Shown here: positions 1-64,000 of the stretch, piece after piece
How positions within the stretch are numbered: the stretch's first letter is position 1
Layout: every line of letters begins with the position of its first letter
Origin: Alphaproteobacteria bacterium
GTDB lineage: Bacteria; Pseudomonadota; Alphaproteobacteria; Micropepsales; Micropepsaceae
Direction: 5' to 3'
Length of the DNA: 64,000 nt
Assembly (NCBI GenBank): GCA_947474645.1
Contig: CANJJD010000006.1
Span: forward strand, 1 to 64,000
The notes under the pieces: model-generated
Database searches by the model: none
What the model saw: the letters and a program-made list of their open reading frames with translations, nothing else
Told to the model about the DNA's origin: nothing
Position numbers and translations under genes: made by a program

Positions 1-145
1 ACTACAACACCGTCCGGCCGCACTCATCCCTGGGATATCGGCCACCCGCACCGCTGGCATTCAGCCCTGTCCCACCACCTCTGGATCAGGCGGCGGCGAT
101 GCAATAGTCTCTCTATGCCGGTGGTACAAAATATCCGTCAGGTCA
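1..145 (+). mobile_element. Right end of an IS3-family insertion sequence (partial)
   Basis: The first 107 bases encode the C-terminal tail of an IS3-type DDE transposase. They are followed by about 38 bases of non-coding DNA that run straight into the low-complexity gene downstream. Read inward from the presumed outer tip near position 145, the sequence begins TGACCTGACGGATA, and the 5'-TG start is typical of IS3-family terminal inverted repeats. The left end lies outside the window, so neither the matching inverted repeat nor a target duplication can be checked. The exact outer boundary (140 or 145) is an estimate. Confidence 0.75.
3..107 (+). CDS. IS3-family transposase OrfB, C-terminal fragment
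   Basis: Reading from base 3 gives a 34-residue tail that starts YNTVRPHSSLGYRPP and ends at TAG (105-107). The NxxRPHSSLGYxxP motif is the hallmark C-terminus of IS3-family integrase-type transposases (rve domain), just beyond the catalytic Glu of the DDE triad. The rest of the protein lies left of the window. In the full element this protein would catalyse cut-and-paste or copy-out transposition together with OrfA, usually through a programmed -1 frameshift. It is too short for a subgroup call, although the RPHSSLGY form is common in alphaproteobacterial elements. Confidence 0.85.
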   Translation, partial: YNTVRPHSSLGYRPPAPLAFSPVPPPLDQAAAMQ

Positions 146-188
146 GGCGACCGGCGGCACCTCGGCTTCGACCGCGTTCGGCGGCACC

Positions 189-2501
189 GTGGGCGACACT
201 TCGGCCACCGGTGGCGCCGGCGGCTTCGGCGGCAACGCCACGGGCGGCACCGCCGCCAATGGTGATGTCACAGCCAGCGGCACGGGCGGCGCGGGCGGCA
301 CGGGCTTCGGCACCGGCGGCACCAACACCAGCTCGTCGAACCCGACCATCGACTTCGCGCCCAACCTGACTGCGGCCGGCGGCTTTGGCGGCAATGCCAC
401 CAATGGCGATGTCTCCGCGACTGGCGGCACGGGCTTCGGCACCGGCGGCACCAACACTTCGTCGGCCACCGGCGGCACCGCCACCAACGGCAACGTCACC
501 GGCACCAACAGCCAGACGCAGGCCCAGACCACGGGCGACGTTTCGGCCCAGGGCGGCTTTGGCGGCAACGCCACGGGCGGCCTGGCCAACGCCACCAACG
601 GCGACGTCACCAGCAACTCGACCGCCACCGGCGGCACGGGCTTTGGCGGAAATGCCACCAACACCAACGACAATACGGCTCAGGGCGGCAACGCCACCAA
701 TGCCAATACGCTGGACAACAGCTCCCTCTCGACCGCCACCGGCGGTGCGGGCGGCAATGCCACCAATACCAACACCCTGGACAACAGCTCGCTCTCGACC
801 GCGACCGGCGGCACCGCCAACGCGACCGGCGGCAACTCGACCAACACCAACAACAACGCCAGCACCGCCAACGCCACGGGCGGCACCGCCAATGCGACCG
901 GCGGCACTGCCAACGCCAACGCGACCAACAACAACACCAGCAACAATACCAATACCAACACCAACACGGCCACCAGCGCCGCGACGGCGAATGCCGCGGC
1001 GGCGGCCACGGCGACCGGTTCGGGCGGCGGCACCGGCACCCCCGGCACCCCCGGCAACAACACCTTCAACATCAGCAATGCCCAGCAGCAGGCCCAGGCC
1101 CAGCAGCAGGCGCTGGTCAACAACAATAACAACGTCAACAACAACAACCAGACGCAGAACAACTTCAACAACAACAACCAGAACCAGAACCAGAACAACG
1201 TCAACAACAACAATCAGAACCAGAACCAGACGTTCAACAACAACCAGAACCAGAACCAGTTCTTCAACAACAACCAGAACCAGACCAACAACAACAACCA
1301 GAACCAGAACCAGAACCAGAACCAGCAGTTCAACAACAACCAGGTTCAGAACAACCAGAACTTCAACAACAACCAGAACTTCAACGCCAACAACAATTTC
1401 AACGCCAACCAGAACCTCTACGCGCCGAACAACAACAACTTCGCCACCGCCTATTCGAACTACGCCAACGCCGCGCCCTACGGCTACGCGACGGGCGCCG
1501 GCCAGGCTTATGGTCAGGCTTATGGTCAGGCTTCCGGCCAGGGCTACGGTCAGGGTTATGGCCAGGGTTATGGCCAAGGGTATGGCCAGGCTTATGGTCA
1601 GGCTTCCGGCCAAGGCTACGGTCAGGGTGCTGGCCAGGCCTATGGCTATACCGGCGGCAATGCGGTGCTGTCGGGCCAGGGTCCGGTCGGCGGTTACAGC
1701 GGCTACGGCGTCGGCGCCGGCCAGGGCACGGTCCAGGGCTACGGCCAGGCCAATGGCGCCGCCGGTGCCTATGGCTACTACGCCCCCGGTGGCGACTATG
1801 GCGCCTATGGTTATGCCCGTCCGGTTCTGCCGGGTGCGGTTCCCCCGCTTGCGGCTCCCACGGTTGTTGCCCAGGGCAGCGGCGCGGTGGTGGCGCAGGG
1901 CCGCGGTTATGCGGCCGGCAACCAGGTTGTCACGGCGGCGGGCGGCCAGTGCCGCTTCGTCGACACCACTGTCGTCAAGGCGATTCACGCGGTCTGCATG
2001 TCGGCGGATGGCCACCAGTTCCCCGCCGCGCACATGACCCCCGACTCCTGGATCAACTCCGGCTATGAGGGCGAAGTCGCCCGCTGCCTGCCGGGCTCGG
2101 CCCTGAAGGTGATGGTCGGTTCGGTGATGATGAGCAACGAAGGCATGGCCGTGTCGCTGGAAGACGCCCAGGTCCTGACCTGCGGCCCGGGCCAGGCGGT
2201 GCGCCACTCCAAGAACGGCATGCTGAAGTGTGCCGTCGCCGCCAAGGTCGCGGACTGCACCGAGCGCGACAACCTGCGCAAGTGGGGCACGGGCGACATG
2301 TTCTTCACCTATGTCACGCGGGTCTGCCTGGACCTGAAGCGCGAGATGGTGGGCGGCATGAGCCAGGTCAGCTCGTCCTACAGCTACCAGATGACCGCCG
2401 AGCAGCGGAACCTGGCGGCGGCGGCAGCCGCGGCCAAGGCCCGCGAACTGCAGCTGAACGGCATGAGCATGTCGGGCGGTGTCGGCCGCGGCGGCTACTA
2501 A
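189..2501 (+). CDS. Low-complexity Gly/Thr/Asn/Gln/Tyr-rich protein, probably 5'-truncated by the IS element
   Basis: No enzyme family is recognised. From 147 to about 1070 the protein is built of Gly-Gly-Thr/Asn-Ala-Thr repeats (GGTG, GGNAT, ATGG). From about 1080 to 1450 it is an Asn/Gln-rich tract (NNNQNQNQ units). From about 1490 to 1660 it is a GYGQ/AYGQ repeat. A more ordinary C-terminal domain (about 1945-2400) has six or so cysteines and looks folded, and an Ala-rich tail follows. The listed GTG start is only the first start codon in frame. The frame is open from 108, inside the IS end, and the repeats begin immediately beyond the IS tip, so the native N-terminus and signal peptide are probably missing. 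Synonymous codons vary and the whole frame is stop-free, so the repeats were selected as protein. It may be a surface, adhesive or matrix protein; this is inference. Confidence 0.6.
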
Positions 2502-2540
2502 ATCCAAGAATCCTCCGCCGCAAGGCGATGGATGGTCAGG

Positions 2541-2580
2541 AAAGGCGTCTCGCACTCGCGTGCGGGGCGCCTTTTCGTTT
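2541..2580 (+). terminator. Rho-independent terminator after the low-complexity gene
   Basis: A 15-bp stem (AAAGGCGTCTCGCAC pairing with GTGCGGGGCGCCTTT, with two G-U pairs) closes a TCGC tetraloop and is followed by TCGTTT. It lies 40 bases after the stop codon and separates that gene from sucC. Confidence 0.8.
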
Positions 2581-2682
2581 GTGGGGGATGGTTGGTCCGG
2601 GGGCGTTTTCGCCGCGTTGCAGAAGGGGTTTGCCCTGCTATTGTGCCGGGCGATTTCCACTCCCGTCTCAGGGGCTAACTCC

Positions 2683-3851
<1,169 letters not shown>

Positions 3852-3852
<1 letters not shown>

Positions 3853-4730
3853 TGTCCATCCTCGTCGACAAGAATACCAAGGTCATCTGCCAGGGCTTCA
3901 CCGGCAACCAGGGCACCTTCCATTCCGAACAGGCCATCGCTTACGGCACCAAGATGGTCGGCGGCACCACGCCCGGCAAGGGCGGCTCCACCCATCTGGG
4001 CCTGCCGGTGTTCGACACGGTGCGCGAGGCCAAGGAAAAGGTCGGCGCCGACGCATCGGCCATCTATGTCCCCCCGCCTTTCGCGGCCGACGCCATCCTG
4101 GAAGCGATCGATGCGGAGATTCCGCTGATCGTTTGCATTACCGAGGGCATCCCGGTGCTGGACATGGTCAAGGTCAAGCGCGCCCTCTCCGGCTCCAAGT
4201 CGCGGCTGATCGGGCCCAACTGCCCCGGCGTGATCACGCCCGGCGAATGCAAGATCGGCATCATGCCCGGCCATATCCACAAGCGCGGCAGCGTCGGCAT
4301 CGTCTCGCGCTCCGGCACCCTGACCTATGAGGCCGTGTTTCAGACCACCATAGTGGGCCTGGGCCAGACAACTTGCGTCGGCATCGGCGGCGATCCGGTC
4401 AAGGGCACCGAGCATCTGGAAGTGCTCGAGATGCTGCTGGCCGATCCGGAAACCAAGTCCATCATCATGATCGGCGAGATCGGCGGCACCGCCGAGGAAG
4501 ACGCCGCCGAGTTCGTCAAGCGCTCCAAGGTGAAAAAGCCCATGGTCGGCTTCATCGCCGGCGTCACCGCCCCGCCGGGCCGCCGCATGGGCCATGCCGG
4601 CGCCATCATTTCGGGCGGCAAGGGCGGCGCCGACAGCAAGATCGAGGCGATGAAGGCGGCGGGCATCCGCGTCTCGCCCAACCCGGCCGCGCTGGGCACC
4701 ACCCTGATGGACCTGCTGAACGGCAAGTAG
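3852..4730 (+). CDS. sucD: Succinyl-CoA synthetase, alpha subunit
   Basis: It is the CoA-binding, phosphohistidine-carrying subunit of succinyl-CoA synthetase. The 292-residue product has the Rossmann CoA-binding start ([18 protein letters not shown]) and the catalytic-histidine segment [14 protein letters not shown] near residue 248. Length matches the family (about 290). The start overlaps the sucC stop by one base. A weak hairpin (GGACATGCGCC/GGCGTGTCC, about 4755-4777) follows the stop and may end or attenuate the sucCD transcript before odhA. Confidence 0.98.
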
Positions 4731-4935
4731 CTGCCCAATCCTTGGGCTGTTTGGGGACATGCGCCTTTGGCGTGTCCGCACCCCTGTTTTTGCCGTGCAA
4801 ATGCGGGGAATTGAGCCCATCTTAACGATATTCTGCGTTGAATCGCCTCGGAGAAGGCGTTACCACCCGACGCATTAGGCGAGGCGCCACCCAGGACGGG
4901 GCAAAGCCCAACAAGCGGCCCCATAAGCGTTTGAA
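4731..4935 (+). other. sucD-sucA intergenic leader with nested hairpin
   Basis: This is 205 bases without a gene. Just after sucD there is a hairpin near 4755-4777 followed, about ten bases on, by GTTTTTG. Nearer sucA, CGCCTCG (4844-4850) is exactly complementary to CGAGGCG (4880-4886), and inside that loop GCGT (4857-4860) pairs with ACGC (4870-4873). This gives a compact nested stem about 50 bases before the sucA ATG. No known riboswitch class was recognised. A separate odhA promoter or leader is possible. Confidence 0.35.
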
Positions 4936-7896
4936 ATGACAGAACAATCTCCCTCTGATCGCCTGAACCGCGCCTCCAACGACATTTTCCAGGCGACCTC
5001 GTTCCTCAACGGCACCAACGCCGCTTTTGTGGAGCAGATGTACGCCGCCTGGCTGGCCAATCCTTCAAGCGTGGACGAAGGCTGGCAGAACTATTTCTCG
5101 CAGCTTGGCGAACAGGGCCTGTCCCCCACCCAGCTTGGCCGCGGTCCCGCCTGGAAGCGCGATGCCAAACCCGAATTTGCCAATGGCGACCTGATCGCCG
5201 CCCTCACCGGCCAGGACCCGCCTTCGCCGAAGGCTCCGGCGGGCAAGCCCGCCAAGGGTGCTGCTGCCCCGCCGGCCGGTGACACCACCGAAGCCGCCAA
5301 GCATTCCATCCATGCCGTCCAGATGATCCGCGCCTATCGCATGATCGGGCATCTGGAAGCCGATCTCGATCCGCTGGGCATCACGCCCAAGACGCCGCAA
5401 GCGACCCTGGATCCGGCCCAGTACAAGTTCGAAGGCGCCACGCTCGATGTGCCCGTCTATGTCGACGGCATCCTGGGGATTCAGACCGCCACGCCGCGCC
5501 AGCTTCTGGAAAAACTGCGCGCCATCTATTGCGGCCGCATCGGCTATGAATTCATGCACATCAACGATGCGGAGCAGAAAGTCTGGCTGCAGCGCCGCAT
5601 CGAGGGCGATGCCGTCAACTTCACGCCCGAAGGCAAGAAGGGCATCCTCAACAAGCTGATCGAGGCGGAAGGCTTTGAGAAATTTTCCTCCAACCGTTTT
5701 GTCGGCACCAAGCGTTTCGGCCTGGACGGCGGCGAGGCCACCATCCCCGCGCTGGAACAGATCATCAAGCGCGGCGGCCAGTTGGGCGTGTCCGAGATCG
5801 TGATGGGCATGGCCCATCGCGGCCGCCTGAACGTGCTGGTCAATGTGATGGGCAAGCCCTATCGCCAGTTGTTCCATGAATTCCAGGGCGGCAGCGCCAA
5901 CCCTTCCGACGTGGAAGGCTCCGGCGACGTCAAGTATCACCTGGGCGCCTCTTCCGACCGCGAGTTCGACGGCCAGAAGGTCCATCTGTCGCTGACCCCC
6001 AATCCCTCCCACCTGGAGATCGTCAATCCGGTGGTACTGGGCAAGGCGCGCGCCAAGCAGTGGCAGTTGCGCGACATCGACGCCCGCACCAGCGTGCTGC
6101 CGATCCTGATCCATGGTGACGCGGCGTTCGCGGGCCAGGGCGTGGTGGCCGAATGCTTTGCCATGTCGGGCATCAAGGGCTTCCGCACCGGCGGCACCCT
6201 GCATTTCGTCATCAACAACCAGATCGGCTTCACCACCGCGCCGATGTTCTCGCGCTCCTCGCCTTATTGCACCGACATCGCCTTGATGGTGCAGGCGCCG
6301 ATCTTCCATGTGAATGGCGACGATCCCGAGGCTGTGGTGCATGCCACCCGCATCGCCATCGAGTTCCGCCAGAAGTTCAAGAAGGACGTGGTGCTCGACA
6401 TGATCTGCTATCGCAGGTTCGGGCATAACGAGAGCGACGAGCCCAGCTTCACCCAGCCGCAGATGTACCGGGTGATCAAGGACCATCCGCCGGTCTTGCA
6501 GCTTTATTCCAGCAAGCTGGTCAAGGAAGGCACCTTGAGCCAGGCGGAAGCCGATGGCATGCAGGCCGAGTTCAACAAGCGGCTGGACGAGGAATTCAAC
6601 GCCTCCAAGAGCCACCTGCCCAACCGGGCCGACTGGCTGGATGGACGCTGGCAGGGCCTGGAACGGGCCCCCAAGAACAGCGACCGGCGCGGCGAAACAT
6701 CCGTCAGCGAAGACGAACTAAGGCTGGTCGGCAAGGCCCTGAGCACGCCGCCCGCCAATTTCACCCTGCACAAGACCATCACGCGCCTGTTGGAAACAAA
6801 GGCCAAGATGTTCGAGACCGGCGAAGGCTTCGACTGGGCGACCTGCGAAGCGCTGGCGCTGGGCACCCTGCTGGACGACGGCTTCTATGTCCGGTTTTCG
6901 GGCCAGGATTCCCAGCGCGGCACCTTCAGCCAGCGCCATGCCGCACTGGTAGACCAGCAGACCGAGGAACGCTATTTCCCGCTGCAGCACATCTCCAAGG
7001 ACCAGGGCTGCTTCGAGATCATCGACAGCCTGCTGTCGGAAGAAGCGGTGCTGGGTTTTGAATATGGCTATTCCACCGCCGAGCCCAAGGCTTTGGTGTT
7101 GTGGGAAGCCCAGTTCGGCGACTTCGCCAACGGCGCGCAAGTGGTGATGGACCAGTTCATCGCCTCGGGCGAAATGAAGTGGCTACGCATGTCGGGTCTG
7201 ACCCTGCTTCTGCCGCACGGCTATGAAGGCCAGGGCCCGGAACATTCCAGCGCCCGGCTGGAGCGTTACCTGCAGCTTTGCGCCCAGGACAATATGCAGG
7301 TCTGCGTGCCCACCACCCCGGCCAATTATTTCCACATCCTGCGCCGCCAGATGCACCGCAGTTTCAGGAAGCCCCTGATCGTGCTGACACCCAAGTCGCT
7401 GCTGCGCCACAAAAAGTGCACCAGCTTCATCAGCGACATGACGGCGGGCACCTCGTTCCATCGCGTGCTGCGCGACCAGGCCGAGGTCGTGCCGGGCGCC
7501 ACCACCATCCAGCTCGTGCCCGACCATGAGATCAAGCGCGTGATCCTGTGCACCGGCAAGGTCTATTTCGACCTGATGGACGAGCGCGAGAAGCGCGGCG
7601 AGAACCGCATCCAGATCCTGCGCCTCGAACAGCTCTATCCCTTCCCGGAAAATGTGCTGGCCCAGGAACTGAACCGCTTCCCCAAGGCCGAGCTGGTCTG
7701 GTGCCAGGAAGAGCCGAAGAACCAGGGCGCCTGGAGCTTCGTCAAGGAACGCATCGAGGACACCGTGGCCAAGCTGGGCGGCAATGCCCGTCCGCGCTAC
7801 ACCGGCCGTCCCGAATATGCCTCCACCGCCGCCGGCCTGATGAAGCAGCATTTGTCCGAACTCGCCGCCTTCCTCAACGACGCCCTTTCTCTTTGA
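4936..7896 (+). CDS. sucA: 2-oxoglutarate dehydrogenase E1 component
   Basis: It is the thiamine-diphosphate-dependent decarboxylase of the 2-oxoglutarate dehydrogenase complex. The 986-residue product has the typical N-terminal helix for docking E2 ([18 protein letters not shown]). It then has the E1 core: [11 protein letters not shown] near residue 290, [10 protein letters not shown] near 393, the ThDP/Mg segment around GDDPEAV near 460, and GHNESDEP near 496. The transketolase-like pyrimidine domain and C-terminal domain follow. Length agrees with other alphaproteobacterial OdhA proteins. It is ten bases upstream of odhB and surely cotranscribed with it. Confidence 0.98.
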
Positions 7897-7906
7897 AAGC
7901 CCAGCC

Positions 7907-9115
7907 ATGACCGTCGAAATCAAAGTCCCAGCCATGGGCGAGTCCGTAACCGAAGCCACCATCTCCAAATGGTTCAAGAAGGAGGGTGAATCGGTGAAGC
8001 GGGACGAACCGCTGCTGGAACTGGAAACCGACAAGGTGACGGTGGAAGTGCCCTCGCCCGCCGACGGGTCCATTGAGTCCATCACCGCCCAGGCCGGAAG
8101 TACCGTCGCGGTCGGCGCCTTGCTGGGCGCCATTGCCGAAGGCAAGTCGGGCTCCGCGCCCGCGCCCAAGGCGGCAGCTCCGAAAGCCGAAGCCCCCAAG
8201 CCTGCCGCCCCTGCGCCGGCCGCTGCGAAAACAGATGCCCCCGCCATGCCTTCGGCCAAGCGCATTTCCGAAGAATCCGGCATCGCCGTGTCCTCCGTCG
8301 CCGGTACCGGCAAGGACGGCCGCGTCACCAAGGGCGACATGCTGGGCGCCCTGGCCTCGCGCGCGTCTGCTCCCGCCCCGGCGGCCGCAGCGCCCACAGG
8401 CCCCCGCAGCAACGAAGCGCGCGAAGAACGCGTCGCCATGACCCGGCTGCGCAAGACCATCGCGCTCCGCCTCAAGGAATCCCAGAACACCGCGGCCATG
8501 CTGACCACCTTCAACGAGGTGGACATGACGGCGGTGATGGGCCTGCGCGCCACCTACAAGGAAACCTTCGAGAAAAAGCATGGCGTGAAGATGGGCTTCA
8601 TGGGCTTCTTCACCAAGGCCGTCGTCGCGGCGCTGAAGGAATTGCCCAGCATCAATGCCGAGATCGAAGGCGACAACATCGTCTACAAGAATTACTACGA
8701 CATCGGCATCGCGGTCTCGACCGAGCGCGGGCTGGTGGTGCCGGTGGTGCGCGACGCCGATCACCTGTCGCTGGCCGGCATCGAAAAGGCCATCAATGAT
8801 TTCGGCACCCGCGCCCGCGACAACAAGCTGAAGCTGGAAGAGCTGCAGGGCGGCACCTTCTCCATCACCAATGGCGGGGTGTTCGGCTCGCTGATGTCCA
8901 CCCCCATCCTGAATTCGCCCCAGTCGGGCATCCTGGGCATGCACAAGATCCAGCCCCGTCCCATGGCGGTGGGTGACAAGATCGAAATCCGCCCCATGAT
9001 GTACCTGGCCCTGTCCTATGATCACCGCATCGTGGACGGCCGCGAGGCGGTGACCTTCCTGGTCAAGGTCAAGGACAACCTGGAAGACCCGCAGCGCCTG
9101 CTGCTCGAAATCTGA
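7907..9115 (+). CDS. sucB: Dihydrolipoyllysine succinyltransferase (E2 of 2-oxoglutarate dehydrogenase)
   Basis: It transfers the succinyl group from lipoate to CoA. The 402-residue product has one N-terminal lipoyl domain with the modified Lys in ETDKVTVEV (about residue 42), an Ala/Pro-rich linker, and a peripheral-subunit-binding domain ([15 protein letters not shown], about 118-150). The C-terminal catalytic domain contains [13 protein letters not shown] (catalytic His near 372). One lipoyl domain is the usual OdhB arrangement. A strong terminator follows directly, so the E3 gene (lpd) is not in this operon. Confidence 0.98.
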
Positions 9116-9116
9116 C

Positions 9117-9146
9117 AAAAAGGCGGCCTTCGAGCCGCCTTTTTTA
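9117..9146 (+). terminator. Rho-independent terminator after odhB
   Basis: AGGCGGC (9121-9127), a six-base loop and GCCGCCT (9134-9140) are flanked by A's on the left and a T tract on the right. It begins right after the odhB stop codon. The symmetric A/T flanks would let it work in both directions. Confidence 0.9.
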
Positions 9147-9213
9147 TTGGCCAGGCTTGTCGGGACAGGGCGGGTTCCATCGTCCTTGAGAGACAAACCA
9201 CGGGAGAATAGCC

Positions 9214-9567
9214 ATGGCCTATGTTGACGGTTTTGTGATCGCGGTTCCGAAAGACAAGCTCGATGCCTACAGGGCCATGAGCGAAAAGTGCCGGCCCATC
9301 TGGAAGGAATTCGGCGCCCTCGATTATGTCGAATGCGTCGGCGACGACGTGCCCTATGGCACACTCACCTCGTTTCCCCGCGCCGTGCAGGCCAAGGAAG
9401 ACGAAGTGGTGGTCTTTGCCTGGATCACCTATCCGTCGAAAGAAGTTCGCGATTCCTGCAACAAGAAGGTGATGGAAGATCCCCGCCTGCACGGCATGGA
9501 CAAGGACATGCCGTTTGACGGCAAGCGCATGATCTATGGTGGATTCAAGCCCTTCCTGGGGCTCTAG
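9214..9567 (+). CDS. DUF1428 family protein (YbaA-like)
   Basis: The 117-residue cytosolic protein has the pattern of the DUF1428 family. It starts MAYVDGFVIAVPKDKLDAY, has an internal ECVGDDVPYG, and ends with KRMIYGGFKPFLGL. The fold is a dimeric alpha-beta barrel and the biochemical role is unknown. A ribosome-binding site (ACGGGAG) precedes the ATG by about eight bases. It stands alone, and its stop codon overlaps the end of the convergent fliX gene by four bases. Confidence 0.9.
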   Translation: MAYVDGFVIAVPKDKLDAYRAMSEKCRPIWKEFGALDYVECVGDDVPYGTLTSFPRAVQAKEDEVVVFAWITYPSKEVRDSCNKKVMEDPRLHGMDKDMPFDGKRMIYGGFKPFLGL

Positions 9568-9989
9568 GCGACGCGCTGGTCGAGCTGTTCCAGCTTCGCC
9601 AGCTCGACATGCGCGCGCAGTTCGATCTGGTCGAGCACGTCCTGAAGCTTGGGATCGGCAAAGGCTTCGTGGCGGCGGGTGACCGCGGCGGCCAGCTTGT
9701 TCAAGGTGGCGCGGGGAATGCCGCCGGCCAGGAGGCCGTCGCGCACCGAATCCAGCAGATCCAGCAACTGTTCGCCATGGGCGGCGGCCTTGGCTTTGCC
9801 TTGCGTGGAATCGTCCATGCCCTGCAGCATCAAGATGGAATCCAGCGCCGCGATGGGGCCGGGTCCGGCCACGATCTGGCCATGGCTTTCCGGCGCATCC
9901 GACACGGCAAAGCCTGAACCAGGAGCGCCCGAAGGCGCCTTGCGCTTGATGGCCTGCGTCTCGACGCGGCCGGGTCCTTTGATTTCCAT
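9564..9989 (-). CDS. fliX: FliX-like flagellar assembly regulator
   Basis: The 141-residue protein starts MEIKGPGRV, has a low-complexity N-terminal half with a GSGFAV segment, and a helical C-terminal half (LLDLLDSVRDGLLAGGIPRATL, then DPKLQDVLDQIELRAHVELAKL, given here as separate motifs). The family profile of FliX is a short GF-type N-terminal segment followed by this C-terminal helix pair. In Caulobacter FliX partners with the sigma-54 activator FlbD to couple class II flagellar assembly to class III/IV transcription. The upstream ATG at 10019 is less likely because the MEIKG start matches the family. No other flagellar gene is in the window; usually fliX sits beside flgI. Confidence 0.75.
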   Translation of the reverse strand: MEIKGPGRVETQAIKRKAPSGAPGSGFAVSDAPESHGQIVAGPGPIAALDSILMLQGMDDSTQGKAKAAAHGEQLLDLLDSVRDGLLAGGIPRATLNKLAAAVTRRHEAFADPKLQDVLDQIELRAHVELAKLEQLDQRVA

Positions 9990-10143
9990 GGGATTTGTCC
10001 CACTGCGACACACCAGCATCCCTCATCATGGTTAAGGAAGGGTTATCCGTGCCTTCTTGCGCCGCTTTGCGGCCCAAAACCCGCGCCCAGGCTGGCATGC
10101 GGCTTGAAGGAGTATGATCGACATTCCAAGGAGAGGATTGCCC

Positions 10144-10560
10144 ATGCATGGCGATCGCAGAATATCGTTGACGATTATGCTGGTGGTGGCGTTGCTCACC
10201 CTGGCCGGCGTGGCTTACTGGAAGCTGTTCGCCAAACCGGAAATCGGTCCCTATGGCGCCATCGCCATGTCGGACACCTCGCTGACCTATGGCGGGGCCT
10301 GGGGCTATCCCAACCCGCTGGCCGCCTACAAGCGCAGCCTGGCGGAATGCAACAAGGCCTCGAACACCAAGGATTGCGTGGTCAAGGTCACCTTGAAGGA
10401 CAATTGCGGCGCGCTGGCGATCAGCGTCGCGCACAATGCCTCCTTCCTGGTGCAGGGCCGCGACCAGGTCACCGCCACCGCCACCGCCATGGACCAGTGC
10501 CAGGCCACCGGCGCCAGCGACTGTTCGATTCACGAGAATATCTGTTCTTCGAATTCGTAA
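10144..10560 (+). CDS. DUF4189-like secreted or membrane-anchored protein
   Basis: The 138-residue protein has a single N-terminal hydrophobic helix (TIMLVVALLTLAGVAYW) that may be an anchor or signal. A periplasmic domain follows with a Cys-rich pattern: LAECNK, KDCVVKV, DNCGALAIS, MDQCQA, SDCSIHENIC. Repeated 'A...AxxxC...C' spacing and an AI(S) core fit DUF4189-type small secreted proteins. ATG 10144 is preferred over 10114 because AAGGAGAGG sits eight bases upstream of it. Function unknown. A terminator follows. Confidence 0.7.
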   Translation: MHGDRRISLTIMLVVALLTLAGVAYWKLFAKPEIGPYGAIAMSDTSLTYGGAWGYPNPLAAYKRSLAECNKASNTKDCVVKVTLKDNCGALAISVAHNASFLVQGRDQVTATATAMDQCQATGASDCSIHENICSSNS

Positions 10561-10588
10561 GCCCGTTCCCCTGGCTTACGCCTAACTG

Positions 10589-10626
10589 AGGCACATGCGG
10601 CACCGCCGCCTGTGCCTTTTTCTTTT
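10589..10626 (+). terminator. Rho-independent terminator
   Basis: AGGCACA (10589-10595) pairs with TGTGCCT (10611-10617), with a GC-rich 15-base loop that can fold further, followed by TTTTCTTTT. It lies 28 bases after the DUF4189-like gene. Confidence 0.8.
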
Positions 10627-10700
10627 CCCCCTCTTGCGCGTAGCGCATCAGAGGGGGAGGTGCCGTAGCATCGCTTGCGATGCGAAGGCGGAGGGGGTGA
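10627..10700. repeat. Palindromic intergenic element (two nested hairpins)
   Basis: CCCCCTCT (10627-10634) is exactly complementary to AGAGGGGG (10650-10657), and inside them TGCGC pairs with GCGCA. Beside this, GCATCGC (10668-10674) pairs with GCGATGC (10677-10683), and GAGGGGGT closes the element. The same CCCCCTC...GAGGGGG architecture around a short variable palindrome is common as an intergenic repeat in alphaproteobacteria. Only one copy is in this window. Confidence 0.55.
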
Positions 10701-10726
10701 GAAATTAAGTCAGGCGCGATGACCCT

Positions 10727-11209
10727 CTAAGCCCGATGATAGGGATGGCCTGACAGGATGGTGAGGGCGCGATAGACCTGTTCGGTCAGAAGCGCGCGCG
10801 CCAGCAGATGCGGCCAGGTCTGGGGCCCGAAGGCGAGGCTGCGCCCCGCTTTCTTGCCCGGCAGGGGCGCCAACCCGTCCGGCCCGCCGATCACGAACGC
10901 CAGATCCTTGGTGCCGACATCGCGCATCGATCCCAGCATCTCGGCGAAATCCTCGCTCGTCATGCCCTTGCCGCGCGCATCCAGCAGCACGACATGGGCG
11001 CCGTCCGGCAGCCGCGCCGCCAGCCGCTCGGCCTCGTCCTTCATGCGCAGCGCCGGCGCGCGGTTCTTTGAAACAGGCAATTCCTCCAGCGCCACGGCGG
11101 AGAAACCCATATTGCGGCCCATCTTGCGGGCGCGGTCGCAGAAGTCGTCGCACAGCAGCCCTTCGGGGGTGCCGCGCATGTGACCGATGGCATAAATCCA
11201 AAGGCGCAT
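10727..11209 (-). CDS. rlmH: 23S rRNA (pseudouridine1915-N3)-methyltransferase RlmH
   Basis: It methylates pseudouridine 1915 of 23S rRNA on assembled 70S ribosomes using SAM. The 160-residue SPOUT-fold protein shows the deep-knot signature: LLDARGKGMTSEDFAEML, then FVIGGPDGL and a C-terminal LLTEQVYRALTILSGHPYH. Length (about 155) and the final HPYH are characteristic. It is the last gene of the minus-strand operon and follows rsfS directly (stop of one and start of the next adjoin), which is the usual order. Confidence 0.97.
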   Translation of the reverse strand: MRLWIYAIGHMRGTPEGLLCDDFCDRARKMGRNMGFSAVALEELPVSKNRAPALRMKDEAERLAARLPDGAHVVLLDARGKGMTSEDFAEMLGSMRDVGTKDLAFVIGGPDGLAPLPGKKAGRSLAFGPQTWPHLLARALLTEQVYRALTILSGHPYHRA

Positions 11210-11578
11210 TTATTTACGCGCGCCGACCGACCACATGCCTTCCAGGTCGTAATAGTCGCGCACTTCGGGGCGGAACAGATGCACGATCACGTCGCCGGCA
11301 TCCACCAGCACCCAGTCGCCCTGCCCCTGGCCGCTGATCGGACGGGTGCCATAGCCGGCCTCCTTCAGCTTGCGCGCCAGATGATCGGCCATGGCGCCGA
11401 CATGGCGCGAGGAACGGCCCGACGCGATCACCGCGGCGTCACACAGCGCCGAGCGGCCTTCCAGGTTGATGGTGACGATATTTTCGGCCTTGTCGTCGTC
11501 CAGCGATACCAGGATACGCTGCAGCAGATCGCTCTGCGGCGCGGCCGCGGCCGCCTTCTTGACCACGGCCACCTTCAC
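11210..11578 (-). CDS. rsfS: Ribosomal silencing factor RsfS (with possible Lys/Ala-rich N-terminal extension)
   Basis: It binds L14 and blocks subunit joining when nutrients are low. The core matches the Iojap/RsfS family: DDDKAENIVTINLEGRS, ASGRSSRHVGAMADHLA, GDWVLVDAGDVIVHLF and the closing YYDLEGMW. The GTG at 11578 is the only usual start codon in frame. However, the frame stays open for about 67 more codons, up to 11779. That stretch is almost pure Lys/Ala/Pro (KKPAKKAAAKKPAAK type) and ends five bases from the nadD stop. An AAAGGA sits eight bases before an in-frame CTG at 11767, so the real protein may be about 63 residues longer. Confidence 0.93.
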   Translation of the reverse strand: MKVAVVKKAAAAAPQSDLLQRILVSLDDDKAENIVTINLEGRSALCDAAVIASGRSSRHVGAMADHLARKLKEAGYGTRPISGQGQGDWVLVDAGDVIVHLFRPEVRDYYDLEGMWSVGARK

Positions 11579-11784
11579 TACGGCCTTTTTGGGCGCGAGC
11601 TTTTTGGGCGCAGGCTTTTTGGGCGCGAGTTTCTTGACGGGCTTTTTGACCGGCTTTTTTGCGGATTTCTTCGCCGGAGCCTTCTTTATGGCTTTGGCTT
11701 TTTGCGCCTTGGCGGCCGGCTTTTTGGCGGCGGCTTTTTTGGCAGGCTTCTTCTTGGCGGCTTTCAGGGGAACGGTCCTTTATA

Positions 11785-12390
11785 TCAGGGCGTGAGGTTT
11801 AGCATGGCCTCGGCAGCGGCACCAAGGGCTTGCGCCCGAAGCTCGGTCGAGCTTTCACGGGAACGCGGGCCATCCAGCACCAGCAAAGAAGGCGCCGGAC
11901 TTAGGTGCCGGGCCAGGCCCAGCCGCCGCGCCAGGGGCGCATGCAGCGAGGCCAGCACGGAACCCGGACGGCGCACCACCACGATGGGCAGCGCAGCGGC
12001 GATATCCCGCCAGCGGCGCCAGCGGGAGAATTGTTCCAGATTGTCGCTGCCCATCAGCCAGACAAAGGTGACATGCGGAAAGCGGCGCTTCAGCGCGGTG
12101 ACGCTGTCGATGGTGTAGCGGGTTCGCAACGCCTGCTCGATCCCGGTGACGGTGATGCGCGTGTTCCGCGACAGGACCTGCGCCCGCTTCAGGCGCACCG
12201 CCAGCGCATCGGGCGCGGGCTTTAAGGGGTTGCCCGGCGAGACCAGCCACCAGACATAATCCAGCTTCAGCGCCTTCCTGGCGATCTCGCTGACATAAAG
12301 ATGGCCGCCATGCGCCGGATCGAAGCTGCCGCCCAGCAGGCCGATGCGCAGTCCATCGCTGACGGGGCCGGGCGGCCGGATCCAGCTCAA
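11785..12390 (-). CDS. nadD: Nicotinate-nucleotide adenylyltransferase
   Basis: It adenylates nicotinate mononucleotide in NAD synthesis. The motifs are clear: RIGLLGGSFDPAHGGHLYVS (nucleotidyltransferase HxGH-type site), WWLVSPGNPLK, WLMGSDNLEQF and the C-terminal SSTELR (ISSTxIR motif). The frame is open upstream into proA, but no ATG fits. A TTG at 12390 gives 201 residues and eleven bases of separation from the proA stop, so the start is uncertain. Gene order proA-nadD-rsfS-rlmH is typical of alphaproteobacteria. Confidence 0.93.
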   Translation of the reverse strand: MSWIRPPGPVSDGLRIGLLGGSFDPAHGGHLYVSEIARKALKLDYVWWLVSPGNPLKPAPDALAVRLKRAQVLSRNTRITVTGIEQALRTRYTIDSVTALKRRFPHVTFVWLMGSDNLEQFSRWRRWRDIAAALPIVVVRRPGSVLASLHAPLARRLGLARHLSPAPSLLVLDGPRSRESSTELRAQALGAAAEAMLNLTP

Positions 12391-12400
12391 GGCCTGGGCT

Positions 12401-13667
12401 TCATGGACGAGTCTGGCCGGTACCGCGCACCACATATTTGAAGGTGGTGAGCTGTTCGGCGCCGACGGGGCCGCGGGCATGCATCTTGCCGGTGCCGATG
12501 CCGATTTCCGCGCCCATGCCGAATTCGCCGCCATCGGCGAACTGGGTGGAGGCGTTCCACAGCACAATGGCGCTGTCCACGGAGTTCATAAAGGCTTCGG
12601 CGGCTGCGGCGTCTTCGGTGACGATGGAATCGGTGTGGTGCGAACCATATTTCTCGATATGGGCGATGGCCTGTTCCAGCCCGTCCACCACGCGGACGGC
12701 GATGATGGCGTCGAGATATTCGGTCTTCCAGTCTTCCTCGGTGGCGGGCTTGGCGGCGGGATAGACGGCGCGCACCGCTTCGTCGCCGCGAATTTCGCAG
12801 CCGGCCTTGGCCAGGTCTTCCAGCACGGCAACGCCATGCGACGTCAGGACCGCCTTGTCCAGCAGCAAGGTCTCGGCCGCGCCGCACACGCTGGTGCGGC
12901 GCATCTTGGCGTTCAGCGCGATGCTGCGCGCCTTTTCCAGATCGGCCTTGGCATGGACATAGACATGGCAAAGCCCTTCCAGATGGGCCAGCACCGGCAC
13001 CCGCGCCTCGTTGATGACGCGGCCGGTGAGCCCTTTGCCGCCACGGGGCACAATGAGATCCACCGTGCCGCCCAAGCCTTCCAGCATCATGCCGACGGCG
13101 GCGCGGTCGGTGGATTTGACCACCTGGATTGCGGTCTGCGGCAAGCCCGCCGCATTCAAGCCTTCGGCCATGGCGGCCTGGATGGCGAGCGAGGAGCGGA
13201 TGGAATCTGATCCGCCGCGCAGGATTGCGACATTGCCGGACTTGAGCGCCAGGGCGCCGGCATCCGCCGTCACATTGGGGCGGGATTCATAGATGATGCC
13301 GATCACGCCGATGGGGGTGGCGACGCGGGCGATGTCGAGGCCATTGGGCCGCGACCAGCGCGCCAACTCGCGCCCGACGGGATCGGGCAGGCCGGCGACG
13401 GTTTCGACACCTGCCGCCATAGCTTCGATGCGGGCATCGTTCAGCATCAGCCGGTCCACCATGGGCGCGGGCATGTTGGCGGCCTTGGCGGCTTCGATGT
13501 CGCCCTTGTTGGCGGCCAGGATCTCGGCGGCTCTGGAGCGGATAGCGGCGGCGGCCACGATCAGCGCCTTGGTCTTGGCATCGCCGCCGGCTTCGCGCAT
13601 GGCGCGGGCGGCATCGCGCGCGGCGGCGCCCACCGCCATCATCTCAGCGGCCAAAGCATCGCTGGAA

Positions 13668-13681
<14 letters not shown>
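12401..13681 (-). CDS. proA: Glutamate-5-semialdehyde dehydrogenase (gamma-glutamyl phosphate reductase)
   Basis: It is the second enzyme of proline synthesis, reducing gamma-glutamyl phosphate with NADPH. The 426-residue aldehyde-dehydrogenase-fold protein has [25 protein letters not shown], and the catalytic-Cys region [13 protein letters not shown]. It also has the C-terminal [18 protein letters not shown] signature. ATG 13681 (MTVHNSS) is preferred to the GTG six bases upstream. It overlaps the end of proB by 14 bases, consistent with coupled translation and a gamma-glutamyl-phosphate-channelling pair. Confidence 0.98.
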
Positions 13682-16153
<2,472 letters not shown>

Positions 16154-16215
16154 TCAAAACCCTTGTTTATTGGTCGCTCGTCGGTACGCTGTCGCTACCG
16201 ACCACGCCGACGCTC

Positions 16216-16728
16216 CTAAGCGGCCTGTTTTCGCAGGAAATCGGCCCGCGTCAACAGCATGTCATGGCACAGCACATCCATGCCCCGGGCCCGGCAATTG
16301 CGCATATACGAGCCGTTGTGGCGGCCCCCCAGCTTGGCAAGGACATGGCCGGAGGCGGGATTGTCGTAGAACCAGCCGGCATGGACCGTTTCCAGCCCCA
16401 GCGCCTCAAAGGCGTACGCCACCAGCCGGTGCGCCGCCTCGGTGGCATAGCCCAGGCCCCAGAAGGGCTTGCCCAGCCAATAGCCGAACTCGTCCCCGCC
16501 CTGCAGCCCCGCCACGCCCATGAACAAGCGGTCTTCCTTGCGGACAATCACAAAGCGGTTGGCCTCACCCGACGCCACAAAGGCTTCGGCATCGTCCTCG
16601 CTATAGGGATGCGGCGCGCGGGCCGTCATGCGCGCCACGTCATAATCGCCCAGCCAGGCCGTGATGCTGATGATATCCGAAGGCAGAGGCGCCCTCAGGA
16701 TCAGTCTATTTGTCTCCAGGATGCACAT
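16216..16728 (-). CDS. GNAT-family N-acetyltransferase (RimJ/RimL-like)
   Basis: The 170-residue protein starts MCILETNRLILRAPLPSDI, the classic RimJ/RimL-type opening. It also contains FGYWLGKPFWGLGYATEAA, the acetyl-CoA-binding motif region (Q/R-x-x-G-x-G/A). The substrate is unknown; relatives acetylate ribosomal proteins or small amines. ATG 16728 is chosen over a longer frame because the upstream part runs through the rpmA terminator. Its place between rpmA and obgE is common in alphaproteobacteria. Confidence 0.88.
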   Translation of the reverse strand: MCILETNRLILRAPLPSDIISITAWLGDYDVARMTARAPHPYSEDDAEAFVASGEANRFVIVRKEDRLFMGVAGLQGGDEFGYWLGKPFWGLGYATEAAHRLVAYAFEALGLETVHAGWFYDNPASGHVLAKLGGRHNGSYMRNCRARGMDVLCHDMLLTRADFLRKQAA

Positions 16729-16763
16729 GTCATTCCCCGCTCGTTCCTTTCGATGCGAGGAAA

Positions 16764-16793
16764 TAAAAAAGGGAGATGGCGGACCATCTCCCT
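16764..16793 (-). terminator. Terminator after rpmA (minus strand)
   Basis: GGGAGATGG (16771-16779) pairs exactly with CCATCTCCC (16784-16792). On the minus strand the stem is followed by TTTTTTATTT, opposite the A run at 16763-16770. It lies about 50 bases beyond the rpmA stop and separates rplU-rpmA from the GNAT-obgE operon. Confidence 0.9.
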
Positions 16794-16840
16794 CGCAACA
16801 ATGGGCCGCCAATTTCTTGGCGGCCTATGTCTTCAGCCGC

Positions 16841-17125
16841 CTATTCTGCCGCAATCTTCATCGCCGGATTCGCGTGCGAGACCACGGACACGAAGGTACG
16901 GCGCTTGTAGCCGGTCTTGAACGAGACATGGCCATTGCGAAGGGCAAACAGGGTGTGGTCCTTGCCCATGCCGACGCCTTCGCCCGCATAGAACTTGGTG
17001 CCACGCTGGCGAATGATCACGTTGCCGCCGGCGACCTTCTCGCCGCCGAACAGCTTGACGCCCAGCATCTTGGGGTTGGAGTCGCGACCGTTGCGCGAAG
17101 AACCGCCTGCTTTTTTGTGTGCCAT
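16841..17125 (-). CDS. rpmA: 50S ribosomal protein L27
   Basis: The 94-residue protein starts [19 protein letters not shown], with the flexible N-terminal arm that reaches the peptidyl-transferase centre. It also has [20 protein letters not shown], the L27 signature. There is no N-terminal extension that would need Prp cleavage (a Firmicutes feature). It is cotranscribed with rplU, 12 bases upstream. Confidence 0.99.
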
Positions 17126-17137
17126 ACGACTAGTCCT

Positions 17138-17446
17138 TTAACCGGCAGTGATGCCCAGCACCTTCACGGTCGTGAAGTGCTGGCGATGGCCACGCTTGCG
17201 GTGGGTGTTCTTGCGGCGCTTCTTCTTGAAGGCGATGACCTTCTCGCCCTGGCCGTGCTCGACGATCTCGCACTGGACCGACGCGCCCTTGACCAGCGGT
17301 GCGCCGATCTTGGGGGTGTCGCCACCCAGCAGCAGGACCTCGAGATCGAGCTTGGAGCCGACATCGCCCGCCAGGGTTTCGACCTTCAGGACAGTGTCCT
17401 TGGCCACTTTATACTGTTTTCCGCCGGTGCGGACGACCGCATACAT
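17138..17446 (-). CDS. rplU: 50S ribosomal protein L21
   Basis: The 102-residue protein starts [18 protein letters not shown] and has [17 protein letters not shown], the basic rRNA-binding stretch that identifies L21. Length is standard. It is the first gene of the rplU-rpmA operon; transcription would start in the 17447-17529 gap. Confidence 0.99.
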
Positions 17447-17529
17447 GGTCTAAACCTTTGAAAATAATTGTTTTTCCTGGAACTTGAGTCCCGGGAGAGC
17501 GGCGGAATATACGCAATGCCGCTCCCCGG

Positions 17530-18084
17530 TCAAGGACCGGTTTTTGAAGGCTTTTTTTGGCGTTCCAGGACCAGCCCCAACACGGCTCCGACCAGCAGGA
17601 CCACCCCCACCAGAAGCGCCATCCATTTGGCGTGGCTAAGGGTGGCGGCCAGGCGCGCGCCCGCATCGGTGGCGCCCCACAGCATCATGGAGAATTGCGC
17701 TGCGTTTTCGCACGCATCCAGCAACGCCCCGGCGATCGGCACCGCCGCCAGAAGGCTGAGAATGCGGCGGGCCCGTCCGGGGCGGGGCGCAAAGGCTTCG
17801 CGGGCAAGGATGCCGGAATAAAAGAAGGCGGCGGCGTAAAGCGGCATCAGCAGGTAGTCCAGGCCCCAGTTGAAGCCGGCGCGCACGGCAACCATCGAGC
17901 GGCTCCAGGCCCAGAAAGCGATGCGATAGTCCGCGCCGCTGGAAAAGGTCTGCAGGTCGGCGGTGCCGACACCCGACAGGGCTTTGAGCCGCAGGTCCAG
18001 CGCCACCAGCACGGCAAAGACCAGCGCCGCAAGGATGGAAGCAATGGCCCAGCGGCGGACCAGCATTTGCCGGGTGATGCGCAT
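17530..18084 (-). CDS. Four-helix integral membrane protein, unknown function
   Basis: The 184-residue protein has about four predicted membrane helices: AIASILAALVFAVLVAL, LLMPLYAAAFFYSGILA, ILSLLAAVPIAGALLD and WMALLVGVVLLVGAVLGLV. A polar loop lies between the first two. No family is recognised. ATG 18084 is preferred; another in-frame ATG at 18111 almost touches the divergent phosphatase gene (18115), leaving no room for promoters. The much longer open frame extending to 18729 is the shadow of that phosphatase. Confidence 0.7.
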   Translation of the reverse strand: MRITRQMLVRRWAIASILAALVFAVLVALDLRLKALSGVGTADLQTFSSGADYRIAFWAWSRSMVAVRAGFNWGLDYLLMPLYAAAFFYSGILAREAFAPRPGRARRILSLLAAVPIAGALLDACENAAQFSMMLWGATDAGARLAATLSHAKWMALLVGVVLLVGAVLGLVLERQKKPSKTGP

Positions 18085-18114
18085 GACGCCTCTGAGATAT
18101 GCTAATCCCATACT

Positions 18115-18735
18115 ATGCGAAGCGTCGGAGACATTCTCTACAATTTCCACTGGGTGATACCGGGGGACGCGGCACGCGCCATGCAGGCCTGGGCCGGAGG
18201 CCTGGCGCCGTTTCTGGCGCGCCGCGGCATCCGCGCCATCATCAACCTGCGCGGCCGCAACCAGGATCTGGGCTGGTGGCGCAACGAAACCGCCATCGCC
18301 GAAGGCGCCGGCATCGCGCATCTGGACGCCATGCTGGATTCGCGCAAGCTGCCCACCCGCGAGATGCTGGTGAAGTTGATCCATAGTTTCGATACGGCGC
18401 CGCGGCCATTTTTGCTCAAATGCTCCGGCGGCCAGGACCGCACCAGCTTCGCCGCCGCGCTCTACCTGATCCACAAGGGTGGCTGGAGCGCCATGCCCGC
18501 CGCCATGGCGCAGTTCGCCCGCTTTCCCTATCTGCATTTCCCCAAGACCCATCAGCGCTGGCTGAAGCCGTTTGTGGATTTCTCGCGCGAAGATGCGAAC
18601 GGCGCGCCGTTGGCGGAGTGGATCGCCGCCAGCTACACGCCGGAAAAGCTCAAGGCCTGGCTGGACAGTCATGGCCTGGCCGATAGCTATGCGGCGATCT
18701 TCACCACGCCCACGCGTTCTCCGAGGCAATGGTAG
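18115..18735 (+). CDS. Dual-specificity / tyrosine phosphatase-like protein
   Basis: The 206-residue protein has the Cys-phosphatase P-loop KCSGGQDRTS near residue 100 (CX5R, catalytic Cys and Arg present). It also has an upstream IINLRGRNQ strand, typical of the DSP/DUF442-like tyrosine phosphatase fold. The Asp in the general-acid loop may be one of those near DAMLDSRK. The substrate is unknown. Its last seven bases overlap the start of alkB, so the two genes are likely cotranscribed. Confidence 0.8.
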   Translation: MRSVGDILYNFHWVIPGDAARAMQAWAGGLAPFLARRGIRAIINLRGRNQDLGWWRNETAIAEGAGIAHLDAMLDSRKLPTREMLVKLIHSFDTAPRPFLLKCSGGQDRTSFAAALYLIHKGGWSAMPAAMAQFARFPYLHFPKTHQRWLKPFVDFSREDANGAPLAEWIAASYTPEKLKAWLDSHGLADSYAAIFTTPTRSPRQW

Positions 18736-19343
18736 GCAAGATCACAATTGCGCCGGATGTCTTTCTTTGGCGCGAATATTTTTCACCCCTTCAGCAAAAG
18801 CAGTTGCTGGACGATGTGCTGGCGCGGCTGGAACAGGCGCCGCTCTACCGTCCGGTGATGCCCGGCAACGCCAAGCCCTTTTCGGTGGAGGAAAGCAATT
18901 TCGGGTCCCTGGGCTGGGTGTCGGACAAAGCGGGCTACCGCTACCAGCCGACTCATCCGGTAACGGCAAAGGCCTGGCCAGCGATTTCCCCTGCCCTGCT
19001 GGCGCTGTGGGCCGCGATCAACGCCCCGCCGCCGCCGGAATGCTGCCTGGTCAACCTCTACCGTGCCGGGGCCAGGATGGGCCTGCACCAGGACCGCGAC
19101 GAACAGGATGTCAGCGCGGCGGTGATCGGGGTGTCGCTGGGGGATGAAGCCCTGTTCCGCATCGGGGGCGCTGCCAGGGGCGGCAGGACCGCCAGCGTGG
19201 TGCTGGCCTCGGGCGACGTGATCGCCTTCGGCGGCACCGCCCGGCTGGCCTATCACGGCATTGACCGCATCCGGCCCGGGACCTCCCGCCTGGTGCCGGG
19301 GGGTGGGCGGCTCAGCCTGACCTTGCGGCGGGTCTCTGTTTGA
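18729..19343 (+). CDS. alkB: Alkylated DNA repair dioxygenase AlkB
   Basis: It is an Fe(II)/2-oxoglutarate-dependent dioxygenase that removes methyl groups from 1-meA and 3-meC. The 204-residue protein has LVNLYRAGARMGLHQDRDE (the HxD iron ligands), then GDVIAFGGTARLAYHGIDRI with the distal His, and RLSLTLRRV with the 2-oxoglutarate-binding Arg residues. Length matches E. coli AlkB (216). The seven-base overlap with the phosphatase gene suggests a two-gene operon. No Ada gene is nearby. Confidence 0.95.
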   Translation: MVGKITIAPDVFLWREYFSPLQQKQLLDDVLARLEQAPLYRPVMPGNAKPFSVEESNFGSLGWVSDKAGYRYQPTHPVTAKAWPAISPALLALWAAINAPPPPECCLVNLYRAGARMGLHQDRDEQDVSAAVIGVSLGDEALFRIGGAARGGRTASVVLASGDVIAFGGTARLAYHGIDRIRPGTSRLVPGGGRLSLTLRRVSV

Positions 19344-19368
19344 TGGCGCCCTGACGGGCGCGGGGGCT

Positions 19369-19403
19369 TAAAAAAAGGCCCCCGGCCGGGGGGGGCCGGG
19401 GGC
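19369..19403 (-). terminator. Strong terminator for a minus-strand transcript
   Basis: GCCCCCGGCC (19378-19387) pairs exactly with GGCCGGGGGC (19394-19403) around a six-base loop. It is followed on the minus strand by eight T's. The polarity means it ends transcripts coming from the lolA side or from a separate RNA just upstream, not the alkB transcript. Confidence 0.88.
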
Positions 19404-19518
19404 TAATGCGCTTTAATGCGCGAGGGACACCGGGAGGGGATGAACCGGTGACCCAGCGAAGACGGGGGCTGGAAGCGAGCGGGGGGCAGTGCCAACAGCC
19501 CAGGGCCGTCTTCGAGAT
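19369..19518 (-). ncRNA. Candidate structured small RNA (about 150 nt)
   Basis: No protein-coding frame is convincing in the 310 bases between alkB and the amidotransferase remnant. On the minus strand there are three ordered hairpins before the terminator. CGAAGACGG/CCGTCTTCG (19506-19514 with 19457-19465) is extended by GGGCTG/CAGCCC (19496-19501 with 19466-19471). CACCGG/CCGGTG pairs 19445-19450 with 19428-19433. A small GCGC/GCGC hairpin follows. Upstream is a possible promoter: TTGAAA (19544-19549), a 17-base spacer and TAGTTT (19521-19526), the -10 being weak. It could instead be the 3' UTR of the lolA transcript. Confidence 0.4.
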
Positions 19519-19653
19519 ATAAACTATGCAGGAATGCAACAGGTTTCAAGAAAATTCTAATACCTGACAGAATTATAATGACAGTGCTATTTCCGTCATA
19601 AGGGATTTTGGCCAAATCAACCGGATTTTGGACCGCCGACGCGAGTCCCGTGA

Positions 19654-20373
19654 TCACAGCGCCGCACCGAATTCCGCGAAAATCGCGCTGCTCAGCGGAT
19701 CCCGCGCAAAGGCCCATTCGGGGTGCCACTGCACCCCCAGAACAAACGCCCTCGCGCCCGGCAGTGACACCGCCTCGATCTGGCCGTCCGGCGCGACCGC
19801 TTCCACGCTGAGTCCCGGCGCCAGCCGGTCAATGCCCTGATGGTGCAGCGAGTTCACTTTTGCCTGGCTGAGGCCCGACAGCCGGCTGAGCACGCCGCCT
19901 AGGGTGATGGCGATGGCATGGGCGGGCGCATATTCCATGTCCAGCGGCACATCCCTGGGTTCGCGATGATCCAGCCGGCCGGCAATCTCGTGCACATGCT
20001 GATGGAGCGTGCCGCCCAGCGCCACGTTCAGTTCCTGGAAACCGCGGCAGATCGCCAGCAACGGTTTGCCGGCGGCGATGGCGGCAGCAAACAGCGGCAG
20101 GGTGGTGGCATCGCGCGCCTCGTCCAGCGCGGTGCCGGGCCGCGCCGTGGCGCCGTAACGGGACGGCGCGACATTGGACGGGGAACCGGTGAACAACAGC
20201 CCGTCAACACGGGCCAGCACGGCGGCGGCATCCAGCGGCGCATCGGTGGAAGGGATCAGCAGCGGCAGGGCGGCAGCGCCGTCGCGGATGGCGGTGATGT
20301 ATTCGTCATTGGCCTAGTGCACCGCCATCCCGTCCCCAATGCGGCGGTCGCAGACAATGCCGACGCACTTCAC
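19654..20373 (-). pseudogene. Class-I glutamine amidotransferase-like (peptidase C26, PuuD-type) gene interrupted by one in-frame TAG
   Basis: The frame from GTG 20373 to 19654 encodes 239 codons of a gamma-glutamyl-GABA hydrolase-like protein. KCVGIVCDRR is the N-terminal strand, DGLLFTGSPSNV follows, the nucleophile elbow is LLAICRGFQELN (catalytic Cys), and GVQWHPEW carries the catalytic His. A single TAG at 20314-20316 splits it after GDGMAVH; the frame resumes at ANDEYITAI with no loss of homology. The GTG overlaps the lolA stop (GTGA), which supports that start. Downstream, the nearest start (20220) would give a protein lacking the first beta strands. A single base change (for example CAG to TAG) or a sequencing error explains it. 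Confidence 0.8.
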
Positions 20374-21014
20374 CGGGCGTTGCTTAGGCGCCGCGCCTTT
20401 TGCAGCGGCGTGAACAGGGCCGGATCGATCGCCACCCCGGGCTCGATCGTCTGCAGCGCCACGGTGGTGTTGCCGCCCTGGGCGTCCTTCACCGTCCATT
20501 GCCGCAGCTCCAGCCCCGGTGAAGTGAACATCAGGCTGATGTTGGAGGTGTTGCGGGCATTGGTGGTGCGCGCCCGCACGATCACCGCGCCATTCTGTTC
20601 GGCGACGTCCATCACCGCGCGCGTATCCTTGAGGTCGAGATTCTGGTTCAGGAGCAGGTCCAGCGGCGTGTCGGACAGTGCATAGCGGTCCACCGTGTTG
20701 AGCTTGGTGTTCTTGACATAGACTTGGCCTTCGGTCGCCACGATCAGCAAGGTGCTTGGCGGGGCGAACTCAAAGCGGATCTGGCCGGGCTTCTGGATGT
20801 AGAGCAGGCCCTGGTCCACGCCGCCATTCGGCCCGATCTGGATAAAGCGCGCCTTGAGGCTGTGGACGGCGTTGAGGGAGGCACTGAGCCGGTCCAGCAG
20901 CGCCTTCTGATCGTCGGTGTAATTGTGCCGGAAGCGCTTCGGCGGGGCTATGACGGCGCCGCCCAGCAGAACGACGGACAGGACAGCGGCAAGGCAGAGG
21001 GACAAACGGCGCAT
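20370..21014 (-). CDS. lolA: Outer-membrane lipoprotein carrier protein LolA-like
   Basis: It is a periplasmic chaperone that moves lipoproteins from the LolCDE exporter to the outer membrane. The 214-residue product has a signal peptide (RRLSLCLAAVLSVVLLGGAV) and the LolA core pattern: SLKARFIQIG, GLLYIQKPGQIRFEF, then TLLIVATEGQVYVKN and PLDLLLNQN. Length and pattern fit the short alphaproteobacterial LolA-like family. ATG 21014 is used; a TTG six bases upstream also fits. Its stop overlaps the start of the broken amidotransferase gene. Confidence 0.88.
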   Translation of the reverse strand: MRRLSLCLAAVLSVVLLGGAVIAPPKRFRHNYTDDQKALLDRLSASLNAVHSLKARFIQIGPNGGVDQGLLYIQKPGQIRFEFAPPSTLLIVATEGQVYVKNTKLNTVDRYALSDTPLDLLLNQNLDLKDTRAVMDVAEQNGAVIVRARTTNARNTSNISLMFTSPGLELRQWTVKDAQGGNTTVALQTIEPGVAIDPALFTPLQKARRLSNAR

Positions 21015-21124
21015 CGGCAAAGCTCACACGGCAAGATGGAGATATTGAGGCCATTTGCGGCTGATGGAGGGGCAAGATAGATTCCGCGGCAAGCAATAAG
21101 CAACCCCAAGAATCCTCAAGCTTC

Positions 21125-22105
21125 ATGTCCGATTCTGCATTTGACCATATCGCGGTCCTGGGCGCCGGTGCCTGGGGCACCGCCCTGGCCCTGGCCGCCC
21201 ATGCCGCGGGGCGCAAGACCACGCTGTGGGTGCGCGAAGACGATGTGCTGGCCGACATCAGGGCCGGGCGCGGCAACCGGTTCCTGCCCGGCGTAACGCT
21301 TCCCAAGGACCTGGCCGTGACCGGCGATCTGGCCGAAGCGGCCAAGGCCGACGCCCTGCTGCTGGTGGTGCCGGCCCAGGTGCTGCACGGCTTTGCCGAT
21401 TCGCTGCGCCCGCACTTGCGCCCCGGCCAGCCTCTGGTGATCTGTGCCAAGGGAATCGAGAAAGGCACCGGCAAGCTGGTGACCGAAGTGGCCGCCGAGG
21501 CGCTGCCGGGCGCGGCGCTGGCGATCCTGTCCGGACCATCCTTCGCGCGCGATGTGGGCCGCGGCCTTCCCACCGCCGTCACCATCGCCGCCAAGGATGA
21601 CCTGGCGGCCAAATTGCAAACCGCGCTCAGCGGTCCGGCGTTCCGTCCCTATGCCAGCGACGACTTGACCGGCGTGGCGCTGGGCGGCGCGGCCAAGAAT
21701 GTCTATGCCATCGCCTGCGGCGTGGTCGAAGGCATGGGGCTGGGCGAGAATGCCCGCGCCGCACTGCTGGCGCGCAGCTTCGCCGAACTGTCGCGGCTGG
21801 GCGAAGCGCTGGGCGCCAAGCGCGAGACCCTGATGGGCCTGTCGGGCCTGGGCGACCTGGTGCTGACCGCAACCAGCAAATCATCGCGCAATTTTTCCTT
21901 CGGCGTGGCGCTGGGCGCAGGCGCCGAACCGGGCGGGGCGCTGGCCGAAGGCGTGGACACCGCGCCGGCGCTGGTGGCGCGCGCCAAGGCGGCTGGTGTG
22001 GAAATGCCGATCGCCGAAGCCATGGCGGATCTGCTCAGCGGCGCGTTGCCGGTGGGCGAAGCCATGCTGCGGCTGATGAGCCGTCCCCTGAAAGCCGAGA
22101 AATAA
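21125..22105 (+). CDS. gpsA: Glycerol-3-phosphate dehydrogenase [NAD(P)+]
   Basis: It reduces dihydroxyacetone phosphate to sn-glycerol-3-phosphate for phospholipid synthesis. The 326-residue protein starts with the Rossmann motif AVLGAGAWGTALA. It then has VICAKGIEKGTG, ILSGPSFARDV and GGAAKNVYAIACGVVEGMG, which includes the catalytic Lys, and LMGLSGLGDLVLT. Length is standard. The next gene starts two bases after the stop. Confidence 0.97.
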   Translation: MSDSAFDHIAVLGAGAWGTALALAAHAAGRKTTLWVREDDVLADIRAGRGNRFLPGVTLPKDLAVTGDLAEAAKADALLLVVPAQVLHGFADSLRPHLRPGQPLVICAKGIEKGTGKLVTEVAAEALPGAALAILSGPSFARDVGRGLPTAVTIAAKDDLAAKLQTALSGPAFRPYASDDLTGVALGGAAKNVYAIACGVVEGMGLGENARAALLARSFAELSRLGEALGAKRETLMGLSGLGDLVLTATSKSSRNFSFGVALGAGAEPGGALAEGVDTAPALVARAKAAGVEMPIAEAMADLLSGALPVGEAMLRLMSRPLKAEK

Positions 22106-22106
22106 A

Positions 22107-22523
22107 ATGGCTCACTGGTTGTTCAAGAGCGAACCCGAGACCTGGTCCTGGGCGATGCAGAAGAAGAAGGGCGCCAAGGGCGAGCCCTGGAGCGGTGTGC
22201 GCAATCACACCGCCAAGCTGAACATGAAGGCAATGAAGAAGGGCGACCTGGGCTTCTTCTATCATTCCGGCGAGGAGAAGGCCGTGGTGGGCATCGTGGA
22301 AGTGATCGGCGAATACCGCCCCGATCCCACGGATGAGAAGGGCCAGTTCGGCCTGGTAATCGTGAAAGCGGTGAAGGACATGCCCAAACCCGTCACCCTG
22401 GCGGACTGCAAGCTCAATCCCACGCTGGAGACGATGAGCCTGGTGAACAGCTTCCGCCTGTCTGTGCAGCCGGTCACGGCCACTGAGTGGAAAGAAGTGT
22501 GCCGGATGGGCGGACTTAAATAA
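22107..22523 (+). CDS. EVE-domain protein (thymocyte nuclear protein 1-like)
   Basis: The 138-residue single-domain protein starts MAHWLFKSEPETWSW and has GVRNHTAKLNMKAMKKGDL and FFYHSGEEKAVVGIVEV. These are the conserved positions of the EVE (PUA-like) fold, which binds modified bases in DNA or RNA in related systems. Stand-alone EVE proteins are widespread in alphaproteobacteria. The function is not settled. It starts two bases after gpsA and is cotranscribed with it. It converges on the M28 peptidase gene with no gap. Confidence 0.93.
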   Translation: MAHWLFKSEPETWSWAMQKKKGAKGEPWSGVRNHTAKLNMKAMKKGDLGFFYHSGEEKAVVGIVEVIGEYRPDPTDEKGQFGLVIVKAVKDMPKPVTLADCKLNPTLETMSLVNSFRLSVQPVTATEWKEVCRMGGLK

Positions 22524-24125
22524 TCACTTCTTCGCGAACTTGGCGGCGAAGAAATCGCCCTTGTTCCAGGTGGCGCGCTGGTCCGCATCGGCCAAGGTGT
22601 AGGTGATCGCAAGGTTCAGCGCCGCGAATTTGGCCGCCGCCTCGTAGCGGAAGGGCAGCGAAATGTCGTCGCTGGGCTTGTGGTAGTGATTGGCCCAGAA
22701 ATCCTCCCACGCCTTCTTGCCGCCATTGGCATAGCCGGTGGCCAGGAACACCGCCGGCACCCCAACCTCGACGAACCGGTAATGGTCGGAACGGGTGAAG
22801 ACGCCCTGGTCGGGCATCGGATCGGGAGACAACGCCACATTCATGCCGGCGGCGGCGCGCTTGACCGCCGGGCCGATGCTGGAACGGTCGGCGCCGAACG
22901 CCGTCACATCGGTGAAATCGTAGGTCAGCAGCGGCATGTCCAGATCCACATCGGCGGTGATGGCGCTGAGCGGCACGGTGGGATTGCGGGCGAAATATTC
23001 CGCGCCCAGCAGGCCCTTTTCCTCGGCGGTGACGACCAGGAACAGCGCCGAGCGGCGCGGCTTCTTGCCCGCCTGCATCAGCCGCGCCACTTCCAAGGTG
23101 GTCGCCACGCCCGAGGCATTGTCCATGGCGCCATTGTTGATGCTGTCGCCCTTCACCGGCGGGGTGATGCCGATATGGTCGAGATGGCCCGACAACACGA
23201 CATATTCGGATTTCAACTTGGGATCGGACCCGGGCACCAGGCCGATGACATTCTTGCTCATCACCGTCTTGATCTCGGTGTCGAGAGTGGCGCTCAACGA
23301 CTGCTTCAAGTCGAAGCCGCGCACCGCGCCGTCCGGGGTTTCCGCCGATGCCAGGATCTTCGCCGCATCGGCGCCCAGCAGCCTGGACGCGCCCGCTACG
23401 CTGACCAGCCCCAGCGAGGGAATGGGCGCGGCGACAAAGGGCTTGCCGTCCTTGCCGCGCCAGGTCATGCCCCAACCGCGATACTGCCGCACGGCATTGG
23501 CGAAGGGCGAGATTTTCTCACGGGTCAGATTGTTGATCGCCAGCACCGCCGCCGCGCCATGCGCCATGGCGGTGGCGCGCTTGTTGCGCCCGTTCATGTA
23601 ATAGGCGCGCTCCTCGGTCTGCCAGGACTTGGGCGCGCCTGTCAGGATCACCGCGATCTTGCCCTTGACGTTGAGCCCCGCGTAATCGTCGCGGCCATGC
23701 TCGGGCGCCACCAGGCCGAAGCCGACGAACACCATCGGCAAATCCAGCTTGATGTGCGCCGTCACCGGATCGTCGCCCGGGATATAATCCTTGCCGAACA
23801 CCAGCGGCACAGCCCCCGCCGCGCTTTTGACGGTCAAAACACCGGGACCGGTGGGCCGGAAGGCCTGGAGAGGCACCGCCTGGAAATAGCCGCCATTATC
23901 GCCGCCGGGGGTCAGGCCGATCTTTTTCATCTGGCCAGCAACATAGTCGGCGGCCATGTCGAATTCCGGGGTGCCGGGCTCGCGGCCTTTCAGCCGGTCG
24001 CTAGCGAGATTGGCGATGTCGGCGCGCATCCGCGCCGCCGAGGGCGAGTCCTTCACCGGCTGGGCGGCGGCCGGCGCCAGCAGCAGGACAACGCCCAGCA
24101 GGGCGGCGATGCGGATGGATGTCAT
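22524..24125 (-). CDS. Secreted M28-family zinc aminopeptidase
   Basis: The 533-residue exported protein has a signal peptide (MTSIRIAALLGVVLLLAPAA). A protease-associated (PA) domain is inserted around residues 130-250. The zinc peptidase core has GHLDHIG, NGAMDNASGVAT and VTAEEKGLLGAEYFA, which give the metal ligands and the catalytic Glu, and a later SDHYRFVE with the last His. Family members release N-terminal amino acids in the periplasm or outside the cell. ATG 24125 is chosen because it begins the signal peptide. Confidence 0.93.
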   Translation of the reverse strand: MTSIRIAALLGVVLLLAPAAAQPVKDSPSAARMRADIANLASDRLKGREPGTPEFDMAADYVAGQMKKIGLTPGGDNGGYFQAVPLQAFRPTGPGVLTVKSAAGAVPLVFGKDYIPGDDPVTAHIKLDLPMVFVGFGLVAPEHGRDDYAGLNVKGKIAVILTGAPKSWQTEERAYYMNGRNKRATAMAHGAAAVLAINNLTREKISPFANAVRQYRGWGMTWRGKDGKPFVAAPIPSLGLVSVAGASRLLGADAAKILASAETPDGAVRGFDLKQSLSATLDTEIKTVMSKNVIGLVPGSDPKLKSEYVVLSGHLDHIGITPPVKGDSINNGAMDNASGVATTLEVARLMQAGKKPRRSALFLVVTAEEKGLLGAEYFARNPTVPLSAITADVDLDMPLLTYDFTDVTAFGADRSSIGPAVKRAAAGMNVALSPDPMPDQGVFTRSDHYRFVEVGVPAVFLATGYANGGKKAWEDFWANHYHKPSDDISLPFRYEAAAKFAALNLAITYTLADADQRATWNKGDFFAAKFAKK

Positions 24126-24165
24126 GGCGTCCCCGAAATCTGGAAATAGGCGCAAAAAGGCGCGG

Positions 24166-24663
24166 CTATAAGTAACGCCGCACCGACAGACTATAAGGCG
24201 AATAACCCGCGGCCCGATAGGCGTTGAGCGCGGTATCGTTGCCCGCCAGCACGCCGATCATCAGCAGCTTGTGGCCGCGTTCCCGCGCCCAGGCTTCACA
24301 GCCCTGGATCAGGGCGCGGCCCAGCCCCTTGCCCCGCGCCTCAGGCTGCACATACAGCTCGGCGATAGCGCCGTGGCGGCGTTCCGGCTCGACCACGAAG
24401 AGCTCGCTATTCTGGTCATGGGCAAAAGCCCAGCCCAGCGCTTTGCCGCCTTCCTCCGCGATCAGCATGATGCCGTGCTTTTCGGCGCAGCGATGCTGCG
24501 CCTCGCGCCAGTGATCGGCGGCGAAATCAGGATCGCGGCGGCGGTTGGGCTCGAACGCGGCCTCATGATCCTGCAGGCCGGTGATGAAGGACAGGATCGC
24601 AGGCTCGTCCTGCGGCAGCCGTGCTTCACGGACAAAAAAAGTTCGGATCGGATCAGCGCTCAT
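24166..24663 (-). CDS. GNAT-family N-acetyltransferase
   Basis: The 165-residue protein has the GNAT motif A region, AIAELYVQPEARGKGLGRALI (R/Q-x-x-G-x-G/A as RGKGLG), followed by LLMIGVLAGNDTALNAYRAAGY, here listed as two motifs. The substrate is unknown. ATG 24663 is used. The frame continues for ten codons upstream, but those residues (LSLSKHEF) are a translation of the palindromic repeat at 24670 and are not part of the protein. Confidence 0.88.
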   Translation of the reverse strand: MSADPIRTFFVREARLPQDEPAILSFITGLQDHEAAFEPNRRRDPDFAADHWREAQHRCAEKHGIMLIAEEGGKALGWAFAHDQNSELFVVEPERRHGAIAELYVQPEARGKGLGRALIQGCEAWARERGHKLLMIGVLAGNDTALNAYRAAGYSPYSLSVRRYL

Positions 24664-24669
24664 ATAAAA

Positions 24670-24738
24670 CTCATGCTTCGACAAGCTCAGCATGAGGATT
24701 GAGCTTGATCCTCACCCTGAGCTTGTCGAAGGGTGAGG
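24670..24738. repeat. Bipartite palindromic repeat, copy A
   Basis: Two adjoining palindromes. CTCATGCTTCGACAAG plus CTCAGCATGAG occupies 24670-24696. A second (CCTCACCCTGAG, CTTGTCGAAGGGTGAGG) occupies 24710-24738. Both share the core CTTCGACAAGCTCAG, found in inverse orientation in the two halves. It lies between pntB (its 3' end) and the GNAT gene. The other copies are at 33652 and 40391. Confidence 0.9.
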
Positions 24739-24748
24739 ACGCGTTCTG

Positions 24749-26176
24749 TCAGTGATCGAGCGCCTTGACGATTTCTTCCGTCATCTTCTTGGCGTCGGCG
24801 AACAGCATCATGGTGTTGTCCCGGAAGAACAGCTCGTTCTCCACCCCGGCATAGCCGGCGCCCATGCCGCGCTTGATGAACAGCACGGTCTTGGCCTTTT
24901 CCACGTCCAGCACCGGCATGCCGAAGATCGGCGACTTGGGATCGGTCTTGGCGCTGGGATTGGTGACGTCGTTGGCGCCGATCACGTAAGCCACGTCGGC
25001 CTGGGCGAACTGCGAATTAATGTCTTCCAGCTCGAACACTTCGTCATACGGCACATTGGCTTCCGCCAGCAGCACGTTCATATGGCCGGGCATGCGGCCC
25101 GCCACCGGATGGATCGCGTAGGTGACTTTGACGCCTTCCTTCTTCAGCTTGTCGGCCATTTCGCGCAAGGCATGCTGGGCCTGGGCCACCGCCATGCCAT
25201 AGCCCGGCACGATGATGACGCTGGAGGCGTTCTTCATGATGAAGGCCGCATCGTCCGACGAACCCTGCTTGACGGGGCGGGTTTCCACCGCGCCCGCGGC
25301 CGCGGCGCTGCTGTCGCCGCCGAAACCGCCGGCAATGACACTGACGAAGCTGCGGTTCATGCCCTTGCACATGATGTAGGACAGGATGGCGCCCGAGGAA
25401 CCCACCAGCGCGCCGGTGATGATCAGGGCGGTGTTCTCCAGCGTGAAGCCGATGCCGGCCGCCGCCCATCCCGAATAGGAGTTCAGCATCGACACCACCA
25501 CCGGCATGTCGGCGCCGCCGATGGGGATGATGAGCGTAATGCCGAAGATGAAGGCCAGGCCCGTGATCGCCCAGAAGGTCCATTCCTGCTGGTCCATCAC
25601 GAAATAGACGATCAGGCCGATGATCGCGGCGAACAGCGCCAGGTTCAGCAGATGCCGCCCCGGCAGCATGATCGGCGCGCCCTTCATGTTGCCGTTCAGC
25701 TTGGCGAAGGCGATCAGCGAGCCGGCAAAGGTGATGATACCGATGGCGACGCCCAGGCTCATCTCGACCAGGCTCTGCGCCTTGATCAGGCCGTTGCAGA
25801 CATTGTCGGCGTCCAACTGGCAGATGCCGAAGGACTCCGGCGAATAGAAGGCCGCACCCGCCGCGAACACGGCCGCCAGGCCGACCAGGCTGTGAAAGGC
25901 CGCGACAAGCTGCGGCATGGCGGTCATGGCGATGCGCTTGGCCATCACCGCGCCGATGCCGCCGCCGATGGCGAGGCCGCCGACAATCAGGCCGATGGTC
26001 AGGGCGTCGGAAACATTGGACAGCCACAGGGTGGTGGCGATGGCCAGCGCCATGCCCAGCATGCCGTTGCGGTTGCCCGCCTGGCTGGTGGAGGGCGAGG
26101 ACAGGCCTTTCAGCGCCAGGATGAAGAGGACACCCGAAGCCAGATAGAGAAGTGCGGCGATTTCGGCGGTGTTCAT
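24749..26176 (-). CDS. pntB: NAD(P) transhydrogenase subunit beta
   Basis: It carries the NADP(H)-binding domain III and most of the proton-translocating membrane domain. The 475-residue protein has eight or nine membrane helices in residues 1-265. The NADP domain follows (IIVPGYGMAVAQAQHALRE, then GRMPGHMNVLLAEANVPYD and VIGANDVTNP), ending in LFIKRGMGAGYAGVEN. Length and motifs match the family. The gene follows pntAB with one base between stop and start. Confidence 0.98.
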   Translation of the reverse strand: MNTAEIAALLYLASGVLFILALKGLSSPSTSQAGNRNGMLGMALAIATTLWLSNVSDALTIGLIVGGLAIGGGIGAVMAKRIAMTAMPQLVAAFHSLVGLAAVFAAGAAFYSPESFGICQLDADNVCNGLIKAQSLVEMSLGVAIGIITFAGSLIAFAKLNGNMKGAPIMLPGRHLLNLALFAAIIGLIVYFVMDQQEWTFWAITGLAFIFGITLIIPIGGADMPVVVSMLNSYSGWAAAGIGFTLENTALIITGALVGSSGAILSYIMCKGMNRSFVSVIAGGFGGDSSAAAAGAVETRPVKQGSSDDAAFIMKNASSVIIVPGYGMAVAQAQHALREMADKLKKEGVKVTYAIHPVAGRMPGHMNVLLAEANVPYDEVFELEDINSQFAQADVAYVIGANDVTNPSAKTDPKSPIFGMPVLDVEKAKTVLFIKRGMGAGYAGVENELFFRDNTMMLFADAKKMTEEIVKALDH

Positions 26177-26177
26177 C

Positions 26178-26483
26178 TCACTTGGCCTTCTTCTTGTACA
26201 TCGCCAGCATGCGGGCGGTGACCAGGAAGCCGCCGAAGATGTTCACGCTCGCCATGACCAGCGCGAAGAAACCCAGGCCCTTGGAAATCCACGAGGCCTC
26301 GCCGATCACCGGGACCGCCACCGCGACCAGAGCGCCCACCACGATCACCGAGGAGATCGCGTTGGTCACCGCCATCAGCGGCGTGTGCAGCGCGGGCGTC
26401 ACGCCCCACACCACGAAATAGCCCACGAAGATCGCCAGCACGAAGATGGAGAGGCGAAACACGAAAGGATCGATCATTTCCAT
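26178..26483 (-). CDS. pntAB: NAD(P) transhydrogenase subunit alpha, membrane part (PntAB / alpha-2)
   Basis: The 101-residue protein has three membrane helices ([58 protein letters not shown]). It corresponds to the C-terminal membrane segment of E. coli PntA. The split of the alpha subunit into two genes is the Rhodospirillum-type arrangement. It lies between pntAA and pntB in one operon. Confidence 0.96.
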
Positions 26484-26496
26484 TGGTCAGCCCGCC

Positions 26497-27618
26497 CTAA
26501 CTTCTTGCCACAGGCGCGCCGTCCTTGGTGACGGCCGAGCCCTTGACGATCTCATCGTTCCAGTCCAGCGCCAGGGCGCCGGTCTTCTTGTCCACGATCA
26601 GCGACAGGAAATTGAACAGGTTGCGGGCATAGAGCGAGGAGGCGTCCACCGCCAGCGCGCCGGGCAAATTGGTCGGCCCCAGGATGGTGACGCCATGCGC
26701 CTCCACCACTTCGTCGGGCTTGGAAAGCGGAGTGTTGCCGCCGGCGCCCGCCGCCAGGTCCATGATCACCGAACCGGGCTTCATGGTCTTGATCATCTCT
26801 TCCGTCACCAGGATCGGCGCCTTGCGGCCCGGGATCAGGGCGGTGGTGATGACGATGTCCTGCTTCTTGATGGTCTCGGCCGTCAGGGCCGCCTGCTTGG
26901 CCTGGTATTCCGGGCTCATGGGCTTGGCGTAACCGGCCGCCGTCTGGGCGTTCTTGAATTCCTCGTCCATCACCGCGACGAAAGTGCCGCCCAGCGATTC
27001 CACCTGTTCCTTGGTGGCCGGGCGCACGTCGGTGGCGCTGACGATGGCGCCCATGCGCTTGGCGGTGGCGATGGCCTGAAGGCCCGCAACACCCACGCCC
27101 ATCACCAGCACGCGCGCCGGGGCAATGGTGCCCGCCGCGGTCATCATCATGGGCATGGCGCGGCCGAAGGTGGCGGCGGCATCCACCACCGCCTTGTAGC
27201 CGGCGAGATTGGCCTGGGACGACAGCACGTCCATGGACTGGGCGCGGGAAATGCGCGGCAGCAATTCCATGGCGAAGGCGGTGATGCCGGCGCTGGCCAG
27301 CGCGTTGATATTGTCTTGCTCGGTATGGGGCGAAAGAAGCGCCGCCACGACGGCGCCGCGTCTGATATTGGCGATCTCCGGTCCCTGCGGCCCGCGCACC
27401 ATCAGGACGATGTCGGCGTCCCGCACGGCAGAGGCGGCATCGGGGGCGATGGTCGCGCCCGCCGCCAGGTAATCGGCATCGGCGATCTTGGCGCCGGCGC
27501 CGGCGCCGGCCTGGACGACGATGTCCAGTCCCAGGCCCTTGAGCTTCTTGATGGATTCCGGGGTCGCGGCAACGCGCGTCTCACCGGGGCGGGTTTCCTT
27601 CGGGATCGCGACGCGCAT
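26497..27618 (-). CDS. pntAA: NAD(P) transhydrogenase subunit alpha, NAD-binding part (PntAA / alpha-1)
   Basis: It binds NAD(H) in the proton-translocating transhydrogenase. The 373-residue alanine-dehydrogenase-like protein starts MRVAIPKETRPGETRVAATP. It has VLVMGVGVAGLQAIATAKRMGA (listed in part: GVGVAGLQAIA) as the NAD Rossmann motif and GRKAPILVTEEMIKTMKPGS. The mobile-loop region follows, and there is no membrane domain, which is supplied by PntAB. It is the second gene in the coxIV-pntAA-pntAB-pntB series. Confidence 0.97.
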   Translation of the reverse strand: MRVAIPKETRPGETRVAATPESIKKLKGLGLDIVVQAGAGAGAKIADADYLAAGATIAPDAASAVRDADIVLMVRGPQGPEIANIRRGAVVAALLSPHTEQDNINALASAGITAFAMELLPRISRAQSMDVLSSQANLAGYKAVVDAAATFGRAMPMMMTAAGTIAPARVLVMGVGVAGLQAIATAKRMGAIVSATDVRPATKEQVESLGGTFVAVMDEEFKNAQTAAGYAKPMSPEYQAKQAALTAETIKKQDIVITTALIPGRKAPILVTEEMIKTMKPGSVIMDLAAGAGGNTPLSKPDEVVEAHGVTILGPTNLPGALAVDASSLYARNLFNFLSLIVDKKTGALALDWNDEIVKGSAVTKDGAPVARS

Positions 27619-27627
27619 GGGATGCGC

Positions 27628-27777
27628 TTAACCGTGGGTGCGGAAAATGGCGAGGAAGATCATCAAGAGGATGATGAAACCGAAGGTCCATTTGGAACCG
27701 GTCAGAAAGCCGGCATAGGCCTTCTTGTGCGCGGTAATGTCCATGGATCCCGGCTGATGGTCGGATTCGTGCGCCAT
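27628..27777 (-). CDS. aa3-type cytochrome c oxidase subunit IV
   Basis: This 49-residue gene is too short for ordinary ORF calling. The product starts MAHESDHQPGSMDITAHKKA, then has YAGFLTGSKW, a single membrane helix (TFGFIILLMIFLAIF) and the end RTHG. The M-D-I-x-x-H-x-x-x-Y-x-x-F pattern before one helix is the signature of the small alphaproteobacterial aa3-oxidase subunit IV. It begins the transhydrogenase operon, ten bases before pntAA. That position is recurrent in alphaproteobacteria, away from the main cta genes. Confidence 0.9.
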   Translation of the reverse strand: MAHESDHQPGSMDITAHKKAYAGFLTGSKWTFGFIILLMIFLAIFRTHG

Positions 27778-28029
27778 TAGGCCCCCAATTTGCAGCAAAA
27801 GTGGCCGGACTATAGCAAACGCGCACGCGGCGGCAACTTGGTTTATTAAGCCTTACGATCAAGGGGGTTGGAGCTTTGCCGCGGCGGCGAAAGCTGTGGA
27901 ATCAGGGCGATTCAGCTTTGATTAAGCATCGAAACGCCGCCCGTTATTGTACCGCAAAGGAACAGGCTTAAACGCCACATTTACCTGTGCTGCCGCAAAG
28001 TCGCGTCTCATTTCGAGAGGCATACCGTC

Positions 28030-29553
28030 ATGGCGCAGACCATTCTTGTGGTGGACGACGATCCGGTGCAGCGGCGCCTGCTGGAAGCGGCAATCACCCG
28101 CAGCGGCATGACGGTCGTGACCGCGCCCGGCGGCCAGCCTGCGCTGGACCTGATCAACGGCGTGCGCGGCGACCAGATCACCTTGATGATGCTGGACCTG
28201 GTCATGCCCGACATGGGCGGCCTGGACGTGCTGGCCAAGCTGCGCCCCACCAATCCCGACCTGCCCGTGATCGTGCTGACCGCCAAGGGCGGCATCGATT
28301 CGGCCGTGGAAGCCATGCGCGCGGGCGCCAACGATTTCCTGGTCAAGCCGGCCAGCCCGGAGCGCATCGCCGTCTCCATCCGCAACCAGCTCAAGATCGG
28401 CACCCTGTCGGGTGAAGTGAAGCAGCTGAAGAAGAAGGCGGACAACAAGCTGAGCTTTGACGACCTGGTCGCCTCCTCGCCGGAGATGAAGCAGGTGTTC
28501 CGCCTGGGCACCCGCGCCGCCCAGTCCGACATTCCCGTGCTGATCGAAGGCGAAAGCGGCGCCGGCAAGGAACTGATCGCCCGCGCCATCCAGGGCACAT
28601 CCGTCCGTTCGGGCAAGCCCTTCGTGACCGTCAATTGCGGCGCGATCCCGGAAAACCTGATCGAAAGCATCCTGTTCGGCCATGAGAAGGGCTCGTTCAC
28701 CGGCGCCTCCGACAAGCACCTGGGCAAGTTCCAGGAAGCCGATGGCGGCACGCTCTTTTTGGACGAGATCGGCGAATTGCGCCTGGACATGCAGGTCAAG
28801 CTGCTGCGCGCCCTGCAGGAAGGCGAAGTGGACCCGGTCGGTTCCAAGCGCCCGGTGAAGGTGAATGTGCGCATCATCGCCGCCACCAACCGCGACCTGG
28901 GCCAGATGGCTCGCGAAGGCACTTTCCGCGAAGACCTGTATTATCGCCTGAACGTGTTCCCCGTGCTGGTGCCCAGCCTGCGCGACCGCACCGGCGACAT
29001 CGCGCCGCTGGCCCGCCATTTCATCGAGCGTTTCGCGGCGGAAGAGAACAAGGCGGTTTCGGGCCTCACCACCCAGGCCGGCCAGCTTCTGGAAAAATTC
29101 AACTGGCCGGGCAATGTGCGCCAGTTGGAAAACACCATCTTCCGTGCCGTCGTGCTGTGCGACGGCCAGTTGCTGGATGTGTGCGACTTCCCGCAGATCG
29201 CCGCGGCGATGGGCGTGGATACCGTGGTGCGCCAGAACCAGCCCGCGCCGGTACAGGGCGGCCATAGCGCCCCGGCCCTGCCCGCGGCTTCTGCCTATGC
29301 CCTCAACGCCACGGACGGTGCGGGCCACATCCGCAAGTTCGAGGAAATGGAATCGGAAATCATCCGCATGGCCATCGCCCGTTACGACGGCCATATGTCG
29401 GAAGTGGCCCGCCGCCTGGGCATCGGCCGCTCCACCCTTTACCGCAAGCTCAAGGAATTCGGCCTGGAAGTCGATCTTGAGAATGAGCCGATGGCCAAGG
29501 TCGCCGAAGATGACGGCGCGATCGAGGAAGCTGGTATTCGCAAGGCCGGGTAA
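28030..29553 (+). CDS. Sigma-54-dependent response regulator (NtrC family)
   Basis: The 507-residue protein has a receiver domain with the phosphoacceptor Asp in [13 protein letters not shown] (near 57) and Lys in FLVKPAS (near 107). An AAA+ domain follows with Walker A GESGAGKE and Walker [13 protein letters not shown]. The sigma-54-contacting loop reads GSFTGA instead of the usual GAFTGA, and the arginine region is RIIAATNRD. It ends in a Fis-type HTH ([19 protein letters not shown]). No partner kinase is adjacent. The next gene starts six bases downstream. Confidence 0.95.
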
Positions 29554-29558
29554 TCCGC

Positions 29559-30605
29559 ATGGCATGGCGCATGGGCCGCGCCGCCTTCTGGCGTCTGGCT
29601 GTCATCAATCTTCTGGTCGCGGCGGGGATTATCGCCCTGTTGCCCAAAGAGCTGAACCTGCTGCTGCAGGAGGGTGACGGCATTGCCATGCCGCCGGTGC
29701 CGACGAAGCCCATGATCGCGCTGATCCTGTGCCTGCCGGTGGGATGGATGGGCCGGCTGCGCCTGCATGATGTCGGCAAGAGCGGCTGGCACGCCTGGAT
29801 GCCCTTTCTTGCCTTTGCCTGTTTCACCACGGTCCAGGCGATCGCCGCGCCGATGATGCTGAAATACGCGCTGTGGGCGCAGCGCACTGGCGACAGCGCC
29901 ATGCCCGCCCAGGCCGGCATGGTGGGCATGATCGCGCTGTGGCTCTGTGGGTTGTTGCTGGCGGCCGGCACCTTGCGCACGCTGTTTCTGTGGCTGCAGC
30001 CGAGCGAGATACAGGACAATCGCCACGGCCCCGCGCCCGTTTCAGCGCAGCAGCCCGATATTGCGCCGGGGAAACTTCCGCAATTTGGCAGGCTGGGCCG
30101 GCTGCCATTCTGGATCATCGTGGCGGTCAATTACGCGGCCTTCCGCCTGCTGAACGGCCAGGTGCAGATCCTGCAGGAACTGGTGATCCTGTGCTACCTG
30201 CCCAGCTTCGCGGCGGCTGTTTTGCGGCTGCATGATACCGGCCGCACGGCGGCGCCGGCGGCGGTCGCCTTCGCCATTAGCGCCATCGAGCCGTTTCTCG
30301 AAGGCCCCCTCAAGCAATGGGCGCTGCAGACTTTCGCGCCGGATGGCCTGCTGGGCGGTTTCTTTGCCGGCAATGCCACCGTCATCGTGGCGAATATCGC
30401 CACCTTCTATTTGATGTTCCTGTGCTGGCAGCCAAGCGAGCCCGACACCAACCGCTATGGCACAGGGCCGGCGGACGCAGCCATCGACGATTTTGTCGCG
30501 CAAAATGCGATGCAGGCTCCAGACCGACCCGCATCACAGGCCTATGCCGCCAAGCCGGCGACACGCAGCGCCGCACAAAGAAGCTTCGGCAAGCGCGCGC
30601 ACTGA
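29559..30605 (+). CDS. Membrane protein with two tandem DUF805-like units
   Basis: The 348-residue protein is made of two similar halves. Each has an FW motif near the start (GRAAFWRL; GRLPFWII), several membrane helices, the DUF805 motif RLHDxGk/r (RLHDVGKSGW near 70; RLHDTGRT near 227) and an ending like PSEIQDNRHGPAP or PSEPDTNRYGTGP. The second RLHD motif has lost the SGW. DUF805 proteins are normally single units of about 120 residues with unknown function, so this is an internal duplication. The gene lies six bases after the sigma-54 regulator and is probably cotranscribed. Confidence 0.82.
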   Translation: MAWRMGRAAFWRLAVINLLVAAGIIALLPKELNLLLQEGDGIAMPPVPTKPMIALILCLPVGWMGRLRLHDVGKSGWHAWMPFLAFACFTTVQAIAAPMMLKYALWAQRTGDSAMPAQAGMVGMIALWLCGLLLAAGTLRTLFLWLQPSEIQDNRHGPAPVSAQQPDIAPGKLPQFGRLGRLPFWIIVAVNYAAFRLLNGQVQILQELVILCYLPSFAAAVLRLHDTGRTAAPAAVAFAISAIEPFLEGPLKQWALQTFAPDGLLGGFFAGNATVIVANIATFYLMFLCWQPSEPDTNRYGTGPADAAIDDFVAQNAMQAPDRPASQAYAAKPATRSAAQRSFGKRAH

Positions 30606-30625
30606 TTTACCTTCTCTATCGTCGG

Positions 30626-30661
30626 AAAAGGCCCTTGTTTCGCAGCAGGGGCCTTTTCTTT
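30626..30661 (+). terminator. Rho-independent terminator
   Basis: AAAAGGCCC (30626-30634) pairs with GGGCCTTTT (30648-30656), followed by CTTTTC. It lies 20 bases after the DUF805 gene. The A/T flanks make it potentially bidirectional, also serving the convergent gapR transcript. Confidence 0.85.
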
Positions 30662-30711
30662 TCGATGCCTGCGCCTAAGCGCGGGTTGTTGAGGCGCGCG
30701 CGGGCAGGCGC

Positions 30712-30954
30712 TTAACGCATATCCATCGCGGTGAGATAAAGATCTAGCATGGCTTCCTGTTCCTGGAAGTCCGCCTTGTCCAATTTCCGCATGCGGATCA
30801 CCTGGCGCATGATCTTGGTGTCAAAGCCGGTGCCCTTGGCCTCGGAATAGACTTCGCGAATGTCCGCGGACAAAGCGGCGCGCTCTTCCTCCAGCCGCTC
30901 GATGCGGTTGACGAAGGTTTTGAGCTGGTCTTTGGCAAAGCCGGATTTGGCCAT
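30712..30954 (-). CDS. gapR: GapR family DNA-binding protein (DUF2312)
   Basis: The 80-residue protein has the pattern of Caulobacter GapR: LKTFVNRIERLEEERAALS, then EVYSEAKGTGFDTKIMRQVI, RMRKLDK and the closing LDLYLTAM. GapR is a nucleoid-associated protein that encircles overtwisted AT-rich DNA ahead of replication and transcription forks. It is essential or nearly so in Caulobacter. It is in a tail-to-head arrangement with the N-formylglutamate amidohydrolase gene (65 bases upstream). Confidence 0.93.
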   Translation of the reverse strand: MAKSGFAKDQLKTFVNRIERLEEERAALSADIREVYSEAKGTGFDTKIMRQVIRMRKLDKADFQEQEAMLDLYLTAMDMR

Positions 30955-31019
30955 CAGGGGAACTCGGGTTTTGTGAAAAGCGGCGGACCCTACAGCGGCG
31001 GCGCAAAGCGGCGCAACGC

Positions 31020-31751
31020 TTATTTGCCCATATCCACCAGTGCCGCATCTATGATGCCTTTCAGGCGCAACGCAAAGTCTTGTGCCGCCGCGCCGGTGGC
31101 GATCAAGTCCTGCCGCATTTCAATCAGCACATGCGGCAACCCGCGCAATGTGCCATGGATATTCAGCGTGTCGCCGTCCAGCGCGCCGGTATAGGGCTCA
31201 TTGTCGCCGACCGTGAAACCGGCCTGTTCCAGCCGCGCCATCAGGGGCACCGCCAGCCGCGCATCGCGGTCATAGAGTACGCCCACTTCCCATATGCGCG
31301 GCGTCGTCTTCCAGCTGGGGGTGAAACTGTGCATGGAGAGGATCACCGCTTGCGGGCCGATGCGGTCGAGTTCGGCGGCGATGGCGGCATGATAGGGCGC
31401 GTGATACGCCGCGATGCGCCGCGCCACTTCGCCCGCATCGGCGTCGCGATTGCCCGGAATGATACTGCCGTCCGACAGCTTCATCACCAGGGTGGGATCG
31501 TCCGCCCCCCGGTTGAGGTCGATCAGGAGCCGCGACCAGCGCCCCAGCAAGGCCGGCGCGCCCCAGGCCAAGGCCAGGGCGCGCGTCACCGCCGCCGCCC
31601 CGATGTCATAGGCGATGTGGGTCTGAAACAGGCCTTGGTCCAGGCCCAGCGAACCAGCCTCCGGCGGCAGGGCGTTGGAGGCATGATCGCACAGCAGCAA
31701 AATCGGGCTGCTTTTCGTGCCGGGTATAGCCTCAAAGGCGTTTTCGCTCAT
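31020..31751 (-). CDS. N-formylglutamate amidohydrolase-family protein
   Basis: The 243-residue cytosolic protein has the FGase-family signature: LLLCDHASNALP, then THIAYDIGAAAVT, LIDLNRGADDPTL and a later LSMHSFTP, HVLIEMRQDLI. Family members hydrolyse N-formyl amino acids, although many alphaproteobacterial members next to gapR are unassigned. It is likely cotranscribed with gapR. The DUF1036-pyk pair diverges 65 bases away, so the intergenic region 31752-31816 should hold both promoters. Confidence 0.92.
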   Translation of the reverse strand: MSENAFEAIPGTKSSPILLLCDHASNALPPEAGSLGLDQGLFQTHIAYDIGAAAVTRALALAWGAPALLGRWSRLLIDLNRGADDPTLVMKLSDGSIIPGNRDADAGEVARRIAAYHAPYHAAIAAELDRIGPQAVILSMHSFTPSWKTTPRIWEVGVLYDRDARLAVPLMARLEQAGFTVGDNEPYTGALDGDTLNIHGTLRGLPHVLIEMRQDLIATGAAAQDFALRLKGIIDAALVDMGK

Positions 31752-31816
31752 GCGGTTGCCATATAGGATCGGGAAGCGTTGACGGCCAAGTACTTTCGGG
31801 CCAAACCGGAACCACC

Positions 31817-32215
31817 ATGCGTCGCACGACCCTTCTCCTGGCGGTGACTTTGGGCTTGTTGACCGGGCCCGCGCATGCCGCTTTCAATGTCTGCAACAAG
31901 ACCGGCCAGCCGGTACGCACCGCCATCGGCCGCTTCGACGGCACCAACTGGACCAGCGAAGGCTGGTGGACGATTAGTCCCAAAAGCTGCACCGCCCTGC
32001 TGACCGGGCCGCTGCAGGGACGCTTCTATTATCTCTATGCCAGCGACGGCGCCGCCGGAACCTGGGAAGGCAAGACGCGCTTCTGTGTCGCCCCCGAAAA
32101 ACGCTTCCGCGCGGCAAAACGCGGCGGTTGCGCCAAACAGGGCTTCGACACCAGGGGCTTCTTTGAAGTGGATACGGGCAAGAAGCCCGACTGGACACAG
32201 ACTCTCTCTAACTAG
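31817..32215 (+). CDS. DUF1036 family secreted protein
   Basis: The 132-residue exported protein has a signal peptide (TTLLLAVTLGLLTGPAHA). The DUF1036 core follows: FNVCNKTGQPVRTAIG, SEGWWTISPKSCTALL and a Cys-rich end (RFCVAP, KRGGCAKQGFDTRGFFEVD). Function unknown. It lies eight bases before pyk, an association seen across alphaproteobacteria. Confidence 0.93.
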   Translation: MRRTTLLLAVTLGLLTGPAHAAFNVCNKTGQPVRTAIGRFDGTNWTSEGWWTISPKSCTALLTGPLQGRFYYLYASDGAAGTWEGKTRFCVAPEKRFRAAKRGGCAKQGFDTRGFFEVDTGKKPDWTQTLSN

Positions 32216-32223
32216 GATTTCCC

Positions 32224-33648
32224 ATGCGCCGCCGCAGAAAAACAAAAATCCTCGCGACCCTGGGCCCGGCCTCCAACACGCCCGCCATGATGCGGGCGCT
32301 GTTCGATGCTGGCGTGGACATCTTCCGCATCAATATGAGCCATACCAGCCACGAAATGCTGACCAAGATGCATGGCGACCTGCGCGCGCTGAGCGAGGAA
32401 GTGGGCCGGCCGGTCGGCATCCTGTGCGACCTGCAGGGCCCCAAGATCCGGCTGGGCAAATTGTGCGGCGGCCCGCGCATGCTGGTGGAGGGCGAACGCA
32501 TCAAGCTGGTGCTGGGCGAGACCAGCGACAAGCCCGAGGAAATTCCGATCCCGCATCCGGAAATCTTCCAGGCCATCAAGCAGAAGCATGCCCTGTTGAT
32601 CGATGACGGCAAGGTGCGGCTTCGCCTGCTGCGCAAGGCCGATACCTTTGCCGAGGCGGTGGTGGAAGTGGCGGGCGAGATCAAGGACCGCAAGGGCGTG
32701 AACATGCCCGACACCCTGCTGCCCATGTCGGCCATGACGCCCAAGGACCGCGCCGACCTGGACGCGGCGCTGGAACTGGGTGTGGACTGGATCGCGCTGA
32801 GCTTCGTGCAGCGGCCCGAAGACGTGGCGGAATTGAAGAAGATCGTGCAGGGCCGCGCCGGCGTCCTGGCCAAGATCGAAAAGCCCAAGGCGCTGGCCTC
32901 GCTGGACGGCATCATCGAGCTGGCCGACGCGCTGATGGTGGCGCGCGGCGACCTGGGCGTGGAAATGCCGCTGGAACGCGTGCCGGGCCTGCAGAAGCAG
33001 ATTACCCGCGCCGCCCGCCGCGCCGGCAAGCCGGTGGTGGTGGCAACCCAGATGCTGGAATCCATGATCAATGCGCCCATGCCCACCCGCGCCGAAGTGT
33101 CGGACGTGGCTACGGCAGTGTTCGACGGCGCCGACGCGGTGATGCTGTCGGCGGAATCGGCGTCAGGCTCCTGGCCCGTCGAAGCGGTGCAGACCATGGA
33201 CCGCATCGCCTGCTCGGTGGAGGATGACGAGCTTTATCACTCCATCATCGAAGCCCAGCGCGGGGCGCCGGAAAAAACCACGCCCGACGCCATCATGGCG
33301 GCGGTGCATGAAGTGACCCAGACCATCGAGGCCCGCGCCATCGTGTGCTGGACCAAGTCGGGCCTTACCGCCATGCGCGCGGCGCGCGAACGCTCCACCG
33401 CGCCGATCATCGCGCCCACCCCAAGCCTGGAAACCGCGCGGCGGCTGTCCCTGGTGTGGGGCGTCCACAGCGTCATCACCGAGGATATCCGCGACTTTGA
33501 CGACATGGTGAAGCGCGCCAGCCAGATCGCCCGCCAGGAAGGCTTCGCCCAGGCCGGCGAGCGCATCGTCATCACCGCCGGCGTGCCACTGGGCACCACG
33601 GGGGCCACCAACATGCTGCGGGTAGCGTTCGTGACGGATGAGAACTGA
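32224..33648 (+). CDS. pyk: Pyruvate kinase
   Basis: It makes ATP and pyruvate from phosphoenolpyruvate. The 474-residue protein has TKILATLGPASNTPAMM, FRINMSHTSHE and LCDLQGPKIRLG, then the K-containing active site region VLAKIEKPKALASLDGII. MVARGDLGVEMPLERV and VATQMLESMINAPMPTRAE follow, then a C-terminal regulatory-type domain. Length is standard. It lies eight bases after the DUF1036 gene and is followed by a palindromic repeat. Confidence 0.98.
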   Translation: MRRRRKTKILATLGPASNTPAMMRALFDAGVDIFRINMSHTSHEMLTKMHGDLRALSEEVGRPVGILCDLQGPKIRLGKLCGGPRMLVEGERIKLVLGETSDKPEEIPIPHPEIFQAIKQKHALLIDDGKVRLRLLRKADTFAEAVVEVAGEIKDRKGVNMPDTLLPMSAMTPKDRADLDAALELGVDWIALSFVQRPEDVAELKKIVQGRAGVLAKIEKPKALASLDGIIELADALMVARGDLGVEMPLERVPGLQKQITRAARRAGKPVVVATQMLESMINAPMPTRAEVSDVATAVFDGADAVMLSAESASGSWPVEAVQTMDRIACSVEDDELYHSIIEAQRGAPEKTTPDAIMAAVHEVTQTIEARAIVCWTKSGLTAMRAARERSTAPIIAPTPSLETARRLSLVWGVHSVITEDIRDFDDMVKRASQIARQEGFAQAGERIVITAGVPLGTTGATNMLRVAFVTDEN

Positions 33649-33651
33649 GCT

Positions 33652-33718
33652 CTCACCCTTCGACAAGCTCAGGGTGAGGAGAACGCAATTCCTCATGCTG
33701 AGCCCGTCGAAGCATGAG
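33652..33718. repeat. Bipartite palindromic repeat, copy B
   Basis: It has the same two-part architecture as copy A in inverse order: CTCACCCTTCGACAAG + CTCAGGGTGAGG (33652-33679), then CCTCATGCTGAG + CCCGTCGAAGCATGAG (33691-33718, with one mismatch CC for CT in the core). It starts three bases after the pyk stop and lies between convergent genes, where the hairpins could act as a two-way terminator. Confidence 0.9.
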
Positions 33719-33723
33719 ATCGT

Positions 33724-34128
33724 TTAGCTCGTCAGTTCGCAGCCCGGCATCTTGAAATCGTCGGCCACCCGCTGCGGCGTGTAGATGAACTTGCGGCCGA
33801 TGCTGAGATATTTCTGGCTGCGCGTGTCATGCGCCAACATCTTGTAAAGATCGGTGCGGGGCCAGAACTGGCCGCCCACCGTTTCCACGCCCAACGTCAG
33901 AATGTCGCCGCTCAGCTTCCAGCGCCCTTCCTGGATGTTGTCCGACGGTTTGCCCTTGAGACAGACGCGGTATTCGCCGCGCCAGGTGCCGTCGGCGCGC
34001 ATGCGGTCGATATACATGGCGGATTTGTCGTCCGGCTGGCCATGCCCGAACCAGGTGCCGACCATGTAGGACGGCGCCGCTTGCGCGTGTGCCGCCATGA
34101 GCAGGAAGGCGGCTAGCAGCCAGCGCAT
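33724..34128 (-). CDS. Small secreted protein, unknown function
   Basis: The 134-residue protein has a signal peptide (MRWLLAAFLLMAAHAQAA). A single small domain follows with a YMVGTWFGHGQPDDKSAMYI opening, TWRGEYRVCLKGK and EGRWKLSGDILTL strands, and one Cys pair near the ends (YRVCLKG, MPGCELTS). The layout resembles lipocalin-like or DUF-type eight-strand domains. No family is claimed. ATG 34128 is chosen because it starts the signal peptide. It lies two bases after the TPR gene and shares its transcript. Confidence 0.75.
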   Translation of the reverse strand: MRWLLAAFLLMAAHAQAAPSYMVGTWFGHGQPDDKSAMYIDRMRADGTWRGEYRVCLKGKPSDNIQEGRWKLSGDILTLGVETVGGQFWPRTDLYKMLAHDTRSQKYLSIGRKFIYTPQRVADDFKMPGCELTS

Positions 34129-34130
34129 CC

Positions 34131-34682
34131 TCAGATATCCCGCCCCTCGACGCTCTGGGTTAGTTCGCGAATCTTGTGATCGGCGCCTTCCAGTTGCGGG
34201 TCCACTTCCAGGGCGCGGCGATAGAGCTTCAAGGCGCCTGCCTTGTCGCCATACTCCTGCAACATGTCGCCCAATTCGTTCAGGGCGTTGAAATGGCGCG
34301 GATTGAGCAGCACCACCTTTTGCAAGCTGACCAGCGCGGCGGTGTCGTCGCCCGCCGCCCGCTCCATCCCGGCACGGGCATGCCAACCTTCGGCATAATT
34401 GGGGGCGATGGCGGTGACCGCCTCCAGCAACTTCTTGGCGGTCTTCTGGTCGGAAACAGCCAGGGCCGCGCTAGCACGCATCATCAGCAGGTCCACGCTG
34501 GGACTGCCCGAAGCGCGGAACAGGGCGATCAGCTTCTGCTCGATGGGATGGGCGTCCTCGGCGCGCTCGGCCTTCTTCAACTGCGCGAAAAGCTGACCCT
34601 CGCTGGCCGCGCTGGGTGCCGGCGGCGCCGCCAGGGCGGCACCGGAAAAAAGCAGCAGAGACAGGACAAGCGCGGATCGCAT
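34131..34682 (-). CDS. Secreted tetratricopeptide-repeat protein
   Basis: The 183-residue protein has a signal peptide (ALVLSLLLFSGAALAAPP) and about three TPR units, including NYAEGWHARAGMERAAGDDT, ALVSLQKVVLLNPRHFNAL and NELGDMLQEYGDKAGALKLY. TPR proteins of this size serve as periplasmic scaffolds. The partner is unknown. It is cotranscribed with the small secreted protein that follows. Confidence 0.85.
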   Translation of the reverse strand: MRSALVLSLLLFSGAALAAPPAPSAASEGQLFAQLKKAERAEDAHPIEQKLIALFRASGSPSVDLLMMRASAALAVSDQKTAKKLLEAVTAIAPNYAEGWHARAGMERAAGDDTAALVSLQKVVLLNPRHFNALNELGDMLQEYGDKAGALKLYRRALEVDPQLEGADHKIRELTQSVEGRDI

Positions 34683-34857
34683 AGGGCCAGCCTAATGCGA
34701 CTTTGTGGCCAATTCCAGATTAGAGCAGGCGGAAAGACCTGTCCGCCGTTCGCCGTGAGGCCGATAAGCAAAAGCTCCAGTGGAGCTTTTGCTGGCCGAA
34801 CGCGGCCGTTGTCCATACGCTGCCGCTAAGGACCTTTCGCAGGTCCACCGGACCTGC
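34683..34857. other. Intergenic region with two perfect palindromes
   Basis: Two exact inverted repeats lie between glcF and the TPR gene. AGCAAAAGCTCCA (34767-34779) pairs with TGGAGCTTTTGCT (34781-34793). GCAGGTCC (34839-34846) pairs with GGACCTGC (34850-34857), which touches the glcF stop. Neither is followed by a long T tract. The second could still be part of glcF termination; the first may be a regulatory site or a repeat remnant. Confidence 0.5.
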
Positions 34858-36129
34858 TCACGCCTTGGGATTCTCCCAAGGCGCCGCTCCTCCGCCCTCT
34901 GCCCAATCCAGCAGTTCCGCCAGATGCAGGATGGGTTGCAGCCTGCCCGCCCCCGCCGCCAGATGCTGCAGGCAGCCGATATTGCCCGACACGAGCACAT
35001 CGGGTTCCGCGGCGGCGATGTTGCCGAGCTTGCGCGCCCGCAACTGGCCGGACAGTTCGGGCTGCAGGATGGAATAGGTGCCGGCCGAGCCGCAGCACAG
35101 ATGGCTCTCGGCAAAGGGCGTGACGATGAAGCCTGCCGCTTCCAGCATCGCCTCGCCCACCCCGTTCAGCTTCAGGCTGTTCTGCAACGAGCAGGCGGGA
35201 TGATAGGCGACGCGCAAGGCCTGCGGCGGTGTCACGGTCACAGGGGTGCACAGTTCGGCAAAGTCGTAGGCTGCGGCGGCGAACCGGGCAGCGCGCGGCT
35301 CCCAGACGGGATCGCCGGCGAATTGGTGGGCATAGTCCTTCAATTGCGAGGAACAGCCGGTGGCGGTGATCAACACGCCGTCATACTGGCCCTGTTCGTA
35401 AGCGATAATCGCCTGCTTGGCCCATTCGCGCGCGTCATGCTCGCGGCCCATGTGATGGGGCAGCGCGCCGCAGCAGCCTGCCCCATCCAGCGCCACCAGC
35501 TCGATGCCGCGCCGCGCCAGCACCCGGCCCACTGCGCCGTCAATCTGCGGCGCCAGCGCGCCCTGCACACAGCCGGGCATGATGGCGATGCGCTGTTTCA
35601 CCACCGCGGGCTTGGGGAAATGAATCGGCTCCGGGCCTTGCGGCCTGGCGGAAAGGCCGATGCGCGCCATGGCACCCAGCCGGCCGGGCATCAGCATCAC
35701 GACGGGCGCGCCGATCTTCGCCAGCAGTAGGCCGATGCGCACCAGCGCCGGCCGGGTCATCACCTTGGCGATGGTCCAGCGCAGGATCCGCTCGCCCAGC
35801 GGGCGGGTGTAATGATCCTGGATATGGGTCCGCGCCTGGTCCACCAGCCGCTGGTAATTGACGCTGGAGGGGCAGGCCGTCTTGCAGTTCAGGCAGGACA
35901 GGCAGCGGTCGATGTGATGCACCTGTTCCTTGGTCGGGGCGCCGCCCTTTTCCAGCATCTCCTTCATCAGCACGATGCGGCCACGCGGGCTGTCGCGTTC
36001 ATCGCCCAGCAGCACATAAGTGGGACAGGTGGCGGTGCAGATGCCGCAATGCACGCAGGACCGTACCGCCTTGGCGGCGGGGCCCACCTGCGGATCGGCC
36101 AGTTGTTCGGCGGTAAAATTGTATCTCAT
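34858..36129 (-). CDS. glcF: Glycolate oxidase iron-sulfur subunit
   Basis: The 423-residue protein has two 4Fe-4S motifs (SCVHCGICTATCPTY near 27 and RCLSCLNCKTACPSS near 77). Two CCG-type cysteine-rich domains follow (DGAGCCGALPHHMG and ESHLCCGSAGTYSI). It passes electrons from GlcD/GlcE flavin to the quinone pool. It is the last gene of glcDEF, 15 bases after glcE. Confidence 0.97.
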   Translation of the reverse strand: MRYNFTAEQLADPQVGPAAKAVRSCVHCGICTATCPTYVLLGDERDSPRGRIVLMKEMLEKGGAPTKEQVHHIDRCLSCLNCKTACPSSVNYQRLVDQARTHIQDHYTRPLGERILRWTIAKVMTRPALVRIGLLLAKIGAPVVMLMPGRLGAMARIGLSARPQGPEPIHFPKPAVVKQRIAIMPGCVQGALAPQIDGAVGRVLARRGIELVALDGAGCCGALPHHMGREHDAREWAKQAIIAYEQGQYDGVLITATGCSSQLKDYAHQFAGDPVWEPRAARFAAAAYDFAELCTPVTVTPPQALRVAYHPACSLQNSLKLNGVGEAMLEAAGFIVTPFAESHLCCGSAGTYSILQPELSGQLRARKLGNIAAAEPDVLVSGNIGCLQHLAAGAGRLQPILHLAELLDWAEGGGAAPWENPKA

Positions 36130-36144
36130 GGCGCTTTGTTCATT

Positions 36145-37281
36145 TTATAGGCGGCCCGGATTGAACAGGGACAAAGGATCAAAGGCGGCTTTCACGGCGC
36201 GGCCCAGCGCGGCCAGCGCGGGCGCTTGCGGCGCATAAAGGCCAAGCGCGGCGCGGGCATCGGACCCGGCGCGCAGCAGCATGGCCTGGCCCTTGAACGA
36301 AGCGGCGATGGCGCGGATGCGGGAGGCGTCGGACGGCGACGCCGCCAGCCAGATCACCCCGCCGGCCCAATCGCCCAGCCAGTGCTGCAAATTCAATTCC
36401 TTCGCCACGCGCGGCGCATCGGACGGGGCGATCATCACCCGCCACACATGCCCCGGCAGATCGGCGAACTTTTCACCGTTGCCGATGGAAGCAAAGGGGT
36501 CTTCGTCTATGCGGCTGGCAGTGTTGCCCAACAACCCATGCGCCATGGCCAGCTTTTCTTCCAGCGGCTTGGCCGCGCCTTCCAGCTTGATCAGCGCGGC
36601 GCCCTGTCCGGCATTCGGCATCATCGCGGCCGGCAGATAGGCCAGCCCCGCCGGCTCCAGCGCGCTGAGCGCGATCTTGCGCAAGGCGGCGAAGCCGATT
36701 TCCGGCGTCACATCGGACAGGCAGAGGGTGGCGGCGAATTGCGGCTTGGGAAAGACGCGGAAGGTCATCTCGGTCAGCACGCACAAGGTGCCGTGGGCGC
36801 CGCAGACCAGCTTGGGCAGGTCAAAGCCGGTGACGTTCTTGACCACCTTGGCGCCGCCGCGGAAATGCTCGCCCAGGCCGTTCACCGCCTGGAAGGCCAG
36901 CAGCGAATCCCGCGCACTGCCATGGCGCAGTCGCCCCGATCCGGAGGCGTCACACGATGCCGCGCCCGCCAGGGTGGCAACGCCATTGGAGCCCAAAAGC
37001 CGTGACCAGTCGGCGGGATCAAAGCCCAGCCGCTGGTTTTTTTGCGCCAGCACGGCCGTGATCTCGGCCAACGATGTCGAAGGCTGGGCGGTGACGATCA
37101 GTTCTTCCGGCTCATACTTGATGATGCCCGACAGGCCCGACACATCGAGTTGGGGCAGGTCGTTCATGGGCTTGCCCACGCTGCGGCGGGTGCCGCCGGC
37201 CACGATCTCGAACGGCGATTTGGCCTCGCGCGCGGCGCGCACGAAGTCCGTCACCTGTTCGGGATTGACCACTTTGCTCAT
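36145..37281 (-). CDS. glcE: Glycolate oxidase FAD-binding subunit
   Basis: The 378-residue protein has an FAD-binding type-4 (PCMH) domain (IVAGGTRRSVGKPMNDL, then GVATLAGAASCDASGSGRLR and VKNVTGFDLPKLVCGAHGTL). GlcE is the second flavoprotein needed with GlcD and GlcF for glycolate oxidation to glyoxylate. The start overlaps the glcD stop by one base. Confidence 0.96.
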   Translation of the reverse strand: MSKVVNPEQVTDFVRAAREAKSPFEIVAGGTRRSVGKPMNDLPQLDVSGLSGIIKYEPEELIVTAQPSTSLAEITAVLAQKNQRLGFDPADWSRLLGSNGVATLAGAASCDASGSGRLRHGSARDSLLAFQAVNGLGEHFRGGAKVVKNVTGFDLPKLVCGAHGTLCVLTEMTFRVFPKPQFAATLCLSDVTPEIGFAALRKIALSALEPAGLAYLPAAMMPNAGQGAALIKLEGAAKPLEEKLAMAHGLLGNTASRIDEDPFASIGNGEKFADLPGHVWRVMIAPSDAPRVAKELNLQHWLGDWAGGVIWLAASPSDASRIRAIAASFKGQAMLLRAGSDARAALGLYAPQAPALAALGRAVKAAFDPLSLFNPGRL

Positions 37282-38762
37282 CAGTAGCGCGGCAAATGCG
37301 GATGCGGCAGTTGGGCGCCATGGACATGAATATGGCCCTGCTCGACGCAGGCCGACAAGGTGGGAAACACCTTGCCCGGATTGAACAGGCCCTTTGTGTC
37401 AAAGGCGCATTTCACCCGGCCCTGCTGTTCCAGCTCGGCCGTGGTGAACATGTCCACCATCAGGTCGCGCTTTTCCACGCCCACGCCATGCTCGCCCGAC
37501 AGCACGCCGCCCACCTTGACGCACAGGCGCAATATGTCGGCGCCGAATTCCTCGGCGCGCTCGAACTCGCCCGGCTTCATGATGTCGAAGATGATCAGGG
37601 GATGCAGGTTGCCGTCGCCGGCATGAAACACGTTGCAGAAGCCCAGGCCATAATGCTCTGACAGCTTGGCGATCTCATCCAGAACATACGGCAAGGCATG
37701 GCGCGGAATGGTGCCATCCATGCAGATCATGTCGGGCGCCAGTTTGCCCATGGCGGCGAAAGCCGCCTTGCGGCCCGACCAGATGCGGGTGCGCTGTTTT
37801 TCGTCGGTGGCTTCCACCGTCTTGCCGCCACATTCGGCGACGATGGTGATGACGCGGCTGATGGCGTGGGAGACATCGGCCTCCACCCCATCGGCGTCGA
37901 TGATCAGGATGGCCTCGGCGCCCTTGGGATAGCCGGGCTGGTTGTAGCTTTCGATCGCTTCGGCGGCGCGGCCGTCCATGAATTCCATCGCGGCCGGCAC
38001 CACCCCGTCGGCGATGATGGCGGCGACGCAGGCGCCCGCTTCACTCACCGTGTCGAAACTGGCCATCAGGGTGCGGGTGACCGGGGCTTTCCGCAGAATC
38101 TTCACCACCACTTCCACCACGATGCCCAGCAGGCCTTCAGAGCCGGTAACCAGGCCAAGAAGATCGAGACCGCCCTGCGCGCCCGACTTGCCGCCGATGG
38201 TGACGATCTCGCCACCCGGCAGCACCAAGGTGACGCCCAGCAGGTTGTTGGTGGTCAGGCCATATTTCAGGCAATGCAGCCCGCCGGAATTTTCCGCCAC
38301 ATTGCCGCCGATGGTGCAGGCGACCTGGCTGGAGGGATCGGGCGCGTAATAGAAGCCGTTGGCTTCCACCGCCTTGGTGATGTTGAGGTTGGTGACGCCG
38401 GGCTCGACCACCACGCAGCCATTTTCGCAATCGATGTCGAGGATGCGCTTCATGCGCCCCATGCCGATCAGGATGCCGTCCTGGCGCGGCAGCGCGCCGC
38501 CGGAGAGCGAGGTGCCGGCGCCGCGCGGCACGATGGGCACGCCCTCGGCCTGCGCATATTTCAAGATCTCGCTGACCTGCTCGCGATTGGACGGCAGCAC
38601 GCAGACCAATGGCGTCTGGTGATAGGCGCTGAGCGCATCGGAATCGAAGGTGGCGAGGCCCGATTTATCTGCCACCACGCCATCGGGCACGATGGCTTGC
38701 AGCGCCGAAACGATTTCGGCGCGGCGGGCGACTATCTTGGAATCGGTCGGAGGAAGAAGCAT
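37281..38762 (-). CDS. glcD: Glycolate oxidase catalytic subunit (FAD-linked)
   Basis: The 493-residue flavoprotein starts with an FAD-binding type-4 domain: VPIVPRGAGTSLSGGALP, EPGVTNLNITKAVE, CTIGGNVAENSGGLHCLKYG. The FAD-linked oxidase C-terminal domain (about 240-480) includes FCNVFHAGDGNLHPLIIFD and GVLSGEHGVGVEKRDLM. Together with GlcE and GlcF it oxidises glycolate or D-lactate. First gene of the minus-strand operon; no glcC regulator is adjacent. Confidence 0.97.
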   Translation of the reverse strand: MLLPPTDSKIVARRAEIVSALQAIVPDGVVADKSGLATFDSDALSAYHQTPLVCVLPSNREQVSEILKYAQAEGVPIVPRGAGTSLSGGALPRQDGILIGMGRMKRILDIDCENGCVVVEPGVTNLNITKAVEANGFYYAPDPSSQVACTIGGNVAENSGGLHCLKYGLTTNNLLGVTLVLPGGEIVTIGGKSGAQGGLDLLGLVTGSEGLLGIVVEVVVKILRKAPVTRTLMASFDTVSEAGACVAAIIADGVVPAAMEFMDGRAAEAIESYNQPGYPKGAEAILIIDADGVEADVSHAISRVITIVAECGGKTVEATDEKQRTRIWSGRKAAFAAMGKLAPDMICMDGTIPRHALPYVLDEIAKLSEHYGLGFCNVFHAGDGNLHPLIIFDIMKPGEFERAEEFGADILRLCVKVGGVLSGEHGVGVEKRDLMVDMFTTAELEQQGRVKCAFDTKGLFNPGKVFPTLSACVEQGHIHVHGAQLPHPHLPRY

Positions 38763-38790
38763 GCGCCTGTCTTTCGGGGCGCAGTATCGC

Positions 38791-38916
38791 TTAACCCTGG
38801 CGGGCTTTGAACCGCGGATTCTTCTTGTTGATCACGTAAACGCGGCCCTTGCGGCGGATGACGCGGCAGTCCTTGTCACGCTTCTTGAGCGACCGGAGGG
38901 AGTTGCGAACCTTCAT
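38791..38916 (-). CDS. rpmJ: 50S ribosomal protein L36 (YkgO-type, zinc-free)
   Basis: The 41-residue protein starts [16 protein letters not shown] and ends [15 protein letters not shown], the L36 pattern. It has one Cys only and lacks the CxxC...CxxxxH zinc ribbon of the C+ form, so it is the C- (YkgO-type) paralogue that is the usual form in alphaproteobacteria. The long open frame extending upstream to 39729 is only a shadow of the transglycosylase gene. Confidence 0.97.
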
Positions 38917-39072
38917 GACACTGCCTTTTTCGAGCCAAATCGGCCCAAAAGGCCGTCTTCCGCGAGAGGCGCGGAAACTATGCGGGGGCCCCCACCCTGT
39001 CAACCCGACAAATCGAGGCCAAAAGGGCGGTTTTCCGCCAAAAATCGCTGCAAATCGGTGTAGCCTTTGGGG

Positions 39073-40389
39073 ATGACGCGCCCCCGTTCCCGAACCGGCC
39101 GCTCTCTGACCAGCCTGCAGCGGCTGGCCGCCCTGTGCGGCGCCCTGCTGGCGGTGGCCTGCGCCGCCACCGCGCCCAAGCCGACGCCCCCGGTCCCGCC
39201 CGCGGTTTCCATCCCCATTGCCCCCCTGCCGGTCCGGCCGACCTCGGGCGATGCCAAGTTCGACGCCTTTTTGCAGGCCGCCCGCATCACCGCCCTGGGC
39301 CAGGGAATCACAGCAGCTACCTTCGACAGCGCCACGGCGGGGCTCGCGCCCATTCCCAGCATCGTTGCCGCCAATGCCAACCAGCCGGAATTTTCCAAGC
39401 CGGTGTGGAGCTACCTGGATTCGGCGGTGTCGGCGCGGCGCATCAAGGACGCCAAGCTGATGCTGGCGCGCCATGGCGATGTGCTGGCCAGGATCGAAGC
39501 CGCGTACGGCGTGCCCAAGGAGATTCTGGTCTCCGTCTGGGGCATGGAGACCGATTACGGCGCCGGCAATGGCGGGACCAATATCTTCGCGGCGCTGGCG
39601 ACGCTCGCCTATGACGGGCCGCGCGCCGAATATGCCCGGGCGGAATTCTTCGCGGCGCTGAAGATCTACCAGGAGCAGCGTTACGCGCTGAGCGAGATGC
39701 GCGCCAGTTGGGCCGGCGCCTTCGGCCAAACCCAGTTCACGCCCACCACCTTCCTGAAATACGCCGTTGATGGCGATGGCGACGGAAAAATCGATCTGTG
39801 GCAGTCGGTGGCGGACGCGCTGGCATCGGCGGCGCGGCTGCTCGCCGAGCAGGGCTGGAACAAGGGCCAGGCCTGGGGCTTTGAAGTGCGGCTGCCCGCC
39901 GGCTTTGCTTATGAGGATGCTGACACCGATACCCAGAAGCCGCTGAGCGACTGGCGCGCGCGGGGCGTCAAAAGGATCGGCGGCGCGGCCTTGCCCGCGG
40001 GCGCCGACAGCGCGGCGATCTATCTACCGGCCGGGGCGAATGGTCCGGCCTTTCTGCTGTTTCCCAATTTCAACGTCATCCTGAAATACAACAATGCCGC
40101 CAGCTATGCCCTGGCGGTAGCGCTGTTGGCCGACCGCATGGCGGGCGCCGATCCGGTTGTGCACACATGGCCGCGCGCCGAGCGGCCGCTGTCGCGCAAC
40201 GAACGCTTCAGCTTCCAGCAGGATCTGGCCAGGCTGGGCTTTGATCCGGGCCTGCCCGACGGGCTGCTGGGCCGCAAGACGCGCGCCGCGCTGCGCCAAT
40301 ACCAGAAGTCCAGATCCATGGCCGCCGACGGCTTCGCCACCGCCGCGCTGCTGATGGCGCTGGAAAAGGATGCGGCACAGCAGCCTTAA
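39073..40389 (+). CDS. Lytic murein transglycosylase (MltB family) with peptidoglycan-binding domain
   Basis: The 438-residue protein has an N-terminal export signal with a possible lipobox ([10 protein letters not shown]). The MltB-type SLT_2 domain has [20 protein letters not shown] (catalytic Glu), then [20 protein letters not shown] and a [11 protein letters not shown] loop. A C-terminal PG_binding_1 domain ([20 protein letters not shown]) ends it. It cleaves glycan strands to 1,6-anhydromuramic acid ends. ATG 39073 is preferred; a TTG lies six bases before. Confidence 0.93.
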
Positions 40390-40390
40390 G

Positions 40391-40473
40391 CCTCACCCTT
40401 CGACAGTCGCTAGCGACAGCGTCGTGCGACCAGGGTGAGGAATTCCTCATGCTGAGCTTGTCGAAGCATGAGG
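40391..40473. repeat. Bipartite palindromic repeat, copy C, with an insertion in the first half
   Basis: The first half has the outer arms CCTCACCCTTCGAC and CAGGGTGAGG. In place of the short AAGCT loop it has about 26 bases that form their own palindrome (GTCGCTAGCGAC). The second half (CCTCATGCTGAG + CTTGTCGAAGCATGAGG, 40445-40473) is perfect. It fills the gap between convergent mltB-like and pbpC genes. Confidence 0.88.
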
Positions 40474-40474
40474 G

Positions 40475-42565
40475 CTAGCGGAGCTTCTTGAAGCGCACCG
40501 TGCTGCTATCGCTGCGGCCATCGGCATCCACCACCGTCACTCGCGCCAGGCCTTCACCTTGCGGCGTGTACAGCGCCGGCGCGAAACGGTCGAAGCTGCC
40601 CAGGGGGGCGCCATTGACCAGCCAGGTCAGGGGACTGCGGCCGCCATCGGCCTTCAATTGCAGCGCCGCGTCCTTGGCACTGGCCTCGGGCAGCGGCACC
40701 ACCGCGCCATTGGGCGGAAAGGCAATGGCCGGCGGCGGCAGTTCAGCCACCTGCACTTGCTGTACGGGGGCCGCCTCGCGGGTGAAGTTGCGCAGGTTGG
40801 GCGGCAGTTCGTCGGTGCCGCGTACCATCAGCGCGCCCGCCGGCACTTGCGGTGCGGGGCGGCGATCGGGCGGCAACAGCCCGAACATCTTCAGCAGCAC
40901 CGGCGCGCCGGCTTCGCGCCCGACATGGCCGGGACGCGGTGTGCCGTCGGCGCGCCCCACCCATACGGCCACGGTGTAATCATTGGAAAAGCCCACCGCC
41001 CAGGCGTCGCGGAAACCGTAAGAGGTGCCGGTCTTGAAACCGATGGTGCGTTTCCGGAGCAGCCCCTGCCCCATCGCCCAGCCGTCGGGCAAGGCGACAC
41101 CGTCCAGCACTTCGCGCAGGTACCAGGCGGCTACCGGCCCGAACAATCGGTGTCTGGCCGCATCCGGCGTGCCCTGGACAAAGCGCAGGCCTTGCGCCGT
41201 GCCGCCTTCGGCAATCCCGACATAGAGCATGGCGATGTCCGACAGCGAGATGCCCAAGCCCCCTAGCGCCACCGGCAGGCTGGGCGCATCGCGGGTGGGA
41301 AAGGCCAGGCGGGCGCCGGCATTCTGCAACGACAAAGTGAAGGCCAGCGGCCCCACCCGGTCCAGCACCGCCACGGCGGGAATGTTCAGCGACATCCGCA
41401 GCGCATCGCGCGCCGTCACCGCGCCCTGGAACTGGCCATCGAAGTCCTTGGGCGCGTAATCGCCGAAGGTGGTGGGGGCGTCTTCCATCCGGCTGGCGGG
41501 ATGCAGGACCAGGCTGTCGAACGCCAAGCCATAGATGAAAGGCTTGAGCGCCGAGCCGGGCGAGCGGGCCCGCGCCGCCAGATCCACCTGTCCCGCCCGG
41601 CCCCAGTAATCGGTGCCGCCGACATAGGCCACCACGTTGCGGCTTTTGTTTTCCACCACCACCAATGAAATGTCGGCGCCGTCGTCGTAATAGGCGCGCT
41701 CCTGTTTCGCCAACCGTTCGGCCGCGCCCTGGATGCCGGCATCCAATGTCGTGACGATACGCGTCGCCTTGTGCTTCAGCACCAGGCGCTGCGCCAAGTG
41801 CGGCGCGCCCATCGGCATGGGCTGGCGCGCGAAAGGCACGCCTTCCTTCATGGCGGTGGCGGCGTCGCCGGCGGTGATCACCTCTTCCTCCACCATCCGC
41901 CGCAGCACCTTGTCGCGGCCGGCCAAAGCGCGCTTGGCATGGCGGTCGGGGCGCTGCTTGACCGGCGATTGCGGCAGCGCCACCAGCAGCGCGCTTTCGG
42001 CCAGATCAAGGTTTGCCGGCTCCTTGCCGAAATAGGACAGCGAGGCGGCGCGCACCCCTTCCAGGTTGCCGCCCATCGGCGCCAGGGTCAGATAGAGCGA
42101 AAGAATTTCGTCCTTGGAGTAACGCTCCTCCAACTGCACGGCGCGCACGACCTGGACGAACTTGCCCCACAGCCCATGGCCGTGCGGCTCCAGCAGCCGC
42201 GCCACCTGCATGGTCAGGGTCGAGCCGCCCGAGACGATGTGCCCGGCCTGGACGAACTGGAACGCGGCGCGCAGCATGGCGGGTGGGTCCACGCCCCAAT
42301 GGCGCGCAAAGCGCTTGTCTTCATAGGCCTTGAGCATCGCCAGGTAGCGCGGTCCCACCTGGTCCGGCATGGTCTTGATGCGCCAGGCGCCGTCCGCGCT
42401 CAGGAAGGCGCGCAACAGGCTGCCGTCTTTCGCCGTCACTTCCGGCGACACTGTGTTGGCGCGGGTCATGTCTGGCGGAAAGACAAGATCGGCCAGAGTC
42501 AGCAGGCCGACCAGCCCCGCCGCCACGCGCAAGCGAAACAACCAGCGCGGCACCTCATCGTTCAT
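40475..42565 (-). CDS. pbpC: Penicillin-binding protein 1C (bifunctional)
   Basis: The 696-residue protein has one N-terminal membrane anchor. The glycosyltransferase GT51 domain has AYEDKRFARHWGVDP, GGSTLTMQVARLL and YLTLAPMGGNLEGV. The transpeptidase domain has Ser nucleophile SALK in RSPGSALKPF, SLN in RMSLNIPAV and KTGTS. The BiPBP_C domain closes it (from about residue 600). The gene overlaps the alpha-2-macroglobulin gene by four bases (ATGA), the usual partnership in which the macroglobulin is proposed to protect cells whose wall is breached by a foreign protease. Confidence 0.97.
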   Translation of the reverse strand: MNDEVPRWLFRLRVAAGLVGLLTLADLVFPPDMTRANTVSPEVTAKDGSLLRAFLSADGAWRIKTMPDQVGPRYLAMLKAYEDKRFARHWGVDPPAMLRAAFQFVQAGHIVSGGSTLTMQVARLLEPHGHGLWGKFVQVVRAVQLEERYSKDEILSLYLTLAPMGGNLEGVRAASLSYFGKEPANLDLAESALLVALPQSPVKQRPDRHAKRALAGRDKVLRRMVEEEVITAGDAATAMKEGVPFARQPMPMGAPHLAQRLVLKHKATRIVTTLDAGIQGAAERLAKQERAYYDDGADISLVVVENKSRNVVAYVGGTDYWGRAGQVDLAARARSPGSALKPFIYGLAFDSLVLHPASRMEDAPTTFGDYAPKDFDGQFQGAVTARDALRMSLNIPAVAVLDRVGPLAFTLSLQNAGARLAFPTRDAPSLPVALGGLGISLSDIAMLYVGIAEGGTAQGLRFVQGTPDAARHRLFGPVAAWYLREVLDGVALPDGWAMGQGLLRKRTIGFKTGTSYGFRDAWAVGFSNDYTVAVWVGRADGTPRPGHVGREAGAPVLLKMFGLLPPDRRPAPQVPAGALMVRGTDELPPNLRNFTREAAPVQQVQVAELPPPAIAFPPNGAVVPLPEASAKDAALQLKADGGRSPLTWLVNGAPLGSFDRFAPALYTPQGEGLARVTVVDADGRSDSSTVRFKKLR

Positions 42566-45500
42566 TGCGCGATATTCAGCTCGCCCATCGCGGTGCGCGC
42601 CCGGATGGCGGGGGCATACATGTCCTCGGCCCAGGCCGCGGGCAGCGCGAAGTGACCCACCGACACGGCGCGGGCGATATAGGCGACATGGAAGGACGGC
42701 GTCGGCTCCGGCCCCTTGCGATTGGGCGGCCGGTAACGCTCGCCGATGTCGAAGGCCGCGACAAAGCGGTCATCGCGGGCATCCTGCATGTTGGTGTCGG
42801 TCAGAGCGCCGACAAAGGCATAGGCCTTGGCGTCCTCGCCCTTCAGGGGTTGCTCGATCTCCAGTCCCGCGGGCAACAGGTCGATCACCCCCATCTGGTG
42901 ATAGAGATTGTTGGGCATCTGGCCACTGATCACCACGATCACCCGGTCATTCTGGCGCAGCGATCCCATGTCGGCCGGCGTGCCCGACATGGTCCAGATG
43001 CTTTTGCTCAGGCTGAGCCCGTCGGCGGTGGCAGGCAGCGCCGCATTGGGCGTGCCGCTGGCGGCGGTGGAGCGCCACACGCCGGCATCGCCCCGGTTGC
43101 CGATGGTCACACCGGCATCCAGTTGCGCCAGGGTCGGCGTCAGCCGCACCGCGCCGTCACGGGGCGCGGCCGGTGCGCCATTGACGGTGATGTTGAGCGG
43201 CAGCTTCTGGCGGGTGAGCGCATAGGCGGCGCGCAGCATCCAGCCCTTTTCCTGGGTGGTGGTGTCCTGGATGCGGGTGTTCAGCGCCTTCACCTTGTCC
43301 AGCAATTGCGGCACCAGATCGGCCTTGCCGTTTTCCGCCGCCAGCGCCAGCGCACCGGACAGATCGCGCAACAGCGAGCCATAAGTGTCATGCGGATAGG
43401 TGGCCGGATCGGCGCTGACGATGATGTCGCGCGCGCGGCCGAAACCATACTCCGCCCGCGCCCGGTCGCCGGTCAGTGAGGCCGCCGCGCCGGTCAGCGC
43501 CGCCGCCAGGCCCGACTTCATCGCGGCTGTCTTGGTGTCGCTGAAGTAGCGCAAGTCCGAGACATTGGCCTGGCCGTTGGCCGCCAGCACATAAAAGGCA
43601 TAGGCGCGCGACAAGTCATCGCCGCCCGAGGCGCCGCTGGTCTTCAGCCAGTTGGTGCCGCGCTTGATGGCGTCGTTCGGCACGACAAAGCCCTTGGCCT
43701 TGGCCTGGTAGAGGAAATCCAGGGCATAGACGCTGAGGAAAGGATCAGCCTCGCTGCCCGGACCCCACATGCCGAAATCGCCGCCGTAATTCTGCATGTC
43801 CAGCACCTGGTCCACCGCCTGCTGGATGCGGGGGCGCAGCGCGTTGTCGCGCGGCAGGCCGGCGAGGTCGGCGACGTTGTTGAACAGCAAAAGCGGCTGG
43901 GCGCGGCTGGTGGTCTGCTCGAGGCAGCCATAGGGATACTTGTCCAGCCACTTCAGAAGCCCGGCGACATTGTTATAGCCATGCGCCGCCGACACGCTGA
44001 TGGTGACGTTGGCGGTGGAGCCGACCAGGTCGGAGATCAGGCTGCGATTGGCGACGTAAGTTCCGCCCGCCGGCAGCGGCAGTTCTTCTTCCCGCGCCAC
44101 GTCCAGTTGGGCCGCCCGCACCTGGATCGGCCAGCCATGCGTGACATGAAAGCCGTTCGGGCCTTTGACATCCAATGTGATGCCGGCAATGCCCAACCCT
44201 GCCCCGCGCAATTGCACGGGTATCAGGACGCGCTGGCCGCGCCGGAGAGTCTGGTTCACCACACTCTGCGCTCCGCCGGCCAGCGACACCGGCCCGCGGG
44301 TCTGGATGGTGGCGACATAGGCGCCCGCTCCGCCCTCGACATTGTCCAGGTTCAGGGCCGCGCCGATGGAATCGCCGGGCGACAGGAAGCGCGGCAGCAC
44401 CAGGTCGGCGATCACCGGATCGCGCACGATCAACATGCGGTCGGCATGACCCAGCTTGTTCGCGCTCCAGGCCACCGCCATCAGACGCAGCGAGCCGTTA
44501 AAGTCCGGCACGTCGAAGGTGATGTTGGCGACGCCGCCGGCGCCCAATTTCACCAGCCCGCTGAACAGCGCCACGGTTCTCTGCGGCACCACCGCCAGCC
44601 CGCGGCCGCCGAAACCGTCGCCGCCCTCACGCAGCGCGCCCAACGCACCTTTTTCCACTCGTATCAGGCGGCCGTAATCGTCGCGCATCAACACGCCCAG
44701 GCGCCGCTTGCCGAAATAATAGGCTACCGGATCGGGCGACTTGAAATCGGTGAGCTGCAAGATGCCTTCGTCCACCGCCGCCAATGTGACGTACGCCTCG
44801 CCGCTGGCGCCCTGCACCGTCACGGGAATGGTCACCTTCTGGCGCGGCAGCACCTTGGGCGCGCCGCCGATGGACACGTTCAAGGTGCGCGGGCCATTGT
44901 CCACACCAAGCCAGGCCACGCCGATGCTGCGCACCGGCTCGCGGCCCTTCACGCCCGCCAATGGGCGGTAATTGGTCACCAGCACATAGGCGCCGGCGCC
45001 CCATTCGGCGGACACCGGAATATCAACGCTGGTGCCGCCGGCCGGGGCATCGATCAGCCTGGAAGAAAAGACGCGGTCGCCCGCCACCACCACCAGCGCC
45101 TTGCCGTTGCCGTCGGGCTTGATGCGCACATGCGCCACCGCGCCGGGCGCGTAGCTGGGCTTGTCGGCGGCAACCGGAATGCGGTCGGGTCGGTCGCCGG
45201 CGCTGGATGCGGCCCAGCCCGAATAGAAGCGATACGACGAAGCTGCACCCGTCTTGGAATCGCTGATGGTGAGGCGATAGGTGCCCTGGGGCATCGCCTG
45301 GTCCAGCCGCGCCGAGGCGCCGGCGCCTATGCCCAAGCCGCCGCTGGTGATCAACCGGTCGCGGGTGGTGGGCTGGTATTTCCATTCGCCATTGGCCTGA
45401 AACCACTGATAGGTGGTGTCTTCGCGCACCCAGCTATAGGTCAACCCATTCAGGGCGATGCGCTTGCCGTCAGCATCCACCGCGATGACTTCAAACCCGG

Positions 45501-47454
45501 CGCGGGCATTTTCCGACACCTGGCCGCCTTCGAACAGCGGACGGATGCCGATCGCCGCGTCATGGGTGCGGATGGGAATGACGGTGGACTTGTCGGTGGT
45601 GCGCCCGCCCGGCTCATGGATGGAGATGCGGATGCTGGCCTTCAGCGGCAAGGTGGTGTCGGCCAACGCGCCGGTATTGCCGGTGACATTGGTGATGCCG
45701 GCCGCGTCGGTGGCCGGCACGGCCAGGTCCACCTTGGTCTCGGCGAAACTGTCGTCCACCCGGCCGAACTGGAAGCCGTGATGTTGCGGATAGGGATCGG
45801 TGTCGGCGGAGATGGTCGCCTCGCCATCGCCGGACAGCGCGCCGGCCGGCGCGCCATAAAGGAAGCGCGCCTCCACCCGAACATGGAAATCCCCGCCCGG
45901 CTTGATGCTCTTGTCCAGCGCGGTCAGGTTCACTTTCAGGCGCTGGGGAACGAAGTCGGCGACGTCGAACTGCACCCGGCCCACGGCGGGCGCCTTGGGA
46001 TCGATGAAGGCGGCAATCTGCCAGCGGCCATGCGGCGCGCTTTGCGACAGTTTCAGGCTCCAGGCGGCGCTGCCCGCGGCCAGCTTGTCGCCCGGCACGG
46101 TGATGCGACCCACTTCCAAGCCATCGGGACGCTGCGCCACCAGGGTCAGCGGCGCGGTGATGGCGGCGCCGATGCGGTCGCGCAGCATGGCCACGGCCTG
46201 CACCGTTTCGCCGGGGCGATAGATGCCGCGTTCGGTGTACAGCCAGGAATCCACCGGGCCGGGCGGCGAACGGCCGCCCACGCCGCGGTCGGTGAGGTCG
46301 AAGGCCGAGCGCCGCAGGTCCAGGAACGAGAAATCCCCGCCCGGGCCATAGGCCATCACCATCACCGGTTCGTCGCCCCCGGTGGCCTTGAACAGGCCGG
46401 CATCGAAATCGGCGCGGCCATTGCGATCGGTGGTGACCGACGCCAGTTCGTTATTGTTATGGGCAACAAGAGTCAGCTTCACGCTGCCCAGCGGCGTGGC
46501 GCGGTTGTAGGAACGGGCGAACACCGTCAGGCCCGAGCCGGTGGCGGCATTGGCGCTGGTGAAGGTGGTGAGCGAGATGTCGCTGTCCACCACCCACTGC
46601 ATGGCCAGTTCGCCCGAATTGTCGTCGTCATTGTCGGGCTTCTTGGCATTGTCCTGCGCCACGATCACATAGGCGCCGGGCTTCTGGCCCTTGAGCAGGT
46701 CATGGATGGGGATCAGCGTGACGACGCTGTCATTCTTGACGTTATCGATCTTCAAGGTGCCCTGGAATATCAGCTTGCCCTGGTTGTCCTGGAGCTGCTT
46801 GGCGTCCCAGCCATACAAGGTGGTGTTGTCCACCGTGCCGGTCTCGATCTGCGACAGCAGCCGGTCGCCCACCCGGATGACCTTCAGCGCAAGGCTGTCG
46901 ATGTTCACCGTGGTGACGGGCACACCCGCCGCATTGTCGCGCGGCAGGATGATGCCGCCGGAAAAGCGCACCAGCGCCGGCTTGTCGCGCAGCTCCACCG
47001 GCACGGTCTCGTCCGATGCCAGCTTGTCGCCGCCGGCCGAGGGCAGTCCGGTTTTCAGGGTGACGTTGTAGGTCTTGTCGAACGCCATGCCGGCCAGGCA
47101 CAGGCGGGTGTCCACCACCCGCACCGCCAGGCGCAGGGCCGGATCGACGGACAGGTAATCCTCGTAATGGGTGCGGCCGCTGGCATCCAGGGCGCGGGTA
47201 AAGACCAGGCAGGCCTCGGCCTGGGACTTGGAGACGTCCACATCCAGGCGGCGGAAGCCGAAATCACGGGCTTCATCGGACGGTGCGCCGGTCAACCCGC
47301 CGGTGACGGTGCTGAACCCGCTTTGCAGCCGGGCCAGCACGCCGGCATCCTGTGCGCCGCGCCCCCCGAGGAGATAAGCGGTGACCAGGAGCACCGACAG
47401 GACGGCTGCAACCCCGCCCCCGATGATGAGCAAAAGCCGCTGGTTCTTGCTCAT
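42562..47454 (-). CDS. yfhM: Bacterial alpha-2-macroglobulin (YfhM-like), membrane-anchored
   Basis: The 1630-residue protein has MG domains, the A2M family segment (MLIVRDPVIADLVLPRFLSP), and the thioester motif in YGCLEQTTS that traps proteases covalently. A large alpha-alpha toroid and the C-terminal bacterial domain follow. E. coli YfhM is a lipoprotein; here the N-terminus is a helix (LLLIIGGGVAAVLSVLLVTAY) without a Cys lipobox, so anchoring is by a membrane helix. The start overlaps nothing upstream, and the end overlaps pbpC by four bases. Confidence 0.95.
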   Translation of the reverse strand: MSKNQRLLLIIGGGVAAVLSVLLVTAYLLGGRGAQDAGVLARLQSGFSTVTGGLTGAPSDEARDFGFRRLDVDVSKSQAEACLVFTRALDASGRTHYEDYLSVDPALRLAVRVVDTRLCLAGMAFDKTYNVTLKTGLPSAGGDKLASDETVPVELRDKPALVRFSGGIILPRDNAAGVPVTTVNIDSLALKVIRVGDRLLSQIETGTVDNTTLYGWDAKQLQDNQGKLIFQGTLKIDNVKNDSVVTLIPIHDLLKGQKPGAYVIVAQDNAKKPDNDDDNSGELAMQWVVDSDISLTTFTSANAATGSGLTVFARSYNRATPLGSVKLTLVAHNNNELASVTTDRNGRADFDAGLFKATGGDEPVMVMAYGPGGDFSFLDLRRSAFDLTDRGVGGRSPPGPVDSWLYTERGIYRPGETVQAVAMLRDRIGAAITAPLTLVAQRPDGLEVGRITVPGDKLAAGSAAWSLKLSQSAPHGRWQIAAFIDPKAPAVGRVQFDVADFVPQRLKVNLTALDKSIKPGGDFHVRVEARFLYGAPAGALSGDGEATISADTDPYPQHHGFQFGRVDDSFAETKVDLAVPATDAAGITNVTGNTGALADTTLPLKASIRISIHEPGGRTTDKSTVIPIRTHDAAIGIRPLFEGGQVSENARAGFEVIAVDADGKRIALNGLTYSWVREDTTYQWFQANGEWKYQPTTRDRLITSGGLGIGAGASARLDQAMPQGTYRLTISDSKTGAASSYRFYSGWAASSAGDRPDRIPVAADKPSYAPGAVAHVRIKPDGNGKALVVVAGDRVFSSRLIDAPAGGTSVDIPVSAEWGAGAYVLVTNYRPLAGVKGREPVRSIGVAWLGVDNGPRTLNVSIGGAPKVLPRQKVTIPVTVQGASGEAYVTLAAVDEGILQLTDFKSPDPVAYYFGKRRLGVLMRDDYGRLIRVEKGALGALREGGDGFGGRGLAVVPQRTVALFSGLVKLGAGGVANITFDVPDFNGSLRLMAVAWSANKLGHADRMLIVRDPVIADLVLPRFLSPGDSIGAALNLDNVEGGAGAYVATIQTRGPVSLAGGAQSVVNQTLRRGQRVLIPVQLRGAGLGIAGITLDVKGPNGFHVTHGWPIQVRAAQLDVAREEELPLPAGGTYVANRSLISDLVGSTANVTISVSAAHGYNNVAGLLKWLDKYPYGCLEQTTSRAQPLLLFNNVADLAGLPRDNALRPRIQQAVDQVLDMQNYGGDFGMWGPGSEADPFLSVYALDFLYQAKAKGFVVPNDAIKRGTNWLKTSGASGGDDLSRAYAFYVLAANGQANVSDLRYFSDTKTAAMKSGLAAALTGAAASLTGDRARAEYGFGRARDIIVSADPATYPHDTYGSLLRDLSGALALAAENGKADLVPQLLDKVKALNTRIQDTTTQEKGWMLRAAYALTRQKLPLNITVNGAPAAPRDGAVRLTPTLAQLDAGVTIGNRGDAGVWRSTAASGTPNAALPATADGLSLSKSIWTMSGTPADMGSLRQNDRVIVVISGQMPNNLYHQMGVIDLLPAGLEIEQPLKGEDAKAYAFVGALTDTNMQDARDDRFVAAFDIGERYRPPNRKGPEPTPSFHVAYIARAVSVGHFALPAAWAEDMYAPAIRARTAMGELNIAQ

Positions 47455-47558
47455 GGGAGCCCCGGGATTCTAGCGAAAGAAGCCTAGTGCAAGCAGGCGC
47501 GCGAATCGCGGCGAGACCGTGACAAAGCGGTGAGTAGAATCGGATGCGCGAAAATAAT

Positions 47559-48818
47559 TTACGCCGGGCAGTCCAGGCGCCCAGGTTTGCCCGCGGTGAA
47601 GCGGCAAGTGCGGGTTTTGCCGCCCGCCGAATCATAGAGGTCAATGGTCCAACCGGTGCCCTCGCGGGTCATCAGCAGGAAACCGAAGCCGCCGACCGAC
47701 AGCCCATCCGTCACCTTGACGCCGGCATGGCCGATGAACTGGGTGCCGCGCAGGTTCTTCGGGGTGACCAGCAGATCGTCGCCGCCATTGCCGGCCACGA
47801 TCTGGGGCGGCACGCCCTTGGTGTAGTTGATGCTTTCGAAACTATGGATATGTCCCGACAGCATCAGCGCGACATTGCGGGGGATCAGGGGCGCGCCCCG
47901 GGCGGCATTGATGGCGGAGGCTTGCATCAGGGTGAGGTTGCCGCCGACGGGAATCCCCAAGGGCCCAGTGATCGCCGCCCAGGTGGGGCGGTGATGGAGC
48001 AGCCATATTGGTGCATTGGCAGGCGACGGCGCCTTGGCCAGGCCCGCCAGCTCTTCGGCATAGATGCGGGCGGTGGCGCGGTCGAGTTCGGTTTCGTTGG
48101 ACACCGCGTCATCCAGCACCGCCAGGGTCAGCCCGCCCAGCGCCACGGTGTAGAGCGGGTCATGCACGGTGCAGGGTTCGGCCACACCCGGACCCTGCAG
48201 CCGCTCCCAGCCCGGACCGGCACGGCTGCAATCCTCATGATTGCCGCGCACCAGCACGATGGGGGCGGCGGCCAGCAGCGGCGCGGCGGGGGTGTAGAAA
48301 TCCGCCTGCCAGGTTACCCAGTTATCGCCCCAGGGCGAGCCGGCGCAGCCGGCATTGCCGGGCGGACAGGCGCTTTCGCGGTAGAGATAATCGCCGACAT
48401 GGATCACCAGGTCAGGCTTTAGGCTGGCGGCGGCGGCGGCCAGTTGCGGGAAAGGCCATTGCGCCGGATCGTTGCAGGCCTGCAGCGCCGCGCCCTTGAT
48501 GCGGCAACCGGTATCGCCCAACACCAATATGCGCTGCGGATCGGCCACCGGCAGCGGCAGGGCGATGTCCGCCACCGTGGCGGTGGTGGTGCCCGATGGA
48601 ATCGCGGCGGCGCAAACCAGCGGGAAATTGCCGTTGGCGGGGGCGCGCACCGTCATGGCCACATCGCCGCCGGCGGTGTGCAAGGCCGGACAGGTCGCCT
48701 GGTCGGTGACCAGCCGCGCTTCAAAACCGCTGGCGGTGGCCTGCACCCAGGCGCTGTCGGCGGCCTGTGCCGGAATCGGCAGAAGCCACAGCAAAGCCAG
48801 GAGCACGCGCGCTTTCAT
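47559..48818 (-). CDS. Secreted metallophosphoesterase (purple acid phosphatase-like)
   Basis: The 419-residue protein has a signal peptide (LLALLWLLPIPAQA). A calcineurin-like core follows with the five metal-ligand blocks: LVLGDTGCR, VIHVGDYLYRESACP, VRGNHEDCS, LLHHRPTW and SGHIHSFES. An N-terminal beta domain precedes the core. The substrate is a phosphomono- or diester. The C-terminal ending has a TCRFTAGKPGRLDCP Cys pair. ATG 48818 begins the signal peptide. Confidence 0.88.
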   Translation of the reverse strand: MKARVLLALLWLLPIPAQAADSAWVQATASGFEARLVTDQATCPALHTAGGDVAMTVRAPANGNFPLVCAAAIPSGTTTATVADIALPLPVADPQRILVLGDTGCRIKGAALQACNDPAQWPFPQLAAAAASLKPDLVIHVGDYLYRESACPPGNAGCAGSPWGDNWVTWQADFYTPAAPLLAAAPIVLVRGNHEDCSRAGPGWERLQGPGVAEPCTVHDPLYTVALGGLTLAVLDDAVSNETELDRATARIYAEELAGLAKAPSPANAPIWLLHHRPTWAAITGPLGIPVGGNLTLMQASAINAARGAPLIPRNVALMLSGHIHSFESINYTKGVPPQIVAGNGGDDLLVTPKNLRGTQFIGHAGVKVTDGLSVGGFGFLLMTREGTGWTIDLYDSAGGKTRTCRFTAGKPGRLDCPA

Positions 48819-48846
48819 GGCAGCGAGCCTAGCCGGGGCCGTAGCG

Positions 48847-51207
48847 CTAGAACAATCGCTTCAATGTGACTTTCCAGAAGCGGCCAATCCCCGGCAGGGC
48901 GCTGAGATTGGCATAAGTGTCGGCCCCGGGCGTGAAATAGCGTTCATCGCCCAGATTGTTCACGTTCACATCGGCTTCCCACACGTCCCATTGGGCAAAG
49001 CCGCTGGCATTCAGGGTGACGTAGGACGGATACACGATGGGGCCCGGCACGGTCTGCCGGGTGCGGCCGACATACGTGCCGCCGAAGGTGGCGCCCCAAA
49101 CGCCCCAACCTTCGGGATCGCTGGTCCAGGTGAGATAGGGGCTGATCACCGCATGGGGCACCAGCGTGTCTTCATAGTCGCCGCCGCGCCCCGGCAGGGT
49201 GGAGAAATCGAACACGATATAGCTGCCGCCAAAGCCGTTCTGCGGCGTCACGCCATAAGTCCGCGCCGGCACATAGGAAAAGCTGCGGTCCGGGCCCTTG
49301 ACGGTGGTGTGCTGCAGCGACGCCGCCAGGGTCAGGCTGAGATTGGGGGTGGCGACATAGCGCAATTCCAGCTCGGCGCCCTTGGCGCGGGTGCCGCGCA
49401 CCGTGGTGACGCCGCCGCCCTGCACCAACTGGGTCCGGTTCTGGACGTACCAGTCCACGCTGCCCTGCAGGTGATCATCCAGGGCGGTGAACTTCACGCC
49501 CGCCTCTTTCAGAAAACTGTTCGACAGCCAGCCGCCGCTTGCCAGCAGGCTGGTGGACACCTGGCTGGCCTGGCCGATCTCCAACGCCGAGGATTTGGCG
49601 CTGGTAATGTAGGGCACCAGGCCCCAGGGCGTTTTGTAAGACAGCGATGCCGACCAGGTGAAACGCCCGTCATGGCCGCGCCCGGTTCCCGGTGCATAGG
49701 CCAGAACGCCCACATCCACCGAGCGCACGGTGTAATCGTCGTAACGCCCGCCCAATGTCAGATCCAGGCTGTCATCCCAGACAAGGTCGCTGGTGACGAA
49801 CAGCCCCGCATCAGAACTGTTGCTGCGCACGTCGTTTTCCCAGCCCAGGCCCAACGTGCCCGTCGGATCGGCCGTGAAAGGCGAGTCGATGATGTCGTTG
49901 GCGGCGGGGCCTTGTGAGATGTCGCGCCGGTCCAGGGCGATGACGCCGCTGTTGAAGCTTTCTTTTCCAATGGCATGGACAGCGCGGTACGAGGCGCCTG
50001 CCACGGTCTGGGTCTTGAGCAGGCCGAAGTCGCGCTTGAGGTCATAGCGCAGCCGCGCCTCGCCGATCTGGGTGCGGTAGGAGCCAGGAAAGCCGTAGGA
50101 GACAAAGCGGTCATTCTGCAACGTGTCGCCGAACAGTTGCAGGCGCAGCGTCTGGCCGTCGCCCAGATCGTCCATCACTTCCAGGAAGGCGGTGTGGGTG
50201 ACCGTGTTGGAAAAATCCACACCCTTGGCAAGATAGGCGGTGCGCGGGTCCAGGCTGGTGGTGCCCACACCGCTGTCCAGCCTATGCGCCGCATCGTTGC
50301 AGCCGGCGCAGGCCAGGGGCTTGAAGTTGGGATCGAAGAAGTAGGGATTGCCGCCCAGTTCGTTCAGGGTCAGCCGGCCATTGCCGTCGCCATCGCGCAG
50401 CGAGGTGTTGCGCCCGGTGATGTAGCTGCCGCTGTCGATCAAGCCTTGCGTGAGCCGGTTCCAACCCGGCGTCTGCACATCGCCGCTGGAGTGGTAGTAC
50501 ATGTAATCGGCGGCGAAGGACCAGTTGCCCTGCGCCAGGTTGCCGGACAGTTCGACCAGTTGATGGCTGGGATGGATGCCGCGATAAAAGCTGAAACTGT
50601 CGTCCAGCTCGCCATAGACATGCACCCCGCCGGCCGCGTTGCCGATGGCGATCGGGGCGCTGAGCTGCGCCGTGGCGTTGCGCTTGGAGTAGCTGCCATA
50701 TGTGACGGTGGCTTCCCCGCCGAATGCATCACCGGCGGCGGCGGATTTGGGGATGAAGTTGACCAGCCCGCCCACTTTGCCCGCGCCATAGATCGGCGAT
50801 GGCGGCCCGCGCAGGATTTCGATTCCCGCCGCGTCGCTGAGCGGGGTGGAATAGGTGCCGCGGTTTTCCGCCCGCTTGAAACCGCGAAAGTAGTTTTCCG
50901 CCAGGGTGCCGCGCAAGCTGACTGCGCCTTCGACGCCGTAATAGCTGGCGGTATAGGCGGATGGCGTGATGGCGGTGAGGTCGTTGACGCCGGTGATGCC
51001 ATAGCGCGCCACCATGGTGTCGCTGACCAGGGTGACGGCGCGCGGGGTTTCGATCAGCGGCTTGTCCAGCCCGAAGGCGGCCGTGTTGGCGCCGGCCTGG
51101 AGCAGGTGCACGGGATCGCCGGTCACGGTGACAGACTCCACCCCTTGCGCCCATGCCGGACCAGCGGCGGCCAGCAGACCCGCCAAAAGAACCAAGCCCC
51201 TCTTCAT
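48847..51207 (-). CDS. TonB-dependent receptor
   Basis: The 786-residue outer-membrane protein has a signal peptide (MKRGLVLLAGLLAAAGPAWA). A TonB-box-like VESVTVTGD and a plug domain follow (LIETPRAVTLVSDTMVARYG, then VSLRGTLAEN and EILRGPPSPIYGAGKVGG). A large beta-barrel ends in aromatic Phe (VTLKRLF). The plug pattern fits the ferric-siderophore receptor group, but the ligand is not certain. Loop Cys pairs (CAGCNDAAH) are visible. It lies about 100 bases downstream of the cysteine hydrolase gene on the same strand. Confidence 0.92.
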   Translation of the reverse strand: MKRGLVLLAGLLAAAGPAWAQGVESVTVTGDPVHLLQAGANTAAFGLDKPLIETPRAVTLVSDTMVARYGITGVNDLTAITPSAYTASYYGVEGAVSLRGTLAENYFRGFKRAENRGTYSTPLSDAAGIEILRGPPSPIYGAGKVGGLVNFIPKSAAAGDAFGGEATVTYGSYSKRNATAQLSAPIAIGNAAGGVHVYGELDDSFSFYRGIHPSHQLVELSGNLAQGNWSFAADYMYYHSSGDVQTPGWNRLTQGLIDSGSYITGRNTSLRDGDGNGRLTLNELGGNPYFFDPNFKPLACAGCNDAAHRLDSGVGTTSLDPRTAYLAKGVDFSNTVTHTAFLEVMDDLGDGQTLRLQLFGDTLQNDRFVSYGFPGSYRTQIGEARLRYDLKRDFGLLKTQTVAGASYRAVHAIGKESFNSGVIALDRRDISQGPAANDIIDSPFTADPTGTLGLGWENDVRSNSSDAGLFVTSDLVWDDSLDLTLGGRYDDYTVRSVDVGVLAYAPGTGRGHDGRFTWSASLSYKTPWGLVPYITSAKSSALEIGQASQVSTSLLASGGWLSNSFLKEAGVKFTALDDHLQGSVDWYVQNRTQLVQGGGVTTVRGTRAKGAELELRYVATPNLSLTLAASLQHTTVKGPDRSFSYVPARTYGVTPQNGFGGSYIVFDFSTLPGRGGDYEDTLVPHAVISPYLTWTSDPEGWGVWGATFGGTYVGRTRQTVPGPIVYPSYVTLNASGFAQWDVWEADVNVNNLGDERYFTPGADTYANLSALPGIGRFWKVTLKRLF

Positions 51208-51308
51208 CGCCCCTACTTAGTCGTTCCTGGTGAACGGCCTCGAAACATTTTACGTCATATTTCCCAAGCGCGGCCATGCCGCACCGCCTCAGTACTTAAG
51301 ATATTGTT

Positions 51309-51926
51309 TTAAAAAGGTTTATTCCAGGCGGCGGCCAGGTCGGCGCTTCTAGCCAAGGTGGCGCCGCTCATTTCCAGCGCCTTGAGGGCGCCCCGGTGCA
51401 GTTCTTCCTCATAGGCGGCGCAGGCATCGGCGGCGATGAAGATGTGAAAGTCCTGCTCAAAGCCGTCCCAGGCCGAAGACGCCACGCAGCATTCGGTGGT
51501 CAGCCCCGCCAGCACCAGTGTGTCCACGCCGCCAGCATGCAACTGATCGGCCAGCCCAGTGCGGGCAAAGGCGCTGAAATGCGTCTTGGTCACCACGACA
51601 TCGCCGGGGCTCGGCTTGGGCCCGATGAAGTCGGCGCCGCGTGTGCCTTCCACGCACAGGCCGGGTTCGTCGTCGCCGCTGCGCTGCTTGGCCCCGCGGA
51701 CAATGCGGTTCTCCCCGCCGGAATGGGTAAGCAGGCGCACGAAGACAATTTTCACGCCCGCCCAGCGCGCCGCCGCCACCAGGCTTTCGCACTGTACCAG
51801 CGCGGCTTGCGGCGCCGTCATGTCCTTGCCCCGCCGCGCCATCTCGCCATCGGGGCTGCCGAAATCCACCTGGCAGTCGATCACCACCAGCGCGGTTCGG
51901 TTTGGTGCGACCCAATCAGCTTTCAT
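51309..51926 (-). CDS. Isochorismatase-family cysteine hydrolase (RutB-like)
   Basis: The 205-residue hydrolase has the catalytic Asp in ALVVIDCQVDF, Lys in VVTKTHFSAF and Cys in AGLTTECCVASSAWDGF. This is the Asp-Lys-Cys triad of the family, whose members cleave C-N bonds in ureidoacrylate, nicotinamide or peroxyureido acids. Its start overlaps the RutA-like monooxygenase stop by four bases. The pairing suggests it acts on the monooxygenase product, as RutB does after RutA. Confidence 0.9.
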   Translation of the reverse strand: MKADWVAPNRTALVVIDCQVDFGSPDGEMARRGKDMTAPQAALVQCESLVAAARWAGVKIVFVRLLTHSGGENRIVRGAKQRSGDDEPGLCVEGTRGADFIGPKPSPGDVVVTKTHFSAFARTGLADQLHAGGVDTLVLAGLTTECCVASSAWDGFEQDFHIFIAADACAAYEEELHRGALKALEMSGATLARSADLAAAWNKPF

Positions 51927-52954
51927 GCGAAGGCCTTGCGCAGCGCCGGCAGGATCTCGCGCCCGGTGACGCGCAAGCCTTGCGCATAGTCATCGAAGAT
52001 GAACATCAGCCCGTCTATTTCGCAGTCGCGCAGGAAGGCTTCGATCTTGGCCGCGCAAGTGGCGGGGGCGCCCACCGCGACTTGCGTCATGAAGGCGCCT
52101 TGGGCCCGCGCCGTCATCGCATTCCCTTCCACGCCATAGCTTTGCAGCATGCCCAGCACGGCGCCCTCGTCCAAGCCTTCTCTGTACTTTTGCGCACGCG
52201 CTTCGGCCTCGGCATCGGTGGGGGCGGTAATCACGGTCATCATACAATAAGTGCGTATGGGCTTTCCCAGTTCCTCCGCCAGCGCCTTGGCCCGGCGCGA
52301 GGCGGCCGCAATCTCCGCCTCGTCGCGGCCACCGATAAAACAGCCATCGGCCTGGCGCACGGAAAATTCAAAACCGCGCTGGGACTGGCCGGCGCAGATC
52401 AGGAAGGGCGGCTTCAGCGGCTTGGGCTCGCTGACGCAATCGCGGAAATCGAAATACTTACCCTTGAAGGTGACCTTGGGCTCGGCCCAGAGGCGCTTGA
52501 CGATTTCGGTCCATTCCTCGGTCAGGTCGTAGCGCGCGTCATGATCGAGACTTTCGTCCCAGGCATCCATCTGCTCGAACTCGCCGCGATAGGCGCCGGC
52601 CACGATGTTGAGCCCGGCACGGCCGCCGGAGATATGGTCCAGGGTGGCGATCATCTTCGCCGCCACCGCCGGATTGTGCAGGATGGCGTGCAGCGTCGCC
52701 CACACCTTCACGCGGCTGGTCACCGCGGCGATCCCCGCCAGCATGGTGACGGCTTCCAGGCTGTGGCCCCAATGACCGGTGTCACCGCCAAAGCCGCGCC
52801 ACTTGCCCATCGCCATCACGAAATCCAGGCCTTCGGCTTCCGCCAGCAGCGCCGCCTCGCGGTTCTGCGCCCAGCCGCCGTCCAGCACCGGCGTGTTGCG
52901 GCTGACGATCCACCCACCATTTGCTATGGGCAGGAAGACGCCGAATTCCTTCAT
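51923..52954 (-). CDS. LLM-class flavin monooxygenase (RutA-like)
   Basis: The 343-residue protein starts MKEFGVFLPIANGGW. It has AMGKWRGFGGDTGHWGHSLE, the segment TLDHISGGRAGLNIVAGAY and FLICAGQSQRGFEFSVRQAD. These are positions shared with the RutA pyrimidine monooxygenase family of FMNH2-dependent luciferase-like enzymes. RutA cleaves the uracil ring to a ureidoacrylate peracid. The substrate here may differ; no rutC, rutD, rutE, rutF or rutG is nearby. ATG 52954 is chosen; the open frame upstream is a shadow of the MFS gene, which overlaps by four bases. Confidence 0.88.
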   Translation of the reverse strand: MKEFGVFLPIANGGWIVSRNTPVLDGGWAQNREAALLAEAEGLDFVMAMGKWRGFGGDTGHWGHSLEAVTMLAGIAAVTSRVKVWATLHAILHNPAVAAKMIATLDHISGGRAGLNIVAGAYRGEFEQMDAWDESLDHDARYDLTEEWTEIVKRLWAEPKVTFKGKYFDFRDCVSEPKPLKPPFLICAGQSQRGFEFSVRQADGCFIGGRDEAEIAAASRRAKALAEELGKPIRTYCMMTVITAPTDAEAEARAQKYREGLDEGAVLGMLQSYGVEGNAMTARAQGAFMTQVAVGAPATCAAKIEAFLRDCEIDGLMFIFDDYAQGLRVTGREILPALRKAFA

Positions 52955-54147
52955 GCCCTGCCCCGGTGCGGCGCACGCATGGTCGCCACCGCCAGCAGGA
53001 CCAGCGCCACCGCAACCGCCAGCACCACAAAGAACGGCATGAACCCGCCGGTCTGGTCGCGGGTCAGGCCCGCCAGTGTCGGCGCGACGGCCCCGGTGGT
53101 GGCAATGAGATTGACGGTGGAGAACAGCTCCAGATACGGCCCGCGCCCGAAATAATCCAGGAGCAGGATGGTGGCGGCAAAGAAGGTCAGGCCATAGCCG
53201 ATGCCGATGCCTGCGGCATAGACCAGCATCATCGGCACATCGCGCGCCGCGCCCAGCGCCAGCAGGCCGACGATCAAAAAGCCCAGCCCCACCACCAGCA
53301 AGATGCGGGCATTGACATACCGGGTGAGGATGCCGCCGGCCAGCCGCGCGACGGAATTGAGCAACCCTTCCACGCTGAGCATGGAGATGGCGATGGCCGC
53401 TCCCACGCCCTGCTGGGTCAGATGCGCCACCGAGACGCTGTTGGCGGTGATGCCGCAGAACAGAAAGGCGGCGTAAGCGGCGGCGATGATCCAGAACTGC
53501 CGCGTCTGCAGCGCATCGCGCAAGGTCCAGCTTTCGGTGGAAATGTCCGGATCGGCTTCCGCCGTCGCGCCGACATTGGTCGCGGCATCCACCAGGAACG
53601 CCGCGGCGATGCCGGTCAACACCACCAGCAGGCCGGCCACCATCCAGTAATCGCGCCAGCCGGACGTTTCGCCCGTCACCAGCAGGTACAGCAGCGGCCC
53701 CGCCACGCCGCCCAGTCCGCCCACCGTGAAGAACAACCCGATGGGAAAGGACGGCCGCGCGAACAGGCGCGACAACAGATAAGTGCCGGGCACCGAATCC
53801 AGCAGGGTGAAGCCCAGCCCGGCCAGGGAGGCGCCGGCGAAATACATCACCAATCCATCGGTGCGGGCCAGGCACAGGAACGCCAGTCCCATCACCGCCG
53901 ATCCGGTGAGAAGGGTGGCGCGCACACCGAAGCGGCGGACCATCGTGGCGGGGATGGCGCTGGTGATGCCGTTGAACAGGCCGAGCAGGCCAAAGCCGGT
54001 GCCGGCTTCCGTCCAGCTCCAGTGCAGCTCGGCAACCATCGCGGGCAAGGCCAGCCCCAGCGAGGCATAGGTTGTGGCGGTGAGGATGAAGAACAGGGCG
54101 CTCATCAGTCCCAGCGTCAGCCAGGCGCGCCCTTCAGGTGCACTCAT
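52951..54147 (-). CDS. MFS transporter
   Basis: The 398-residue protein has twelve predicted membrane helices in two six-helix halves and conserved MFS loop residues (TMVRRFGVRATLLTGSAV, LLSRLFARPSFPIGLFF). The layout suits the oxalate/formate or monocarboxylate-type branch. It is likely the importer of the compound handled by the RutA/RutB-like pair, because all three genes overlap or adjoin. The start is eight bases from the GntR gene. Confidence 0.88.
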   Translation of the reverse strand: MSAPEGRAWLTLGLMSALFFILTATTYASLGLALPAMVAELHWSWTEAGTGFGLLGLFNGITSAIPATMVRRFGVRATLLTGSAVMGLAFLCLARTDGLVMYFAGASLAGLGFTLLDSVPGTYLLSRLFARPSFPIGLFFTVGGLGGVAGPLLYLLVTGETSGWRDYWMVAGLLVVLTGIAAAFLVDAATNVGATAEADPDISTESWTLRDALQTRQFWIIAAAYAAFLFCGITANSVSVAHLTQQGVGAAIAISMLSVEGLLNSVARLAGGILTRYVNARILLVVGLGFLIVGLLALGAARDVPMMLVYAAGIGIGYGLTFFAATILLLDYFGRGPYLELFSTVNLIATTGAVAPTLAGLTRDQTGGFMPFFVVLAVAVALVLLAVATMRAPHRGRA

Positions 54148-54154
54148 CGCTTTT

Positions 54155-54868
54155 TTAACGGCCTTCCAACGTGCGTTTCATTTCGGCGGGAAAGTCTCCC
54201 AGCACCTTCAGCATCTCGGCGCGGGCGCGGGTTACATCGCGGCTGGCAATGGCGCGCGCCAACCCGCGATGCTCGTTCAGCGCGGCGGTGCCGTCATCGG
54301 AGGCCATATCGCCATGGGCAGGTGATCCGCGCATGACATAGAGCCAGTAGCGCGCCGTCTGGTGATGCAAGGTCACCACCATCTTGGCCAGGGCGCGGTT
54401 GTGGCTGGCGGTGGCCACGGCGACATCGAAAGCCTCGTCCATCGCCGCCAGTGCGGCCTGGTCATTGTCACGCACCGCGGCCTCACCGTCTTCGAGGGTG
54501 GCGTGGATGGCGGCGATTTCGGCGTCGCTGGCATGCTGGGCCGCCAAGCCGGCGCAATGAACTTCAATAAGGCAGCGCGCCTCAAAGGCTTCGCGCGCGC
54601 CCATCAAATCCAGCGGCGCCACCGAGGTGCCGACGCGGGCGCGGCGCACCACCAGGCCTTCCAGCGCCAGCCGCGCCAGGGCCTCGCGGATGCCGGCCAA
54701 CCCGCCGCCGTAACGGCGCGCCAGCAGATTCTCATCCAGTTGTTCGCCGGGGGCCAAGGCGCCGATGATGATGTCGACCAGGAGCCGGTGGTACAGGCGC
54801 GACTTCAAAAGCCGCGGCGACCATTCGTCCAGCCCGGTACCGGCGTCCTTTTCGCGGGGACTTGCCAT
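54155..54868 (-). CDS. GntR-family transcriptional regulator (FCD domain)
   Basis: The 237-residue protein has an N-terminal winged helix (LYHRLLVDIIIGALAPGEQL, then REALARLALEGLVVRR) and a C-terminal all-helical FCD effector domain (from about 95). The FCD domain includes LIEVHCAGLAAQH, VTLHHQTARYW and DDGTAALNEHRGLARAI, the His/Asp metal-site pattern. It is the first gene of the operon GntR-MFS-monooxygenase-hydrolase and probably its repressor, induced by the imported substrate or a product. Confidence 0.93.
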   Translation of the reverse strand: MASPREKDAGTGLDEWSPRLLKSRLYHRLLVDIIIGALAPGEQLDENLLARRYGGGLAGIREALARLALEGLVVRRARVGTSVAPLDLMGAREAFEARCLIEVHCAGLAAQHASDAEIAAIHATLEDGEAAVRDNDQAALAAMDEAFDVAVATASHNRALAKMVVTLHHQTARYWLYVMRGSPAHGDMASDDGTAALNEHRGLARAIASRDVTRARAEMLKVLGDFPAEMKRTLEGR

Positions 54869-54944
54869 CTGCCCAACCCTTCCAGCCGGACAATGGGGAC
54901 CGCTCCAAGAATTGGCAAGGCGCCCGGCCCTTGGGCGGCTGGAT

Positions 54945-55853
54945 TCAGATGAAGTTTATCTCAAAAACATAGCCGGCACTGGGACTTCCGGTGCCTTCGA
55001 AACCGGGCGGGCCCACCCCGGCATCGCAGGAGATCAGCTTGCCATTGTGCATGGCCAGGCCATGGGCGTCGGCGGTGCCGTCCAGGAATTCGGCGGTCTC
55101 CAGCAACTGGCCGGTGGTGGCGGAGTATTTCATCAACCCGCAGGTGGTGGTGTGGTGCAGCTTGCCGTTCTGCATCACATAGCGATTGACGTCCGACGAG
55201 CCGGTCACCATCCAGATGGCGCCGCCGGGATGGCGGTCGTCCCAGGCGATGCCGTGCCAGCGCGCGGTGGTGATGGGGATCATGAACTCCGGCGCAAAGG
55301 TCTTGGGGTCAACCCGCAGGATGCCCTTGATGCGGTTGGCCACGATCCACAGCTTGCCCGCATGGAACAACAACCCGTGACAGCCGCCGCCATTGTCGGC
55401 CGGGCCCAGCGGGATCTGGCGATGGCTGACCGTGCGGCCGTTCATGTCCACTTCATAGACGCCTTCGGGCCCGCCATTGGCGCCCATCCAGACGTGACCG
55501 TTGCCAAAAGCCAGACCAGACGTGTTGTAGGAATCGGTCATCACCGTCCTGAGCTTCTTGCCGTTCCAGTCGAACAGCCAGGCGGCTTCCTTCTCATGCT
55601 TGCCGCTCTGGCCGTAACCGGCGGCCTTCTGCTCGCAGACCCAGACGCCTTCGGGCACCACCGCAACGCCATTGGGATAACCCTCCGGCACCTTGAACAG
55701 GTTTCTGGTCGTCACCTTGCGGTGGGGCACGTTCTTGCTCTTCTGCGGCGCCACCGCGCCCAGGTTCTTGCCCTTGGGATAGCCTTGCGCCAGCGCACCG
55801 GTGGCGCCGGCCATTGCGATGCCCGTCAGGAATTCGCGTTTGCCTATGATCAT
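54945..55853 (-). CDS. Exported SMP-30/NHL-like beta-propeller protein
   Basis: The 302-residue protein has an N-terminal signal (KREFLTGIAMAGATGALAQG), possibly Tat-like but without the twin Arg. Repeated propeller strands follow: GVAVVPEGVWVCEQ, GLAFGNGHVWMGANGGPEG, HGLLFHAGKLWIVANR and MWHGIAWDD-type blades. Sequences of this kind belong to gluconolactonase/SMP-30 or NHL folds. No metal triad is confirmed. ATG 55853 begins the signal; a TTG ten codons upstream also fits. The terminator of the next operon lies in the gap before it. Confidence 0.75.
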   Translation of the reverse strand: MIIGKREFLTGIAMAGATGALAQGYPKGKNLGAVAPQKSKNVPHRKVTTRNLFKVPEGYPNGVAVVPEGVWVCEQKAAGYGQSGKHEKEAAWLFDWNGKKLRTVMTDSYNTSGLAFGNGHVWMGANGGPEGVYEVDMNGRTVSHRQIPLGPADNGGGCHGLLFHAGKLWIVANRIKGILRVDPKTFAPEFMIPITTARWHGIAWDDRHPGGAIWMVTGSSDVNRYVMQNGKLHHTTTCGLMKYSATTGQLLETAEFLDGTADAHGLAMHNGKLISCDAGVGPPGFEGTGSPSAGYVFEINFI

Positions 55854-55869
55854 GACTTGCTCCCAAGAA

Positions 55870-55902
55870 ATAAGGGCGCCCACTGATGGTGAGCGCCCTT
55901 TT
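55870..55902 (-). terminator. Terminator of the quinoprotein dehydrogenase operon (minus strand)
   Basis: AAGGGCGCCCAC (55872-55883) pairs with GTGAGCGCCCTT (55889-55900) with one mismatch. On the minus strand it is followed by ATTTCTTG. It lies 20-50 bases beyond the dehydrogenase stop. Confidence 0.75.
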
Positions 55903-55922
55903 GATTGTCGACTAGTTCTGCA

Positions 55923-57851
55923 TCAGTTGGGCAGCGAGAAGGCCACCAACTGATCGGACAGGCGCGGCGTCAGGATGCCGTTGCCGCCGACGGCGAACAC
56001 CACATACTGCTTGCCCTTGTAGGTATAGATGGCGGGCTGCGACACGGCCGGCGCATCCACAATGTGCCTCCACAAGGTGTTGCCGGTCTTGAGGTCGATG
56101 GCGCGCACGCGTGAATCCATCGAGGCGCCGATGAAGACGAGGCCGGCCTTGGTGATGGCCGGAGCGCCGATGGTGATCGAGCCCCAGCTTTCAGGCATGT
56201 AGAAGCCCCACTTCTGGACCTGGCCGAAGGGCTTCTTCCAAAGCAGCTTGCCGGAATTCATGTCGTAGCTGGACAAGGTACCGTAAGGCGGCGTCCAGCA
56301 GGGCATGCCCCACATGTTGAGGAAGTTCTCCAGCTTGAAGCCATAGGCCGAGCCCTGCTGCGCGGCATAGCCATCCTTGTCCCGAAGCGCGCTGCCGTAT
56401 TTCTTGTCGGCGTCGGCACGCGGCACCAGGGAATAGATCTGCGGCACGATGTTAGAGTTCACCACATAGGTATTGGTGGTGGGATCCAGCGCGCCGCCGC
56501 CCCATTCCACGCCGCCCAGGGTCGCGGGCCAGGAAATCGAGCCCCGCACCGACGGCGGCGTATAGCGGCCCTCGTCACGGATGCGCGCCTTCCAGCGGCT
56601 GCATTCCCCGAAGCTGACAATATCGGCCAGCTTGGAAACCGGCGGCATATGTTCGGCGATCAGGGGTTCGGGATACGGCACGAAGGGCTGGGTCTTGGTG
56701 GCGACCTCGCCCTTGATGTCGGAGGCCGGATAGGCCCGCTCCACGATGGGCCAGACCGGCTCGCCGGTGTTGCGGTTCAGGACCACCATCAGGCCCATCT
56801 TGTTGGCCTGGATCAGCGCCGGAATGACCTGGCCGTCCTTCTTGATGTCGAGCAGTGTCGGTGCGGAGTTGATGTCCACGTCCCAGATGTCGTGATGCAC
56901 AAGCTGACGCGACCATTTCACTTCGCCGGTCTCGGCATTCACCGCCACGGTGGCGGTGGCATAAGGCATCTCCGTCAACCGGTCGCCGCCATAATAGTTC
57001 GGGCTGGGCGAAGAGGTCGGCAGGAAGGCCAGGCCCGTTTCGGGGTCCACCGAAATGCCGGCCCAGACATTGGCGGTGCCGGTCTGGTTCTCCATCTCCG
57101 GCGGAATGATGTTGAAGGTCCATTTCAGCGCGCCGGTGCGGGCATCGATGCCATAGACAGTGCCGGGATTCTCGGTCTTGTAGACCCAGTCATTGCCGGC
57201 CCAGCCCAGGATCAGCGTGTCCTTGTAGACCGCGGGCGGCTGCAGCAACCCGATCTTCCACTTGGAGTTCTTGGGCGCCCAGGCATTGACGTCCACCACG
57301 CCGTTCTTGCCGAAGCCGGCGCAGGGCTTGCCGCTGTCGGCATCCACGCCATGCAGCGTGCCGGTCATGGTGCCGACATAGACGATCTTTTGGCAGGGGC
57401 CGGCGGTGGGGGCGGATGCCGCCCAATAGGCGACGCCGCGATTCTTCAGGCCCTGGTTTTCGGGCGGGCCTTCGCCGCCATTGCTGGCATAGGTCCACTT
57501 GGTCTTGCCGGTGTCCGGCTCGACCGCGACGATGCGGTACCAGGGCGTGCCGACATAGACGGTGTTGTTGACGAACAAGGGCGTGGCGCCCCAGGTGGTC
57601 GAGCGTTCGCCGCTGGACACATCGCCGGTGTGCATTTCCCAGGCCATCTTCAGGTTCTTCACGTTTTCGGGCGTGATCTGGGTGGCGGTGGAATATTTCT
57701 GCGCCTGCTGGTTGCCGCCGAACGCGTCCCACACCTGGGGGGGATCGTTGTTGGGACCCTGCGCGGTGGCGCGCTGGGCCGGCATCAGGGTGACGGCGGC
57801 GAGCGCGGCCGCGAGGCCCGCAGCGCCAAGGATGAAAGCTTTAATCTTCAT
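55923..57851 (-). CDS. PQQ-dependent dehydrogenase (membrane quinoprotein alcohol/glucose dehydrogenase type)
   Basis: The 642-residue exported protein has a signal peptide (MKIKAFILGAAGLAAALAAV) and an eight-bladed quinoprotein propeller, with the tryptophan-docking repeats (GKTKWTYASNGGE, GALKWTFNIIPPE, GEVKWSRQLVHHDIWDVDI, GKLLWKKPFG, GNTLWRHIV). The dehydrogenase family core is visible in GLLQPPAVYKDTLILGWAG and LVHHDIWDVDINSAP. There is no cytochrome-c domain. The substrate is unknown. The start overlaps the end of the upstream membrane gene by 11 bases, so the two are translated together. Confidence 0.9.
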   Translation of the reverse strand: MKIKAFILGAAGLAAALAAVTLMPAQRATAQGPNNDPPQVWDAFGGNQQAQKYSTATQITPENVKNLKMAWEMHTGDVSSGERSTTWGATPLFVNNTVYVGTPWYRIVAVEPDTGKTKWTYASNGGEGPPENQGLKNRGVAYWAASAPTAGPCQKIVYVGTMTGTLHGVDADSGKPCAGFGKNGVVDVNAWAPKNSKWKIGLLQPPAVYKDTLILGWAGNDWVYKTENPGTVYGIDARTGALKWTFNIIPPEMENQTGTANVWAGISVDPETGLAFLPTSSPSPNYYGGDRLTEMPYATATVAVNAETGEVKWSRQLVHHDIWDVDINSAPTLLDIKKDGQVIPALIQANKMGLMVVLNRNTGEPVWPIVERAYPASDIKGEVATKTQPFVPYPEPLIAEHMPPVSKLADIVSFGECSRWKARIRDEGRYTPPSVRGSISWPATLGGVEWGGGALDPTTNTYVVNSNIVPQIYSLVPRADADKKYGSALRDKDGYAAQQGSAYGFKLENFLNMWGMPCWTPPYGTLSSYDMNSGKLLWKKPFGQVQKWGFYMPESWGSITIGAPAITKAGLVFIGASMDSRVRAIDLKTGNTLWRHIVDAPAVSQPAIYTYKGKQYVVFAVGGNGILTPRLSDQLVAFSLPN

Positions 57852-58227
57852 CTTCGACCTCATCAATCTCAACACTGCGATCGGCGGCATCGGCGATCAC
57901 ATTCATCAGCCAGCCGATCAACGCCAGGGCCTGGGCGGCCATGATGACGGGGCTTTCCAGGAAATAGCCGGCGACGGACGAGCCGATAATGTCCAGCAGA
58001 ATGGACACGACCAGAAAGCCCTGCAGGAAACAGGAGCGGTTGGGCACCATGGCCATGGCCAGCGAGGCCAGAAGCATCAGGGCCGCGGCCCCAGCTACCA
58101 GGATGACACCGCCGGTGCCGATCAGGCCCGTTTTGGGCGTGTAATAATCATAGACGCAGATGGCGATGGTGATCAGCGATGCCAGCATGATCAGCCACGC
58201 GCCCCGCGTGGAATGTCTTTGAGTCAA
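57841..58227 (-). CDS. Small four-helix membrane protein, probable membrane partner of the quinoprotein dehydrogenase
   Basis: The 128-residue protein has four hydrophobic helices (WLIMLASLITIAICVY, GVILVAGAAALMLLASLAMA, FLVVSILLDIIGSSVAGY, IMAAQALALIGWLMNVI) and an acidic C-terminus (EIDEVEDED). Membrane-bound glucose dehydrogenases carry a comparable helical bundle fused to the N-terminus of the propeller; here a separate protein could serve this role. TTG 58227 is preferred, with GGGGAGGGG five bases upstream; a TTG at 58242 is also in frame. Confidence 0.65.
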   Translation of the reverse strand: MTQRHSTRGAWLIMLASLITIAICVYDYYTPKTGLIGTGGVILVAGAAALMLLASLAMAMVPNRSCFLQGFLVVSILLDIIGSSVAGYFLESPVIMAAQALALIGWLMNVIADAADRSVEIDEVEDED

Positions 58228-58321
58228 CGGCCCCTCCCCCAAATACAGGACTTGTTTTGCGGCGATCCTAGCGGGCTTTGCCCCGGACGCAAAACCGGCT
58301 TTCTTCGCAATAGCAGCAATT

Positions 58322-58357
58322 TGAAAACGGGCGCGGCAACCATCGCTGCCGCGCCCG
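58322..58357 (-). terminator. Terminator after the PAL-like gene pair (minus strand)
   Basis: GGGCGCGGCA (58329-58338) pairs exactly with TGCCGCGCCC (58347-58356) around an eight-base loop. On the minus strand it is followed by GTTTTC. It lies 25 bases after the stop codon at 58381. Confidence 0.75.
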
Positions 58358-58380
58358 CCCGGAAAGCCCTGCGCTGCCTG

Positions 58381-59415
58381 CTAGTGCAGCGTAACCTTCT
58401 GCACCCGCCAGTTGCCCATCTCGGCGACATAGAGCTGGTTGGCGGTACGGCAGTCGATGGCGTTCACGCCATTGAATTCCCGGATCGGCAGCCCGGCCCG
58501 GCCGAACCGGCCCGTCACGGTGCCGTTCAGTTCCAGGCGATAGATTTCCCCGCCCGCATCGATGTCGTTGGCCGGGTTGGAGTTGGAGGCAAAGAGATAC
58601 TGGTGCGCGCCCGGCGAAATGCAGATCGCCTGGGGATTGCCGGCGGTGGTGATGCTGCTTTTGAAAGCGCCGTTATTGTCGAATACCTGGATGCGATTGT
58701 TGCCCCGGTCGGCGACATAGACATTGCCGGCCGCATCCAGCGCAATGCTTTGCGCCGCCTTGAACTGGCCCTCGGCGCTGCCGCGCGAGCCCCAGCTTTT
58801 CACGAACACGCCGTCGCGGGTGAACTTGGCGACGCGGGCATTGCCGGTGCCGTCGGCGACGAAGATATTGCCGTCATTGTCCCAGGCCACATCGGTCGGC
58901 CCTTCGAACAGGTCGGCCTGCATGCCCGAAGCTGGGGGCGCACCAGCAGGCGCCCGGCCCATATTGGGCTGGGCCGGCACTTCCACCGATTCCGGCTTGC
59001 GACCCAGCATCAGCAGGATGCGCAACTGGGGATCGAACTTGATCACCATGCCGCTATAGGCATCCACGATCCAGACATTGTCGTTCCTGTCCACCCGCAC
59101 CGCGGCGGCGGCCAGCGCGCCATACAGGTTCTTGCCCACCGAGCGGACATATTTTCCGTTTCCGTCGAACTCGGTCAGCACCGAACCGCCGCGCACGAAG
59201 GGACGCGCACCGCCCAACGTCGCCACCGGCGTGCCGGTGCGCGAATAAACAAAGACGTGACCCTTGGAGTTGGTGGCGACACCAGCCACGGCGCCAAAGA
59301 AGGTGTCGCGCGGCAATTGCAGCGTTTCAGCCGCGGTATAATTGATTTCCTGGGCAGCGGCGGGAACCGCCAGGCAGGCGGCCGCGGCGAGCAGCAAGGT
59401 TGCGAGACGCTTCAT
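58381..59415 (-). CDS. Exported NHL/PAL-like beta-propeller protein, degenerate paralogue
   Basis: The 344-residue protein has a signal peptide (LATLLLAAAACLAVPAAAQ) and a six-bladed NHL propeller like peptidyl-alpha-hydroxyglycine alpha-amidating lyase (PAL): GVATNSKGHVFVYSRTG, VRVDRNDNVWIVDA, PTDVAWDNDGNIFVADG, NVYVADRGNNRIQVF. Residues that would bind zinc or catalyse in PAL are missing. The blade His positions read Ala (AAAAVRVD), Gln (AAQSIALD) and Asn (FNGVNAID), and DGYCN is DGTGN. It is one base from the intact paralogue upstream and likely a non-enzymatic binding protein. Confidence 0.8.
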   Translation of the reverse strand: MKRLATLLLAAAACLAVPAAAQEINYTAAETLQLPRDTFFGAVAGVATNSKGHVFVYSRTGTPVATLGGARPFVRGGSVLTEFDGNGKYVRSVGKNLYGALAAAAVRVDRNDNVWIVDAYSGMVIKFDPQLRILLMLGRKPESVEVPAQPNMGRAPAGAPPASGMQADLFEGPTDVAWDNDGNIFVADGTGNARVAKFTRDGVFVKSWGSRGSAEGQFKAAQSIALDAAGNVYVADRGNNRIQVFDNNGAFKSSITTAGNPQAICISPGAHQYLFASNSNPANDIDAGGEIYRLELNGTVTGRFGRAGLPIREFNGVNAIDCRTANQLYVAEMGNWRVQKVTLH

Positions 59416-59416
59416 G

Positions 59417-60454
59417 TTACTTGCCCCCCTTCAGGACGAACTTCTGCATGCGCCAGGATTCAATCTCGCCGGCGATGATCTGGTTGGGATTGCGGCAATC
59501 CATCATGTGGACCACCTGGAAGCCGGGCTCCAGCTTGCCGGCGCGGCCGAACTTGCCGACCACCGTGCCGTCCAGTTCCATCTTGTAGATCTGGCCGCCG
59601 ATCTTCCAGCTTCCCGGCGGATTGCCGTTGGGATTGGAGTTGGTCGCGAACAGATACTGGTGCGGGCCTTCGGAGATGCAGGCCGACCAGGCGCTGCCGA
59701 CATTGTTGTAGCTCGTTTTCCATTTCAGGTTGTTGTCCAGCACCACGTAGCGGGCATTGCCGCGATCGGCGACATAGACGTTGCCGGCATGATCCACCTG
59801 CAATCCGTGCGGCAGGTTGTATTCATTCTCGCCCTTGCCGACCTTCTCTCCGCCATTCTGGGCCAGGAAGCGGCCATTGCGGTCATACTTGACCACGCGG
59901 TTGTTGCAGTAGCCGTCACCGATAAAGATGTTGTCCTGCTGGTCCCAGGCGACATCGGTGGGGCGGCACAAAGTATATTTCTCGGCCGGCGCGTTAGGGC
60001 CCTTGGGCGAAGCGATCGGCCCCAAAGCGGCGTCCGGATGACGGCCGATCACCATCAGCACCTTGGTGCCGCTGGGATTGAACTTGGTGACGACGTTGGT
60101 GCCCTCGTCCACCGTCCAGATATTGTCGTGACGGTCGATCCGCACCGAATGGGCGAACATGAAGCCGTAGAAATCCTTGCCGATTTCCTTGATGAACTTG
60201 CCGTTCTGGTCGAACTCCCACAGTCGGGTGTTGGGACCGCGGAAGAAGGCGAAGATGTGGCCCTTGGAATTGGTGGCGACGCCTTGCAGCTCGCCCATGT
60301 AATCGCCGGCGGGAATGCCATGGAAAAAGCCCGGCACCGCCTCATAGGCGAGGTCGGGCGCGCTGGCATAGGCCGTGGCCGCGACCTGCGCGGACGCCGA
60401 CAGCGTGCTGAACAACAAGGAAACCGCGGCCGTCGCCGCCAGATACGCCTTCAT
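59417..60454 (-). CDS. Exported PAL-like beta-propeller lyase (peptidyl-alpha-hydroxyglycine alpha-amidating lyase family)
   Basis: The 345-residue protein has a signal peptide (LAATAAVSLLFSTLSASAQ) and six NHL blades. It retains the PAL signature: GVATNSKGHIFAFFRGP, FAHSVRIDRHDNIW, PTDVAWDQQDNIFIGDGYCNNR split as PTDVAWD and DGYCNNRVV, LPHGLQVD, VYVADRGNARY, and VVHMMDCR. Three His (AHS, PHG, VHM) and the Tyr of DGYC match the zinc ligands and catalytic Tyr known in rat PAL. In animals PAL releases glyoxylate from hydroxyglycine peptides; a bacterial substrate is unknown. Confidence 0.8.
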   Translation of the reverse strand: MKAYLAATAAVSLLFSTLSASAQVAATAYASAPDLAYEAVPGFFHGIPAGDYMGELQGVATNSKGHIFAFFRGPNTRLWEFDQNGKFIKEIGKDFYGFMFAHSVRIDRHDNIWTVDEGTNVVTKFNPSGTKVLMVIGRHPDAALGPIASPKGPNAPAEKYTLCRPTDVAWDQQDNIFIGDGYCNNRVVKYDRNGRFLAQNGGEKVGKGENEYNLPHGLQVDHAGNVYVADRGNARYVVLDNNLKWKTSYNNVGSAWSACISEGPHQYLFATNSNPNGNPPGSWKIGGQIYKMELDGTVVGKFGRAGKLEPGFQVVHMMDCRNPNQIIAGEIESWRMQKFVLKGGK

Positions 60455-60596
60455 GAGATCCTCCCCATCAAGCCCGCGCTCTCAACGGCGCCAAGCTTAG
60501 CGGGGAACTCTATATAGCAAAGCGGTCCGGGTGCGAAGCTCCCACACTTTCAAGTGCGAAGGCGCCCGGGCCGTGTCAAACTTACGCTGCGCTGCA

Positions 60597-60833
60597 CTAA
60601 TTGGGATCGTGCAGCGGCGGCGGGGTTTTGATCTTGCTCTTCTTCAGCGCGGCCTTGCTCGGCTGGGCTGAAGACTTGTCAGCGTCCGCGACCCTCTTGG
60701 GGGTCGGGCCTGCCACCCCATTCACCGACTGTTCATTGGGATTCTTGGCCGGCATGGTGACGGTTTTGGCGGTCGCCGAAACAACGGCGAACGAAATTGC
60801 GGCAACAACTACAAATATGGCAATGGGTTTCAT
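60597..60833 (-). CDS. Small secreted Lys/Pro-rich protein, unknown function
   Basis: The 78-residue protein has a signal peptide (MKPIAIFVVVAAISFAVVSA) and a short, polar, probably disordered mature part rich in Lys, Pro and Ser (PKRVADADKSSAQPSKA and KSKIKTPPPLHDP). No family is recognised. ATG 60833 is preferred over one six bases upstream because AGGAG then lies six bases before it. Confidence 0.6.
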   Translation of the reverse strand: MKPIAIFVVVAAISFAVVSATAKTVTMPAKNPNEQSVNGVAGPTPKRVADADKSSAQPSKAALKKSKIKTPPPLHDPN

Positions 60834-60898
60834 GGCCATCTCCTGTGTTGCATGAATAACAGGCAACGGAGCGGCTTGGTTGCAGCGGTTCCCGGTAC

Positions 60899-61456
60899 TT
60901 ATTTCAGCATCGGCTTGCCTTCATGCGCGACCAGCAGGTCGTGCATGTCGTCGGCATGCTCTTCTTCCACAACCAGGATGCCCTCGATCATGGTGCGGGT
61001 GCCCGGATCGTCATTGCCGAAATAGCGGATCAGTTCGCGGTAATGGTCCACCGCGATGCGTTCGGCGATCAGGTTTTCCTTGATCAGCTCCACCAGGTTG
61101 CCGCCTTGCGAATATTGCGAGGCCGAGCGGGTGAGAAGGCCCTCAGGATTGAAGTTGGGCTCGCCGCCGAGCTGGCTGATGCGTTCGGCCACCTGCAGCA
61201 CATGTTCCCATTCTTCCTTGGCATGCTCGGCGAACTCCGCCTTGGCGCTTTCGCTGGAGAGGCCATGGGCGGCGATGGCATGCTGGGTGTAGCGCAGCGA
61301 ACAGACGATCTCGGTGGCGAGCACCGATTGCAGGATGTCGACGGTCTTGTCGACATTGCCGATATAATTGCTGCCGAGAGCGCCGTCGTCGAGATTCTTG
61401 CGTGCGCGCTCACGCAGGGTTTTTACATCGGTGAGAAAAGCCTGTTCCGTGCCCAT
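60899..61456 (-). CDS. Ferritin-like (bacterioferritin/Dps-type) protein
   Basis: The 185-residue four-helix protein has diiron-site helices: ATEIVCSLRYTQHAIAAHG, EFAEHAKEEWEHVLQVAERI with ExxH, NLIAERIAVDHYRELIRYF and GILVVEEEHADDMHDLL with E-E-x-H. This fits a bacterioferritin-like ferroxidase or iron-storage cage. A conserved Met for heme binding is not evident. The final LVAHEGKPML is a family-like ending. Alone, with a gap of 25 bases to the next gene upstream. Confidence 0.85.
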   Translation of the reverse strand: MGTEQAFLTDVKTLRERARKNLDDGALGSNYIGNVDKTVDILQSVLATEIVCSLRYTQHAIAAHGLSSESAKAEFAEHAKEEWEHVLQVAERISQLGGEPNFNPEGLLTRSASQYSQGGNLVELIKENLIAERIAVDHYRELIRYFGNDDPGTRTMIEGILVVEEEHADDMHDLLVAHEGKPMLK

Positions 61457-61481
61457 GACGGGTTCCTTTCGAAATGCGAAT

Positions 61482-62300
61482 TCAATAACGGCGCTTCATG
61501 CTGAAGCCGATCTTGTCGTCTTCCCACCGCGCCGAGATGGCGGCGGCCACGGCCAGCACCGCGCCGAACAGCAGCGCCAGGGCGGTCCAGAGCGCGGCGA
61601 AGCCGGCGGCCTTTTGCGCCATGTCCAGTTCGCGGCGCATCTCGCCCGTCACATAGTCGACGCGGTTCTCGGCCTGGGCCACAGAGCCTCCGGCATTCTT
61701 CATGGTCAGGCGGACCAGATCGTCGCGGTTGTAGCTATGGGCGGTGTTGCCCGGATGCAGGTCAGCCGCCAGCACGCGGCCGGCTTCCAGCTTGTCCTGC
61801 GCCAGGTCTTCGCCGCGCACCGTGTCATGCGGCCCCATCGGATGCAGCAGGATGTCGGCCCAATAGGCGGAAATGCTGCTTTGGCTGCGCGGGCTATCGC
61901 CATGCAACTGTGCCGCGCCACTCGCCGCCACGATAGCCAGAAGCGCCAGGCTGCCGGCCACGGTCACCGCCCACACCACAAGGCCATGGGCGCCGGCGCG
62001 GATTTCTTCTTCCTTTTTCGTCTCGACTGCCTGGCCGATCAGCCGGCCGGTGACATGGCCGCCGGCCGCGAAGCCGAAGGCCTGCGCCGCCAGCACCCAG
62101 ATCGCGCCCAGGCTCAGGAAGGTCGTACTGCCGCCGCGCGGCATCAGGGTGAGGCCGAAGCCCGCACCCAGGATGGTGAGAAAGAATCCCGTAGCGACCG
62201 CAACCGTCGCACCGGCGAGAACCGCGCCCCAGTTGAAGCGGTTTGCGGTGCCGTCACTGACGATGGTGGCGGTGTCGTCCGACAGTACGGTGGTGGTCAT
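61482..62300 (-). CDS. Membrane protein with three to four helices and a periplasmic loop, unknown function
   Basis: The 272-residue protein has hydrophobic helices near 25-50 (WGAVLAGATVAVATGFFLTI), 60-85 (LSLGAIWVLAAQAFGFAAGG), 110-130 and 240-260. A polar central region lies between (YWADILLHPMGPHDTVRGED and a MRRELDMAQKAAG helix). Similar proteins are common in alphaproteobacteria and are sometimes named PhnA-like, a label without functional basis. It lies 25 bases upstream of the ferritin-like gene and may share its transcript. Confidence 0.7.
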   Translation of the reverse strand: MTTTVLSDDTATIVSDGTANRFNWGAVLAGATVAVATGFFLTILGAGFGLTLMPRGGSTTFLSLGAIWVLAAQAFGFAAGGHVTGRLIGQAVETKKEEEIRAGAHGLVVWAVTVAGSLALLAIVAASGAAQLHGDSPRSQSSISAYWADILLHPMGPHDTVRGEDLAQDKLEAGRVLAADLHPGNTAHSYNRDDLVRLTMKNAGGSVAQAENRVDYVTGEMRRELDMAQKAAGFAALWTALALLFGAVLAVAAAISARWEDDKIGFSMKRRY

Positions 62301-62419
62301 GCGCGCATGCCCCTTCTCTTTTTGGGTTAGCGCGGTAACGGCTGTGCAGCGCTAAGGTTCCTGAGCCGGAACTCAGGGCGCGCCGGAGCGTTGTGTGGAA
62401 AAGCTATAAGGAAATCGTC

Positions 62420-62500
62420 ATGCGATCGGGCTGTCTTTGGCTTCTGGGTGTGCCAATTCCCATCATCCTCCTGCTGTGGCTGCTCACCGGCCACGCGTGA
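62420..62500 (+). CDS. 26-residue hydrophobic membrane peptide
   Basis: ATG 62420 begins MRSGCLWLLGVPIPIILLLW and ends at TGA 62498-62500 after LLTGHA. AAGGAAAT lies about six bases before the ATG, giving a fair ribosome-binding site. A GCLWLLGVPIPIILLLW-type peptide is a recurrent tiny membrane protein in proteobacteria without known role. Too short for ordinary ORF calling, so coding status rests on this pattern and its RBS. Confidence 0.6.
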   Translation: MRSGCLWLLGVPIPIILLLWLLTGHA

Positions 62501-62530
62501 GAAGGAATCTGTGACCGCGTCTACCGCGTC

Positions 62531-62776
62531 TCAGGTGTGGATAGGGCCTTCCGGCAGGTTGCAGCCGCCGTCCGCCGACACCGGAATGGGCATTAGCTCA
62601 TCGTGGAACGGCACCGTTTCCATGCTGTCCAAGCAGAAGGAGCCTGCATCTTCGGATTGCTCCAGCACCGGTACCATCTCCGGCATGGTATAACGCTCGG
62701 CCATGGCCGACGTGGATCCAGCGATCACGAAGATCGCGGCACAAAAACTCACCAACCGGTTTGATACAAGTTTCAT
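62531..62776 (-). CDS. Small secreted protein, unknown function
   Basis: The 81-residue protein has a signal peptide (MKLVSNRLVSFCAAIFVIAG) and a short mature part with a Cys pair (SFCLDSM and GGCNLPEGP) and the stretch RYTMPEMVPVLEQSEDAG. No family is recognised. ATG 62776 starts the signal; the frame upstream (to 62830) is not needed. Confidence 0.6.
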   Translation of the reverse strand: MKLVSNRLVSFCAAIFVIAGSTSAMAERYTMPEMVPVLEQSEDAGSFCLDSMETVPFHDELMPIPVSADGGCNLPEGPIHT

Positions 62777-62970
62777 CGCGACAGCCCGTTTTGCGAGCCC
62801 TTGCGCGTCCGCCCCCGGACGTATCCGCAAGACTCGTGTGTGCGATGACTATGGCAGAAATTTTGCGCCGCAACAAAAGTTTCGGCGGTTCCCAAGCGCG
62901 GCAAACTGACCAGCCGCGCGCGAGGAAAAGTTCCCGCGTGAAACCATTGCGTGCGCCATCCGGCGAAAAG

Positions 62971-63837
62971 CTAGAGCTTGCCTTTCAGGTAAGCCGCGCT
63001 CGCCTGGACCATGCCGATGGGCGAAGGATCGTAGGGTTCCTCGATCTCCATAAAGGCTCTCTTGACCGCGGACTTCTTGATCGCGGGCAGCAACTTGGAC
63101 CAGTCGGCAATGCCTTGGCCGATGATGGCGCTGATCATCTTGCCGTCGGTGTTGGGAATGCCGTCTTTCTTTAGATCCTTGATATGGACTGCCGTGAAGC
63201 GCGACGGCTGCTTTGTAAGATAGGCGACCGGATCGGCGCCGCCGGCAATCACCCAGCCGATATCCATTTCCATGCTCACCAGCGCCGGATCGGTTTCCTT
63301 CAACAGCAAGTCGTAGGGGATCACTTCACCGACTTTGCGGAATTCCAGATTGTGATTGTGGTAGCTGAACGTCAGGCCGGATGCCTTGCACAAGGCACCG
63401 ATCTTGTTGAAGGCGGCGGCGTTCTGTTTCCAGCCATCTATCCCGGGACCGGCCATGATGGCGGCTCGGTCTACCGGATAGAGCGGGAAGGAACAGGTGA
63501 TGTTCTTGATCCCAACGGCCTTGGCTTGCGCGATGGTGGCCTCGGGCGCGTTGCGCAGTGCATCGCCACCGGCATGGATGCTTTGCCAGGTCAGGCCCAG
63601 CGCGTTGTACAGCTTGCGCTGCTCGGCGGAGGTCTTGCCCGACTGGGTGAGGTTGGCCTGCACCTCGCGCACGCCGGCGGCCTTTACCAGCTTGAGGGTG
63701 CCTTCAAAGTCTTTGGCCAGGTCGGCGCGCACCGTATAGAGCTGCAGGCCCAGCGGCAGATGGCGTTGCGCGAAGGCGGGACCGCCGGTGGCGGCGAGTG
63801 CGGCGGCACCCATGAGGAAATTGCGGCGATTGGTCAT
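62971..63837 (-). CDS. Sugar phosphate isomerase/epimerase-family TIM-barrel protein, Tat-exported
   Basis: The 288-residue protein has a Tat-like signal (TNRRNFLMGAAALAATGG, twin Arg present). An AP-endonuclease-2/xylose-isomerase-like barrel follows: GLQLYTVRADLAKDFEGTL, LTFSYHNHNLEFRK (HNHxxE metal motif), SMEMDIGWVIAGG, FTAVHIKDLKK and a closing FMEIEEPYDPSP. Family members isomerise or epimerise sugars or cyclitols. The Tat export suggests a periplasmic, metal-loaded enzyme. It is followed upstream by a second gene that runs off the window. Confidence 0.88.
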   Translation of the reverse strand: MTNRRNFLMGAAALAATGGPAFAQRHLPLGLQLYTVRADLAKDFEGTLKLVKAAGVREVQANLTQSGKTSAEQRKLYNALGLTWQSIHAGGDALRNAPEATIAQAKAVGIKNITCSFPLYPVDRAAIMAGPGIDGWKQNAAAFNKIGALCKASGLTFSYHNHNLEFRKVGEVIPYDLLLKETDPALVSMEMDIGWVIAGGADPVAYLTKQPSRFTAVHIKDLKKDGIPNTDGKMISAIIGQGIADWSKLLPAIKKSAVKRAFMEIEEPYDPSPIGMVQASAAYLKGKL

Positions 63838-63851
63838 AACGAACTCCTGCG

Positions 63852-64000
63852 TTAATTCTTCAGCGGATGGGTTTGGATAAAGTCGACCTGTTTTGAATTC
63901 AGCGTTTCGACGGCAAGGCCGTCATCGCCGAACACCAGGCGCTGCTCGCGCCTGGGATTGTAGCGCGGAACCTTGGCCTCGGCCGTCACCGGGCTGCCCG
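63852..64000 (-). CDS. C-terminal part of an unidentified protein (runs off the window)
   Basis: Minus-strand reading from the window edge gives 48 residues, including GSPVTAEAKVPRYNPRREQR, then LVFGDDGLAVETLN and the end SKQVDFIQTHPLKN before TAA (63852-63854). The gene lies 15 bases upstream of the isomerase-like gene, so it is probably cotranscribed. The family cannot be named from this fragment. Confidence 0.55.
   Translation of the reverse strand, partial: GSPVTAEAKVPRYNPRREQRLVFGDDGLAVETLNSKQVDFIQTHPLKN

Follow-up and report, generated by a model that had tools for sequence, protein, structure and literature searches.

The window analysed here, a stretch of 64,000 nucleotides, carries two adjoining genes for beta-propellers that resemble peptidyl-alpha-hydroxyglycine alpha-amidating lyase (PAL). 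One retains the catalytic residues of the enzyme and the other appears to have lost most of them, which raises the question of why such a pair is kept and what it might do. A first-pass annotation of the sequence had described the two as tandem six-bladed PAL-like propellers, and both open reading frames were located: UP (59417..60454, minus strand), a 345-aa PAL-like six-bladed NHL propeller that is putatively active, and DN (58381..59415, minus strand), its 344-aa degenerate paralogue. Six blades are present in the predicted UP model. UP precedes DN with one base between the UP stop and the DN ATG, a spacing that fits co-expression, and a Shine-Dalgarno-like AAGGGGGG of DN, read by eye, lies within the 3' end of UP (59424..59431, minus strand). 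The proteins are 45% identical to each other. By eye, both N-termini resemble a Sec signal, and both proteins are probably secreted.

Pfam detected NHL repeats in UP and DN, together with DUF5128 (6-bladed beta-propeller) above cut-off in each, while no NCBIfam family exceeded its cut-off in either protein. NHL and DUF5128 were the sole Pfam or NCBIfam families above cut-off for UP. DN also matched the SGL family PF08450 (SMP-30/gluconolactonase) with 27.7 bits against a cut-off of 26.3, UP staying below it at 19.0; the match covers about 100 residues and perhaps reflects shared propeller repeats. The source genome (2.64 Mb, 99.6% complete) contains 18 NHL matches, and its closest named records are metagenome-assembled genomes (MAGs) of Alphaproteobacteria.

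How far UP resembles a genuine PAL was examined by sequence and structure comparison. For UP residues 75-210, the top PDB sequence match was rat PAL, 3fvz (E 5.5e-13), with the chain index plus 491 giving the rat numbering. Designed Pizza proteins and Thin outscored 3fvz, through repeated matches, when full-length UP was the query, and other NHL domains also outscored it when the profile A1 was used. All motifs named in the first-pass annotation were found in UP, starting at residues 100 (FAHSVRID), 180 (DGYCNNR), 214 (LPHGLQVD), 228 (VADRG) and 314 (VVHMMDCR), with the expected His, Tyr-Cys and Arg. Alignment to 3fvz places His102 (60149..60151), Tyr182 (59909..59911) and His216 (59807..59809), all on the minus strand, on rat His585, Tyr654 and His690, and Cys163 and Tyr182-Cys183 align on the rat FC..GYC stretch (Tyr654/Cys655). 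Arg231 (59762..59764, minus strand) is matched to rat Arg706 through its spacing from His216 and the span of the 3fvz match. His316 (59507..59509, minus strand) is assigned to rat His786 by blade register and its strand position in the model; it has no direct alignment to 3fvz, and the C-terminal fragment and its own profile match other NHL domains in the same register. Arg72 presumably corresponds to rat Arg533, and the roles of rat His585, His690, His786 and Arg533 are assumed here as background.

In the UP model (pLDDT 87.2), His102, His216 and His316 each stand second in the first strand of their blades (2, 4 and 6, respectively), with strands grouped by us. The fold of this model matched 3fvz with a Z of 33.1 (rmsd 2.6, 285 residues aligned), with Thin level at Z 33.3. 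His216 additionally aligns with a His of the designed Pizza6-SH, whose structure with Zn2+ is, by its title, 6rej. Human PAL is described as having a catalytic dyad of Tyr651 and Arg703 (rat 706), and replacing the Arg of rat PAL by Ala lowers activity by 97% (PMC10303134).

The proposed fit to rat PAL stood for the three His, Tyr-Cys and Arg, by alignment, register or spacing as given above, but UP differs from the rat enzyme at one further site. Met317 follows the third His of UP where the rat enzyme has Asp, the rat MPHDI being the place that matches VVHMM by register and not by direct alignment. We take this residue, rat Asp787, to belong to the Ca site, and a Met there counts against strict PAL identity. 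Among the features that mark a PAL, UP has the six-bladed NHL fold, three His in blades 2, 4 and 6 and the Tyr/Arg dyad, as judged from residues and register, and lacks the Ca-site Asp and, within the source genome as searched with PF03712 and PF01082, a PHM partner. UP is best called PAL-like, its residue set suggesting PAL-type chemistry.

DN was said to have lost every one of these residues, which proved correct for the three His and the Tyr and incorrect for the arginines. Ala104 (59104..59106), Gln222 (58750..58752) and Asn318 (58462..58464) stand at the first, second and third His sites and Thr190 (58846..58848) at the Tyr site, all on the minus strand; Arg237, the Arg of VADRG, and Arg59, in the place of UP Arg72, are still there. 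The predicted DN model is a full propeller (pLDDT 85.6), matching 3fvz with Z 33.7 and Thin with a higher Z of 36.1. Reading function from the fold alone was rejected, as Thin, a eukaryotic NHL domain, is level with or above PAL for both models.

The first-pass annotation had proposed looking for the pair and its degeneracy pattern in other genomes, and both recur. Named genome contigs were scanned with UP-derived patterns, a search aimed at close relatives, which yielded 54 loci, 46 of them with UP by score. DN is next to UP on the same strand in 45 of these 46, a DN cut by the contig end still being scored as DN, and the 46th UP (L108) ends at a contig edge. The eight loci outside this count comprise three in which the contig cuts UP (L099, L100, L102) and five PAL-like loci that are not UP (L103-L107). 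In a set of 147 genomes including the source, which overlaps with the named-contig scan, 31 match UP at E<=1e-40 and 19 of these have a match of at least 60% identity, that of G018 being split over two contigs. Identical sequences were merged at a later step. The DN-led alignment A2 matched 16 of 101 relatives at E<=1e-100, 13 of them twice, side by side; G018, G037 and G052 gave one match each, which, so far as their loci reveal, lies at a contig end or split.

Beyond the close relatives, 297 genomes were searched from the phylum of G169, the genome that holds L084, a Bryobacterales record. Fourteen matched A2 at E<=1e-90, and 17 stretches from them contained 17 DN, 16 full UP, one cut UP and one PAL-like singleton. 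Of evenly sampled genomes, three of 385 from the class matched A1 at 1e-80 (G000, G031 and G025, the last through a PAL-like gene outside the pair), and the one genome of 398 across the phylum that matched A2 at 1e-90 was the source genome. The pair is thus patchy, occurring in the source family, in some other Alphaproteobacteria records and in some Acidobacteriota. No DN without an adjoining UP was found in the places examined, unless the contig ended there. The description of two PAL-like propellers in tandem, one enzyme-like and one degenerate, is borne out by the recurrence of the pair in records, mainly of MAGs, from Alphaproteobacteria and Acidobacteriota. The fact that related bacteria hold both genes side by side suggests that the two proteins act together. 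One locus, L131, has two UP-DN pairs in tandem (L131:2050-6676), both UP copies with Cys for Arg72.

Residue conservation was followed in 66 UP and 67 DN sequences. His216, His316 and Arg231 are present in all 66 UP, where the UP/DN labels for L129-L145 were themselves set by residue 316. His102 and Tyr182 each occur in 65 of 66, the single gaps being the cut row L129 and L096, which is without the Tyr182 stretch. Arg72 is kept in 63 of 66, with two Cys (both from the diverged L131) and one gap. The position after the third His is Met in 49, Gln in 9, Gly in 5, Glu in 3 and Asp in none, and the Cys pair 163/183 is retained in just 38 of the 66. The UP orthologue at L096:1269-2315 is missing the stretch that would hold Cys163 and Tyr182, through a deletion or an assembly fault.

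DN sequences have no His at the 102 site (0/67) or the 316 site, where Asn (62), Thr (4) and Ser (1) are found. Loss elsewhere is uneven: 11 of 67 have the Tyr, 26 a His at the 216 site, 13 an Arg at the 231 site and 64 an Arg at the 72 site. A single DN combines the middle His, Tyr and Arg, and the whole set occurs in none. Cys259 and Cys320 are shared by both classes (66/66 each in UP; 67/67 and 66/67 in DN). Since the pattern recurs across all these sequences and nearer PAL-like proteins outside the pair retain the residues, it is more than chance. The near-constant Asn318, together with an Arg71 found in 66 of 66 DN, could mean that DN has catalytic activity of its own, at a novel site formed by Asn318, Arg59 and Arg71. 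We consider this quite improbable, as the first-His and Tyr sites of DN vary widely, with 11 residue types at each.

A tree of 90 chosen rows was computed by a quick method with SH-aLRT support, with nine catalytic-region columns masked, including 316. It recovered UP (31 rows) with 97, DN (32 rows) with 91 and UP plus DN with 98, so that UP and DN come out as sister clades even with the catalytic columns masked. Among PAL-like rows that do not belong to the pair, the nearer ones hold the residue set where uncut, as do two Caballeronia genes, and DN therefore probably lost these residues. On the simplest reading, there was a single duplication followed by residue loss in DN, a polarity that depends on rooting with other PAL-like rows, some of them long-branched. 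Against five relatives, a simple counting method gave dN/dS of 0.12-0.28 for UP and 0.18-0.43 for DN (dS 0.56-0.89), and both genes look to be under purifying selection.

Remoter PAL-like paralogues have His for Tyr, and Glu or another residue for the third His. DGH (His for Tyr) with Glu for the third His was seen at L070:6755-7957, L094:7203-8411, L068:6384-7757, L120:2535-3701 and L121:2240-3304. A third PAL-like gene stands directly before UP in L070, L094 and L068 and at another place in the cluster in L084. In L116, L117, L118 and L119, from the same genus, two to four PAL-like genes lie near each other, all with the catalytic set.

Given the many NHL matches in the source genome and the existence of relatives with tandem PAL-like genes, the pair might reflect an ordinary expansion of the NHL family, with UP and DN functionally unlinked. 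This reading appears very improbable to us. The pairing recurs in two phyla, the two genes form sister clades with class-specific loop lengths, and the fetched full-length tandem PAL-like genes of the same genus hold all residues.

The loops in question start at the first Arg of the active site and extend to the Asp position that follows it. In the window, the UP loop comprises 11 residues (Arg72-Asp82; 60209..60241, minus strand) and the DN loop 26 (Arg59-Asp84, with the invariant Arg71; 59164..59241, minus strand). Across the collection, with the truncated UP of L129 and also L045 set aside, the loop is 11 (63 sequences) or 12 (2 sequences) residues in 65 UP and 26 in 66 of 66 DN. All 19 PAL-like rows measured from outside the pair, none of them from Caballeronia, have a loop of 20. 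Position 13 of the DN loop, Arg71, is the residue that is Arg in every DN counted, and Arg77 is kept in 62 of the 63 UP loops of 11. The same loop has become shorter in one copy and longer in the other, which invites the idea of a joint UP/DN site.

Taken further, this idea would make the pair an obligate enzyme-pseudoenzyme lyase. The UP site, opened by its 11-residue loop, would be completed in trans by the 26-residue Arg71 loop of DN, and the pair would act on carbinolamides made elsewhere, its own hydroxylating partner being absent. We offer this as a speculation with a distinctly low chance of being correct. DN might alternatively be an independent binder of the same or a related carboxylate that makes no contact with UP, their adjacency reflecting shared regulation. 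The Arg72 equivalent kept in 64 of 67 DN and its own invariant Arg71 speak for such a role. We nevertheless judge it unlikely, since a DN apart from UP was encountered solely at contig ends in the places examined and the two genes are spaced by one base. From the pairing, the spacing and the loops, we instead infer a UP-DN complex.

What UP might act on was approached through its neighbourhood and the hydroxylating enzyme PHM. It had been noted that no PHM gene is visible nearby, and this holds genome-wide: the PHM domains PF03712 and PF01082 gave no match at E<=1 in the source genome. The PF03712 search works, as it gave matches elsewhere among the genomes searched; for PF01082 the control genomes gave none above cut-off. 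Among pair-bearing genomes, 28 of 37 have a PF03712 match at E<=0.01, 24 of them above cut-off, mainly in Acidobacteriota. PHM as a general partner was rejected, as none of 35 stretches around PHM-like genes picked regardless of the pair (4.7-13.5 kb in length, a few of them truncated where the contig stops) has a PAL-like ORF; a 36th, L146, had been picked for its pair. A PHM-like gene is found downstream of the pair in two loci (L084; L137, which equals L146) among 108 loci and L129-L145, which is too few to claim a link. These genes, at L084:11744-13135 and L146:5235-6719, both encode a cytochrome-c-like N-terminal stretch. By eye, a cytochrome-c-like CxxCH lies near the N-terminus of the PHM-like proteins from L109, L110, L084 and L146/L148, those of L148 and L110 being one gene and that of L109 being split over two ORFs. 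A ureidoglycolate lyase route was likewise dismissed, PF04115 giving no match at E<=1 in the source genome and a match in a control genome.

A PQQ dehydrogenase and a GntR/FCD regulator lie near the pair in seven close alphaproteobacterial loci, six of which also have an MFS transporter, and this block was not found at other pair loci. A quinoprotein-dehydrogenase-like ORF occurs in 12 of 46 loci, five of which do not belong to the close set; its place and strand vary, and the flanks compared differ in length. No neighbour is common to most loci, and the shared neighbourhood was discarded as a substrate clue. In the window, the PQQ dehydrogenase (55923-57890, minus strand) matches PF01011 with 594.8 bits, TIGR03074 staying below cut-off. 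Upstream of it is a 133-aa protein (57841-58242, minus strand) that looks membrane-bound by eye. Together (55923-58242), the two look like a membrane dehydrogenase of the glucose type in split form, and they stand beside the pair in seven and eight close loci, respectively. A 312-aa protein (54945-55883, minus strand), conserved in seven close loci, has no Pfam family above cut-off and a weak likeness to virginiamycin B lyase (E 0.03).

These data bear on whether UP uses its PAL-type site for other chemistry, as a metal-dependent propeller enzyme (a lactonase, a hydrolase or another lyase) acting on a sugar- or aromatic-derived substrate. The source genome is without a PHM domain or PF04115 match, the dehydrogenase-regulator block with its transporter adjoins the pair in the close loci, and the Asp of the rat Ca site is replaced, all of which would suit such an enzyme. 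It is nonetheless hard to square with the three His, Tyr and Arg231 being kept throughout the 66 UP save in the cut and the deleted sequence, and with the scattered occurrence of the quinoprotein-like ORF. We see this reading as possible but rather doubtful.

The explanation that we favour, with about an even chance of being right, draws on the residues, pairing, sister clades and purifying selection read from the sequences themselves. UP would be a metal-dependent PAL-type lyase and DN its dead, co-translated partner subunit. Secretion, metal, chemistry and substrate are what we infer on top of these observations. UP would be periplasmic or secreted, with a Zn-like ion bound at the propeller axis by the His of blades 2, 4 and 6. 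The base would be Tyr182, together with Arg231, and Arg72 and Arg231 would grip the carboxylate of the substrate. An N-acyl-alpha-hydroxyglycine-like carbinolamide would thus be cleaved to glyoxylate and an amide, and it would come from a source other than a PHM of the same genome. A tandem duplication predating the spread of the pair would have produced DN, which would then have lost its metal site and catalytic base and would now serve UP by capping it, stabilising it or setting its specificity. Its 26-residue loop with the invariant Arg, lying beside the shortened loop of UP, would perhaps be the route of its action. Met317 of UP, the fold match to Thin, the Cys pair kept in 38 of 66 UP, the Cys at the Arg72 site in L131, the missing Tyr stretch of L096, the lack of a neighbour common to most loci and the uneven decay of DN count against this explanation.

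Together, our results indicate that the recurrent PAL-like pair, one member enzyme-like and the other pseudoenzyme-like, is real. It offers a natural control, in which a propeller with a conserved site is accompanied by a sister whose site, by the tree, was lost once, before the pair diversified. Despite that loss, across two phyla DN stays adjoining UP and under purifying selection. This makes two questions testable: which carbinolamides bacteria might cleave in the absence of PHM, and how a dead copy supports a live enzyme. Among open-licence papers, we found none that states the role of bacterial PAL-like proteins or describes a bacterial PAL-like pair.

Several known systems invite comparison. 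The NHL domains of TRIM71, Thin and Brat share the fold, Thin giving the top structural Z for DN, but they are eukaryotic binding domains, and we know of no lyase of the PAL kind among them. Ureidoglycolate lyase is a hemiaminal lyase, which speeds a hemiaminal-type breakdown such as that proposed for UP. The N-(hydroxymethyl)guanidine lyase MgdL is another lyase of this kind (PMC12508155). An Asp/Arg pair is proposed for MgdL, and the words 'propeller' and 'NHL' are absent from the MgdL paper, in contrast to UP (PMC12508155).

The bacterial PAL-like proteins outside the pair, from the same genus and from Caballeronia megaplasmids, have the same fold family and residue set as UP. They differ in having no adjoining DN in those examined and, in the rows measured outside Caballeronia, a loop of 20 residues, against 11-12 in UP and 26 in DN. 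A plasmid search gave five matching records, all Caballeronia, with 36-42% identity; L184 and L185, both megaplasmids, each have a PAL-like ORF in which the catalytic residues are complete, and neither has another such ORF within 6 kb of it. These Caballeronia genes are a possible system for biochemistry. Rat PAL itself shares with the UP of the window the six-bladed NHL propeller, three His in register, the Tyr, the Arg and the Cys pair. UP departs from it in a source genome without a PHM domain, in the change from Asp to Met after the third His, and in the degenerate paralogue that adjoins it.
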